Both the position numbers and the translations under genes were made by a program. A stretch of DNA of 64,000 nt from the NCBI GenBank assembly GCA_018902385.1, contig JABSSW010000032.1, forward strand, positions 482,509-546,508, in the 5' to 3' direction. This document shows positions 1 to 64,000 of the stretch, piece by piece. Every line of letters begins with the position of its first letter. Position 1 is the first letter of the stretch. The DNA comes from Physcia stellaris (lineage: Eukaryota > Ascomycota > Lecanoromycetes > Caliciales > Physciaceae). The notes beneath the pieces are model-generated. The model worked only from the letters and a program-made list of their open reading frames with translations. It was not told the DNA's origin and searched no databases.

Positions 1-3000
1 ACATCAAAAGCTCGACTGGCAAGCCCAAGATATCGTCCCTGTCCAGGAAGCCTCCCAAAGTCTGGTGTGAGGGGCCATATGTATTCTGAAAGGCCTTCAA
101 CAAAGGAAGAAAGATTCCCACGACCCACGAGGACGCCTTTAGGAGCTCCGGTAGATCCAGAAGTGTACAGTAAATATGCATTTTCTTCACGATGCAAGGG
201 CGGAGAAGGATTTGATGGTATATCATCGAGCGCGTCATCTAAAATATTCTCGTGGTCGATAAGTACCACACGGCTCCTAGAGGAGCTATTTGGGAACTCT
301 GATGCTAATTGGCTTATTGTGATTAGAACCGTAGCTGCACTATCCTCTAATAAGAAGGTTTTGCGCTCCTTGGGTAAAGATTGGTCAATGGGTAGGTAAG
401 TATTGCCTGACTTCAATATACCCAACATTACAGCGTACGCTTCAAGCCGATGATCAAGGCACATTGCGATCATGTCACCCCTACGATTATCTCGATGCAG
501 GAAAGCTGCAACCCGGTTGGACTTTTCACACAACTGACGAAAAGTCCATGTATCGCCAGTTGACTCCGCATCTTCCAGCGAGTGTATGCTCTTCGCCGCG
601 AGCCAATCTGGATGTTCAGTAGCGAAGTGGTCTACCCAGTGGACAGGGTCTCGATGTGGAGCTAAAGCCACTGCTTCGCTTGGAACCACGGAGCTGATAG
701 AGAGCAAATGCTTTGGTAACTTAGATGTGATATCTTTAGCTGGTATATCTGGCCACTTGATCATAGCATCGACCACTGCCTCTACCTGTCGAGCGAGAAG
801 CATCGCGTGACTCTGGCTCATGACCGTTTCGCTAGCAGCGATTTCCAGATGAAGGTTACCATTTGGTAGCTGCAGCACATTGAGAGCTACGGGATGTTCG
901 ACGGTGAGCTTTGTTAGATCGTCCAATTTCCTCCATGGCTGACTTGCTTCGCCGTCGTTCTCTTGGGATATCTCAGGGAGGTAATTGAAGATCGCAGGAT
1001 AAAGCACTGCGTCTTGAGGCCGTTGTAGGATTTTTCGGATAGTTCGTGGATGAACTGACCTGTGCTCCCTGGACTGTGACTGTAACTTTGATTGAGCGAC
1101 AAGCAACTCGCGAATTGACCCGCGTGCTTTAAAAGGAACGGGCATTACGTTGATGAAAGGTCCAATGGTGTCTTGCAACGCGGGGAATTTGATGCGGTCG
1201 GAGTTGGTCTCTCCAAAGACTAATGACTCGGCTTCCAGATACTCTAGTAATACAAGGCCCCAAGCAAGTCTAAATAGGGACGCAACCGATGACGCTCCCA
1301 AGCTCATCGCGGTACTTCTGAGATCCTCATACGGTGTGCTTACTTGTTTGGTTTGCGTTGTAAACCCGGTATTCCCAACTCTTTCGATGGCCCTCTTACC
1401 TGTCAAATCAGGCCACGCATTGGTCTCTTGATCAGCATGTTCATTGATCACTGAAGACCAATATTTCTCGTCTTCATCTATTTGATGGTTTGTTGGGAGT
1501 AGTACCTCAAGGGCTTGAGTAAGTTGATGTCGTTGTATAATATTCCCATCCCCACCATGGTAGGCGTGGTAAACATCTGTCAGGATATGATCAAGAGATG
1601 GCTCATCTCGAATCGCATGGTGTATGGAAACAATCATCTCGTAATGATCCGGTTGTTCAAGGATAGTAATGGCCCACAGAGGATTGCGGAAGTGAGTATC
1701 CTGGTGCTTCTTGATTAACTCTTTGACTCGCTGGCCCGCTTGATCTTCAACACTTGTTTCTCCTGAGTGAATAGTCTCCCAATCCAGAAGTGGTTGTTTG
1801 TAAATGAGCTGCAGGAAAGCGTCTTTCGGAGAAGAAGTACTATCCACATCCTGCGCACATTCGGCAAGAGGAATGAAAGCACTCCGCAAGGCCTCCGTAT
1901 TGCTTGCAACCCGCAACCACGCAATGCGCATTCGTTGGAGGTCAATGTTAGTATCAAGGTCGAAGACGGCATTGCTCCAGTAGGCGTTGGGATCTTTCAT
2001 AGTTTCGCTAAGAAGTGATTCCTGAATCGGCAATGTAGGAACAATATATGCACCCTGACCTCCCAACTTGGCTTGTACCTTCGGCCACCAATGTTCGTGG
2101 AAATCGGCTAGGGGGTAGGCGTTTTTCAAGGGCGTAAAGGTTGCTTGTTCAATGCTTGCCAACAGATCAGCGATATTCTGACATCGGAGAACGTCGATAA
2201 CCGAAAGCGAGCGGCCCTCCAGATTGAGCAACGAGACTAGTCGCGTCACTCTAATGGAGTCTATTCCAATAGATGTAAGGGTGCTGGATCTGTGTATTGC
2301 AGCGTAGTGGGTCCCAGAGACCTTCGCTATTGTTTGGATGGTATAGGATTCATGTTGTTTCCAAGATACTTCTTCGCCATCGCCAGCAGCAAGCTGTCGC
2401 TCCCATCTCCCAAGATCTACTGTATGATATATATCCTTTAGCGCCGCACGGTCGATTTTTGCTGAAGAGGTTCGAGGGATATTACTAATGACAATGAACA
2501 CACTTGGGTTCATATATTCGGGGAGGGTCTTCTTCGCCTCTTCAAACGCAGCTCTGCTAATCTGAATAGCATCATCGTTTGCGATGGGATAGGTTCCGAA
2601 CTCACCATTACGACACAGTCTAGGAGCTGACAAGAATGCTACTAGAACTTTAGATGGACGATCCTGTCGTGCTAGGTACTGGATATCGACTTGCTCTACG
2701 AGGGAATGACAGCTACGGAGAGAGAAGGCAATTTCACTGAGTTCGATGCGAATACCTTGAATCTTTATGAGATCGTCATCTCGGCCCACGAATTCAAGAG
2801 ACCCGTCATGCAATTGTCGAACAATGTCGCCGGTCATGTAGAGATATCTTCCATATCGCTTGTTCCATACGAAGCGGTCGGATGATTTCTGAATATCATG
2901 CCAGTAACCTTGCGATAGCTGGGGGCCTCCAAGGGCTAATTCCCCTATGCCTTGTCTCATGACTGGGTGCTTGCCGCGCATGACGAATGCGGATACTGAA

Positions 3001-4844
3001 GAGAGAGGATAGCCAACATTATGACTATTCATCTCATCTCCCGGCATGCCAAATTGCCGAAGAGTTGAGACGACTGTTGTCTCCGCAGGACCATAGGTGT
3101 TGAAAGCTCGGATATCTTGGCTCCAGTCATCCGCTACAGACTGGGTGAGCTTTTCTCCGATCATAGTGATCACTTGCAAGGTTGGGCAAAGTTTTCGCTC
3201 GATGCTAGCACCAAAGGCTGGAGTCAGGTGAGCGTGAGTAGCTTTGGTTGAATTCACTAGTTGCGCGAATGAACCAAGCATAATCTGTTTGGTGGATGCA
3301 ATAAGTGTTCCTCCAACGCCCCAGGTGTAGAACAGGTCTTGAACGAAGACATCGAAGGTGAATTGGGAAAATTGAAGACAGCGGACAGAATCACCAATCA
3401 CATTCGTGGGTATAGACCCCTGGATGGCTTTCATACTGGCAACCGCAGCTCCATGTGATATAGGCACGCCTTTAGGATCGCCTGTCGTTCCACTAGTCCA
3501 GATCAAGTAGGCAAGGCTGCATGATTTCAATTTTGGAGTTTGGCCATGGCTGGAGGGAGGCTTTTCTATATTTGTAATATCGATAGTCATAACATTTTCA
3601 GGTATCCCATCTCTATCACCGGCTATCCTTTGCTCGGCAACAATCATGATCTTGGCATAAGTACGAGCAATGAGGTCATGACGGCGACGGGTGGGAAATG
3701 ATGGATCAATTGGAGACCAGGCTCCTCCTGCCTTCAAAACGCCAAGGATTGCAACGTACAGCTCGGGACGTCTGTCCATGCAAATGGGTACAATGGTGTT
3801 GTCGAGAGGCCCAAATTTATAGATCAAATGATCTGCGACTTGCTGCGCCTTTTCATCGAGCTGTCCATATGTCCACGACACATGGCCACTCCGATCGCTG
3901 GTGTCGAGGTGTCGCTCAAAGATTAATGCTACGCGATCTGGGCTATGTCGAGCATATTCTTCAAATTGACGATGAAGGCCTTTGGATTCTTCCTCAAGGT
4001 CCTCGACTTCCATCATCTCTTCATTGGATGCTGAGAGTAATGGTATACGAACGGCGAGGAAGCTGCTGTCTGTAGGCTCATCGGGATTTTCAAGTATGAA
4101 GGACATGATGTCTTCCATTTGCTTCAACATGATGAGGGCGCTCGACTCATCCAGGACGTAATCAGTATAGGAAGCTCTAAAGGCCAAACATCCAACAGCG
4201 TTTGGCTGTACCTCGATACTGACACCATGATTGATATCGAAACATGAGCTCGGATCACTCATCCGTGAGGATGATTCCTCTACAAAGACGATCCTAGTGG
4301 CATACCGAGACTGATCTTTCCAGTCCGACGCCGAACGTGGAACTTGATTGAATGGAAGCGACGACTGGTGCGAGGCTGCCACCACTCGAAGTAGAGTAGT
4401 AATAGAAGAGTGTACTCTACTTTCCGAGAGATCAAGGGATATTTGCGTTTCAGATCCATGAGATATCCTTCCATTGTTATCATCAGAGATATGGGTTTTG
4501 GTTGGAAAAATGGCCGTAGTATAAACAACTTCTTCGTGAGTAGAGGTATAAGCAGATAGAAGAAGAGCCCATGTCAACTGCAGTGCCGTGACGGGATGTA
4601 CACCATGATCTCCTGTGGCTCTGTACAGCTTGGGCAATCGCAAAGTTGAGTCCAGACTGACTGACCCTCGTTGCCCATTTATTGCTCGCGGCCTCAGACC
4701 CGTCAAGGCGGGGAATAAGGTAGGCGAAAGGTGCCCAATAATACCCGAATGGGCATCATTGCCTTTCGGATGGGTTGAAGTCATATGCGCGTATTCCTCA
4801 TGACTCTGAGAGTTCCCGTTGGTGGCAGGTATGGATGCAGGCAT
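1..4844 (-). CDS. Siderophore-type nonribosomal peptide synthetase, N-terminal part (continues past the left edge)
   Basis: One open frame runs on the minus strand from an ATG at 4844, which directly follows an in-frame TAA, to base 1 without a stop (about 1,614 codons seen). Domain order: a partial condensation-like region (residues about 1-280), a first adenylation domain with TSGTTGDPKG (about 450), NTYGPAETT (about 583), YMTGD and GRDDDLIKIQG (about 670-690) and SSAKIDRAAL (about 795), a thiolation domain with IGIDSIR (about 861), a condensation domain with HHAIRDE (about 1073), then a second adenylation domain from about 1415 with YTSGSTGAPKG near 1560. The A-T-C-A order beside an ABC gene and sidA resembles the extracellular-siderophore synthetases NPS6/SidD; that subclass is inferred from context. 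A second in-frame ATG at 4784 is an alternative start. No intron is needed in the part seen. It is divergent from the ABC gene and likely iron-repressed. Confidence 0.95.
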   Translation of the reverse strand, partial: MPASIPATNGNSQSHEEYAHMTSTHPKGNDAHSGIIGHLSPTLFPALTGLRPRAINGQRGSVSLDSTLRLPKLYRATGDHGVHPVTALQLTWALLLSAYTSTHEEVVYTTAIFPTKTHISDDNNGRISHGSETQISLDLSESRVHSSITTLLRVVAASHQSSLPFNQVPRSASDWKDQSRYATRIVFVEESSSRMSDPSSCFDINHGVSIEVQPNAVGCLAFRASYTDYVLDESSALIMLKQMEDIMSFILENPDEPTDSSFLAVRIPLLSASNEEMMEVEDLEEESKGLHRQFEEYARHSPDRVALIFERHLDTSDRSGHVSWTYGQLDEKAQQVADHLIYKFGPLDNTIVPICMDRRPELYVAILGVLKAGGAWSPIDPSFPTRRRHDLIARTYAKIMIVAEQRIAGDRDGIPENVMTIDITNIEKPPSSHGQTPKLKSCSLAYLIWTSGTTGDPKGVPISHGAAVASMKAIQGSIPTNVIGDSVRCLQFSQFTFDVFVQDLFYTWGVGGTLIASTKQIMLGSFAQLVNSTKATHAHLTPAFGASIERKLCPTLQVITMIGEKLTQSVADDWSQDIRAFNTYGPAETTVVSTLRQFGMPGDEMNSHNVGYPLSSVSAFVMRGKHPVMRQGIGELALGGPQLSQGYWHDIQKSSDRFVWNKRYGRYLYMTGDIVRQLHDGSLEFVGRDDDLIKIQGIRIELSEIAFSLRSCHSLVEQVDIQYLARQDRPSKVLVAFLSAPRLCRNGEFGTYPIANDDAIQISRAAFEEAKKTLPEYMNPSVFIVISNIPRTSSAKIDRAALKDIYHTVDLGRWERQLAAGDGEEVSWKQHESYTIQTIAKVSGTHYAAIHRSSTLTSIGIDSIRVTRLVSLLNLEGRSLSVIDVLRCQNIADLLASIEQATFTPLKNAYPLADFHEHWWPKVQAKLGGQGAYIVPTLPIQESLLSETMKDPNAYWSNAVFDLDTNIDLQRMRIAWLRVASNTEALRSAFIPLAECAQDVDSTSSPKDAFLQLIYKQPLLDWETIHSGETSVEDQAGQRVKELIKKHQDTHFRNPLWAITILEQPDHYEMIVSIHHAIRDEPSLDHILTDVYHAYHGGDGNIIQRHQLTQALEVLLPTNHQIDEDEKYWSSVINEHADQETNAWPDLTGKRAIERVGNTGFTTQTKQVSTPYEDLRSTAMSLGASSVASLFRLAWGLVLLEYLEAESLVFGETNSDRIKFPALQDTIGPFINVMPVPFKARGSIRELLVAQSKLQSQSREHRSVHPRTIRKILQRPQDAVLYPAIFNYLPEISQENDGEASQPWRKLDDLTKLTVEHPVALNVLQLPNGNLHLEIAASETVMSQSHAMLLARQVEAVVDAMIKWPDIPAKDITSKLPKHLLSISSVVPSEAVALAPHRDPVHWVDHFATEHPDWLAAKSIHSLEDAESTGDTWTFRQLCEKSNRVAAFLHRDNRRGDMIAMCLDHRLEAYAVMLGILKSGNTYLPIDQSLPKERKTFLLEDSAATVLITISQLASEFPNSSSRSRVVLIDHENILDDALDDIPSNPSPPLHREENAYLLYTSGSTGAPKGVLVGRGNLSSFVEGLSEYIWPLTPDFGRLPGQGRYLGLASRAFD

Positions 4845-5570
4845 TTACTGCATTGGGCGTATAATTTTAATCTTTGCGATAAAAAGATTCTTCATGCAGA
4901 CTTACCTATAGCAACAGAATGGTATATTAATTCGATGTCAGGAAATTGTCTGCATTGGTTTCACCATTTGCAACCAGTCGGCGCGCCGAGTACCACTCAA
5001 ACATCTCCTTATCTAGCTTGGCCGTTGAAAGTTATGAGCTTTGCAGGCTACGTCAGCCTGGACAGATTTCCATGTTTGAAGAGCCCATCGCGTAGACGCG
5101 GCCTGCCTGATGGAGTCCGGGAAAACTTCCTAGAACCATGGCGAGATTTGCTAATGGTGCTGCACTAATCGCCCATTTTCAAGTGTACTTTCCTTTTTCA
5201 TCCACCGAGGCCGTTTGCGACGAATCAAGAGCAAAGACCAGCCCACCTCCAATTGTCAAGGGATACCCACGTCGGTAGTGGTGAAGGGGATGGCACTAAT
5301 GGCCGGTTGGCCGCGGTGCCACTGTGCCAGACGGGAGACATCCCCGCCAGAAAAAAGAGAGTGTGACGATGCCGAGAGTGGCTTGGCTGGAGGGATGTGG
5401 ATGCTGGATCCTACTAAGGAAGGTAGCAAACGCCGCTGCTATAAGCAGACGGAAAGGAACCTTGTTGAGCGGCCAGCTGAGCGAGACAGGTTAAGATTAT
5501 TGTTCGATGTGATCAGAAACCATCACAGCGGCTTGCATCGTAGAGAGTAATAGGCCTCGGCTCGCTCGGT

Positions 5571-5636
5571 AGAAAAGAAAAAAGAAAAAACGAAAAAGAA
5601 AAAAGAAAAAAGAAAAAACGAAAAGGCAAAAAGGGA
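5571..5636. repeat. Polypurine A/G low-complexity tract
   Basis: Runs of A interrupted by G and an occasional C (GAAAAAAG-like units) lie in the shared NRPS/ABC promoter about 75 bp from the GATA-type site. Such tracts often exclude nucleosomes in fungi; that role is inferred. Confidence 0.6.
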
Positions 5637-5710
5637 AGAGGATGGAACGACTCCGACAAAAGCCGTAAAGGATTTTACACTAGCGTTTTCTTAGCTGTTA
5701 CATAATAATC

Positions 5711-5719
5711 TTATCAGAT
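5711..5719 (-). promoter_or_regulatory. SreA/Urbs1-type GATA site in the NRPS-ABC promoter
   Basis: TTATCAGAT on the plus strand reads ATCTGATAA on the minus strand, an exact match to the ATCWGATAA consensus bound by iron-dependent GATA repressors (SreA, Urbs1, SRE). It lies about 870 bp upstream of the NRPS start and 476 bp upstream of the ABC start, so it could repress both genes when iron is plentiful. Confidence 0.7.
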
Positions 5720-6194
5720 CCCCCCTAGTCTGCTCTGATCGTAGTGTCATGCTCTCCCCTCTCAGCCAAAATCAATCGTGCTCGCACTTTACATCATGCG
5801 ATAATTCAGCATCCAGGACGAGACCATCCATCCGAACCTGCATTGCCTATTGCCGCTCTGCGACCATCATCTCCCACCAGCCAAATGGCACCTAAGCGCC
5901 TCCGTCTTCGGCCTTGGTCGTGTCGGACATGGCCATGCGAGCCATGGCTTTGGTCGCCCATTGAGCGTGCCCCAAGCCTCTTTCCACCATGTTGAGATCC
6001 ATGGGTTGGTTGAAGAATTTCCGATCTCTTACCGAGATCCCAGTGCGGCATCCCAAGGATGGAACTCCTTTTCAGAGCTTCAGAAAACGCTGCCTTTGCC
6101 AAATTACTTCGCTTGAACCTGTTGCACCACTCAGGTTCGCACGTCAAAGTCGAACTGGCATGCCTGGTCTTTTCAGTCTCATCAGCCTCTCAAC

Positions 6195-9100
6195 ATGTCA
6201 GCTGCTCGCCGTGGAGGACAGCGAAGGGATCACTCAATGCCGCCCAGCTTTGAGAAGAAGGTCAGTCTTGGAGTGCAACAGTAGGATCTTCGACGAGCTC
6301 ATCAGCTCCAACGATACCTGGCTTTCCCTTCCCTCCTTAGATCATGCTAACCAGAATTCTTATTGGCAGGGACGGAGACTCGGACGGTTTTTGCAAGTCA
6401 CCAAACCAGTCAAGAGGAGCTTCCGCTACGTGCGCCTTCTGATTGGCAATACCCCAACCTATTGCGATACAGCCTTGCTCGCTGGTGGTACTCTAGCAGC
6501 TGTCGCGGCTGGGGTACCATTCCCGGTGCTCGGGGTCCTCTTCGGAGAGCTTGTCGATGACCTCAATGGAGCCGCTTGCGATACGTCGCGGGAGGTCGAT
6601 ACAAGCACCATCCAATCAGGTGTGAACCAAAAGGTTCTGCTCGTGGTCTACATCACAATCACCAACTTCGTGGCCATCTACGTCCATACTGGTTGCTGGA
6701 GTCTATTCGGGGAGCGACTTGTCCGCCGACTGCGCTCACACTATTTCAAAAGTCTTCTCCGGCAGGAGATTGCATTCTTCGACAACATCTCTGCAGGGGA
6801 GGTTTCTGCTCGTTTGACAAGTGATATCGAGACTATTCGAAGTGGGACGTCGGAAAAGGTAGGTATTTGCATCTCGAGCTTCTCCTACCTGTTGGGAGCA
6901 TATATCGTTGCTTTCATCAAAGCCCCCAGGCTAGCTGGCATGCTAGTAGCTCTTGTTCCAGCCTACATTTTGATGGCAGCGATTGGTGGTATTGTGGGAA
7001 GATACACAGGTCGCATGACGGATCACATTAGTGCTGCTCTTTCCATCGCCTCCCAGTCCCTCTCCAACGTTGGCGTAGTACATGCTTTTGGGGCGAACAG
7101 GCGGCTAGAGGCCAAATATGCCTTGCATCTCAAAAGGTCACAGAAAGACGGCTTGAAGAAAGCGACGGCGGCCGCTGTACAATTTGGCCTGCTGTTCTTT
7201 ATTGCCTATTCTGCGAATGCTCTTGCGTTTTGGCAAGGAAGTCATTTCATAGCGACCAGCACCACTTCTGATCAACCTGATGTTACGGCTGGCGCAGTCT
7301 ACACCGTGATCTTTCTACTCATCGACGGTAAGCACCTGCAAGATAACTCCGATCCTTTTTCTATACTGACGGTCACTAGCTTCTTTTATTGTTAGCCAAG
7401 TCGCACCTTTCCTGCAGATCTTTGGTGCTGCCGCAGCTGCTTCGGACAAGCTACAATCTGTCATAGATCGTCCATCCGACATTGATGGGGTGTCGAACCA
7501 CGGATCCGAGAGAATAGTCGGTGTCAGAGGTGACGTTACATTTGAAGATGTCAGCTTCCAATATCCTTCTAGGCCTGGGGTTGAAATCCTGCACAAGGCC
7601 AATCTATCATTCCCTTCTGGAAAACATACAGCTATAGTTGGTCCTTCGGGCAGCGGGAAGTCCACTATTGCTGCACTAGTTGCGCGACTCTACGATCCGA
7701 CCGATGGCAAGGTGCTGCTGGACGGTCACGACCTGCAGGACCTCAACGTCCATTTTTTGAGAAGCTGCATCGGTCTTGTACAGCAAGATCCCTGGCTTCT
7801 CGATCGCTCGATACTCGAAAACATTGCGCATGGCCTTGTGAATACATTGACCCAGAGAGGGCCGGACTACGAAGAGCTCTTGCTAGGTCCTAGTATTGCC
7901 GACTTTGTTCATGCGGTGCAGAACGGTCAAGATTTTCAAGAAGCCTTAGCTGCTCAAAAGCCGATCGTTGTCGAAGTTGTGGATCTTGTGCAGAATGCAG
8001 CTGTCCTTGCTGATGCTGAAGAATTTATCAAGGACCTTGAGCACGGGTATGCCACAATGATAGGAGCAAAAGGTAGTGAATTAAGTGGAGGTCAAAAGCA
8101 ACGGATCGCCTTTGCCCGTGCCTTGGTAAAAGATCCTTTGATACTGCTGCTGGACGAAGCCACATCGGCACTAGACTCTGCAAGCGAGCAGAATGTCCAA
8201 GCTTCAATGGGGAAGGCCATCGAAGGCAGGACGACTATATCGATTGCTCATCGGCTTTCAACGGTGAAAGGTGCCGACAACATCATTGTACTAGAACATG
8301 GCCGACTTGTGGAGCAAGGAACACATGAGGAGCTACTGGCTGAAGCTGGAGCATATGCTGCCATGGTGGAAACCCAAGGCTTACAGTTGCCTGTGCAATT
8401 GACCGTCGGCTTACCTCTAGAAAAGCTTGCTCATGATCACGCAAATGAAGTCGCTGAAGACACATCTAGGGAAAGCGAGCCTAGCGAAAAAATGGAGGCC
8501 TATACTCAGACGCCTTTGACTACGCAGCCTGAGGAGCTAGAAGACTTAAAACCCTCCTTACTATCAACGATAGGAGGTATTGTCGCTTTGGCCCGCCCCC
8601 AGTGGCTGTTGGCCGTTGTTGGAATCGCTGCAGCGATCATTGTTGGAGGATCATACACTGGGGATGCTGTCATATTTGGTCACTCGATTGGGAGTCTTAG
8701 TCCTTGCAATGACAGCGTGAGTATACGTGCCGGGGGAAATCTCTACGGTCTGCTCTTCTTCATACTGGCTATCCTTACCTTTCTCGCCAACTCTACCAGC
8801 GGATTCGCTTTTGGTAAAGTCACCGAGAAGTTGGTCTACGAGGTACGGCTATTGGCTTTTCGCTCGCTTCTTTTCCAAGATGTCCAGTGGCATAACTCGA
8901 ATGATCGAACGCCGTCTTTGTTGCTGTCTTACCTCTCCAGCGACGCGAATTCCTTGGCCGGCTTGTCCGGAGCCGTTGTAGGAACGATCACGGCCATTCT
9001 TGTCAATTTGATTGCGGGTATTTTGGTTACCCACATTCTCGCGTGGAAGATTGCCATCGTTCTGCTTGCAACGCTACCTCTACTTCTGGCTTCTGGCGTG

Positions 9101-10399
9101 ATGCGTCTACGTGTGCTTGCTCAGCTGCAGAGTCGGCATCAGGTGGCGTATGCGGCATCGGTTGGCATCTGCCTTGAGGCCGTCAGCTCCATCAAGACAG
9201 TTGCCAGCTTATCGCTTGAGAAAGAAACCTTTCAGGTGTACAATCGGTCTCTTAGTGAACCCTACAAAGCAAGTTTCCGAGCCATAGCTTATGCTAATTT
9301 TTGGCTTGCGACTGCATACAGCGTCAGTAATTTGATATACGCTCTAGCATACTGGTGGGGCTCTAAACAAATTATCAATGGGGTTTACTCTCAGACGCAA
9401 TTTTTCATAGTCCTCCCAGCATTATTGTTCAGCGCTCAATCGTGCGGCCAAATGTTTGCTCTCGCGCCAGACTTGTCAAATGCACGCGTAGCTGCCGGGA
9501 GACTCCTTGGACTCCTTGCTATCGGTCCTGTTGAGCCTTCACGTCGATCTAATCTTCCGGGAGAGACTATCAGTGACATTTCGAAAAGCGAGCAAGATTT
9601 GGAGGCTGGGTACGGGCGCGCCAGCAATATCCTCTCATCTGTCGTCCCCAATGCCATGGTTCGCGTACGCTTCAACGATGTTCACTTCTGTTATCCGACT
9701 CGGCCTCAGCTCAAAGCACTACAGGGACTCAGTCTCGAAGTCCTACCGGGGCAGTTCTGCGCTTTAGTGGGTTCAAGCGGCGCAGGAAAGTCTACAATAG
9801 TCTCGCTACTTGAAAAATTCTACCGACCGACTGCTGGGAGCATTGAGCTTTCCGAGAGACTTCTCGATCATCAAGAGTCTTCCTTTCGCGACAACATATC
9901 ATTGGTACCACAGGACAGTGCCCTCTTCGACGACACGATTCGATTCAATGTCGCCCTCGGGGCAAGGCCAGATCACGAAGCTACTGACGAAGAAATTGAA
10001 GCCGCATGCATAGCTGCAAATATCCACGACGACATCCTAGCGCTGCCACAAGGCTACGACACCCGCTGTGGATCCAATGGCGATCAGCTTTCCGGAGGTC
10101 AAAAACAACGTCTCTCAATCGCACGCGCGCTGGTTCGTAAACCTGGCCTGCTTTTGCTTGACGAGCCTACGAGCGCTCTCGATGCAGAATCGGAAGCACA
10201 TTTCCAAAGGACGATGAGCAGTATCCGGGGTAAGATGACTATCATCGCGGTTGCCCATCGTCTCCACACTATTCAACAAGCCGACCAGATATTCGTGATT
10301 GAAGAAGGCCAATGCGTTGACCATGGTACTCACGACGAACTACTGATGCGGAGTGCATCGTATCGCGCAAACGCACTGCACCAGTCCCTTGACGCGTAG
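6195..10399 (+). CDS. Full-length ABC (ABCB/MDR-type) transporter of the siderophore cluster
   Basis: Three exons are predicted: 6195-6260, 6370-7327 and 7380-10399 (introns 6261-6369 GTCAGT...GCAG; 7328-7379 GTAAGC...TAG), giving about 1,347 residues with consistent phase. The start at 6195 has a good CAACATG context; the longer open frame from 5989 reads through intron 1 and has an unlikely N-terminus. Layout is TMD1-NBD1-TMD2-NBD2. NBD1 has GPSGSGKST, LSGGQKQR and LLLDEATSALD, with about 35 extra residues between the Q loop and the signature. NBD2 has GSSGAGKST, LSGGQKQR and LLLDEPTSALD. All ATP-binding motifs look intact. ABC transporters of this type sit beside NPS6/SidD-class synthetases and sidA; a role in moving siderophore or its breakdown products across a plasma or vacuolar membrane is inferred. 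Exon 1 is the least certain part. Confidence 0.93.
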
Positions 10400-10721
10400 G
10401 GAAGCGTGACCAGCAAGGACATTGAGCATCCGCGTCAAGCCGCTCTTGCTGTGGAAAATTTTCATCCCATGCCTTAATAAACCAATCGGGCTTCCATTGG
10501 TTCACTACTCCAAATCGAGTCCGACCGATATCGGTCGCTAGATTTCCGCTTCAACGTCCCTTCCTCACAGCAATTCCAGGCGTCCCCATGCATCCCCACG
10601 CCAGAGGCAAGCCATTACTTCACTGGGCCTAACCTGCTAGAGATGGGGTTAATTAAGTCTCTCTTTCGGCTGTGTAGTGACGGAAAGCACGAATGGGGCT
10701 CTCGCTGTGGTTGTAGCAAAG

Positions 10722-10730
10722 TTATCAGAT
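10722..10730 (-). promoter_or_regulatory. SreA-type GATA site upstream of sidA
   Basis: TTATCAGAT is the reverse complement of ATCTGATAA, a perfect consensus match, 738 bp upstream of the sidA ATG. Confidence 0.6.
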
Positions 10731-10930
10731 CCGCTTTGTGCGTCCTTTTCCCTGCCGGCCAAGACATCTGATGCCCCGTCCTGCAACACCGTTCCCTCGA
10801 TCGGCAGTGCACTGACCTCCCACGTTCGCTGGATTCGTTGTCGTTCAAGCCAATTTCTAAGCGACGCAAGAGCGTTGACAAATTGCATGGGGGTTTCGCC
10901 TGCATATACCTTATCCTACCATAGCCCATC

Positions 10931-10949
10931 TTATCAGATCATCTGATAA
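10931..10949. promoter_or_regulatory. Inverted pair of SreA-type GATA sites upstream of sidA
   Basis: TTATCAGAT-C-ATCTGATAA is two perfect 9-bp consensus sites in opposite orientation with one base between them, 519 bp upstream of the sidA start. Iron-regulated GATA factors have two zinc fingers, so a paired site suggests cooperative binding; that is inference. Confidence 0.75.
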
Positions 10950-11467
10950 TTCTTGGCTGACGACAACACCATCACACATTAATTAATATTGATCTCTAGT
11001 GTCTTTGTGCAGCTCTCTCTCCGCTACCCAGCCTGTGCGGACCGTACTAGCTGCTACTTAAGTCCCGCAGCCCGTGGTTGTGCCGCCGCTTTAATTGAAG
11101 TTTACAGTGCAAGCCTCCGCGGCTACAAGGAATTCTGCAAGTACAGCTACCGTTGTTGTGCTCGCTGTATGACACGAACACTCTACCGACAGCGCGAGCG
11201 TCAGTGAACTTAAATTTCTACCGGGACGCACGCGGCAGCCCCTAGACCCTTTGATGCGTCTCGGTACTTGGCACACAAACGACTGTACGCGAACCCTTTA
11301 GAGGTAGAGGTTGAACGGTTGTATTCCAGCTTCATGAGCTACTTCACTTTCTAATAATTAGCTTAGGAGATCAGACGCCACCCTCCCAAGATCCATTTGT
11401 ACAGAAGAAGTCGAGTTTCTTACTTTGTCACTTTCCGAACATCAAGTCAGACAGCAGGGACATCATC

Positions 11468-12947
11468 ATGCTGATCGAACATACCAATGGCAATGAGGGA
11501 CCCGGCCAAGACACGAAAGAGCATTATGACCTCGTCTGCATTGGGTTTGGTCCAGCCTCTCTCGCTATCGCTATCGCCCTTCACGACAGGGGAGTCAAAG
11601 CCCGAGTGCTCTACATTGAGCGTCAACGGAGTTTCATTTGGCATGCGGGCATGCTTCTTCCCAATGCGCGGATGCAAATATCCTTTCTAAAGGACATGGC
11701 TACTCTACGGGATCCCACATCGAAGTTCACATTCATCAACTATCTCAAATGCAAGAATCGACTGGTTGCATTCACGAACCTGTCGACCTTTCTGCCTTTA
11801 CGCGAGGAATACAATGACTACATGACCTGGTGTGCCGATCATTTTGCTGAATACGTCGCTTACGGTCAGGAAACTGTCAGTGTCACGCCAACTGGCAATC
11901 AGAAAGGGCCTATTCGGTCATGGCGAGTAGTATCTGAAAACATTGACACGCACGCCAAAAGCTTTGTGATTACCAGGCATGTGGTAGTTGCTGTAGGAGG
12001 TAAACCCAAGATTCCCTCTGGACTCTCCAGCGATTTATCAGAGCCACGGATCATACACTCTTCGGCTTATGCTCGAGAAGTCCCGCATCTTCTGGAAAAT
12101 CCCAAACAGGCATACAACCTGGCGGTGGTTGGCGGTGGCCAAAGCGCGGCAGAGATCTTTAACGATCTACAAAGTCGGTACCCAGCTTCCTACATCACTC
12201 TCTACACGGGTGCATCAGCATTGAAACCAAGCGATGATAGTCCTTTGTAAGCAATCTCAAGTCTCATCTTCTGTGGTCACTCAATTAACCGCCTCCTAGT
12301 GTCAACGAGGTTTTCGACCCTGAACGTGTCGATTCATTCTATGGCCTTTCCGAACAAGCCCAGCAGAAGTCCATTCTTAGCGACAAAGCAACAAATTACG
12401 GCGTCGTACGGCCTGAATTGCTTGATCGCTTATACGAGGCAATGTACCATCAGCGACTGCACCAACCCGACGAGAGCAAGTGGCAATTCCGCATTGTGCC
12501 GTGGCGGGAGGTGATTGGCTTTGAGAAAGGATCTGATAGTCGTATTCGACTGAGGTTGAAGAATACTTGCTACGGCAACGTGAGCATGACGGACTCTCCC
12601 ATTGACTTGGTCTTCGTTGGGACGGGCTACGAGCGTAATGCACACGAGAAGATACTTGAGCCCGCGAGACCGTTGCTACGGGATGATAAGTTTGTTGTGG
12701 AGAGGAATTACCGATTGAGGTTTCAGAAAGATGCTGTGGCAAATGATTGCGGGCTTTGGCTGCAAGGATGCTGCCAGAGTAGCCACGGAGTATGATTTCT
12801 TCTCTTGCCATTGATGAATTGACTCCGCTAACACTTCAGCAGCTGAGTGACACATTGCTCTCCATTCTCGCCGTGAGAGGAGGAGAGATGGTGGACTCGA
12901 TCTTCCCAGAATATAAGACAGATAGGGCTTCATCCCTGAAGCTCTGA
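11468..12947 (+). CDS. sidA: L-ornithine N5-monooxygenase (siderophore biosynthesis)
   Basis: Three exons are predicted: 11468-12246, 12300-12789 and 12843-12947, with introns of 53 bp each and phase kept, giving 457 residues. The enzyme hydroxylates L-ornithine to N5-hydroxy-L-ornithine using FAD, NADPH and O2, the first committed step of hydroxamate siderophores. Visible motifs: the FAD site DLVCIGFGPAS at about residues 21-31, the family block HAGMLLPNARMQISFLKD after it, the NADPH site VVGGGQSAAE at about 219-228, the DDSPFVNEVFDPE block across intron 1, and the C-terminal GLSDTLLS block created by intron 2. Without intron 2 the frame ends early at GVstop, so the conserved C-terminus fixes that splice. 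The last acceptor could instead be three bases upstream. It is slightly shorter than Aspergillus SidA at the N-terminus. Three iron-repressor sites upstream point to repression under iron sufficiency. Confidence 0.96.
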
Positions 12948-15900
12948 ACCAGGCCATCTTTCAAAAAACAGCGAATAGCTGTGCAATACCAGCGCTCTCC
13001 GGGTGGCTATACATCCCTCTGATGGGTGGCGCCAGCTGCACTTTTCGAGCAGGACCTTGGACCCCAAAACCTTTGATCCTTACCTCTTTCGTGCTGGACC
13101 CTGAATGACTGGACTAGGATTGATCATAGTTGTAAGAGGCCTTATTTCACGAGCATGCGATACCCACACATTTATTATCGTTAGTATTTGTCAGGAAGGG
13201 GGTTGATGGAGCCTGGACAGCATTGGTTGCTAACCCCTAAACCCTACTGGTGGGATAGAATTAGGGTTGGACAATACTATGAAATGTATGAACGACTTAC
13301 TACCACCGTTTAGTCCTGGCTTAGATAGGTCAAAAAGCATTACTCTACGTGGGATGAGTGTCGGCGTGTAGCATGACAGTAGCACCGAAAGCGAAAGGGA
13401 AGGGCTAGGCTTGTACTCGTACACATCATGCGAAATGGGTATTCGTGTAAATACATGCACAGTTAATTCAAAATTCAGGAGTTCACCCTTCGCGTTCCAG
13501 CCCTCTGCTTGAGATGTATCAGGACGCCGTTGTATGCTCCCTTGCCGGGTACACTAAACTATCTCGTTGCTCTCGTGGATTTATTGCCCACGTTCTTTCA
13601 CAAAACATGGAAATGCGACAAGATTTCGAATGGGTGGATCTTGACAATGTAATCTTAAATTGACGAACATCAGTATTCTATTAAATCTCCATACAAACCT
13701 ACATGTGGGTTTCTCATTGATATGCGTCACGACGGAAAGCCTTTTCCATCCACAACCACGAAACAACTCGAAGCAAAAGACCCTCACTCTCCATTTCACT
13801 CCTTTCTTCCAATCATCATGTCTATGACACAATCGAGCCCACCTCCTTTTTCGAGGAGAAAATCGCCTTTTTTACTCGTTTGGAGGAAAATCGACACATA
13901 CCATTGAAATCAGCTTATCAACGTCCTCTCCTCGAGAATCAATAAGGTGTGTTCGGGATTCTTCTATGAGACTGGATTTTCTTGGTTAAGAGAGATGGGA
14001 TTGGCGTGAATTGGATTGGGGGATTTGAGGATGTCGATCGATAAGGGGTAGGAGTTGATGGTTGGGTGATGATCTGTTCGCGTGGATTGGGAGGATTTGA
14101 AGAGGTGATTGGGGGAGTGCGTCTCGTTAGGATCGCTATGGGTAGAAGGGCAGGAGATGTTTGTTTGGGGTTTGTTGCGAGGTGGAGCTTACGTTCAGTG
14201 GAGCGATTTTCTGGATCTTAGCAGTTGTGGTAATGGCTGGTTCGATGTCATGGTAGATACTGTAGATAGAGCTTTCTTTCGTGAGGATCCGTTTCTCCAG
14301 TTGTGTTTGTCGCCGTCACATTATTCCCATTTTCCGTCCGATCTATTGTCTAATGTCACGCATCTCAGTATCGACCTTCACCGATGGCTCAGCCAAAGTC
14401 ACCACTGGAGTACCAAATAGCGCCGGAACCCCTCTCCATCGCCCATCATCCCCACAAGATTGTTCGCAGTCTAGCCGCGAAGAGCCCCAACTTCGCAGAC
14501 GCTAGTGGACAGCATAGATCCAAGCCCAGACAGTCGTACAGCCACTTCCGGTCCGGATGCCCCTTTCTCTCTTTATGCCCATACACCAACGCTCGATCCT
14601 AGTAGAGAGTGCATTGCTACGCATCTGTCGTGGCTGCAATTACACCCATTGCCTGTACTCCGAGCATTTCGGCGCGATATACCATTCCCAGACTCTCTTC
14701 TCTTCTCTTTTTCTTTGGCAGGGATGATAGCAGAGCTAGCTAGCTGGCGACGAGGGAAAGGGAGTAGGTCTATGATGCAGGCGCGGAGCTTAGGAGAGAA
14801 GAGGAGAGGGAGGGGGGTTGGTGGCGGACGAGGGCAATAAGGGTGAAGGGACTGCGTCGAGGCTGGTTTGCTAAATGTATACTTAGCGGCCATTATGAAT
14901 GCAACGGAGGACAGTAAGAGGGAGCTTACCGTGCAGGCCGCGCAGTGGGTTCTGCAGGAATTATCTATGCTTGAAGAGAGGGGAAAAGGACGATGCGTCG
15001 GTGCCGTGCGGAGCCACGGCTACTGTTTTGCTATGAATGGACAGGGTATACCAGCCTCGCTGGGGGACATGGAGATTCCGGCCATGGGCGACTCTTTTCC
15101 AGTTCGTAGGTTTAGGGGAATGGTGGTGGAGAACGGATTGAGGGAGGCGCTGTGGGAGCTTGGAGGATGGATCATTGAGTATTGTGCTTGGAGGATAGTC
15201 CATTTGATACTGCTTGTGGTGTTATGGTTTTGATCTCATCGCCCCATTTTCACCCTCCAGAGCGGGGAATCTCGAGAACTCCATCCTGATGTGGGTTTTG
15301 CCCGGAGAGATCGCTTTCATTGTGGGCATAGGTGAAGACTCGCACAGTCGCGTGTCCAATCAATATGCAGCTGAAGAGCGTAGCAGCTTTTTCAATGGCT
15401 TTGTCGCAGGATTGGACCGTGGAGTGAGGTGTCAGTGGATTGGAAGGCAGGATGATTTTCCAGAGTCGCCAAACTGCTGGAAAGACGTGACCAATCGGAG
15501 CTTGCGGCGGCTTCCGTCCGATATTATTGTGTCCGCGCTATCCAGACTTGGAAAAGACGTCTTGAAAGTCAAACTCGCGAAGACTCATGTGTCCTCGGAC
15601 AGGACACTGACCTGATGTAGGTATGCCTCTAGATCTGGGCTTTCGCATGTCGTCTCACTCCAATCTATCTGCTCTCTCCGATCGCAGCCGCTCTTCGAGA
15701 GAGGCTGACTCTTTCTCTGGTCTTGTCGGTCTTGCCTGTGCGCAAGTCCCTACATATAGGGAACTTCATCTAGAATATCTCTAGATAGATCGTCTACCCT
15801 TGACTTCGCAGCGACCTCACGAATGCTCTCCTCCAAACTCCGCGCTCAATCTCAAACACTCGGAGCTAATCTACTGACTAAAAACATGATCCAATCTGGG

Positions 15901-16389
15901 GACCGAGGACTCTACACAACCATACAACCAGAACCCTCATCCCCTCCGCCTCCTTATTTGCTAATGCAGTATCCCCAGCCTAACCTCACCGCCAAACCCC
16001 ACCCGCAAGTCAAACAACCGACCGCACACCCTCCTCTCGAACCAAAATTATCATACAGCTTCCTTCCCACTATCCTCTCCTTACCTTCCACTCTTCCCCC
16101 CCCCGGTCCTGCGCAAACCCGTTTCCCTCCAAGTCACAATCATCGCTATGAAAAGCGACCTCCATCACACGCAGATATCAAGTCAGCGGAAAGGAAGGCT
16201 CCCGAGCCACGTCATCTCGCATGGAATCATGGAGGGCTCGCGATAGCTATCTGATACAGGCGTGACTGGAGTAACAGGGCATGGCAATACCAGTGGGGAA
16301 GGGTCTCAGCGGTAGCAAGCTACTGGTCGAGAGCAGGTATCAAGGATAGCCTGGAGTTATGAGCCATTGCGGAAGAGCACAGCGAGCCG

Positions 16390-16725
16390 ATGCCGATACC
16401 ACCACAACGCAACTTCGACGGACGCGGGCTAGGATTACTTATTTGCTTATGGCGCCACGGCGCGCTGTGCTGCGCATTCGAGGGAGTGGATTGGAATCAA
16501 CTGGCTTGGCTGGAGCAGCACGAGCTCGGGGAAGTAATATCTCGTAGTGGAGAAATGCAGCGCGGTGGAGTGGAGCATCGGGATTTGCATGATTGGTATT
16601 TGGGGCTGGAAAGAGATATTGGAATTGCCATGAGGAAGGGGACGATCTCTGCCATGCTGCCGCCCTCCTTCCTTGTGGAAAAGAAACGGACCATCGAGGA
16701 TGGTTGCGTGTGTCGTTGTGGGTAA
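16390..16725 (+). pseudogene. Possible relic of a protein-kinase-like gene
   Basis: A 111-codon plus-strand ORF contains GVEHRDLHDWYLG (16567-16605). HRDLHDWY lines up with the kinase catalytic loop HRDLKxxN, with Tyr where the metal-binding Asn should be. The upstream LLICLWRHGAL stretch could be a hinge or alphaE remnant. No P-loop, DFG or start context is evident, so if this is kinase-derived it is a decayed C-lobe piece. Chance resemblance remains a real alternative. Confidence 0.25.
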
Positions 16726-16992
16726 TATGGTACTATGGGTTTAGGCGGGGAGGAGTGGGGATTTGGGTACTGCGATGCAGGTCAAGTACAAGCTGGTAGA
16801 CCCTGCTTTCGAAGACGATGATGCCAGGAGGTGCGCTGTCGATAGGGCTGGTGGTGAAGGGGGAGTGGATCCACAGCTGCTGCTTCTGAGGTATTGAATT
16901 CCGCTTGTGGGACTACAGGATAGGGGTCACTGAAAAGCGTGTTTTGGTAGAGAAGCTCGTTGCTCTATGGAATTTAAGAGGTGAGATGGATG

Positions 16993-17028
16993 GAGTTGGA
17001 AAGGTAAGCGGAGTTGGAAAGGTAAGCG
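16993..17028. repeat. 18-bp perfect tandem duplication
   Basis: The unit GAGTTGGAAAGGTAAGCG occurs twice head to tail at 16993-17010 and 17011-17028. It lies in non-genic DNA about 195 bp from the galactose oxidase stop codon. Confidence 0.85.
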
Positions 17029-17221
17029 AACATCTTTCAGATGGTAGGTTTAGACAGTCAGTACTTCGTTACCAATCTCATCGACTATCAGCTAAAGAAC
17101 CACAAGCTAGCCCGTCCCAATACAACTGGACATAAACCCTCTTGATGAGACTTCACACTATCCCCCGTCCAGCCCCATCATCCCCGTGAAACCTCCCAAG
17201 CCTTTCCTCCTCCCCCCCCCT

Positions 17222-19647
17222 TCACCCCTTAGTAACCTTAACATACTTAGCCACACTCGGCACCCCGTCCTGCGTCAACGCAAACAAATACCAATATCCC
17301 GGCAGCGCCACGCCCGGATCACTCGGCACCTTAACGGTAAAGCTCCCCCCCGCTCCCCCCACCGGCGTCAACGCAATGCGCCTCTGATCCGTATTCACAG
17401 TATGGGTCGTGCTCCCCAGCCTAATGAGCGCAAAGCCCGTCACGGTGGGGCCGGAGGTGGTAATCGTGAGCGACCCACCCACAGCCACTGACGCAGCGCT
17501 GACGCTCCTGATGACGGGGCGCGCGCCGCGGAACAGGTACGGCGGCGAGTAGATCTGGGCGTCGAAGTGGTTGGTGGCGCAGTCGCCGCAGAGGCCGCCG
17601 CCGCCGTTGACGACGGTGCCGTCTGGCATGAGGAGGCCTGTGGAGTGGTAGTTGCGCGGGATGGAGAGGGGCGCCATCGAGGTGAAGCTGTTGGTTGCCG
17701 GGTCGAACATCTCGGGGACTAGTTGGGGCGTTTGGTCCGTGAAGCCGACGGCGTAGTATTGTCCGCCTGTGATGAAGACTTTGCCGTCTGGGAGGACGAT
17801 GCTGTTGTGGAAGGCGCGCGGGTAGGCCATGGAACCTATGGTTGTGACGGTGGGTGCGGTGTTGGGGTTTGAGAGGGTGATGATGTGGGCGTTGGAGGTG
17901 GAGTAGGAATCTATGGGGGTAGGGCGGTTAGTGAGGGCTTTGGGTCATTGATGGGATTCATTCTTTGGAGGAAGATAGCTGATGGCGTTCCTTTGGTAGG
18001 GGTTTTGGTGCCTCTGGAGGACGAGTAAGGGGTACTTACTGACGTATCTTGGAGCTCCACCAAGAGTTAGAATCTTGCCTGCTACGGCGTCGTACATGAC
18101 CGCGTTACCGCACATGCTATCTGTATCGCTTGCTCGGCTGCCCGCCCCGGATTGAGATCCTGTCCCGGCGGTGCCATACCAATTCATGGCCACAGCTGGG
18201 CCTGCTTGGAAGACCGAACCATTTTTCCAGCCAAAGAGCCAGCCGTGGTTGTCGCCTCTGTAGATATGGCCAAGACTCACATCTGTCAATATTTAGCCCT
18301 CGCGTAACGATGTATTTAGGGTTTCAAGGGCTAGTATACCTTCTGGGTCAGAGGTGAGCATAGGTTTTACTGGGCAGCCGGGTAGGTTAGTCCAAGTATT
18401 GCTGGCTGTGTCATAGACCTCGCCGTTCTTTGGCGTTGTACTGGAGGAGCCACCAGACCAGGAAGCGCCAATGGTGAAAAGGCGGCCATCGGATAACGTG
18501 GCCTGAGACTGATAGCCACGGCCGATATTCAAAAGCTGGTTTTGAAGTTAGTGATACTATCTTACACTGTATTGTGTCTGGTCTAATAAAAGGAGATGTA
18601 GAAGGAATTCGCAGTCAGAGATCGCATGGAAGGACGAGAGACGGCAAAATGAAGGAACATGTATACTCACCCCACCGGCCGACCAACTATCAGACGTCGA
18701 GTCGTAGATGGAGGTACCCCGATCAGAGTTCCCACCTACGGCAACGATCCTACCATTTGCATCCATGCTTAGGCCCTCGCAGAACATATCGTGGTTTGTA
18801 TTTGTAACGGTGCGTCCGCTGACACGCTGCGTGGCTGGGTCATAGATAGCAGTCACGGTTTGATGGCCGTTGGCGCCGTTGAAATCGCTGGGTGAGTAGG
18901 AAGACCAGACCAGCAAGCGGCCTGAAGACCACTCAATAGCTGCACTAACGGGGATCACGGGAAAGTCAACGGTGAGTCCCCAAGAGCCGGCTGTCGCTGG
19001 CGATGGAGGGAGAGCAGTCCCTTCGTACACATTGAGTTCGGCAATGGACATGGAGGAATCTCGACCACCGGCCTCGGAGAAAGAGGTGACCCTCACGTAG
19101 CGAGCGGTGGCTGGTGTGAAGATGGTAGTCTTAAGCTTATTGTCGTCGAGATAGGTCCCAACTGCAACTGGAGAGCGCCAGTTTGTGCCGTCCGTGCTAA
19201 TTTTGCATCAGAAGCTTTCTGTAATAGGTCATATGGGCCAACATACCTCAAAGAGACTTGATGCTGGCCGATATTGCCATTGAGTGTTCCGTCTTGGCGC
19301 GGCTGGATTGTGATGTTTCCGACAATGCGAGAGGTTTTCATGTCAACGACTATCGAATGCGGCAAACGAGCAGACGCATCGGTGAGCCAAAAGCTTTTGG
19401 AATCACCGTCAATTGCCTTGGAGCAGTCGTTGCCTGCCTTAGAGCTATCGCAAGTGACAGTCCATCCGGTCCGTGGGATAGCAGCCGACACTACCTCTGC
19501 TACGGCAGGCCTTGCAGGTATCATATCAAGTCGGACTCCATCTAATGTAGCGCTGGTACCGACTGCAAGGGGGTGCGCGGGTTTGACAAGCTGCGGAGCC
19601 GCCAATGACAGCAAAGGATGCAGAGACAAGGCGAGGAGGTACCTCAT
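17222..19647 (-). CDS. Secreted galactose oxidase (copper radical oxidase, AA5 family)
   Basis: Five exons on the minus strand: 19647-19247, 19196-18671, 18535-18340, 18282-18040 and 17910-17222, with introns of 50, 135, 57 and 129 bp and phase kept throughout. The product is 684 residues, close to the Fusarium enzyme. It starts with a signal peptide (MRYLLALSLHPLLSLAAP), followed by an F5/8-type carbohydrate-binding domain (about 45-190), a kelch propeller (about 200-560) and a C-terminal immunoglobulin-like domain. Active-site residues of this family are all visible: Cys in MFCEG (about 271) and Tyr in RGYQS (about 317) for the Tyr-Cys cofactor, Trp in SWSGG, Tyr-His in NYHSTG (about 542) and His in THTVNTDQ (about 625). 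The enzyme oxidises the C6 alcohol of galactose or related alcohols to the aldehyde and makes H2O2 outside the cell. The substrate cannot be fixed from sequence. Confidence 0.96.
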
Positions 19648-21272
19648 AGTGAACAGTAAGGTGAAAAGGAAGCTCTGTGACTTGAGGGATAGGAGCTGGA
19701 CGATTGGTGGGCGAAGCCTGTTGAGCTTCTGTAGACAAAAGAAAGAGACGGGGAGACAGACACATTTAGTACCTCAGCAGACGGAGAGGCTGAAGACGAG
19801 ATCACCCCATACCCATCAGACATGTGATTTCTCAGGCGACGCTATCTTGTCGTACTTGAAAGCCGGTGGTTATTGTCATCGGCCATACATGTGACACAAT
19901 GCCATGACACTGCCCTTAACGTGGCTAGTGGATAGGATATTTGAGGCCCAGTCCACCTAGCTTGCGGGATATTTTATCCTACTAGCCTAGTAGAGAGCCA
20001 GGATGTTCGGAACGATAGAGTATCTGCCTAGATTATGGAACGAGAAGGAAGGGATCCAGAGGCCCCTGATCTCTACTTTGTGGGGGCTGGCGGCGTCCCT
20101 ACCGCTGCACCGGGAACAACCGCAAAGCGGCTATGTAGTACGTAGCCGTCGATCAGCTGTTGTAGTCTCGTAGATAAGTTGCCAACTGCCAAAAGGGTAT
20201 ACAATAGATGAAATGTTGGAAGAAACTGTCTAGGGCTCGAACAACTACACACAGAAGAGAATTGGGCAGAGAGAATTTGGAGGTTGATCAATGAAATTGG
20301 CATTCCGTCACCTCTGATTCGCCTGTTAACGTGGTAAGGATTTTGTGGTCTCGTAATGTCAAATAAGATTTACCGGCATCATGCATCTATGTTGTGAATG
20401 GCACATCCTTGGTTGAGGCGGGTCAGCCATCAAGATAATTGAAGCGGCTCAGGGCGAGGGATCAAGCTGCACACTGCAGTACCCCCAACCTACTTGTGCA
20501 TCCACCTGACTTGTTGCTTCTCTGGGATTTGACTACCGTTATTTTTAGCCCGTTGTGGTGGTGTTGGCTGTAACCTCCCTACAGCTGCCGCCCAAGAGGT
20601 TTGGCGGGGAAACTTCGAACTTTCCTATCGAAGGTATAAACAGGCCGCATGTAGTGTAACAATGATAAGCAGTGGGCCCTAGGATACTACGTCGTGAATC
20701 CGTCATTGCAGATGAGATTCGAGGACGGCGTGGATCAGCGGAACGCTCGAATGGGCCCTAAGAAGGCAGGGAGCGAGGGGTTAAAAGTTATCCAACATTG
20801 TATGTTACCCAGTCATGTGAGAAGACTCCAGCAGCATAGGCAAGTTGGTCACTCGCTAAATTAAAAAGTTCGGAGTGCGGGGGATTCGTTTCGTTGCATG
20901 CTCCGGTAATGCTGGGTGTAGGCGTCCATCCGCATATGCATCTCATCAGAAAGGGTTCGCGTTCTCTTGAGGTAGAAAACGGTTGGTGGCACGGACGAGA
21001 ATACCTCTTAGCTATTACCGGGTTTGGTTGGAGTCTAGAAATGACAGGTGACGGCTTGTGAAGAAGACGGAGGAACCGTACTGGGTCGGGCCAATGATCA
21101 GCTCATGCATGCACAGATGCGTCCAGCTGAAGGCCAATTCAACGTCTGTTGGCTCATGGGGCGGGAAGACCCCGCACTATTAATCCCTGTAATAAGGAGA
21201 AAATCGAGTTCTATGTTGGGCAGGGCATGATCTATGAATCTGAAGTCGGATTTCCTTCTCTCACTTTCTCAG
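19648..21272. other. 1.6 kb intergenic region upstream of galactose oxidase
   Basis: No gene is seen. The region holds the galactose oxidase promoter and the 3' flank of the alpha-glucosidase gene. A perfect 7+1+7 inverted repeat (CTACTAG-C-CTAGTAG) lies at 19979-19993. Confidence 0.5.
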
Positions 21273-24200
21273 TCACGCAGCTCCCGTGGCCTGTGAATGT
21301 CCACTGGCCACTTGAGTCTCGCCAGGAACTTGAATCTGTCCATCCGGGATCTGACTGGCTGGCATCATGTACGAAGCCTGTTGGAAGACGCCGTCGGCCA
21401 TGAACGAGGTGTCGAGGCCTGTTAACCTCAGAACGCCTTCCGAGAACGTAGTCATTACCCCCTTCAAGGCGATGCCGTTCAGGGTGATACCCGGTGGCTG
21501 AGCATTGAGACCTGCGACGGTGATATTACCGAGAGGGCTGGGGGAATCGTAGGAGCCGGTTATGTTCAGGGTTATCGCATTATCGAGATAGGATATCTGT
21601 ATGAAAACGGTCAGAAGATCAAGAGCCAGTGCAAGTTTAAACCCACCTTGACGTATTTGGTCGCTTCTTGTACCAAACTCTCACCATCATCAAGGTATAG
21701 ATCCCCAGCTGCCGAGCCTTCGCCATCCAGTGCAATGAGGAGATTAAATGGGTTCTGTCGAGATGTTGCCGTCGTATTGCCTGGCTGCTGTAACGGTAGA
21801 ATTGAACCTCCCCTTAAGAAAACAGGAATGCGACCTAACGGGGCCTCAACGGAGGTATTGACACCTGGCTCTGCCTGCACAGCCGCCAATGTATACCAGT
21901 CATACCATATCGTCCCTTGAGCCAATCCGGGAAAAACAGTCATCACCGTCTCGGCTTGTGGCACCAGCACAGGCGTGACCAGCAGACACGAGCCAAGCAT
22001 GAATTGATTGTCAACACCTGCGAGCTGACGATCATTGGGAAATTCCCATGCCACGGCCCTCATCACCGTTTCACCAGCTGTATGTGCGTGATAGAACAAG
22101 GTGTAGAAGTACGGTAATAATGAGTACCTTATCTGCATCACGGTTCTGGTCGCGTCGGCGACGCTCGACCATACATAGGCCTCTTGAGCTAAAGCTGAAA
22201 TGACATTGTGGTTTCGATAGAACGGAAAGAATGCGCTTAGTTGCATCCATCTCGAGCACAACTCGTAATCAGTATTACCAGAAAAGCCGCAAGTATCGAC
22301 GCCGAACATTGGTATACCAGCGATAGCAAACTGCAATGCCTGAGAGATAGAGAAATACATGCTGCCCCATTTCGAGTAGTTGTCGCCACCCCAGTGTGCA
22401 GTGAAGTTACCGCTCCCGGCAAACTGGCTGCGACCGATGGTGAAAGGGCGACGGTTGGGGAAAACTTCGAGCAACGCGTGATAGGTTGCGTTCGAGATCA
22501 TGTGGCCGAATAGGTTGTGCATTTCATATTCAGTGGTGTTGTAGGCGTCGCTATGGGTCGCGTTGGGTGCAATTGAGTTCTTCACGAGGGCATGACCTTC
22601 GAAGAAATTGTTGATCACATAAGACGGAAAATTAAGATTACGAAATCCCGGCGTTGGTACAGTCCTTGTAAAGGTAGAGGCTGGAGGCGTGCTGGAGGCC
22701 GTGGCTGTTGCGGAGACAGAAGACGCTTGTGCAATGGAAGCTAGAGTTGCTGATGCAGCCTCTGTTATATTCGTAACATTGAAAGCTTCTGGATAAGTGA
22801 AGTCAACCATTCCTGGATCTCCAGGCAACCGAAAGGGAGGATGGGCAGGGTCGATAACGAGGTTGCCCGTGCCACAGGATCCCACACAGAAAGAGGAAGC
22901 CTCGCTCAAGTCTATCCAGATACCGTCGTAGGCTATGTCCTTGTACCACGTCGTGAGCTCATTCGTCCAAAAATCTTGAGTAGCTGGGTTCAAAAAGTCG
23001 GGCCAGACGGAGAAACCTGGCCAGTTTGTTCCGTAGTAGAAGGTTCCGTCCGGGTTTCGGATGAAGACTCCAGCTGCAGCGCCCCGGCTGAAGGTCTCAT
23101 AAGTATCACTCACATTCGTCGGATCCAGGTGCATATATATTCGAGTCGACAATTGGAACATAATGTTGACCGGCCGCATGAAGCCTTGCTAAGAAGTCCT
23201 GTCCAGCAGAGACAGGAAAATTGAGCTCGCCATTGGTGAAGTCGCGGTATTGATCCATGTCTATCGGGTACATCAGCAAACCTGATATTGCACTGCTGGC
23301 GAGAGCTTCGTACAATCAATATCGTTCCATACCGCCTCGAGCTGAATCCCGGCATTTGCGTATCCATCTACAACTTCTTGCATCACGGTCCAATTTTGGT
23401 ATCCCCAACGGCATTGATGGTAGCCGAGGACCCAATACATCTGCATCGCTGGCAGACCGACAATACCCCCTTGATACTGTGCAATGACATCTTTGGCACT
23501 TGGCCCGCTCAGAAAATATAAATCGAAGCTTCCTCCGATAGTCCTGTAAGTCACGTTATCTGCTCTTAAAAGCCATTCTTGGGCATGCGCATTTCGCGCG
23601 TAAACGCCATGAGACAGGGAGTCGGATCCGTTATGATAGCGCGTCTCGAGATATATCGGATGCGTGCCGTAGATATTGCTGACATTGATATTAGCTTTAG
23701 ATTCTGGCTTGATTAGCCATGCAGGAATGGAGAGGCGCAGCTTGTCTCGCAAGACATTTTGACTTCTAACAAATGTAGGCTACTTCGCCTAGTGCACAGC
23801 GACAGGCAGCAAAAAAATTACATCGCTTACGCATCAATCGGGTTGCCATCGTCTGCGGCATAGAACGTCCGTGTCAGATTGTTACCCAATCTGAAATTAC
23901 TGATGTGCTCCGCTAATCCGTATACATTATATTCGGGTACCATAGATGTCACAAGCTCCAGGAATTGATCCTCAAAAACGATTACTGTTCCCATTGTACT
24001 GAATATCACCTCAGAGCCTCGACTAATCTCGAACTGAAAGCTCGGCTCATTGGACCATGTAAAATTTAGGTCGTTATCTGAAAAATTTGTACCTTCCTCT
24101 ACACCCGGGAGGCCTGTTATATACCCTGGTATGAGGAATTGAGAGGTATTGGCAGGCGCCAGGTATTTGGGCTGTATTTTGACAGATAGTCGGCTTTGGG

Positions 24201-24564
24201 ATTGATACTCAACGACCAAGGACAGCTCAAGAATGTCGTTTCCATATACATTGCATGGTACCCCGGCCAAGGTAAGGTCCGCGACGTAGCCATGGTCTGT
24301 TGTCTGCACATTCGAGGCCTTGTAGCCCGGACAAACATCTTGTGCATTTGGAGCAGTGGAGTCTAGTATGTTAGGTATAAGACTTGGAGCAGCATTGATC
24401 GAACTATCAAGCGTTAAAATCGCACTGTATGTCGGCTTCGTAGGGGCTGTTACAAGGTCAAGTCAGCGAAAGGTTCTTAAGATCCATGACCGAAGCCACT
24501 CACTTTGCGCTACTGAGCCTACAATGAAACCTGCGATGGCTGCTAGAATCTTCGACCCTGCCAT
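21273..24564 (-). CDS. Secreted GH31 alpha-glucosidase with an apparent one-base frameshift
   Basis: Five exons on the minus strand: 24564-24504, 24446-23831, 23678-23314, 23260-21647 and 21596-21273 (introns 57, 152, 53 and 50 bp). The ATG opens a signal peptide (MAGSKILAAIAGFIVG), and the full product would be about 992 residues, normal for fungal extracellular alpha-glucosidases that release glucose from maltose or starch ends. Family landmarks: NIYGTHPIYLETRY, WNDIDY rebuilt across intron 3, the nucleophile block GIWIDLSEASSFC, the acid/base block HWGGDNYSKW and GVDTCGFSG. Within exon 4 the frame changes at about 23121-23130: residues up to SNIYAP are in one frame and DPTNVSDTYETF in the next, as if one extra base were present. 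Exon phases close only if one base is discounted. This is either a real inactivating change or an assembly error; the rest of the gene looks intact. Confidence 0.9.
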
Positions 24565-24921
24565 TTGTGGGCAACACAGCTCTTGTTTCGCAAACGACTG
24601 AGGTCCAGGTTTATGATGACCGGCCAAAGATTGGGTTTCTTTTTCGGGAAAACCCAGGTTTCCTGAGGGGATGCATAGCCTTTCATGAGAAGCGGAGATG
24701 CGTGCGAAGCTCTGCATACTGAGTGACGTACGAGTACTACTCCTCAATGACGGTATTGAAGTCTTAAGTTTGCGTCGTTATCTTAACTGAGTTCTTTGTG
24801 GCTTGCTCGGAGAAATTTGAAGACATCCAATTTGTAGATTGATGGACCAGATGCGGGGAAGCTGGCCATGATGCCTGCGTTCTAAGGAGGCTAAAGTAGC
24901 TTGACGCAACGGTGCATCGTG
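24565..24921. other. Short spacer between GH31 and Zn2Cys6 genes
   Basis: 357 bp holds the 5' flank of the alpha-glucosidase gene and the 3' flank of the regulator gene. No further feature is seen. Confidence 0.5.
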
Positions 24922-27093
24922 TCAAAATGGAGTGGTTGGGTTCATTTCAAAATCTTGGACCAGATCATCCCATTTTGACCAGTCCATTGATCCGGAATCC
25001 ATCAGTGGAGTATTGAAGTCGAAAGGCGGACCAAGTGCATCTACCATACTTTCCGTCGATATAGCTGCTGACTGATCCTGATCTACAGCTCTGACCTTGC
25101 CTGCTGCCTCCGTGAATTCACCCACAATATCAGACGAGATCTGAGACGCCAGTACCTCACGGAAGGGTGTCGACTGCACCTGGTAAAGGGAACCATGGGT
25201 TTGGGAAGCATGCTGTTCATAGCCTCTCCAGGCCCGTACCGCAAGGCGGCTGATAGCCACATGCAGACCTCTCTTGGTCCCGGTCAAAAAATCTGGATGA
25301 TGCTGGAAAACTCTGTCGACTTGTTGCCAGGCTTGATAGCTATTTTCGCCAGTGACTCGAGACCGTAGCTCGCTCAGGACGTGGATCAAAGCGTCAAATT
25401 GGAAATGCCCATTGACGTGCCAGAGGTATTGCGAAGAACATTTGTCAGACTGGACGATGTTGTCAAGCTCAAGAATTTTCACACAAGTCGAGAAAAGCAT
25501 CTCTTTCTCCTCTTGAGTGACGCTTTCCGTCCGTGCCCAGTAATGACGGGGATGATACGCACGGAAGCGCATTTTGCATATTGTCTGACTCGCCAGAATT
25601 GCACTAACAAAGTGGAGTGGTATGGAGGCATCACAATACTGTAAAAACCGTCGTTGTAGAAGCTCTTCCAAACCCTGTATCGCTTTTTCTTTGTCTTTCA
25701 CTGGTATTTCCGAACTGCTGAAGTGCTGCCAGGTACCGTTGAGAGAACTTTTCGCTCCAGCCCTCATGGCATTGCCGACCTCATAACGTATCAAGCAGTG
25801 TATCATCTCCGATGCGCCGTCTTGATCAGTCGGTAGCTCTACCATGGAAGGATGCAAGCTGCTGTCATTGATATTCAATGGCATCTTGGTGGTCCACTGG
25901 ATGTATGGCAATATTACCTGGCCAACACCCGAGAACTCCCCAGCTCTAGCCTCCAATAGCAGGACCTGCCACCAAAGTCGTCGACGCATTTCTGTCTCAA
26001 AGGCCGGAAGCTTCAGATCGAGGCCATCTCGATGCAGGCCGAGCCTTTGGCTGATGCGGAGCGCTACACCCGTAAGAATGAACAGGGAGTGACTGTCGTA
26101 CCGTTGGCGCATAGAGAGCAGGAAAAGAGCGAAGGCTTGGAGGACGGTGATGTTTGAGGTTTTCAGCAGTCCTGCGTTGGTCAAAGCGTGCCTTGCCGCA
26201 CACTGGTATCTTGTTAGTACCACGGATTTAGCTTGACCCGTGATCTTCTCGCATTCGACATTACTCATGGAGTACACTGCACAAGAGTAGATGGCGAACA
26301 TCAACGACTCCATCGGCCTTGGTATGTCGTCCATGGCTTCTGTGGCTTCTAGCAGAGCTTGCTGTACTGTCGGTGCATGGATAAATTTGGTCATCGGATG
26401 CACGTTGTCCAGAAACGCTTGCCACAGCCGAAATTGTTGAATTGGTGGTGGGTGCTCGCTTCGCAGGTCTTGATCTATAGGAGAATAGCCAAGGAGAAGA
26501 CCGTGAGGATCCATATGAGCCGCTGTAGAAGCAGGGCTAGTCTCGGTGTCCTCTTCATCAGAGGAACCGGGTAGTATCTCGGAGGCATCCATGAATTCAT
26601 CGTCAAGATGAGTCCATAACTTGTTTTCAAGATATCTGGTCTTTCCGTTCTTCACGACGATCTGCCCCCGTTCCGCCGCTGGGCGAACACCTTTGCCCAA
26701 GACGACAGACTGAGGAGAAGGATTTCCCAATGATTTGATGGTTTGGTCACTTTCGTTGATAGTCAAATTCTCCACACGCTGGGCCACGTCAGGACCAGCT
26801 GCCGATGACTCAATTTTCACGCCAGCGCCTCTGAGTAACTCCTCATACCGCCTACATCTTGCAAGCAAAATGGCTTCTGGTGATTTGCGAGGGCGGCGCC
26901 TTTGGGTGGTGGGCGCGCGGAAGACGCAATCGGTTCGAGCTTTGGTGCAGTTCGCGCACGGCTCTCTTTTGTCGCATTTCACTTTTCGACGTTGACATAA
27001 GACACAGGCATGAGATTTGAGGTTATGCGTGCCAGCTGCAGAAGTATCAGGGGTAGAAGCCGATTCAGATTCGGTATGTTCGGTGGTTGACAT
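24922..27093 (-). CDS. Zn2Cys6 fungal-specific transcription factor
   Basis: A single uninterrupted frame of 723 residues. The N-terminal binuclear cluster has six cysteines at residues 30, 33, 40, 46, 49 and 56 (CxxCx6Cx5CxxCx6C), followed by a basic linker and an RRPRKSPE stretch. The middle, about residues 210-560, resembles the fungal_trans regulatory domain, including a GLHRDG segment. The C-terminus is acidic. Proteins of this class bind CGG-type triplets as dimers in the nucleus. The gene is divergent from an MFS transporter and tail-to-head with the GH31 gene, so local control of either is plausible but not shown. Three phased decamer repeats lie just upstream of the start. Confidence 0.93.
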   Translation of the reverse strand: MSTTEHTESESASTPDTSAAGTHNLKSHACVLCQRRKVKCDKREPCANCTKARTDCVFRAPTTQRRRPRKSPEAILLARCRRYEELLRGAGVKIESSAAGPDVAQRVENLTINESDQTIKSLGNPSPQSVVLGKGVRPAAERGQIVVKNGKTRYLENKLWTHLDDEFMDASEILPGSSDEEDTETSPASTAAHMDPHGLLLGYSPIDQDLRSEHPPPIQQFRLWQAFLDNVHPMTKFIHAPTVQQALLEATEAMDDIPRPMESLMFAIYSCAVYSMSNVECEKITGQAKSVVLTRYQCAARHALTNAGLLKTSNITVLQAFALFLLSMRQRYDSHSLFILTGVALRISQRLGLHRDGLDLKLPAFETEMRRRLWWQVLLLEARAGEFSGVGQVILPYIQWTTKMPLNINDSSLHPSMVELPTDQDGASEMIHCLIRYEVGNAMRAGAKSSLNGTWQHFSSSEIPVKDKEKAIQGLEELLQRRFLQYCDASIPLHFVSAILASQTICKMRFRAYHPRHYWARTESVTQEEKEMLFSTCVKILELDNIVQSDKCSSQYLWHVNGHFQFDALIHVLSELRSRVTGENSYQAWQQVDRVFQHHPDFLTGTKRGLHVAISRLAVRAWRGYEQHASQTHGSLYQVQSTPFREVLASQISSDIVGEFTEAAGKVRAVDQDQSAAISTESMVDALGPPFDFNTPLMDSGSMDWSKWDDLVQDFEMNPTTPF

Positions 27094-27804
27094 GATGCAC
27101 CTATTTGACCATGAGTTTATTACCTAGGTAGAAAGAGTATGCCACTGGAAAGAGTATCTCGCTAGAAAGAGTATGGCATGTGCAGCGGAACTTTCGATGA
27201 GGAATTGGTTCGGGATGAGATGAAGCACTCGCCCTGAACAGAATTGAGTGCGGGTCTTATCTCAGATGATCACAGTCATCCATCCAAATCGAATGAACCA
27301 ACGATAGCCCGAATCCGGAAATGCGATCAATCTAGAACTTCATTCACATCAGATTAATTTTTGAAACCCAAAGACGGGTAAGCGTGATTTGACAAGTGAT
27401 TCCTGTATTCTATGTCGCACTCGATTCTGTCCGGGGCGAGTGAAGGAAAAGTGTCGTGTCCGTCGGGGTGAAGGAAAGGCCGGGCGGGGACTTCTAGAAG
27501 CCAATCGGAGGCGATTATTTTTCGGGGTCCCGAGAGTCCGCTAGTGGAAGGACTACGAGAGTAGCGCCAGCAATAGCTCAAGGCGACGACATTATCAGAC
27601 GATGGAACCCCACACGGATCGGGTGTCGGGGCTTCAGGTCTATCACCGGGGGTTTCTTGAATTTCCCTTTGGCTGCTTCTTATAAATGGCAATCGCCATC
27701 ATAGAGTATGAGACACAATCTGAATCTCGCCACTTCCCTTTGCCCTTTTCGAACCACTTCCATCGGTCTGCAATTCCAAGAGACTATCAGAGGAGACACG
27801 AGGC
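27094..27804. promoter_or_regulatory. Shared promoter of the Zn2Cys6 regulator and MFS transporter
   Basis: 711 bp lies between divergent starts. It contains a three-unit 17-bp repeat at 27131-27181 close to the regulator ATG, a CGG-N4-CCG inverted triplet at 27533-27542 of the kind Zn2Cys6 dimers bind, and the palindrome CTTCTAGAAG at 27491-27500. Binding by the neighbouring regulator is inference. Confidence 0.55.
27131..27181. repeat. Three GAAAGAGTAT decamers phased at 17 bp
   Basis: GAAAGAGTAT occurs exactly at 27131-27140, 27148-27157 and 27165-27174. The spacing is 17 bp both times and the filler between copies differs. The array ends about 40-90 bp upstream of the regulator start codon. 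Confidence 0.85.
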
Positions 27805-29683
27805 ATGCCTTCCAATATCATCCCAGTCAACGAGCGATCAATGGTTTCACCGGAGACATTGGTTACCACGGCTCCTGAGACGACCACACTACCATCCCAT
27901 GATGGCAGCAACCCAGAGAAGACAACGACCGACTGCGATTCCGAGAAGCAAATCCCCAGTCCGAGCGAAACGTCATCAAGCAACAAAGACCTTGGAGACG
28001 AGATGCAGTATCCGCCCGCGCGGAAGACCGTCCTCATCATGCTATCGCTCTACCTAACGATGTTCTTAATGGCCCTTGTGGGTGATGACTCTGGCATAAA
28101 TTTCCACATCGTCTGTATTGTATTCACTGACCATCTGGTAGGACCGCACCATTATCGCTACTGCTATACCTAGCTTATCGGACGATTTCCATTCCTTTGG
28201 CGATGTTGGATGGTCAGAATTCGCGCCCCCTTGAAGCTTGAGAGACTCACTGAAAGATCCTAGGTACGGAAGTGCATACATGCTGACGTCGTCTGCCTTC
28301 ATGCTCCTCCTCGGTCGCGTATACACTTTCTACAATCCCAAATGGGTCTTCTTGACTATCATCGCTATATTTGAGCTTGGCTCCGCAATATGTGGTGCCG
28401 CTCCCACCTCGACAGCCTTCATTATTGGCCGTGCTATAGCAGGCTTCGGCGCAGCCGGGATGATGAATGGGGCCATCGTAATCATGGTGAATATTATCCC
28501 TCTTGCAAAACGGCCGATATACCAAGGGATTTTTGGTTCGGTATTCGGCATTGCTTCTGTGGTGGGACCCTTGCTTGGGGGCGCTTTCACTCAGAAGGTA
28601 TGTCCGATGAGTGAATCTACCACTGCGAACAAAGCTGATCTTTGACAAAAGTTATCATGGCGATGGTGTTTTTATATTAACCTTCCCATCGGTGCCGTGA
28701 CCCTCATCATTGTAGCGTTCATTCTGAAGCTGCCTAGCAAGAAGACCGAAACGTCATTGAAAGCCCAATTCTCTCAATTGGACCCCTTAGGCACTGCATT
28801 CTTCCTGCCTGGAATTATTTGTCTGTTACTTGCATTGCAGTGGGGTGGTTCGACGTATGCCTGGAACAGTGGCCGAATCATTGCAATGTTGGTCATTTTC
28901 GGACTCTGCCTCTGCGGATTCATTGCTGTCCAAACATGGAAGGGCGGCATGGCCACGGTCCCTCCACACATCATCAAACAAAGAAGTATAGCTGCCGCTT
29001 TCTGGTACTCGACGTGCGTTGGGGGAACAATGATGACGATGATTTATTACTTGCCGATCTGGTTCCAGGCCATTAAGGACGCAACTCCGGTCCACTCGGG
29101 CATTATGAACCTTCCGGTTCTACTCTCCCTCGTCGTCTCGAGCATATGCGCGGGAATCTTTGTGAAGAAGGTCGGCTACTATACCCCATCGCTTATTGCC
29201 TCGTCTGTGATCATGCCAATTGGGCTTGGGTTATTGACAACGTTCACAACAGAGACTGGATACGCCAAGTGGATCGGCTACCAGGTTTTGTTTGGTCTCG
29301 GCCTAGGACTGGGGATGCAGCAGGCTAGCATGGCCGCACAGACTGTCCTGGACAGGAAGGACGTTCCCACGGGTGTGTCATTGAACTTCTTCGGCCAGCA
29401 GGTCGGAGGTGCTATATTCGTCTCTGTGGGCCAAAATGTGCTTGTCGATAAACTGGTTTCAGGCCTCAGGGGCATCCCTGGCTTCGACCCTGCCGTGGTC
29501 GTCAACACGGGAGCTACTGAGATCAAGTCGGTGGTGGCACCGCAATTCCTTGCAGTCGTGAAGTCAGTGTACAACGATGCGATAACAGATGTATTCGATG
29601 TCGCCTTGGCGCTGGGATGTCTGACAATTTTTGGGTCGCTTGCAATGGAGTGGCGAAGCATCAAAGCGCAGAAAGACCGGTAG
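27805..29683 (+). CDS. DHA14-type MFS drug/toxin efflux transporter
   Basis: Four exons: 27805-28077, 28142-28212, 28264-28597 and 28652-29683, with introns of 64, 51 and 54 bp and phase kept, giving 569 residues. After a hydrophilic N-terminus of about 75 residues come many hydrophobic segments, consistent with 14 transmembrane helices. Family motifs are LDRTIIATAIP in the first helix (assembled across intron 1), WYGSAYML (assembled across intron 2), the antiporter motif GSVFGIASVVGPLLGG and LSWRWCFYINLPIG directly after intron 3. These are typical of plasma-membrane proton antiporters that export metabolites or toxins, not of the siderophore importers (MirB type). The substrate is unknown. 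The gene is divergent from the Zn2Cys6 regulator, a common regulator-transporter pairing. Confidence 0.94.
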
Positions 29684-32198
29684 TGGGCGGCATGTGAAAT
29701 CTTCACTCTTTGTCTGTATCGAAAGCCTCATCTCAAGGCGGCATTGGCTCAAGACCACCTCTTCACTCCATCTCGTTGTATGTAGTACTCCTCCTGTATA
29801 TAGGCTTTCTTTGAGGGACCATGAACATAAATCTTTTCATCTTCAATGTATGATCGTTCCTTGCACTCAAACCAAACTGCGGCAGTAAAGATGGCCGAAA
29901 GCGAGCTGGCTGACATTTCGGCCACAGCGTCGCCTGAAATACAGCAAGGTATTCACCATACACTCTTGTCTTTGCAATCTTAAGTCCGTGTAGATCTTGA
30001 GCTTGCCCTTGTGATCCTCCTCTTTTGAAGTATTGACCCCATTGAAGGTCGTGAACCGGCGCCATAAGAATCCAAATCTGCCATTTTACTATTTGGAATG
30101 CCGGTGGGGCACTAGGTCTACAAAGGGCGTTACTCGCTTGAGCGTTGTCCGGCCCCTAACACGGTAATCAGCTTTTCATGTAGGCTCACCAATGAAGCCG
30201 AAGTACGTACTAAGATTGAGATCTTCTTGTCGTGCCATATCCTGGATTCCCGGTTACTCAACTGGCCGTCAGGCATGACAGTGGCCTGCTCTTCTGAGCG
30301 ATGAGCAGAGAGTAGACATCGCGGTATCTCATCCCAACACCTTCGATGGTCAGGCACTTCTTCTTCCTCATTGTGACCGATTGTGACAATACTGTGCAAA
30401 TTGCCCTTCTCCTTCCACCTTGTCAGTGTAGGAGATTTGTTGTTGAGTTGGATGGGGAGGATAAAATGCAGAGCTGAATGAGGAGACACGGTCCGTTGTT
30501 CCGATCAGCGCCAATAGGATAGCGGCAACTAGTCTCTTGGCGTATGTGAAAGCCCCGAGTGGATTTTTCCACTGTGTGCTACCCTTCTTGTCATTCCTGC
30601 CCGTTGGAAACCATCCTCAGGCCTCCGCAACCTATGAGGGCAAGCCGACCTAGGGCTGGTAGATGCCCATACTCTGGTCGTGGTGTCTCAACTTATCTTT
30701 GTAGTACCTACTCCCTACTGGATCTAGCAGCGGACCCTCTTCTCGTGCTAGCCACGTTCGCCGCCGCACATCCTGAGTACTTTCGCGGACAATATCTCAG
30801 GGCCCGAAAGAGGAGGCAGATTCAAGAATGAATAACAAAACGGAAGGCCAGTCATCGCGTAATTGCGGATTCCCGATCTACGGATACGAGGCTTCATGTC
30901 GAATCCTTTTGGATTTTGGTTGATGACCGAGCTACGCTGAGGAACAATTGACCTACATATGGACCCTCGGTGGTCCAGCGAAGAAAACCCTCAGTTGGCT
31001 ATGGTTTGAAACAGGAGCTTCGTACACTGCTGCTTGCAATGATGGACAGTTGCCAATAGAGAATTGAGGCCTCAGCCCCAACGTACGGTCGTAAGGCTGT
31101 GCCGTGACATTCTTTTGAATTAGCCCTCAATATACCTTATATTGGAGGGCATTAAAGACTTAGTGAATATCGATGGTTGTGGGAAAATCCATCCTTTGAT
31201 CTTTAGCTACCCTGGGATAGGATAGGCTTAGATTTATCGGTCTTACAACATGTAGAATCGGCAACCTCCACTGTATTATTGTAAGTTTCCTACTCCCGCC
31301 CTTGATATCGGTTTTCCATTGGGCCTTTTGAAGGCTCTACTGGATTCTAAGATCTGTAACTACGGCGTCACCTCGACGGGAATGTCGATCACTTGCAGTT
31401 TGTTCTTCGCTTTTCTGACCAACGACTCACATTAAGCATCTAAATTACTTGCCTCTCGATGATTTGCGTCTATTTGCTCTAGCGGGGATGGACGGTCCTG
31501 CATTTCTGCTCTGCGCGATTCGTCATGCTCACCCATTGATTGCTTGAAACCTCTTAGATAGTGTGATCCCACATCACTGATGGACATCTTCAGTTGGAGT
31601 ACTAAGGAAATCTGCCTCACTCCGTAAGAACTCAGCTTACTGTCAGTGCTGAAAGTATCTTGGGTGAACAAACCCTGGCAAGGCTCTGATCATTCCCCGA
31701 ACGGGCAGGTCACAGATTGATAAGCCTTCTACTAGCTCGCACGTGCTGTTAAGAAGAGGTTTGAGAGCACCGAAAGGAGAACGTATCAGACTCAGCGAAA
31801 GCAGAATCCTCTCCGGTACGACAGCTTCCGATAATCCAAAATCACGACTGTATTGCTTTCAGGGGGGCTAGTCACGGATATATTCCTGGTTCCGGAAAGT
31901 TGCAATGATTATCTGAGCCCACAATTGTGTTCTTCTTGAGGTGTGCATCAATAGGCATGCCCGAGTGGTAAGCGTTGTAGGAGTTGAATCAGACAATCCA
32001 AACCACTAACAAGGTAATATCAGCCCGAGACGTCACACTACTTTCTACACAACTATACACAAGCATGCCACATAAGTGATTATAAGTATGCGCCGTTCCA
32101 ACCTGGAAACTATTGGATTACTTCATATCGGGTAGCCTTGACTCGGACTTTCGTCAATACTTTTTTTCAAGTACTATACTAATCCATCTTCGTTTACA
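29684..32198. other. 2.5 kb with no recognised gene
   Basis: Only short ORFs of doubtful coding value occur. An element resembling a tRNA A box at 31958-31968 was examined and rejected. No repeats of note were seen. Confidence 0.5.
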
Positions 32199-32715
32199 AT
32201 GTTGACTTTCAAGGTACCTAGGTCTGGAAGTTTCTCGTCACAGTTGGCGTTGACCGCTATTTAGGTGGCTCTGGTATTGCTTGCCACTCCGATCCTCGCT
32301 AGTCCAGCGCTTCTACCAGTAAGTTGTCAATCTTCAGATCTAGCTATTATATTGTAGGCAGAGGACGGAAATTAACCATCTTTGCCAGCGGCAATGCGTT
32401 GATACATGCGGAAGCACTTGCTACTACCAATCGGATATCGACGAGGCTGTTGCACAAGGCTGTCGGTACTATCGGAACGGCCAGAAAGTTGGTTCGGGAG
32501 GCTACCCTCATACCTACAACGACTATGAAGGTTTCGACTTTCCAGATTCTGGACCTTACCAAGAATTCCCTATTCTCAGTAGCTACAATGCGTATACTGG
32601 TGCTAGTCCAGGAGCGGATAGAGTTATCTTCACCAACAGCGGGTGCAGATACGAAGGTGTGATCACCCACACCGGTGCTGATGGGAACGACTTCTTGCAA
32701 TGCAGAAGGGATTAA
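32199..32715 (+). CDS. Secreted guanyl-specific ribonuclease (RNase T1/F1 family)
   Basis: Three exons: 32199-32213, 32265-32318 and 32389-32715 (introns 51 and 70 bp, GTACCT...TAG and GTAAGT...CAG), giving 131 residues, the usual precursor length. Exons 1 and 2 encode a signal peptide (MLTFKVALVLLATPILA). The mature part starts near RQCVDTCGSTC, which carries the family's N-terminal cysteines, and ends in FLQCRRD with the partner Cys. The catalytic residues of RNase T1 all have counterparts: Tyr-Pro-His in GGYPHTYND, Glu in YQEFPILSS, Arg in PGADRVIF and His in GVITHTGA. The enzyme cleaves RNA 3' of guanosine through a 2',3'-cyclic phosphate. The gene looks complete. It is easily missed because exon 1 has only five codons and the main exon carries other, longer-looking frames on both strands. 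Confidence 0.93.
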
Positions 32716-33084
32716 AATTGAAGGAGGGCAAATGCGGAGAGCAGGAGAGTCTCTTGTGAATGGGACGAGAGACTTCCGCTCCCAAGTACAATTAGAAAAG
32801 ATTACCATAGCAGCATTACGTAATACTCCGATCTTCTTATTACAGAAACGCAGATCTATCACCTGCGACCGAAGCCAGTAGTATCGAGCTTCTTTTCAAG
32901 GATATCTACTGTGAACATGTCATTCGCAACCTAATAACAATGCAGCAGCTCAACCAAAGATCATCGACTAACATGCTAATAACTTATTATTAGACAGACA
33001 CCCCCCAGCATGTGGTGCAATATCGATCTTCCTTCGAACAAGCTGTCATGCTCTGGTCTACCGCCGCTGAAGTGCACGAATAGC
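32716..33084. other. Spacer after the ribonuclease gene
   Basis: 369 bp with no supported feature beyond flanking untranslated sequence. Confidence 0.4.
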
Positions 33085-33854
33085 CTACTCACTGAGATCA
33101 TCCCAATGAGGCTCCTCAGTCAGAAGCAGTGGACCCAATTCAATCTCCTCCTCCTCCTCCTCCCCTTCAGGCCCATCCGGATACTCAACTTCGTACTGCA
33201 CACTTCCCCGCCTCGACTCCCGGCCTCCATCACGCCCACCATCCCTCCCACGCCTCGACGGACGCTGCCGATCAGCAGGCCACGGATCCCCAAATCTGTC
33301 CGTCACCCTCGCCCTAATCCTTCCCGTGGTCCTCAACTCATTAAGCCTTCGCCTCCTGATATCCCTAGCGTTGCCCTTGGGATACATCCTCAGGAACTCC
33401 CTCCCAGAGTATTCCCTAGCAGCTATGTAAGTGCCTCCTCTTCCGCGCTTGGCGGGGAAGACGAAGGTGTCCGTTTCGGGGAAGTAGCGGATGCCGGTCT
33501 GCATGCGGGGTCGTGCTTGTCCACGCGGGTCACCCAGGCTTCGTTGTTGCGGTATGGATCGTGGGGTTGGCGATGGTGGCGGGTCGGGCGGCGAGAGGGG
33601 TGGGAGTAGATTTCTTGGGGCTGGCGGGGGCTCGGTCGGTAAGGATCGTCGTCGAAATAGCTTTCTACATATCCTCGTGGCCTCCGAGGTTGCCGACGCG
33701 GAGGATAGTCGTAGCAAGTTCTACGAGGGGGTTGTGAATAGTATTCTTGCGGGTGTCGGAAATGGTCTTCGTAGTATGGTTCTTCGTATCTTGGTGGCCT
33801 ACGGGATTGTCCATGAGGTGGGTAGTCGAAATACTCTCCCCAGTAGGAGTACAT
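33085..33854 (-). CDS. Pro/Arg/Tyr-rich low-complexity protein, in two overlapping frames
   Basis: Two minus-strand frames overlap: 33854-33423 (143 codons, starting MYSYWGEYFDYPP) and 33717-33085 (210 codons). The first part of the upstream frame is rich in Tyr, Pro, Arg and His, with repeated PPRR and PRQPQE units. The second half of the other frame (RYFPETDTFVFPAKRG, REYSGREFLRMYPKG, then a Glu-rich patch and WDDLSE at the end) looks like ordinary coding sequence. The natural product probably passes from the first frame to the second near 33490-33520. No intron long enough fits there, so a one-base frameshift, an assembly error or two separate genes are the options. I recognise no domain; the protein would be largely disordered. 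Confidence 0.5.
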
Positions 33855-35055
33855 CTAATCCACGCACGTGTTTTTCGAAGAGAGATGTTCGATATCAGTG
33901 GTATCGACAGTATCTACAAGCTCAAAATATTGATTTGACTTTGCACGTCGCAAATCTTCTGCTAGGCAAAACGAAATTTGATTTGGATGGACAGGTTTTG
34001 GAACTATGTAAGTTGCGCTTTTATCCACTTGATATACAGAGCTAATAGTCATCCTTACAGTCATGATGCAGAGCGTCAGCGCTGACAAGGACTCAGGCAC
34101 AAGTGTCAACGCATACAATCCGACGGTCCTCCCTATCCATGGCTCAGGAATCGCGTGGGCTTGATGACATGGTAAAGACTTATGACTGGATATCTGCAAA
34201 TTAGTAAAGTCCCTGACTATGAAACTCCACAAAATCTTCCATCCTGGTCATGTCAGTAATATTCATCTGCCAATAGGTATGGGTCCAAAAAGTGAACCCT
34301 ATTACTGATATAGAGACCAGATCACTATCAAATGTCGAGGTGGTTGAGAATAGATAGGATCCTTCAAGACGTCCTTGCGTGTCCAGAGGTTGATGGTCTG
34401 ATTGGTTTTCGTTTCGTCCTGCGTCTCTTCGTACTTCAGTTGCTTTGATAGTCTGGGTTGCGATATCCACTCAAGTGTTTTTCCTAGGAAGTCTGGCTTG
34501 TGCGCTAAGGCTGTATCGATGGCCTTCAATATGGTGGATCGGATTGAAACAACATCAGGCTATGCTATGCTGAATACTGACGGTGTATGGAAGACCACAG
34601 CTAGATCTCATAAATAATGCTTTGCGAGCTGCGGCTCCAGTGGCCTACCGAGCCTTTTATTGTTTAAGCAAGCCTGCGTAATTAATGAGGTAGAGCCTTC
34701 CACCAAGTCCAAATACTTACGCCTTTGTCCGCCAAAATCACCACTCCGCACACAGGAGCCATCGAGCGGCGGTGTGATCGCTGGCGACGAACCAACATGG
34801 GGCTTTCATTTTGCAGAGTATTAAGTTCATACCACATGAAATCGTTCAGATTTCTTCATTTCACTATCCACACAGTATATACATATTCACGTTAAATTTC
34901 TTCCACGTTACTATCCAGATGTATATACACATCATAAAAACGCATCGAGCGCTGGCTCGAGCGGGATCGCTAGCGATCACTACATGTACAGGTCCCCCAA
35001 TATATCACTGATATCTGAGGTGTACCTCCCACGTCTCTCAGCGTCCGTCAAAAGC
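33855..35055. other. 1.2 kb without a recognised gene
   Basis: Short ORFs only. The perfect palindrome GATCGCTAGCGATC lies at 34965-34978, next to GC-rich CGAGCGCTGGCTCGAGCG, about 80 bp past the stop of the rhodopsin-domain gene. No domain was recognised. Confidence 0.45.
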
Positions 35056-36428
35056 TCAATCCTTATGCCGAAGCTCGCGATGAGTCGGAAGCACGGGCTG
35101 CAATGAAGTCTCGCTGCCGTGACTCGTTCCATCGAAGTCGTCAAAACTTGAATTCTGAGCCCCATTCCACGCACGGGGAGCCTGCCAGGCGGTATGCGAG
35201 TACTGCTGCCCACTGATGGTTCCACGCTCCATGTCCTGGTTTGGGCCGGACAGCTTCTCTGTCCCTGCACGCCGCTGGATCGCGCTTCGGTTGCTGAATT
35301 TGGAGCGGATGTTGGAGGGGATGAGGCTGGAAAAGATTTTATGCTGTTTGAAGAATGGTGCAAGCGCTGGGAGGCAGGCGATTACAATGGAAAGGCTGAA
35401 TTCGATCGACACTATAGGCGGAAGATGGTCAGCTTGCAGTTCATAGGTATCCGGTTATAGGAAGGGGCTGAGGGCTTACTCCAGATGGTGTTCCTGGTAC
35501 CGACCCAGTTGTCGCCAGCCTTGTTGGTGTTGTATACGATATATTGACGCACAATAGCAACCGCGCAGACACTATTCGCCGTATTAGTTGGACGTAGGGT
35601 TAAGGGACTTCGAAGCAACGTACAATGCACCCGTAGCAAAGATCGTTGCAACGCTTAGCTTCTTCTTCAACGTCATTTGCAAATTCCATACCAACGGTAG
35701 AGGTAAAACAAGAAGCGCAAAATCAGTGATGATATTGCAATACCCATGTATGTTGATCACATTGTATACCTTCGGGTAACAATGGGTCTTTGGATCTGCC
35801 AAGAGCATGACGTTCCAATTTGCTTTGATGGGATGACATGAGAATATCATCAGACACAAGGTTACCAAAGACCAGACCACGACGACAAAACCGATGATCC
35901 AAGAGGCAATCCGGAACTTGAAGTCGACATTGAAAATGCGATACAAGAAAAGAAGAAGAGAGACTTTAGCAAGCATGATACAGAAGACGTATATGTATCC
36001 GGCGACAGCAGAAGTCTGTCATCATGTCAGCGAGCTTATTCCACACATGTTTTCAATGTATGGCACCTACAGTTAAGTAGCCATTGTAGTACTCAGGTGG
36101 TAGATCCCAAGAGTGCCGTCCTCCCCCATAATGGTCTTTCTGCACAATGTAGAGAGAAAACCACGCAATGAACCCAGCCAAAGCCAGAACAGATGTATCT
36201 GCAAAGGTTCAATTCAATATGCCCCAAGATGGCTTCTCAATTTCACTTACAGTCCTCCCACCCCGGACCCTTTGTAATACGAAGCTTGGTGTAACAGCGC
36301 AGAGCAACGGCTATGAAGGCAAGACAAAGCCCAATCGAGTTCGTAACACTGATCTCCCAAGCATTTGAAGGTGGGTTATTGTAATAGTTGTGAGGGTGGT
36401 CCAAGATGGACTCGCCTTCGAGACCCAT
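35056..36428 (-). CDS. Fungal rhodopsin-domain integral membrane protein (seven-helix, Pth11-related class)
   Basis: Five exons on the minus strand: 36428-36251, 36198-36071, 36015-35624, 35571-35480 and 35411-35056, introns 52, 55, 52 and 68 bp, phase kept, 381 residues. The short extracellular N-terminus lacks a CFEM cysteine domain. Hydrophobic helices follow in order: ISVTNSIGLCLAFIAVALR, TSVLALAGFIAWFSLYIV, AVAGYIYVFCIMLAKVSLLLF, IIGFVVVVWSLVTLCLMIF, ITDFALLVLPLPLVW, the segment around ATGAFVCAVAIVRQY, and SLSIVIACLPALAPFF. Family marks include CHPIKANWN, the NIHGYCNIITDFALLVLPLPLVW region, NNTIW-like NTIW before the last helix, and a Ser/Gln-rich cytoplasmic tail. Members of this large family include surface-sensing receptors, but most have no known ligand. 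The third donor (GTACGT) was chosen because it restores FVCAVAIVR. Confidence 0.88.
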
Positions 36429-38932
36429 GGTCAACACTCTTGACTGGGAGTTTCGGGGTCCTAGCAAAGATGATTTCTGGGGTACAAAGTGGAGGCTCGC
36501 AAAGCCAGAGATCCAGGAACAGGACCATCTCTCAAGGCTTGGGAGTGGCTTGCTTTAAGGATAGAGGTGGGGAAAGCTAGCAAACCTTCGGCTCTGGTCA
36601 TCTTGCCACTACTTTGCTGGACACGATAGATTGACAGTCGACAGACTTGACTAGAATGGACCAAGGTAGAGACTAAAGTGGTAGACGTCTGTTAGAAGTT
36701 GTTAGCCAGGGGAATCATAAGCGGGAATCAGACATTTCCCGCCCAGCTCCATGGTATTAGACCAAGACATGCAATCACGGCAAGCGAGATAGGTGGTATC
36801 ATAGCTATGCCCATTCACTTCAGTGGAGCGCATAGCTTTCAAGCCGCAATTCCTTGAGCTAGGGTATTAGGGCAGGAACGGCGCATTCACAAGTGTGGTC
36901 CGTTGGTTCCAATGATGATAGAGGCTGACACTAAACTCAGTGGCTTGCAGGGGTTCCCCAGACTTTTGATCGCCCAGTTGTCGTCATCGGTCGATCGCTC
37001 GCAAATTTGGGTTACTTTATCTCAAAGATCCACCTTTCCATGTCCGAACTTCGAAGCGTATGGTCTCTTTCTCGCAGCTGATTGCTGGCGGTATGAGCGA
37101 AGTAGGGTCTGGATTTCGTTCTGACAATCATGAGTTTCCGTCTTCTAGTAGTAGTTGAGGTGCACTGAAGTACCAACGTGAAAAGGAACCGTAGCTCGGA
37201 CCATTGAAAAACGCCCAGGTGTAACGCACGGGAAGTTGTCTTCGACTAAGAGATGGGTTTACCTAAGTAGTACCTCTCAGTAACGCTGATCTGTTGCTAC
37301 TAAAAATCTGGTATCATATCTAGAGTAAAGTCAGACACGTCTATTGGAGCATTGACAGAGATGATAGACAATTAGCTAATGGAGTAGAGTAGCATAGTGA
37401 CATACAGTGATCGTCCATACTGGCTGCCAATTTGTACCTTGGAAGTTGGGGCGTTCTCGGGAGCACAAAAGTCGACAAACCATCACTATCAATGATTCCG
37501 GGTTGACACAACGATTGAAGGGCTAGAACTTGTAGGCAGTGCAACTTTCTTTCCAGTCTCGTGACCCTTTCGTGAACAGGCCATGGAGGAGGTATCTGTT
37601 CAAAGTCTTGTTATCATGAAGGCAAAGATCGTGAGATTGATCCGCGGCCACGAATGAATCTTTAACGAGAAGTAAACTTTGATCATCTTCACTCCTTTCT
37701 CGCCGCTCATTCAATTCGACTTTACGCAATTTATGCTGCTATCCAAGCCGCTGTCGATATTGATTACAGTCATTCTGATCGAGTGGGTTGCGATGAGCGT
37801 AAAGAGTTCAAAACCATCATCACCTGCTTCGTCAGCATCGTTGAAGTTTTTCGAATTCAACTGCATCCGACTATCAAAGGAAAATAAAAAGGAAAAAAAG
37901 AAAGAAACCGAATTGAAGCTATGATATTGATGACATCTCTCTCTCTTCTCGATACCATCATACCGTCATTTGTATGGCTACGAAAGTAAAGCGTACAACA
38001 AAGTGATATACAGGAAACTTTCTCGAGGTTCTGGAAACAGCCTAAACAGAATGCGAGACTTACAAGATATAGTTCCCGTTACTCCCTGGTATTATCCAAA
38101 GTCCTGCACCTCCGCATTTCTAGGACGATATTTGAGGCTGATCGCGAAATCGCGTCTCCAAAAACAAGGGATTGCGCTCGAGTACCGACTCCAGCCCAGC
38201 TTGCCGAGTAACTAGTTTTAGAGCGGGTCGTCCCAAAGCTCATTTTTATCCTGTCTCGTCAGTAGGTCATCTCAAGTCATATACAGCGCGTCTGAATGAT
38301 GAAAGGTCGCCGATCAAGTTGGCGTATGAGATACTTGATGATATGTGTCAAAATTGCCCTCCGACCAGCTTTGGAGTCTGTGCGGTGACGAGGGTCATTC
38401 TAACAGTCAAAATCCGGAACAGCATCGTCGCAAGCCAGTAAGTCTTCAGTGAACGCAAAGAATGAAATGGACTCACCGGAGCTTACAAAACGGTGCTAAG
38501 TGGTCCTAGTAAATCATCGTCCACGCAATGCTGGATTTTTGCGCCTCCGGTCTCGAGCTTCTGATGGTAGGCTGTCCAGCCTGTCAGTGGTCGCCGGTAC
38601 AAGTGTTCCTCTTTGAAAGAACAGCTAGCTGATAACTCTTGAGGTTTTTAGTAACTATACTTCTCTTAAGCCCTTTTTTTTTATCGATGATTTTTCCCTT
38701 AGTCCTTCCCTTAGTCCGGCCTGCTCTCCAGGAAGGGCTATGAAGGGCGAGGATGAGCCAGAAAGGTAAGATCCGAGCGTGATGCATGCTCAACTTCAAT
38801 CTAAAGCTAACCTAAGAATACTGATAGCATGCGAATCTAATGCCAGCCTAATGATATTGATAGCAATTGGCCTTTGTCCCATTGGAGACACCATCGCAGA
38901 CGGCGGCCTACCTGTGTCCGAGGACTCCGAGG
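36429..38932. other. 2.5 kb without a recognised gene
   Basis: Small ORFs only, with no recognisable domain. A short direct repeat, TTCCCTTAGTCC, occurs twice near 38,694-38,716. Confidence 0.45.
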
Positions 38933-39915
38933 TCAATCATAGGCCTCTTCAACCTCCTCGTTATATTCCTCTCTGGCCTCCTCCCTATCGCTCTCCGAGC
39001 TTGCCTCCTCGTACTCCTTGCGTGCCTCTGCGATATCTTCCTTATCACTGCTAGATATCGAACCAGTCTCCCCTGCGGGCGGAGGGATAAGCTGAGGCTG
39101 ATCAGAGTAGCCTGGTTGAGGTTGGTATCCACCTTGCGGCTGGGGAGGGGCAGCGTAGGACGCGTGGTGCTCGTCATCGGAATCGTCTGTTTATATCATC
39201 GAATAGTCAGCGCTGACCATCTCTCACGCAGGACAGGAGATGGCAATGTAGCAATCTGATGCACCGCGAACGACAGGGAAGGAGAGAGACTCACCCATGG
39301 CATTCGCGACCACCGCCCCTCCTATCGCTCCCACCGCCAGCCCTCCCGCGCCGGCAGCAAGCATGCCTCCATGCCCTTTGCCCTTCTTTTCCGTGTCTTT
39401 GAATTCCTTGTGGACTGTCCCATGCTCATCTCGATACTCATTGGTCTGGTACTGGCCCGGTTGACCAGCGTATCCAGGTGCCTGACCAGCGTACCCAGGA
39501 GCCTGGTAACCTCCCATTCCACCCATCTGCGGGGCACCGGGTTGTCCTTGAATGGGTGGAGGACCACCGGATTGGTAATGTTGGGGCATCTCCCACTGGG
39601 TACGACCCGATGACTGTTCGAGATAATAGTATCGTTGGGAATTTGGGTCCCACTGCGAGATCCAGCCAGGAGGGAGTTGGGGAGGGCCAGAGGAGAATTG
39701 GGGTTGCTGAGGAGGGGGTGCTCCCCCATAGCTGCCGTACTGGGGCCCTTGCTGGTATTGCTCGTTCCTGGTACCTAGAAATGGAGTCAATGCGAGGCTC
39801 CTCTCGTGGTAAGAGGGAGTGGCAAGAGACCATCATCGTGCTTCTCTTCTTTTTTCTTCTCTTTGTCGCCCATCAGGTCGTCGAACTTGTCGGACATTTT
39901 CTTAAAGAAAGACAT
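38933..39915 (-). CDS. WW-domain protein with a glycine-rich segment and acidic tail
   Basis: Three exons on the minus strand: 39915-39831, 39774-39295 and 39186-38933 (introns 56 and 108 bp), phase kept, 272 residues. The N-terminus MSFFKKMSDKFDDLMGDKEK is basic and probably helical. A Pro/Gln/Gly-rich linker leads to one WW domain (about residues 55-87) with LPPGWISQWD, the aromatic run RYYYLE and the second Trp in GRTQWEMP. After GYAG-containing repeats comes a glycine-zipper-like hydrophobic stretch (LAAGAGGLAVGAIGGAVVA) that could insert in a membrane. The C-terminus is Glu/Tyr-rich. WW domains bind proline motifs; partners are unknown. Similar WW plus glycine-zipper proteins are widespread in filamentous fungi. 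Confidence 0.88.
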
Positions 39916-40964
39916 GCTGCTTGAGTTGTGGATTGTAAGCTTGAGGGGAAATTGTAAGAATCTGTAGAGAAGGCTTCGAGGTAGGGAGTATGCTGTGAGG
40001 AGTTATATCAACGAGCTAGTGGAGCAGTCATCGAGAATTCCTAGCATTGGGAGATGACGAGTATGTGATGCGCCAATTTTCCGAGCTTCACCTTCCACAT
40101 AGGGAAGGCGCGTCACAGCGCGTGGCACAAGCGGAATGAACCTGTCAGCCCCTTCCCCGTTTGGATGCCCTGCATAATTCCGCTGCACTCACATCGTGAT
40201 GCATTGAACTACCCCCCGTTTTCAGATTTATCCCTCAAAGTCACGGAAGCTTTCATGCTTGATTGTTGCGACTGTGACAAGTTCTAGCATCGTTGGTTTG
40301 ATCGTATGTCCAAGCGAGCCAAGATTCAGTACGACCTTTTCAGGGTTACGCTTATTCGTGATCTTTTAGGGCAGAAGGGTTTCATCGTCGATGAAACCCT
40401 TCTCGCAAGTTTACCATCCCCCATTCATTTACAATTTCGAAGTCTCTTGTTGATTCGTGCGAAAGGACATGAGAACATTAGCATTACAATGTCATTTAGC
40501 TGCTATGGCTGGTCCTCAGACGTCCGCATCTGTATATATCACTAACACCTGAAGCTCCTGATCTGTTCCTGCATTTTCATTCGATATGTCCATCAACCTT
40601 TGTGACGGATATGACCATACGGTCCGCCAATGCGCCTACCTTTAAGTCTCTTCTCATTAGACCCAAGTAATGCATCATACCAGACAAGAGACAGCTTGTG
40701 CTAGAACGCATGAGCTTCAGCATTCTGAGCCTTTGAGATGGGGTTCACTCTTCTGGAGTCCATAGAAAAAGGATTATGGCCGCGCTCTTAATTGGAGCTG
40801 CAGAATGAACAGCTACCGAAAGTGGACGACCTTGCTTGTTGATACGCCGTGTTTGACGAAGCTGAGGCCATAAAGGGAACGGAGCATCCAGTCAAGGAAC
40901 GGCGAATTCAGGCACGGCATTGTGGCTTTCCTCTCTTGCCACCTTTTCCCTCCATGCGCACTGA
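39916..40964. other. Intergenic region containing a perfect hairpin
   Basis: No gene is supported. A 79-codon ORF (40306-40545) spans the hairpin at 40373-40403 but shows no domain. Confidence 0.45.
40373..40403. repeat. Perfect 15-bp inverted repeat with one-base centre
   Basis: AGAAGGGTTTCATCG, then T, then CGATGAAACCCTTCT. The arms are exact reverse complements; the next flanking bases do not pair. Confidence 0.9.
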
Positions 40965-41522
40965 TCAGTCGGTATCGGGTGGAGAACAGAGCCTATTCAA
41001 AATAGCGAGAATACGATCTTGGGCATCCATTCTATCCATATACTCTTCCATGCTCATCCTGTCGTGAGGCATATAGGTGTCTCCTGCCGTCTTGGCGTGA
41101 CGCTGAACAAATGCTTTCTCTTCTGGACTGAGGATATCCGGATCCTGTTGTACTCTTTGCTCGATGAATGCGATTGCCCTGTTACACACTCTGTCTCTTT
41201 CTTTGAGCTGGTGCAATTTCCACATCCCCCAAAGAATAAATATAGTCAATTCTCCATAGAAGATGACACGAAGAACACCACTGAGATCGGAAATATCAAA
41301 GTATCTCTTGAGCCTACGAGGTAGTGGATCGGTGGAAGCGAAGGCTCGCGATTGGAGATGGGTAGCATGAATGCGATGTCGTCGTTCTCTACTTCCCGCA
41401 GAGGATATGGTTGAAACTGCGCCGTCCGCGCGACGAGGCAGAGAGTGATGATGGCTTTGCAATATCCGAGATTTGAGACTGTGCCTGAGGACTGGGAGCT
41501 GCTTGAAGTGAATACGCAACAT
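40965..41522 (-). CDS. Predicted mitochondrial single-helix membrane protein, function unknown
   Basis: 185 residues in one exon. The first 75 residues are rich in Arg, Ser and His and nearly free of acidic residues, as in mitochondrial targeting sequences. One strong hydrophobic helix (VLRVIFYGELTIFILWGMW, about residues 82-100) is followed by a charged, mostly helical C-terminal half containing DPDILSPEEKAFVQRHA and SMEEYMDRMDAQDRILAIL. I do not recognise the family. The layout suggests an inner-membrane protein with a soluble tail. Confidence 0.65.
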   Translation of the reverse strand: MLRIHFKQLPVLRHSLKSRILQSHHHSLPRRADGAVSTISSAGSRERRHRIHATHLQSRAFASTDPLPRRLKRYFDISDLSGVLRVIFYGELTIFILWGMWKLHQLKERDRVCNRAIAFIEQRVQQDPDILSPEEKAFVQRHAKTAGDTYMPHDRMSMEEYMDRMDAQDRILAILNRLCSPPDTD

Positions 41523-42082
41523 CCTTCTGCGGTGTCCAAGATGTCAGAACCAGAGATGCCGGGGTTTGATTCTTTGTCAGGGAGAGATCCCTTGCATGAA
41601 TCATGTCGCGCCTTTACCATGCAAGGGCTGCAAATACTGACATCACCAGAATATCTGAATTCTAGGCTAATATTGACGCAGTCGCCGGACATGGAAATTT
41701 CCTTTTCTGGTTGACACGTAGACCAACGATTGAGTGGTCTTAGGTGTAGGATAAGGCTTCGTAATCCCCAGATTGGCTATTGGGACCAAGAACCGCCTTA
41801 CCCGAGATGGGCTCACGCGATGTGAAATACACATAATGGAGGATTTCTCATTCAGCCGTCTTTTCAACATAAAATCATGGATATTGATATCGATAGATGC
41901 TATTGATGAATTTTGTTTGCCATTATTGAAAGATGATCATCACTTGCTAGGGCCCTTGCGAAAATGAGGCTACCCAAAGAAGTACCAAAAGCGACGCAAA
42001 ATGCCTCAGTCGCTTTCAAAGACTTAAATGAAACGGCTCTAACGACGTAAAGCTCTAATGCTCTACTAAGAAGATAGCTTAT
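41523..42082. other. Intergenic spacer
   Basis: 560 bp with only shadow ORFs. Nothing supported. Confidence 0.4.
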
Positions 42083-42877
42083 CTACTGTCGCCTTCGATC
42101 ATATTTTTCCCTCGAGTTTTCGCTACATAGAACATCCGCCGCCCAGCCAACCCTCTTCGCCCGTTCGTCGATTGCGTCCAGGTCTGCCGGAGTAAGACCT
42201 CCCGCTCTCTTCAGCCGGTCTGGATGCACCTTGATACGCATAGCCCTTGCCGCGATCGCAATCTCATCCTGCGAGGCTCCGTATTTAACACCAAGAGTCT
42301 CGTAGTGATTCGGTTGTCGTTCGGGAACCTCTGGCACCTTGAGCTTCGACTCCGCGTCTTCTTTGGGCGTTTGTCCTGCACGTTGATCAGCCTTTGGCTC
42401 AGGCTTGCTGTAGCTAGAACTCTGCGGGTTTAAGTGTGCATCGATGTGGTCCAGGTACGTTGCCCGGTTGTACGTTTGCGCGCACCATGGGCATTTTCCT
42501 TCCTCTAGTATTCGCTCATCATGGAGCGGTGAGTCTGGTCGCCCCTCTGTTGGATGGTATTCTGCCATGTGGGCGTCCAACTGCCCGTTGATGATGGTGG
42601 CATCACAGAGAGAACATGGGAAAGGTCGGTGGGCTCTCCGGTAATGGAAGAAAAGTGGCATGGGATGTGAGTATTCCCTGGAGTCATTGGGACAGTGAGG
42701 GCATTGATGGTTGTTGACGCACCAGAAGGTGTGCTCCCTGCCTCGGGAAACACTTTCGAAGACTGTTTTGCAGCGAGTGCAAGTGCAGTCTTGCTCGATT
42801 TTGGCTCTTCTGGCCTTCATGGTCATTGGCTTTCTGTTTTCCTTCAACCAAGTTTGGGTCCGCTCGCTTAAAGGCAT
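42083..42877 (-). CDS. C2H2 zinc-finger protein with a C-terminal J domain
   Basis: 264 residues in one exon. Residues about 31-60 hold CTRC...HTFWC...HQCPHCP, about 90-115 hold FPCSLCDATI...HMAEYH, and about 133-152 hold CPWCAQTY...HIDAHL: three irregular C2H2-type zinc sites. After a charged linker (about 155-190) comes a J domain, HYETLGVKYGASQDEI through the HPD tripeptide in KVHPDRLK to NSREKYDRRRQ at the extreme C-terminus. J domains stimulate Hsp70 ATPase. Putting zinc fingers before a C-terminal J domain recalls ribosome- or RNA-linked co-chaperones, but a specific role cannot be assigned. Confidence 0.85.
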   Translation of the reverse strand: MPLSERTQTWLKENRKPMTMKARRAKIEQDCTCTRCKTVFESVSRGREHTFWCVNNHQCPHCPNDSREYSHPMPLFFHYRRAHRPFPCSLCDATIINGQLDAHMAEYHPTEGRPDSPLHDERILEEGKCPWCAQTYNRATYLDHIDAHLNPQSSSYSKPEPKADQRAGQTPKEDAESKLKVPEVPERQPNHYETLGVKYGASQDEIAIAARAMRIKVHPDRLKRAGGLTPADLDAIDERAKRVGWAADVLCSENSREKYDRRRQ

Positions 42878-43487
42878 TTTTGGTTTGGGATTGAAATACT
42901 CAGATCGGATTGGAGACTATTGGGCAAATGGGATCCCGCTTGGGTTGGTTTTGTTGCCGAGTTATGATCTGGGCAAGTCAATGTTCGTTCACTGCAACTA
43001 TACAGCAGTGAAACAGCTAGGCAGGTAGAAGTGATATTTAGTATACGAGTTATAATCTAATCAACTCAGTGCTCATTCAGTGGGACGATGCAGCAGTGAG
43101 GTAGCTAGGTAGGTATCATTGATATAGAGCAATCCGGAGTCTTGGGGATGTGTGAAAAACTCAATTTTCTTTGTTGAGTGCCAGGATGAGGAGATAGCTT
43201 TCAAGTTCTCTAGTCAACAAGTATTCGTTGAGTGAGCTCTTGAGTCATACTGAACGCCACAAACCTAAAGCACTCTCTCCGACCAAACCATGTCGCAATC
43301 CCCATCTAAAGTATTCGATATAGTCAAAAAGAGACAAATCCGTGCAAGGATCGTACCGAATACTGGCTCGACGACGATCGCTTTACTTCCACTTCACAGA
43401 AGTAATAAAACACGAGTAAAGTAACCGTTGTAGTTGTCAAAGAATCGGATTGTGTTGCTCGCCGCTTCCGATCGAATTACGAAATTA
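42878..43487. other. Intergenic spacer
   Basis: 610 bp with no gene. Two imperfect copies of a GCAGTGA...GCTAGG.AGGTA segment lie near 43,003-43,030 and 43,090-43,116. Confidence 0.4.
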
Positions 43488-44431
43488 TCACGGCAGATTC
43501 TTATACTTTCCCAACATGGGCCTGATCTCATCTGAAATCTGGCCTAACTCTTTATTAGTGACAGTAACATTGGATCTCTCGTATCCTTCCTTGAAAGGGA
43601 TCCGTTCCTCGCCTATTGACCGTGTCAGCATCAGTAATGCTTGAAAACCACCAACAACGTTTTCAACTCACGGAATAATATTTGCACGTATTCCGTCCTC
43701 GTCTCCTTATATAGGCCCTGCATAGCCTTAAGGTACAGCCCCGCCTCCCCCAGAGTTGAAAAAAGGCTGGGCGTGAACTTTGGATTGGTGGCGTAACCGA
43801 CATCCAAGCGGTCCCTGATCACCCTGGCGACGGTTGGGAGGGATATGGTCTTGTTGAGAAAGTGCGCCGCCGTCTTATCCCACATCGTCTTGTTGAAGCT
43901 GCGATTGTCGCCAAAGTACAGGTCGTTGCGGCTGAGGCTGCCGTCGTGCTCGCCCGGAACTGAGAGGGAACCCATGCGTTAGCTTTGTGACCAGGCTGTA
44001 GCATTACGAGCGAGAATAGAGGAACATGACGATCAGCTCACTAGAATGATGATCAAGGTCATTGAGGTTTAGCGTATTGTTGTTTCCCGTCGTCGTGAAG
44101 GGCTGATACACTTGCACGGCGAAGATCGCAACGTCCGGCCCGAAGTTATATCCTTCTCCCACGCCAGTGATGAACTGTTCCAAGGAGATATTCAAACCAT
44201 TGCGAGGGAGGTAGCCATGGTTGGCGAGGGCATTGATACCCGGACATGGACTGCGACCTAAGCAAACCGTAAGCTGTCTGTAATGAATTTTGTAAGTGAG
44301 ACATCGGTCTTACGGTCTGTGGACAGTGGGTGATGCCATCGATGTCCCTCTGGTTCATGCCATCGGTGGCCATCTGGGTAACAAATGGCAAGCGTTGCAA
44401 GTAAAAGAGAGAGACTGATTGGGGCAAGCAT
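43488..44431 (-). CDS. Secreted heme-thiolate peroxidase / short unspecific peroxygenase
   Basis: Four exons on the minus strand: 44431-44314, 44257-44042, 43959-43672 and 43612-43488 (introns 56, 82 and 59 bp), phase kept, 248 residues. A signal peptide (MLAPISLSLLLATLAICY) precedes a His/Trp-rich stretch. The heme-ligand motif SPCPGINALANHG has its Cys at about residue 44, and the catalytic block GEHDGSLSRND (Glu about 115) is assembled across intron 2. Both are diagnostic of the chloroperoxidase/UPO superfamily; the size and EHD form fit the short group. Such enzymes use H2O2 to oxygenate or halogenate organic substrates outside the cell. The galactose oxidase further left is an H2O2 source, though a functional link is speculative. 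Unspliced frames hide this gene as three small ORFs. Confidence 0.93.
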
Positions 44432-44521
44432 GACGAGCTTTGTTTCTTAGAGTTGTATTGAATTTCAATCGACCCTGCTGTACTTGAATTGGACGTCAAT
44501 GTCTGTTTGCAAAGCTTCTCA

Positions 44522-45334
44522 GGGTAGGAATACTCCAGCGGCTTTATAGTCAGAGTCCAACCAACAATAGGGATCTGGACTATCAGTATTTGAAATTGTA
44601 TCGTAGGGATGAGAAGCAGCGGTGTCCATGATTTGAATGGCTTTCCCCATCAATGGATTCAGATTCGACAATGTATAAGCCCACTGTTGGGGCTGTGGTA
44701 CGAGTCTGAGGTGAGATGGTAGTCTATTGGCTGTTGAGAATTGGCTCCAGAGACTTGGCGAATTAGGCATCTGTGAGCCACTAAAGTTCATGAGCCAACT
44801 CAGCGTTTTAGCTACCTTCGGCAACGCCCTCTTTACTAAGCGAGTGCGAAAGCGAGTGCGAAAGCGGGTGCGAAATGCGAGTGCACACGAGAACTCCTGG
44901 ATTGCTCTGATAGGTTGGGCTGAATTTGTTGTCCTCATGGGGTTTGTGATATGCTAGACAGGGGTGCCGCTGCAGAGAAAGCGTAAAACCCAAAAGCAAT
45001 GCTCGGGCCTCATGCTCTTCACATTGCAGGCATCTGCCCAAACCTTTCAATTCTTCCTTTTTCGTCCTTCATTAATTCAGAAATTTCGTTTCGCACTCAC
45101 AACCTCCGGAGAAGTTGTTTTCTCATAGTCCGGCCACTTAGGTGGGGAAGTTAGCGAGGGATGCCACTGATCAGCAGAGCCATATTGGTGTTTTCTTGGG
45201 TAGACGGTGCTCTCTGGCCTGGCCAACCACCAGAGTCTCTTGAACATACCGAAGCCTCCAGGGGCATTGGCTTGTGTGCTACTGAATTCCGTGGAGCACT
45301 TCTGGGCGTCTGGGTCTTTCTCCCTTTTCATCAC
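44522..45334 (-). CDS. Possible small multi-exon gene, unidentified
   Basis: A minus-strand ORF at 45334-45077 contains MFKRLWWLARPESTVYPRKHQYGS and a good donor-like GTGAGT after PEVV. A second ORF at 44938-44519 ends DPYCWLDSDYKAAGVFLP. They could be exons of one gene upstream of the peroxygenase, but I could not fix the splice sites or recognise a family. Confidence 0.25.
44840..44875. repeat. 12-bp tandem repeat, three copies
   Basis: GCGAGTGCGAAA is repeated at 44840-44851 and 44852-44863, with a one-base variant at 44864-44875. Confidence 0.9.
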
Positions 45335-45624
45335 CTTATGATTTCTTCATGTAATGCGGCCCTTACAGAAAGCAGTCACTTTATGTCAATCGACCAATCT
45401 GTTTCCGGCTAGCACTATGCCTGTTGCGTCTCAAGTATAATGCGAACTGAGGGTCGACCGTCGATGCAATATGTAAAGCTTTGTAGATTATTTCGTCATG
45501 TGACTTTGCATGGTAAAGCTACTAACAGAGACTCGAGGTTGAAATTGTCAAAGAAAAATGAGATGAAAATCAACTCACAAACGTAGAAATGTGGGGATAA
45601 TAGACTCGGAAAGACCTCATTTAC

Positions 45625-47049
45625 TCAACATTTCTCCCAGAACATCCAATCCTTCGCACTCAAACCACGCAACTCTCCATCGCTTCCCAGATAACCTTGT
45701 CTATCAAACTTTAAACACTCCAGTGATTTTTCTCTCGCGAGAGCTTTTCCAATCTCTGCCCACGTTCCTCCCTGCAAGTAGACACCCAAAATATTTAATG
45801 TCTTCAGGCTTGGCTGATTGTGCATCAACAGACTAAGTAATGCACCACTATCGACGTACATATTCTCCATAATGACGTCTGTGAGATAGAGCAAAGGAGG
45901 TACTCGGAAGCCCACCAGGGAAGGCATGAGATCAGTTATCCGGTATGAAAAGGGGCAGGTAAGCTCTAAGAAACCAAGCTTGCCGGTGTAGCTTCGCAGC
46001 CTACCAAGATCTTCAGCAAGCGATGAGGACTTGGATGAAGGAGGAGAGTCGTCATGGGCGAAGATGATTTCGAGGGTTTCCAATTGGAGATCCAATCGGA
46101 CGTTACTGGGTGGTGGTCGCTTGCACTCATTGAGAGGCCAAGAGCCTGGCATCGATGTTTCTATCGGTGGTTGATGGAAAAGAGGTGTATCAGGGCAAAG
46201 ATTTGAAAGTAGAACCTCAAGATCCGAGCTGTCAACCAATTCTAACCGCAAGATCTTCAGTCGTCTCCCCCGGCTACCGGCTAGGTATCTGCCAAGTCCA
46301 AAACTCATGTCCTTTGCGATGGTCCCCACGATTGGAATATCCCTCGGTACGGAATAGCTCACCTTCAACTCCACCAAATTCTCGAGTCTGTCTAATGCAG
46401 TCAGAAAGACGGAGCTATGAAGGGCGGAGGTTCGTGCAAGTGGCCCAAACAACCATTGCATGCGACTTCTGAAAGTGTATGAGAGTCTCCCATAATCTGG
46501 GTATAAGAAGTGTTGCTGCTCGTCCCAATGGGCTTTGACACGCTGGCGCATCTCATGTTCAGCCTTGAGCTCACTATAGCGAGGCTCTGGACCACAGAGG
46601 CGATCGAGATCGCCATAGTACTCCCATATGCTAGATTTGATGACTACGCATAGCATAAATAAGCCAGACTCTTTGTCAAGCAGCTCGAGAACGAGATTAA
46701 CCATATCGATGAGTGACTTACTGGACGCGATATGCACTATTTCTGGCTTTAGCGTGTAACTCATCACTGCCGGAGGAATGAAGGTAGACCTCATTAAACA
46801 AGCCAACCGTCTTGAATTCCTGACGTCAATTCGGGTTACGAGGATGTTCGAGAAGAAAAAAGACGTTATCTTTGCGGCAAGAAATCTGCACGTTTGGCGT
46901 AATCGAAGCAGACGCGTTTTTGATCCTTCATTCAATCCCAGATGATATGCTCCAAATACGTGTATCTCGGGCTCTGGAGATTTTCGCCATTCTGCCGCGA
47001 TTATGTCGACAATGATCAAAAAAATGTCGTTGTTTAAGGTAGACGGCAT
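45625..47049 (-). CDS. F-box-like protein, function unknown
   Basis: 474 residues in one exon. The N-terminus (MPSTLNNDIFLIIVDIIA, then LLRLRQTCRFLAAKITSFFFSNI) has the Leu/Pro-start and L.L..TC..L pattern of fungal F-box-like domains, which recruit SCF ubiquitin ligases. The rest has scattered Leu-rich segments (LKILRLELVDSSDLEVLL, LKTLNILGVYL, LECLKFDRQGY) like irregular leucine-rich repeats. The usual first Pro of the F-box is not clear. It is the last host gene before the AT-rich block, about 0.8 kb from its edge. Confidence 0.7.
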   Translation of the reverse strand: MPSTLNNDIFLIIVDIIAAEWRKSPEPEIHVFGAYHLGLNEGSKTRLLRLRQTCRFLAAKITSFFFSNILVTRIDVRNSRRLACLMRSTFIPPAVMSYTLKPEIVHIASSKSLIDMVNLVLELLDKESGLFMLCVVIKSSIWEYYGDLDRLCGPEPRYSELKAEHEMRQRVKAHWDEQQHFLYPDYGRLSYTFRSRMQWLFGPLARTSALHSSVFLTALDRLENLVELKVSYSVPRDIPIVGTIAKDMSFGLGRYLAGSRGRRLKILRLELVDSSDLEVLLSNLCPDTPLFHQPPIETSMPGSWPLNECKRPPPSNVRLDLQLETLEIIFAHDDSPPSSKSSSLAEDLGRLRSYTGKLGFLELTCPFSYRITDLMPSLVGFRVPPLLYLTDVIMENMYVDSGALLSLLMHNQPSLKTLNILGVYLQGGTWAEIGKALAREKSLECLKFDRQGYLGSDGELRGLSAKDWMFWEKC

Positions 47050-47849
47050 ACTGAAATGATGAACAGCGAGTCATGCTTTCCAAATTTGCACTTTGGATAT
47101 TCCACCCCTTGACAACGATGTGACTTCTTCTTTAGTACCAAGTATCGCCGTCCAAGCATACAAGGGTGAGATGGGGAATTGGTGGGGAGAGGGAAGGAGA
47201 AAACTCTATGAAAATTTGATGATGATGACGTCACAGCCCGATGGGGTTTCCGGATTACAATTTCTTTTGCATACCAAAGTTGTTCGGCTTGTGCTGCAGA
47301 ATCTGGACGAATACAAGTTCGGACATCTGCGCCTCTACTAGCATACCTACACCGAAAGTCGAAGGAGATGAACAACAATCAGCTGACTGGACCAATGTGC
47401 TGAAGCAAAAGAGACGTATTGCAGTGACTGGGGTTTGACACGCCTATTTAGGCGATCAACTGTCCCCCCCAACTCTTTCTGCATCTTTTGGTTCTTCTTT
47501 ACGAGACCACATACCCAGTACCGCCGTACACATACTATTTTCACCATTTCGCTCGACGTCTTTCCTGAAGTGTTTTTTTCCGTGCCTTGGGCAACGCAAA
47601 CGCCGTCTATGAACTCTTCCTTCGGCGGCTTAAATCTTGGGGTCTAAAGGAATTGCTTCTCGACACAGTGATCGCTCTATCTTTGGTCTCTCATTGGTTC
47701 CCAGTGAACCCTTTTGTCGATTTCGAAACGCTTGCGAATCCTTGGCGATTTTTTTTTGAACAGATTTGCTTTTGCTAGAAGACTACTGCCCATACACTCA
47801 TGAACATAGTATCTTCTGTTCTAGTAACAAAGCGAATGAAGTCTTAATT
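47050..47849. other. Transition zone between host genes and AT-rich DNA
   Basis: Ordinary composition up to about 47,780 with short ORFs only; base composition then shifts sharply within about 100 bp. Confidence 0.5.
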
Positions 47850-48704
47850 GAAACGAAAAACCTGATCAGATTATATCTCAGCGAGTCAAAAACTTTCGAG
47901 ATTTTGTCAATTTCGTGAAAAAGTGTACTTTTTCTTGTCGAAAAACGATCGATGAAACGTGAAAAAAAAAAACTTGATTCGAACGATGATTTGTACTCGC
48001 ATAAATTTCATCTGAAATCTTACAAACGATAAAGACATAAATCAATTCGTCGACTGATAACATAATTTTTAGATATTATTTCAACAATGCGATTGACAAA
48101 CGTTAACTTTGTGAAAATAACTACAAATTTTTATGAAAATGAATATATAAACTGATTCTTTTGTCGAAAATTTACGATTACGCGAAAAATTTAATACATC
48201 GACGCGTCGAATGAGATGAAAACAATAACATTTTTAAATTTACGAAATTTTTTTTTGTTTCATGAATTGATTAACGATCAACTGTGTTGATCGATTCATT
48301 GTTGCGTTTTTATTTAATAACATTAATGTTTTGAACTTTTCAACAAACATCGAATTTATTTCAAAGTTTCTCAACGTTTGATTCAATTTTAGTTTTTCTA
48401 AAAATAAAACGATTAGATTGAAAACGTTTTTCGTTATCATTTCGCGAATCGCGTCTTGCAGAAATACTCGATCGTAACTTTATATTGTTATTTCATGAAC
48501 TAGTAATAAATGATATTAATTCTTAAAATACATCGACGTATTTACGATTATCGACTTAAAACGAAATCAGAAAATGATGTTTTCATGTCATTTTCATGTC
48601 GTTTTCACGTCGTATTCATATGTTTTGTGTCAAACACGAATAAATGTTTTATCATGTTAAATGTATCGATTGCGATGCATGAAAAAAAATAACATCACAT
48701 CAAA

Positions 48705-49253
48705 TCATGAAATATTCATTGTTTCGAACATTGTATTTTTAAAAACATTTGTATTTGTTGTTTGATTGTCGCGAGCAAAAACTGTTGAATAAATTGACGC
48801 ACGCGAATTCATCAAAATATAATCGTTTACGTTGAATTCAAAATCGCGTTGTTTTTTCGATTCGTTGAATTCGACATTCGTGAACAAATGATTGTGAAAT
48901 ATTTCGTCATATCGAGCATCGAATTGTTTCGCGTTTGAAAACGTAAACGTCAAATCAAAAATTTTCAACGATTTTTTCTCATTGATAGTTTAAATTTCTT
49001 TGCGTCGCATAAAGATTTCGATATTTGAATGTTCGTGCAAATAATCGATTTTTGAAATCATGTTTAATTCGATCAATACATTTGATAATTCAAATTCATT
49101 TCGAAAACGAACGAAAAAATTCAGAAAAACGTTTGTCGCACAGTAATTATTTAATGTGACAATTTCGACAATGTCAAAAATGAAACATGTCATCAAAAAA
49201 AATCGATTTGTTTGTTTCGATTTTGATGACGCATTGTATTGTGCAAATTTCAC
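48705..49253 (-). mobile_element. Possible Ty3/Gypsy integrase C-terminal remnant
   Basis: Two adjacent minus-strand pieces show AQYNASS and VNDYILMNSR, which recall the YN-S and VGD-V-L motifs at the end of Gypsy integrases. The similarity is faint and the copy is broken and old. Confidence 0.3.
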
Positions 49254-52200
49254 GTTTTTTGAATTTTGAATCGATCATGTAATGTCAATTCTCGCGAAAC
49301 ATGTTGAATCATAAAAATTCGTTGAAAAATATAACAATCTGTATAACGTCATCAATCGACATTTAAACAATTTCAATAACGAATTCAACATCAACAAAAT
49401 TTCGAACATCGTTATATATTAATTTCAAAATCGCGTTTTGTTTTCGCAAATCATGCACAAAAATTCTGATTGCAAATTTGTTTAAATCGAATCGATCGAA
49501 AAAAAAAACACATTATTTGTGTTTTTCGAATTATCATTCATTTTGATAAGATTCGATCAAGATTATCAAAATAATTTATCATAAAATAGCATTTTTTGAC
49601 ATGCAAAAATGTTTCGTATTTGTTGCAAATTATTTTTATTGAAATGTTAACGTTTTCGAAAAACACGACAATTTTATTTTTATGATTGTTGTTTGCAAAA
49701 TATCGCAAAACTTTGAACGATTCGAATAACAAACAAGAATTAACAATTTCATTTCGAAAAAGTTGCATGTTTTCGATTAATAAATTCTGTCACAAACGAT
49801 GATGAATAAATTCGTTAAAGAAAAAAAAATTGTTGAAATCGAAAATTTGAAAAAAAAACATTACGATTAAAAATGATTATATCGAAATTGTCGAAATCAA
49901 TAATGTCATTTGTCGATTTCGACAAAACGATCGAACTCGACGCATATTTCGAAATTTGCATGTAACATGTCATCAATTAAAAAATCAAAATCGATATCAA
50001 TTTTCTTATTCGAAATTGCGAAAAACGTTGAATTTTGTAATTTGAAAATGAAAACTGAATTCAAATCGTTTTTTTTCGTCAAGAAGATTTTTTTTTTTTT
50101 ATTGTCAACAATGACGAAACTTTGCAAAACATGAATGAATATTTCATAATTTCATTTCAATCAAATTATAAATTTTTGTTTTCATTTGTTAAACAATTTG
50201 AATGATCGCGATTTCAAAATTTTCAACGATCGAATGAATTGAAACAAAACGTAATATTTGTTGATCATCGTTTAACGATGTCTAAATACGCGCAAATGTG
50301 TCGATTTCGTTACAATTATTAAATCATTCATTTCGCAAAAAACATTTGAGAAATATAAAATTCATTACGATATTATTTATATCATGATATGATTTGCATT
50401 TTCGTCAATATTGCATTATTCAAATATCAAATATTTCGTTCACAAACATACGTTTTCATTTTTTAAAAATTATATTTCACATCGATTATTCACATCATCG
50501 AAATGACAAAATGTTGAAATTTTATCGTGAATTAATCAATAAAACGAAATAAAATGTCAATTTCGATTTTTCGAAAAACATTTCACTCAATTTGACGAGA
50601 ACGAATTAAGTCGAAATAAAAATATCGAAAATTTTCTGATTTGAATTAAAAAATTGAAAATCAAATGCGACGTGACGCAATGTGAAATTCGAAAAATATG
50701 CAATGCAATTTTTGTACGAATATCAAATTTGCAACATAACGTCAATTTGATCATTTGAACATTGATAATGAAAAACGCTTTTATAAATGAACACGACATT
50801 GTGACGAGATTTTAACGTTTGATTATGCATATTTTTTTTTTCGATCATTTTTTTTCGTTTTCGAAAAATTGCATGATGAATGTTTCACAACTTTTGCAAT
50901 TTTTGATCGTTGACGTGTATCAACAAATGTCAATCGTTAACAATTTATATTTGATTATGATTTCAACGTTTATATTTTAAAACAACGAAAAAATTTACAA
51001 AAATTCAAACGACTCAATAGAAATTGAAATAATATTGTTCAATTTTGAAAAATCGAATTGTTTTTTCAATGCATTTTTTTAAATTTCGATGCATTTTTTT
51101 TACAAAAATTTCATCGACTTGAAAATAATAAATGAAAATTCATTTTTTCTTGAAATTATTTATGATATTAATTCTTAATATTATTGCAAACGATAAAAAA
51201 TTCTGATTCACAATTCGCGTAAAATGTATTTTTCAATATTTACGACGCAAATTGTCATAACAAATGTTTTATCAATGTTTTCATCGATAATTGTAACATT
51301 ACGAATTGAAATTCGTCGTTATTCGAAAATTCGAATCGATGTTGATGATTACATCATATTTGCAATTTTGACAAATTTTTCACAATTTTTTTAAACGCGA
51401 AGAAAATTGATTTATCACAATTCGCGCTTTATGAATTTACAATTTTTGTGATTTTCGTTGTCATTGCAAAAAACTTGAATGATTTTGAACGTAACATTTT
51501 CATTCGTTCGATCGAAATTGCAAATTTCGCAAAGATATTGTAAATTTTCAACATCGAAAATCGTTAATTTTCACGAATTGAATTAGTTTATATGAACAGA
51601 ATCAATTGTCGCGACGACAATTATAATTTTGATCAAATTATCAACATTAATGTTTTATCAGCGCATTTTTATCATTTCAAAATTTCGACTAGTTTGTAAT
51701 ATCATGATCGATTTGACAGCAAATTGATTTTTCGTTTTCGTATTTGTCAATATAAATTTTGTTTTCAATTTTTTCTTAGACAATTGACAATATTAATTAA
51801 CGAACATAAAACACAAATATTTTTTTCTAAGTCAATGTTTCAAAATTAAACGAAATCGAATCACAATATCATAAATGAATTTGTTTTTCTATTTTCGATG
51901 AACGCGATCAATATGATGTTTGATATTGTGATTGTATGTTTTTTCTTGTTTGTGATTAGAATTTTTTATATGTTTTTCAAACGAAAATGATCGATCGCAA
52001 ATATATTTGCGTTTGAATTTACGTGAATATTTTTTTACAAAATTGCGCAAACATTTCAAATTTTATTGTTGATTATTTCGAGTCTTGAAAAAATGCGTCG
52101 TTTTTTCGATAATAAAATTATATTATTTTGTTTTTTTTTTCAAAACGTTCAACAATTTTGATACATTATTCATCGACGATACAAATTTAATAATGATTTG

Positions 52201-53939
52201 AAATTACATCGAGAAATGTATTTTTCTGATAATCGCATGTCTATTCACGCTTGTTTCGTTATTAAGAAAAAATCGTGATTTGAATTTACATCGCGTAATT
52301 TCGTTGTTTTTTGTTCGTGACAGTTCGCACAAACGTTTGCGATTAAATAAAACAAAAAATACAAACGACAACAGTTTGAAATACAAAAACGTCAAAACGA
52401 CTTGACAGAAATTACACTCGAATGATGAACACATTACAGAAATCGCTCGAAACAACGATGTCGTTTTGATCAACGCGAATTCGAAATTCGCAAATATTAT
52501 CAACGTTCAATCGAGTGTGAAATTGAATGTTATGATAATTTAAATCATAATGACTTAAATCATGATAATTTAAAAACATCAAGTTTAAATATTTGAAAGA
52601 TTATGCAAATTTTATTCGCAAACGTCAAGAAATATATACGTTGACAAATATCAAATTATTGATTATGATGTAACAAACAAAAATTGCAAAAACGATAACA
52701 TAAACAATTAAAATTTTGAAAATGCATTTATCAAAAATTCATTATAATTTTTACGATAATTTGATTTTCTTGTCATTATTATTAATTTTCTGAATTCTGT
52801 TTTGATTTCTGTGCAAAATTTTGTTTTTAAATTTAAATTTGAATTTGTTTGCTGAAAACATGATTCGAAATTATGCAATATGCGTCTTTATGTAATTTCT
52901 AGAAAACGAACATATCATATTGCTAAATGAATTCAGATTGAAATGATTTTCGTCGAATTTAAAAGTTTTCGACATTTCAAAAAATTATTCAATTTTTTCG
53001 ATTATTCAATCATATCAAACGCAATTTTCAAGATAAAATCATAATTTCGTTTATGAAAATGTTTCTTTACATTTGATTCACAATTTAAATTTAATTATAA
53101 TATACGATACAATCAACAACAAAAGATATTTCATTGCGCAATATTGAAATATTCAAAATTCATTCAAATGATGATTTTTCGAATTTTCAAATTAACAAAA
53201 ATAAATAATAATTGATTGCAATTATTACATAATGCGATCAATTCGAAATTCGATTTTTTCGTTGATACGTAATTTAAATTTTTAGATTTTGTTTTAAAAA
53301 TTTAATTTACATATCAGCGAAATTGATTATTTTTTTATTGATTTCATGCTTTGTTTATGTTTACATTTTTGTATTTTTTCAAGACGCGTTATTCACAAAT
53401 TCAACATCAATTGAATTGTTTTTTGACATTATCAATCATAAAATAATTTCATTTCAAAACAATGAATGATAATTTTCTATACATTGTTTTACACATTCAG
53501 AAAATCATGTCAGCAATTTTTCATTACATTTAATATCAATTACAACATAATATTAAATCACAACATAACAAAATATGAAATACATCGTCGAACAATACAG
53601 CAAATTTCTAATATAACAACAATATTATTTCAATGAAATATTCAGTTTTATTTGATCAAAAATCATTTTAATTATATTACACAATAAACGATATTGATTT
53701 TGTTTTTTTGATTATCGATTTTGTTTAAAATTTCATTAAATCGTTTCAACAAAACGTCATTTTCGAACATATCAAAATTATCATTCAAAAAATCAAATGA
53801 TGCGATTATTATCAAAAGTTTTATCACAATCACATCGAATGTATCATCAAGCATTTTCATCTTGTCATTGTCAAATAAATTTGAAAAAACAAACAAAAAA
53901 AACGACGCAAACATAAAAATCAATAATATAATAATGATT

Positions 53940-53975
53940 AAAATCAAAATCAAAATCAAAATCAAAATCAAAATT
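53940..53975. repeat. (AAAATC)n hexanucleotide repeat
   Basis: Five exact AAAATC units plus one imperfect unit inside the AT-rich block. It explains the Ile/Leu- or Lys/Ile-repetitive ORFs on the two strands here. Confidence 0.9.
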
Positions 53976-54819
53976 AAACGAAAAAAAACAAAAACAAAAA
54001 AAACAACAAAAATAAAACGAAATTTGACAAAGATTTTTGAAAATCGATAAACGAAACGATAATTACGCATTCGATTTTCGTCGAAATTGTTGTTTTTTTG
54101 AAATCAATCAATTTTGACAAATTTATTGTCGTCAAAGTTTTTTTTTTCATTTTTGTCATTATCAAAATTTTAAATTTCAACATTGTTTGATTGTTCGATA
54201 CGAACGTTTTTTTTCACATGATTAATAATCGTTGATTTTTCATCAATTATATTGTCATTTTCGATATTTCAATTGAAAACATAAAAAAAAAATTCAAATT
54301 TTTCGATTACAATATTGTGCGATTTTTTTGCGACATTTTCAACAGAAATCGTTATTTATTTATTCATCAAATGTTTTATATTTCAAATTGTATTTATAAT
54401 TTTTTTTTTTCAATTTCAACAAAACGATTGTTTTTTATTTATTATTTTTAACGATTTCGCAATGAACAACAAAAACATTCGTGTTTTGAAATAACAAAAT
54501 TTTTACATTTTTCAATTCGACAAATTCGTGATTTGTCTAATTGTCAATTAAAACATGTTGAAAATATGACACGAACGATTGAATCATTTGAATATTCAAA
54601 ATATTATTCAAATAATTTATTAATATGATATTGATTTTTTTAAATCATCATCATCGAATTCGTGCATTTTTTGCGAAAAAATCAATGATAAAACGAAATT
54701 TTATCGAAAATTTATCAAATCAAAACGTCACGTCGACGATTTTATTCACGATAATTTGATGAATTTCTTTTCAAAAAAACAAAATAATGTTTATTGAATA
54801 ATGATTTGAATTGACGATT

Positions 54820-55180
54820 TCATTCAAATGTTTCACGTAAACATTTTATATGACAAAACATTTTTCGAAATTTTGATTTCATTCAAGAAATTTCTAAATA
54901 TTAATGAACACGATTATTTTCGTTGCATTCGTTTACAAATTGACAACAATGATGAATTTTTTGAAAATATTTTTACGATTTATCGAGAAAAACGCGACAT
55001 CATAATGAAATTTTTTATTGTTAAAAATTTTCAAATGAACGAATGCGTTGAACGTTTTAATTAAATTATCATGCGCAAAATCAACACATTTTTGAAAAAT
55101 TCAAAATTATTCATAAAATGATGATTCGAATTTGTTAATGTTGTCAATCACATTCGTAACGTTTTTATTTTCATTTTCGT
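54820..55180 (+). mobile_element. Ty1/Copia integrase remnant
   Basis: The plus strand shows the Copia integrase core pattern: IRLQIDNNDEFF (D-x-E side) followed by MNECVERFN (the usual QNG-ER-N region) at the expected distance, with a faint continuation that resembles the sequence after the core. It belongs to an old, broken copy. The nested LTR element is inserted some 250 bp downstream. Confidence 0.6.
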
Positions 55181-55423
55181 AATCGACGACAACGACAAAT
55201 CAATATTTTTTTATCAAAAGTTTATCGATCATGTTTATTTTATCGAAAAATTTCGTCGTATTTGTTACGAACATGTTTGACAAATAGATTTGACAAATAA
55301 ATAATTGATATAATATGTGATCGAGCAATGAATTATGCTTTAATTTTACGTTGAAATTAACGTGATTTGAAATTTAACGTCGCACATTGTTTGCAATTTC
55401 AACATTTTATATCTATTTGTTTT

Positions 55424-55619
55424 TATTGAAAGAATCATGAGTGACTATCATTCTATTGTTCTGAATCTCGTTATTCTAATAACATACATGAAGTGAAAAC
55501 ACAAAAAATGTGCGAATGTCAAGACGCTAATCTCAACAAGAACGCACTAGTTTTTTTTTCGTCAAATTATATCAATTGATTTCTTGATTATTTTTTTGCG
55601 AAGACTGTATTTCTCAACA
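55424..55619 (-). repeat. 3' LTR of the nested element
   Basis: 196 bp, direct repeat of 58508-58703. On the minus strand it begins TGTTGAGAA and ends TTCAATA. It carries most of the C-to-T/G-to-A type differences between the pair. Confidence 0.9.
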
Positions 55620-56893
55620 CTTTTTCACAGCATTCGTCTGTGTTTTCTGCTCAATATTTTAACGAGTTCAGTCTAAAACTTTCGTGCAAACTTTTTCAGC
55701 GATGTGATTTTTTCAGCGATGCGCATTTTACAGCTTTCATGCAAGTTTTTTCAGAACGAGCTTCTTCAACGATGTATTGTTTGAAGTTTTCGAGCAAACT
55801 CTTTCGATGACGTAGATTTTGACGAACTAAATCATACATCGATGCGAATGCTGCAGAAACGAACGAATCGAAATTCGATGTGTTTCAAATATGACGTAAA
55901 ATCGAATTGTAAGACGTGCGATCGAATATCTGAAGAATTGCGACGTTTTGAATGTCTCGACGAGATGAAGCATCGATGTGAAATCTGATATCTAGAATTG
56001 ATTAAAAGATACATCATGAAGCAAATATCAATTGTTTGAGTTTTGCGATGACGAACGAGAATGCGAATCACATCATGTAGCATCATTGTGAATTTCAAAA
56101 TTCTCAAATACTTTTTGCGACATCAATGATCGAATATCTATGCGATTTGACTGTAGAAAATTCATAAATTATGTCAACGACGTGAAACAAACGTCGAGAA
56201 ATCGATAAAAAAAAAAGTGAATCGAATGCGTGACATACATCGATGCAAAAAATGCAGATTCGAGCTTTTTTGATTTGATTAAGATCTGTCAGAGAATCAG
56301 ATCGATTAATATGCGAAAAGATCAAATATTTTCAGCACTATTTGTTTTTTTTGATCGAGTTCTTGCTTTTTTTTTGATCGAATTTCTGCTTTGCAAAATC
56401 GAGTTATGTAATGATTGCATAGTACGCTTTTTCGAAACGATACTATGTGATTTCATAGTCGTATCTGTACAGTACGCTTTTTCGAAGCTGTATTGTTCAC
56501 AATTGTTCTCGTTCATTTTAGCGATTGTACTCGCTTTTTCTTTTTCGTATTTATCGGACGACTGAAGTCTCAAGAGTAGTAGAAAATAGAGACGAGATTA
56601 GTCGTGTTAGATCAAGACGAAACAACAAAGATAAATTTTTACTCATTAGTGAAACAATAAAACAAAGCATACAACAACTTTTGACTTTTTCAGGCCGAAA
56701 AGAGACGAGAGGAACGAAACATCGAATTCATTAAAACAACAACTTTTATGTTTCTTCAGGTCATGATCGATCAACGGTTAACAGGAAGGAAGGAACGAGC
56801 AAAACAACAAACAAACAACATGCTAACTTTCTCAAAGTAATGATTCCGAGAAGGTCAATACTTTCTCAAAGTAGGGTGGGGAGGAGCAAAATT

Positions 56894-58099
56894 TCAATAG
56901 CGCTGCCTCATGGGTATCTCATTGTTCCCAACTCTGGAGGCATTTGGCGTGGCCCAGCCAGTAGGCCAATGGGTGGCAAAACGCCCTTGACAATGCCTGC
57001 AAACAGGAGGAGAGCGCGAGAATGCCGAGAAAGAGGTGCGCATCGAAGGAGAAGAAAATCGGGAGGTCCGCGAAGGTGATCTGCGGCCCGACTGTTTGAC
57101 CGGTGCATGCACTGCTGGAAATGCTTCGAATTTGGCCGATTTGGAAGCAGGTAAGGCCACCGCATTAAAGTATGACGTAATGCGCGTTTGTATGGGGCCA
57201 GATTTGCAATTGCTTCTAGGACTGCATTTGCCAGGGCCGCGCGGAGACAGCGGCTTGTTATGACGTGGCTGCAGGCCAAATGGACTCGGCTTCCCAGCGA
57301 ACATGCGGGACAGGTCGTCCACAGTGAGATAGGGCCTCGATGGTGTAGGCGTTCGAGGCGGAGTAGGCGGGCAAGCAATGCTTGCATTCTCCAAGGATTT
57401 GCACACCGATTTGGGTGTCGCAATCGGGAGACGAGAGGATTTCGGCGCAACAGGCCGTGAGGCTATTTCTGCCCAAGATATCGGCTTCCTTGGTGTTGCA
57501 ACCGACGAGGGATCTGGTGATACGCTCTCTGAACGCTCGCGTACAATTTCTGGTGCGGGCATCGAGAGAGGTAGGACTTTCGGTGACGTTGGCGGTGACG
57601 AGGGAGGTGAGGAGGTTACCGATCGAGGCGGTGAAACAAGCGGAGTAGGAGGTGAGGCCACATGCTCAACAGACTGCTGAGCAGGCTTCGGCTTCTTCGC
57701 GTGCCGAGTGCGAATATGTTCGTGTAGCTTGGTGTTGCTGTCGAATTTGGCCGAGTGCTTGCAACGCCTGCACGTATATCCCTCTGCTCGCTTCTGAGCT
57801 ATTCGGGCCTCCTCTTTCTGTTTTGCCAACTCCTTTGCTTCTTGCTTGAGTTTGCTCTTGACCTCCGACTCATGCTTTCGTAAAAGATAGCTCTCTTGTG
57901 CCCTCTTCGCTTGAACGAACCAAGAGCATTTCTGACTTGTTTGACCCTGTTGATGCTGCTCGTACAAACATCGAAGATCCTGCGTTATTGACTCATTCGC
58001 GGATATGTCATTGACTGAAATGCAGGTGCAAAGAAGAGGTGACCAAGGAAGGAAAGCGGGCGGCGATTCGGAGGTGATCGCAGGAGTAGGAGTCGTCAT
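56894..58099 (-). CDS. Element-borne ORF with a C2H2-type zinc finger
   Basis: A 401-codon open frame lies inside the nested LTR element in the element's own sense orientation, starting about 410 bp after the 5' LTR. It has a Lys/Glu-rich helical segment (KLKQEAKELAKQKEEARIAQ), one C2H2-type finger (CRRCKHSAKFDSNTKLHEH...H), a long Ser/Pro-rich linker and a basic C-terminus. It may be a Gag-like protein with an atypical finger or a captured host gene. It has normal base composition, unlike the neighbouring AT-rich DNA. I recall similar ORFs as repeated families in fungal genomes but cannot confirm this here. Confidence 0.6.
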   Translation of the reverse strand: MTTPTPAITSESPPAFLPWSPLLCTCISVNDISANESITQDLRCLYEQHQQGQTSQKCSWFVQAKRAQESYLLRKHESEVKSKLKQEAKELAKQKEEARIAQKRAEGYTCRRCKHSAKFDSNTKLHEHIRTRHAKKPKPAQQSVEHVASPPTPLVSPPRSVTSSPPSSPPTSPKVLPLSMPAPEIVRERSESVSPDPSSVATPRKPISWAEIASRPVAPKSSRLPIATPKSVCKSLENASIACPPTPPRTPTPSRPYLTVDDLSRMFAGKPSPFGLQPRHNKPLSPRGPGKCSPRSNCKSGPIQTRITSYFNAVALPASKSAKFEAFPAVHAPVKQSGRRSPSRTSRFSSPSMRTSFSAFSRSPPVCRHCQGRFATHWPTGWATPNASRVGNNEIPMRQRY

Positions 58100-58507
58100 T
58101 CTGACTGAGTGAGTAATAGATAGATTTCGCGTAGAGGTTCGAGTAGGTATACGCGAGTTCGTCGAGGATTCGTAAGGGGGTTCGGTAGATAGGCGAATTC
58201 GTAAGGGACTCGCGAAGGGTATGTAGGTAGGTCGAAAGCTGACTGTTTCGAAGGGCTCGTAGGGGTGTTACCGATGTAACTGAGGTCGTACTGAATGTAC
58301 TGATCGTGTGTACCAAGGTACTGAGTATTGCTCGATGCAATTAGGCCGTTCTGGTCTGGCTAGACTGGATACTCCCAATGGAGTTGGTTACTGCTGGAGT
58401 ACTGCAAACCGATTGCTGTACTGCCCGACGGCTAGGTACTACGTGCTCATGACGTGCTGTAGCTGGTACTAGATGTAGCGAAAGCTGCTAACCCGGTTCT
58501 CATAACC

Positions 58508-58703
58508 TATTGAAAGAATCATGGATGACTACCATTCTATTGCTCTGAATCTCGTTATTCTAGTAACATACATGAAGTGAAAGCACAGAAAGTGTGCGAA
58601 TGCCAAGACGCTAATCTCAACAAAAACGCACTAATTCTTCTTTCGTCAAATTATATCAACTGACTTCTTGATTATCTTTCTGCGAAGGCTGTACTTCTCA
58701 ACA
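58508..58703 (-). repeat. 5' LTR of the nested element
   Basis: 196 bp, same length as the other LTR. By hand alignment the two differ at 19 positions, all transitions. Confidence 0.9.
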
Positions 58704-61700
58704 GTTTTTGCAAATTTATTGTTTTCGTTTAATTAATCAATAATACGTTTATTCAAACACGACTCATGATATTACAATAAATTTTCAATTTTATCGCTCG
58801 TCGTGATACGCGAGCGTTCAAAAATAAAATTTCAAATCGATCAAGCTTTTTTGACGAGACAAACGACGAAAAACTTTGCTGATCAAACAAACGATCAAAA
58901 GTTTTTCTGACGAGACATTTGACGAAAATCGTGAAATAACAAGTCGAATTTTCACGTAAACGACGATATTTTCGACGATAAAAAAAAATTGATTCGATTA
59001 ATTTTTTTTCTTTTATCATTTTTCAATTTTTCATTCTCAGTTATGACTCGAAATCATCACGAAACAACTTTTTTCGAATTTTCTATTTCGATGAAACAAC
59101 GTTTCAGAACGTTACGTTTCAATGTGAATCGTATGTTACAAAAAATGAATGACAATTTTTTCGACGAGAATTTCGTCGAACAATTCAAACGTCGTCGATC
59201 TGTTTCAACGATCGAATTCATAAAAATGAAAAATAACGAAATCATTCATTTTTTGAACATCGTTATCATCGATCAATTGAAATGATGAATCAATCAAAAA
59301 ATTATCGACTTTTTGAAAAAATTTGATCGATTACGCACTGATTGTGACAATTATTTGAACGTTTTGATTCAATATCAAAATCTGTACAATATCGTCAACG
59401 TCGATCGTGACGAGTTGATCAATACAAACGTTGAACTCGATGAAATTCGCAAAAAAATGAATACATTGAAAATTAATTACGAACAAACGCGTGATCGACT
59501 TTTAGTCAAACAACACGATTACATTTTTTTCAAAAAAAATCATGACGTTTTGCTAATCACGACTCGCGATCGTACACGAAATTCTGATGACGACGATGAA
59601 AACAACGACGACGAAATCAACGTAATTAATTTTTTCAATAAAAACAAACGACGTTCAAAAATTCATTCAAATTCTTTTAAATTTATCGACGAAATGAAAT
59701 TTATTTGACGTGTTTGAAAAACAAAAATGCATGATAAAATGACGATCAACGTCGATCATTACGACACGAACATGATCGCAATCATTATTGTGATTGATTG
59801 AATTGAAAATGATGTCGATAATCACATACAATCGATACGTGATATCGACATGAATTATTTCAAAAATTGACATATGATGTTGAAATTTCTGAATTTCATT
59901 TTCGAAAATTTTGATTTCAAACGCAATATGCGTATTCAATTTCGAACATTGATCATGAGTATTCAAAATTTTCAATTTTTTTATTTCATTTTTTTTCGTT
60001 TTAACAATTCAATCGACTATAACGAAATCATCAAAGTCGAAAAATTGATGAACAAGATTTTTTGAAATCTGAAAAAAACGATGAATGTATATTCACGTGA
60101 ATTCATCACGTTCGATGAAATTCGAATCACTTTGCAACAAATTTACAATCGACAATCGAATTTTCGAAAAGAGAAAATCGCGACACGTCAACAACGTTTT
60201 GAATTGTTTCAATTCAAATCAATTTTTGTCGTTTCGATTTCGATGTTTTTTACGAAATTTGTTATTTCGACTTTTTCGTGAAATTTGTCGCTCATTTTCA
60301 TTTCAACGTTGAAATCAAAATTCATGACTCGATGACAGACAAATTGATCGTCACGAGCAAATATTTCACATGCGATGAAATCGATCACGTATGAAAAATG
60401 TGCTCGAACGTTCACAAACATCAAAAGCGTCATTGACACAAAATGCAAATGTTTTACATGAACATGATCAGCGAATCGAGCGAATTTGACTCGAAAAACT
60501 GATAATTCACATCAAAAACGCGATTGATGAATGTTTAAAAATTTTCTTTATTCATCATAACGAATTGTTTGATTTCTTTGTCAAACGATTTCTAATCATC
60601 AATTGTACGTTGTCATTCAACGATAATAAACATAAATTAGAAATTTTAATAAACATTGATGCAATTGATTATGTTTTCATTGATAAAAAAATTGCGCAAT
60701 TTGTATGCAACATGTTGAACATGAATTTCGTATCTCTATTAAAATCGAAACTCATTATCGAATTCGACGATCGTCAAACTTTTTCAATAATTCATGTCAT
60801 TTATTTCAAGTTAACAATTGATTTGTATTTCGAGTTGACAATTTTTTTGTTCATCATCGATTTGAACAATCATTCGATAATTTTAAAAAAATCGTGAATA
60901 AACAAACATGAAATTATTCTGAATATGATTTACGATAAATTGATTTTCAAATCGTTCAAATGTAATCATCATGACAATATATTCATCAAAGCAATGCAAA
61001 TTCGACGTTTGAAAGTTTCTGATTCAAATCGTCGATAAAACGTATTTAGTTGACGTCGCGATGTTTTTTTATCGAAAACAAATAACGCGAAACATATTGT
61101 TGCAATAGAATTTCGATATACGATTCTATTTCGTTCACAAATTAGTTTCTCAGCGCTTTATGTACAGAACGAGTCAGACGTATTCGATTCAAAATGTTTC
61201 GATTGTTTTACTCATTCGAAAATCGATCAAAATGACGAGTCGTTCGTCGCAAAGTCAAATCACTCAGAAATTGATATCATAACGATTACGAAAACGACAT
61301 TCGTCAAAAAAAGAAACTTGAAAAGACAACGCAACAAACGTTGAAAAATCAAAAAATAACAATTCGAAATTTTTTCATTTTCAAAATTGAACTCAAACGA
61401 TTCGATGAATATCGCGATGATTGATACGATTTTTTTTTGTTTATTCGTCGATTTCAAAAATCGAAAACAAAAAATGCAATGTTTTTTCATTACGATCAAT
61501 CAAATCGATTTCGCATTCAAAACATTGCGAGCAAATTTTGAATCGTTGAAAATTGTCGTCATGATCAAGAAGATTCTAAAACACGAACAAATCAAATCGA
61601 TTTTTGAACGTATAATGAAAAAAATATCGAAATATTTCAAACATTTGTCAAAAGTATTCGATTTTCAAAAAACAATTGAATTGTCGTCGCATCGAATTTA

Positions 61701-64000
61701 CGATCACAAAATCGAATTTCTAAACGATAACAATACATTGTTTCGAAGTCGAATATATTTTTTGTTCGAATTCAAATTTCAAAAACTCAAAAAATACTTG
61801 AAAAATAATTTTCAAAAAAATTTCATCGTATTCAGTCAAACAACATACGTTTCGTTCGTTTTATTTGCGATCAAATCAAATGATCAATTACGTTTGTGTG
61901 TGAATTATCGACGACTTAATCATATCACGAAACGCAATCGAAATTTCATTTTTCTGATCGAAAAAATTTTAACTAGAGTGCAAAGTTGCAAATATTTAAT
62001 CAAATTGAATATCATATCGATTTTCAACAAATTTCGAATGAGTGAGAAGAGTGAGAAATTTATCACGTTCGTTATTTTCATGAAATCGTACAAATATCGA
62101 GTATTATTTTTCGAATTGATCAACGAATTCGCGAATTGATAACATTACATGAACGATTTGTTGTTCAATTTTCTAAACGATTTTTGTCAAATTTATTTAG
62201 ATGATATTTTCATTTACAGCAAATTCAAGAAAAAACATATCGTTCACGTTCGTAAAATGTTGAAAAGATTCAAGAAAGTCGACTTACAAATGAATATTGA
62301 AAAATGCGAATCTTTCAAAAAAGAAATGACATTTTTGAACGTTATATTATCGATAAATGATTTTCGCATGAATTCAAAAAAGATAAAAATCATTGTCAAC
62401 TGAAAACGTTTTACAAATTTGAAAAAAATGCAAATTTTCGTGAGTTTCGTCAATTTTTACAGACGATTCATTCGTGATTTTTCAAAAAAGATTCGAATTT
62501 TCATTCGAATGATCAAAAAGTTCGTGAGTTTCGAATGAATTGCTGAAATCGAAAAATTTTTCAATTTTTTTAAAAAAACGATGACGAAAATTTTCATATT
62601 ACGACATTACGATCGAATCAAACAAATCATTTTGAAAATTGATTTTTTTGATTACGTCAATGCAGAAATATTATTTCAATACGACGACGAAAAAGTTTTG
62701 TATTTCGTTGCTTTTTACAATCGCAACATGATTTCAATCGAATATAATTACGAAATTTACGACAAAAAATTGTTGATCATTATTCGTTGTTTAAAACATT
62801 GACGTTTTGAATTTGAAAACATTGAAAAATTTGTCAAAATTTTCATCGATCACAAAAGTTTGAAAATTTTCATGACGTCAAAGAAATTAATTTTTCGTCA
62901 AATTCGTTGAGCAGAAATTTTCTCGAAATTCAATATTGTCATTCAATTTCAATTCGAAACTCAGAACGTTAAAACAAATGTTTTGATTCGTATGTTTGAT
63001 TCACGATTCAAAAACGATATTGACGAGCGACATCAATATCGAAAGCAAATATTGTTTATTTCGAAACGACTCGAGATTCACGCGATAAAATTTGACGAAT
63101 TCATTTACGAACGAGTTTTCGCGATCAACAAATTGACGATAATTGCACGATTTATCGTGAAATCATCGAACAAAATCTCATTTCATTGAATGAAATTGAT
63201 TTACGAAATTGCATTGAAAAAAACGACGTTTTGTATCGAGAAAATCGATTATGAATGCTCGTCGATGCTTTTTTACTCGTTGATTTTCTCAGAAAAATTC
63301 ATGAATTCTTTGTTTCGAAACATTCAAACTTTAATCGCATGAAAAATCTTATACGTCGTGATTATTATTGACTCAACATGCGCAAAACGATTCGTCGATA
63401 CGTACGTAATTGTCATGAATGTCAACGCACGAAAATTTTCAAAAATCGCAAAAACGATTTGTTCATTTTTTTGATCATATTTTTGCAACGTTGAATCGAC
63501 ATATCAATAAATTTTATTATCGAATTGCTCGACGTTCACGATCATAACGTCATATGCACGATAATTGACAAATTTAATAAAAAACGTCATTACGTGTTTT
63601 GTATCGTCAACGACGAGAATATCAATGTTGAAATCACGATCAAAATACTCATCAATTACGTATTTCGTACACATGATTTATTTTTTTCATAACGTCAAAT
63701 CGAAATTCTCAGTTCATATCATTCGTTTGACAAGCATTTTGCAGAATTCTCGATATCAAATGTAAATTTTTCATCGCTTTTCATTCAAAAATCGATGAGC
63801 AAATCGAAAAAATCAATCAGAATATCGAGAAACAATTGCGACAATATTGCAATTACATGCAAAACGATTGAAATGTTTGATTGTTCATAATTGAATTTGC
63901 AAATAACAACGCGATATCGACAACAACAAATTTGTCATCATTTTTCGTCAACAAAAATTTTCATTTTCGTATGAATTTTTCATTAGATTTTACTTCGTAT
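58704..64000 (+). mobile_element. Ty3/Gypsy LTR retrotransposon copy, decayed, running off the right edge
   Basis: On the plus strand the parts follow Gypsy order: a gag-like region (about 59.04-60.3 kb), a protease-like region (about 60.57-60.9 kb), reverse transcriptase (about 61.4-62.4 kb, with LRLCVNYRRLN and the YLDD catalytic motif), RNase H (about 62.6-62.8 kb) and integrase (about 63.0-63.8 kb, with a CHECQRTK-like zinc-binding end). The first 340 bp may hold 5' LTR or leader; the matching end is outside the window. The copy is broken many times and shows the same CC/CT/GG/AG loss as the left AT-rich block. It is old relative to the nested element. Confidence 0.85.

Follow-up and report, generated by a model that had tools for sequence, protein, structure and literature searches.

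The window, that is, the whole stretch of 64,000 nucleotides analysed here, comes from Physcia stellaris, a lichen fungus of the Caliciales, and consists of genic DNA followed by two hypermutated AT-rich blocks, between which the middle of a later LTR insertion has kept its CpC dinucleotides (Table 1). The longest ORF of this element gave no Pfam match at E ≤ 0.001. The genome that was searched comprises 43.97 Mb in 147 contigs and is smaller than the published P. stellaris assembly (46.57 Mb in 184 scaffolds), which is based on Nanopore reads with two steps of Illumina polishing (PMC7513301).

Table 1 Features of the window, in order of position
Feature	Positions	Strand	Remarks
Genic control DNA	1–47000		NCC and NCT trinucleotides o/e 0.85–1.19
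Hypermutated AT-rich block 1	47863–56555		8,693 bp; GC 0.256; CpC/GpG = 0; takes in the later LTR element's left part
Segment 1 counted in the first-pass annotation	51241–51360	+	17 C, each before A or G
LTR element	55424–58709	− (strand of longest ORF)	3.29 kb; later insertion into hypermutated DNA; mutated in left part and right end
Left LTR-like terminal repeat	55424–55625		CpC 0, CpT 19
401-aa ORF of LTR element	56894–58099	−	Still CpC-rich; C2H2-like motif by eye
Right LTR-like terminal repeat	58508–58709		CpC 4, CpT 28; 90% identity to left repeat
Hypermutated block 2	58689–64000 (window end)		5,312 bp; GC 0.289; CpC/GpG = 0
Reverse transcriptase relic	61876–62346	+	PF00078, E 2.9e-13; one internal TGA, one TAA
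Segment 2 counted in the first-pass annotation	62401–62520	+	15 C, each before A or G

Dinucleotide composition of the AT-rich blocks

Not one CpC or GpG occurs in the 14,005 bp of the two blocks, where the composition predicts 286 and 223, respectively (~509 together), and the lowest CpC+GpG count among 200 shuffles per block was 254 for 47863–56555 and 191 for 58689–64000. CpT+ApG was low as well, with 420 left in the two blocks and ACT, GCT and TCT at o/e 0.29–0.40; ACA, GCA, TCA, ACG, GCG and TCG stood at o/e 1.16–4.59, and the signature of CpG decay was absent (ACG, GCG and TCG, o/e 2.56–4.59). The edge of the left block is sharp: five bins between 46.8 and 47.8 kb carry 17–23 CpC per 200 bp, and the next ones carry 1 and then 0. 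Of all possible single changes in the 14,005 bp, 7,095 could create a CpC and none has done so, which indicates less than ~0.13% substitutions per site (Jukes–Cantor) since the last clearing. These figures do not decide whether old relics are under continuing surveillance, since the relics may simply be young.

The first-pass annotation had reported, from hand counts in 51241–51360 and 62401–62520, that 16 of 32 plus-strand cytosines precede A, 16 precede G and none precedes C or T, and that none of 34 guanines follows G and four follow A; for 51241–51360 it gave TpA/ApT as 9/20 and (CpA+TpG)/(ApC+GpT) as 16/13. All of these values were reproduced exactly. Its extension of the CpY loss to the entire 47850–64000 region holds throughout 47863–56555 and 58689–64000 but fails for 56556–58688, where CpC is still there, and its statement that CpA and CpG are kept is largely right, although the sparing is not absolute and CpA is mutated at a low rate. 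Neither CpY depletion in ordinary genes nor an excess of TpA, both of which it had named as grounds for refuting its own claim, was seen in the DNA covered: the genic DNA of the window has no CpY depletion, and TpA/ApT was 0.41–0.65 in the bins with GC < 0.35.

The behaviour of the standard RIP indices was surveyed in 632 intervals of 500 bp, drawn from the window and 64 loci, some of them overlapping. CpC and CpT drop with GC, and the mean CpA count lies between 48 and 68 per interval in every GC bin. At thresholds of TpA/ApT ≥ 0.89 and (CpA+TpG)/(ApC+GpT) ≤ 1.03, none of the 281 intervals with GC < 0.35 passed, just as the annotation had anticipated that such DNA would be scored as free of RIP, and 20–22% of those with GC 0.40–0.50 did pass.

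Context and direction of mutation in retrotransposon copies

The LTR element has direct terminal repeats of 202 nt, and in one copy (L045) the same 5 bases lie at both junctions. Its relatives amount to at least 91 matches in at least 40 places, including the window copy, among the best 40 of 342 candidates scored. The 30 loci that were fetched range from CpC-rich to CpC-free, spanning 0 to ~150 CpC/kb within this one family. When the four most mutated copies (L059, L061, L063 and L064) were each compared with the nearest CpC-rich copy, which is a relative and not an ancestor, C→T changes were found at 874/987 CpC (88.6%), 572/988 CpT (57.9%), 67/999 CpA (6.7%) and 57/842 CpG (6.8%). The control consisted of 21 CpC-rich copies (≥100 CpC/kb, some partly mutated), each set against its own nearest copy, and gave 425/4899 (8.7%), 322/4640 (6.9%), 178/4758 (3.7%) and 251/4277 (5.9%) for the same four contexts. 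In five partly mutated copies, CpC had changed about 1.4–2.9 times as fast as CpT, as computed from the fractions changed. The changes appear as C→T and G→A, i.e., on both strands of the repeats. The 5′ base had a small effect: in the heavily mutated copies the rates were 0.453 for ApC, 0.448 for CpC, 0.389 for GpC and 0.364 for TpC, a span of 0.36–0.45 over NpC versus 0.07–0.89 over CpN.

The LTR pairs of single insertions are the cleanest evidence for both direction and context, and both LTRs of one insertion are identical at the start. Pairs could be recognised in 28 of the 30 copies (all except L057 and L060), and together they had changed at 156/760 CpC, 178/1299 CpT, 39/1856 CpA and 10/628 CpG; a hand-picked set of 13 pairs agrees with this result and also shows a narrow span over NpC (0.08–0.15) versus CpN (0.02–0.34). 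Ten pairs free of transversions gave 60/221, 102/425, 14/641 and 1/218 in the same order, and the 19 transitions between the LTRs of the window element comprise 4 CpC, 15 CpT and no CpA or CpG. One LTR of L050 has lost 18/18 CpC and 22/26 CpT, and one LTR of L055 16/16 CpC and 26/29 CpT, with no transversion in either case and only 2–3 CpA and 0–1 CpG changes. This indicates that the process can approach completion before ordinary change builds up. Age alone was rejected as the cause, because the transversion-free insertions L050, L055 and L058 are partly mutated and the CpC-rich insertions L049 and L056 carry 8 and 9 LTR transversions; decay of CpG through methylation and deamination was rejected as well, because CpG is not depleted in the blocks and only 10/628 CpG had changed in the LTR pairs.

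Other retrotransposon relics tell the same story. A search for RVT_1 gave at least 150 matches (150 of 527 candidates scored), and of the best 30 of these 150, which were fetched, 14 had no CpC and 23 had at most ~10 CpC/kb; one of them (L030) retains a single CpY in 3,474 bp with 919 C+G. With the window genes in 1–47000 undepleted and 23 of these 30 loci almost or fully free of CpC, the action was confined to repeats in the part of the genome that was checked. In whichever orientation has fewer stops, the frames of the 30 loci carry 49 TGA, 3 TAA and 1 TAG; Gly, Pro and Trp are missing altogether from the CpC-poor frames. The absence of these residues follows from the loss of CpC and GpG, and TGG becomes TGA via GpG, whereas CpA-type RIP would produce TAA and TAG from CAA and CAG. 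Many older, less similar relics have TAA beside TGA, with up to 12 TAA in one. The same context ranking was found in a second family, which we take to be Ty3-like from its reverse transcriptase motifs: L019 compared with L032 gave 269/329 CpC, 251/408 CpT, 86/414 CpA and 48/380 CpG, in a pair that is more diverged (6% transversions) and in which the CpA rate of 0.21 exceeds the T→C rates of ~0.03–0.09. Five pairs of saturated relics, 93.8–96.0% alike over ~3.0–3.4 kb, differ at 24–69 CpA, 4–28 CpG and 17–95 CpT sites with only 8–15 transversions, which indicates that CpA is mutated slowly. The overall ranking is CpC > CpT >> CpA > CpG. Taken together, transposon DNA is mutated from C to T on both strands with a requirement for a 3′ pyrimidine, and many copies are complete at CpC; the element copies, the LTR pairs and the second family all bear out the first-pass proposal of C→T change directed by a 3′ pyrimidine. 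This is real and strong RIP-like hypermutation with a reversed context, working like RIP in a setting where the CpA index fails.

The pattern extends to public protein data. The open stretch of one relic (L016, 218 aa) was used as query and gave 65 matches at 37–86% identity, of which 54 have no Gly and no Pro and 61 have at most one such residue, in a search whose query itself lacks Gly and Pro and hence favours like matches. One match, P0199, has 19 of these residues, and in the other 64 rows its Pro columns comprise 787 residues, among them 4 Pro, 319 Ser and 227 Phe, the last two being the replacements that CpC→TpC and TpT predict. Relative to P0199, these 64 rows kept His at 175/244, Cys at 55/65, Gln at 33/63 and Met at 58/200 positions, and the 24 closer rows at 77/92, 22/23, 19/21 and 30/66, respectively. 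CpA-type RIP should destroy the codons of His, Gln, Cys and Met, but the relics mostly keep His and Cys. Met is the weak residue in the relics and is replaced mostly by Ile and Leu. The best matches of P0195, P0219, P0243 and P0213 in the P. stellaris genome are 90, 55, 50 and 45% identical, so these four relic proteins, the ones checked out of the 65, come from other genomes. The 54 Gly- and Pro-free relics form 32 clusters at 80% identity. Lichens are the likely hosts of the public relic proteins, and where Trp occurs in some of them, gene prediction has probably translated TGA as Trp. A search for further relics in prokaryote genomes and viral contigs returned no locus.

Targeting, candidate enzymes and competing explanations

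Judged by eye, 16 of the 30 LTR-element copies are CpC-rich throughout, four are almost CpC-free and the rest are mixed; nearly all of the 16 border on CpC-free DNA to one side or both, often with sharp ends. The window copy, L045, L050, L055 and L058 have one or both ends mutated, and L040 has a mutated patch that lies ~0.4–0.7 kb inside its left part, in addition to a mutated right LTR. Mutated tracts often occupy one end of an insertion, which a uniform recognition of repeats would not predict. The mutated loci are derived from transposons, yet many multi-copy elements escape, as does the pair L051 and L056, which match at 95% along 5.1 kb and in which the element is still CpC-rich. This pair and the CpC-rich copies beside CpC-free DNA suggest that duplication alone is not always a trigger. 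The opening 3 kb of block 1 matched other places only in pieces of ~130–235 bp at 72–79% identity, counting the best 40 of 111 candidates. Recognition of homology, partial duplications and spread from silent DNA may each play a part; simple spreading from silent flanks was not accepted as a full account, given the sharp unmutated ends seen by eye.

A PF00145 profile search of the genome gave four matches, which were read as three genes, and both kinds of homolog that the first-pass annotation had suggested looking for are present. One gene (L002), which we take to be DIM-2-like, has a 1,001-aa ORF with PF00145 and DUF7893. The other two, presumably RID-like, are named here RID-A (L003/L004, on C5; motif VI EQT) and RID-B (L001, on C6; motif VI EET), a label that rests on motifs and on neighbours in a comparison from which the Neurospora sequence was absent. 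Both conserve motifs I, IV, VI and VIII, QIGNAVPP occurs in P0001 and downstream in L001, and the RID-A protein matches P. stellaris G7Y79_00005g016670 at 98%. FastTree analysis of 67 catalytic domains, sampled from the matches, placed long branches between a RID-A group and a RID-B group, and one match of the RID-B search (P0154) falls on the RID-A side. The relatives of RID-B comprise 29 at ≥60% identity, including Heterodermia, and a remainder at ≤48%, including Aspergillus candidus and Talaromyces islandicus.

With genes of both kinds present, an enzyme of the RID/DIM-2 type is a plausible cause. We consider it probable that the mutations are the product of a RIP-like defence whose candidate agent is a RID-family cytosine-5 methyltransferase with a preference for a 3′ pyrimidine. 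Such an enzyme, most likely either RID-A or RID-B, would have a changed target-recognition surface and would convert the C of CpC and CpT in repeats, probably in the sexual cycle. Removal of CpC would turn TGG into TGA and abolish Pro and Gly codons, thereby destroying the transposon proteins, and CAA and CAG would rarely become stops. More tentatively, one could envisage a lineage of lichen fungi whose reversed RIP-like mutator is built on the ancient second paralog RID-B, reads the 3′ pyrimidine, saturates repeats in a few rounds and also creeps in from silent flanks. The nearly deterministic outcome of this RID-B mutator would explain that many mutated copies are 92–96% alike over 3 kb and not randomised.

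Less likely than the RID-family explanation is a DIM-2-type, heterochromatin-directed process, in which CpY is methylated and then deaminated, spreading from silent DNA into new insertions. The genome has the gene for it, Neurospora DIM-2 is described in a review as methylating with a CpT preference (PMC13297926), and the DIM-2/DIM-5 pathway of Neurospora acts on single-copy DNA flanked by repeats (PMC12543289); furthermore, several copies that sit in CpC-free DNA have tracts entering at one end or at both. However, unmutated ends stand sharply beside CpC-free DNA by eye (e.g., L041, L042, L051, L053 and L054), the patch of L040 lies internally, and completeness in transversion-free LTR pairs needs a fast process.

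An unrelated deaminase, APOBEC-like or of the fungal OTT_1508 type, acting on single-stranded repeats is improbable. The genome does hold 3 OTT_1508_deam and 8 dCMP_cyt_deam_1 matches, but both strands are mutated, and APOBEC-type enzymes read the 5′ base, whose effect is small in element copies and LTR pairs alike; the first-pass argument against such a reader is upheld, and APOBEC-like editing was rejected. A sequencing or assembly artefact, such as Nanopore miscalls of modified C or a bisulfite-like conversion, would suit the Nanopore-based assembly, but that assembly went through two rounds of Illumina polishing (PMC7513301) and the idea was rejected as highly improbable. Copies of one family cover the whole CpC range in the same genome, and relics lacking Pro and Gly also turn up in public data of independent origin. 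UV damage in a sun-exposed lichen, which causes C→T at dipyrimidines such as the preferred CpC and CpT, can practically be dismissed, since TpC, also a dipyrimidine, is kept (TCA 16/207 and TCG 29/337 in heavily mutated copies versus 38/994 and 70/1458 in the control) and the window genes are unaffected.

Comparison with known systems

The damage described here is like that of RIP but follows the opposite ranking, and the common CpA-seeking index is blind to damage that begins at CpC, so that RIP-proficient species may have been overlooked. Loss of Gly, Pro and Trp together with TGA stops is the predicted protein fingerprint, which could be used for finding the pattern in metagenomes. Our literature search, which covered papers without their supplements and Clutterbuck 2011 through citations, found no description of a CpC-first, CpA-sparing RIP. 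According to a survey published in 2025 that took in 1,239 fungal genomes, a preference for CpA is common to RIP-like defences; the main text of this survey names lecanoromycetes once and CpC and CpT never (PMC12543289).

Among lichen fungi, the repeats of Endocarpon pusillum have indices of 1.47 and 0.70 (PMC3897900); RIP with RID and DIM-2 homologues is reported for Cladonia rangiformis in an account that gives no context (PMC12542154). Both share AT-rich repeats with P. stellaris, but the Endocarpon indices are of the CpA type. The RIP-like C→T changes of basidiomycetes, at CpG or TpCpG (PMC4014442, PMC4352252), also have a non-CpA context, whereas their target CpG is spared in P. stellaris. 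Transposable elements of Botrytis, Sclerotinia and Magnaporthe show CpT together with a CpA signature in a report that names no CpC signature (PMC4352252), and they have in common with P. stellaris the CpT target and a RID/Masc1 gene, the CpA signature being theirs. Anisogramma, with two rid genes, shows CpA and CpT (PMC10998396), and Monilinia shows CpC-to-TpT double changes beside CpA (PMC8959702).

A close parallel is the RID-dependent RIP of Neurospora crassa, which likewise changes C to T on both strands, targets transposons, spares genes (here, those in the window) and goes with a RID-like gene. The published ranking for N. crassa is CpA > CpT > CpG > CpC (PMC5496416), and that for Trichoderma reesei puts CpA about level with CpG, then CpT, with CpC last (PMC5496416, PMC10170752). 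T. reesei therefore shares with P. stellaris a shifted dinucleotide preference, but CpC takes the opposite place. In the P. stellaris pattern CpC comes first, as against last in both of these published rankings, and this natural pair of opposite specificities makes testable how RID-type enzymes pick their target C.

Copies of the LTR element

The small LTR element lies inside hypermutated DNA, and its longest open reading frame (401 aa) had no match in Pfam; a C2H2-like motif could be recognized in it by eye. Sixteen of the 30 fetched LTR-element copies appeared by eye to be CpC-rich throughout, nearly all of them adjoining hypermutated DNA. Two loci, L051 (contig C66) and L056 (C119), share 5.1-kb stretches that are 95% alike and contain the LTR element unmutated in both; a long duplication has therefore escaped mutation.

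Coordinates of the features discussed
Feature	Position	Strand	Remark
Small LTR element	window 55424-58709		
Longest ORF of LTR element	window 56894-58099	minus	401 aa
Short repeats	window 47378-47757		close to left edge of hypermutated block
dCMP_cyt_deam_1 match	G000:C64:178666-179121	minus	four TGA within

Flanking repeats and saturated relics

The short repeats are common to many places in the genome, over up to ~330 bp at 68-82%, with ends of ~45 bp at 91-96%, and the DNA holding them is not depleted in CpC. Many saturated retrotransposon relics (L011, L013, L022, L026, L029 and others) are 92-96% identical across ~3 kb, perhaps because mutation reached the same end state. Several public proteins matching a relic stretch, including P0195, P0206, P0245 and P0254, are themselves relic proteins with several Trp and without Gly or Pro; the high frequency of TGA probably led the gene calls to decode this codon as Trp.

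Deaminase-family and RID-like genes

The four TGA codons in the deaminase-family match could be explained by introns or by mutation of this copy. The genome holds two long-separated RID-like paralogs, RID-A (L003/L004, C5) and RID-B (L001, C6), the latter having 29 relatives at ≥60% among the public proteins searched.
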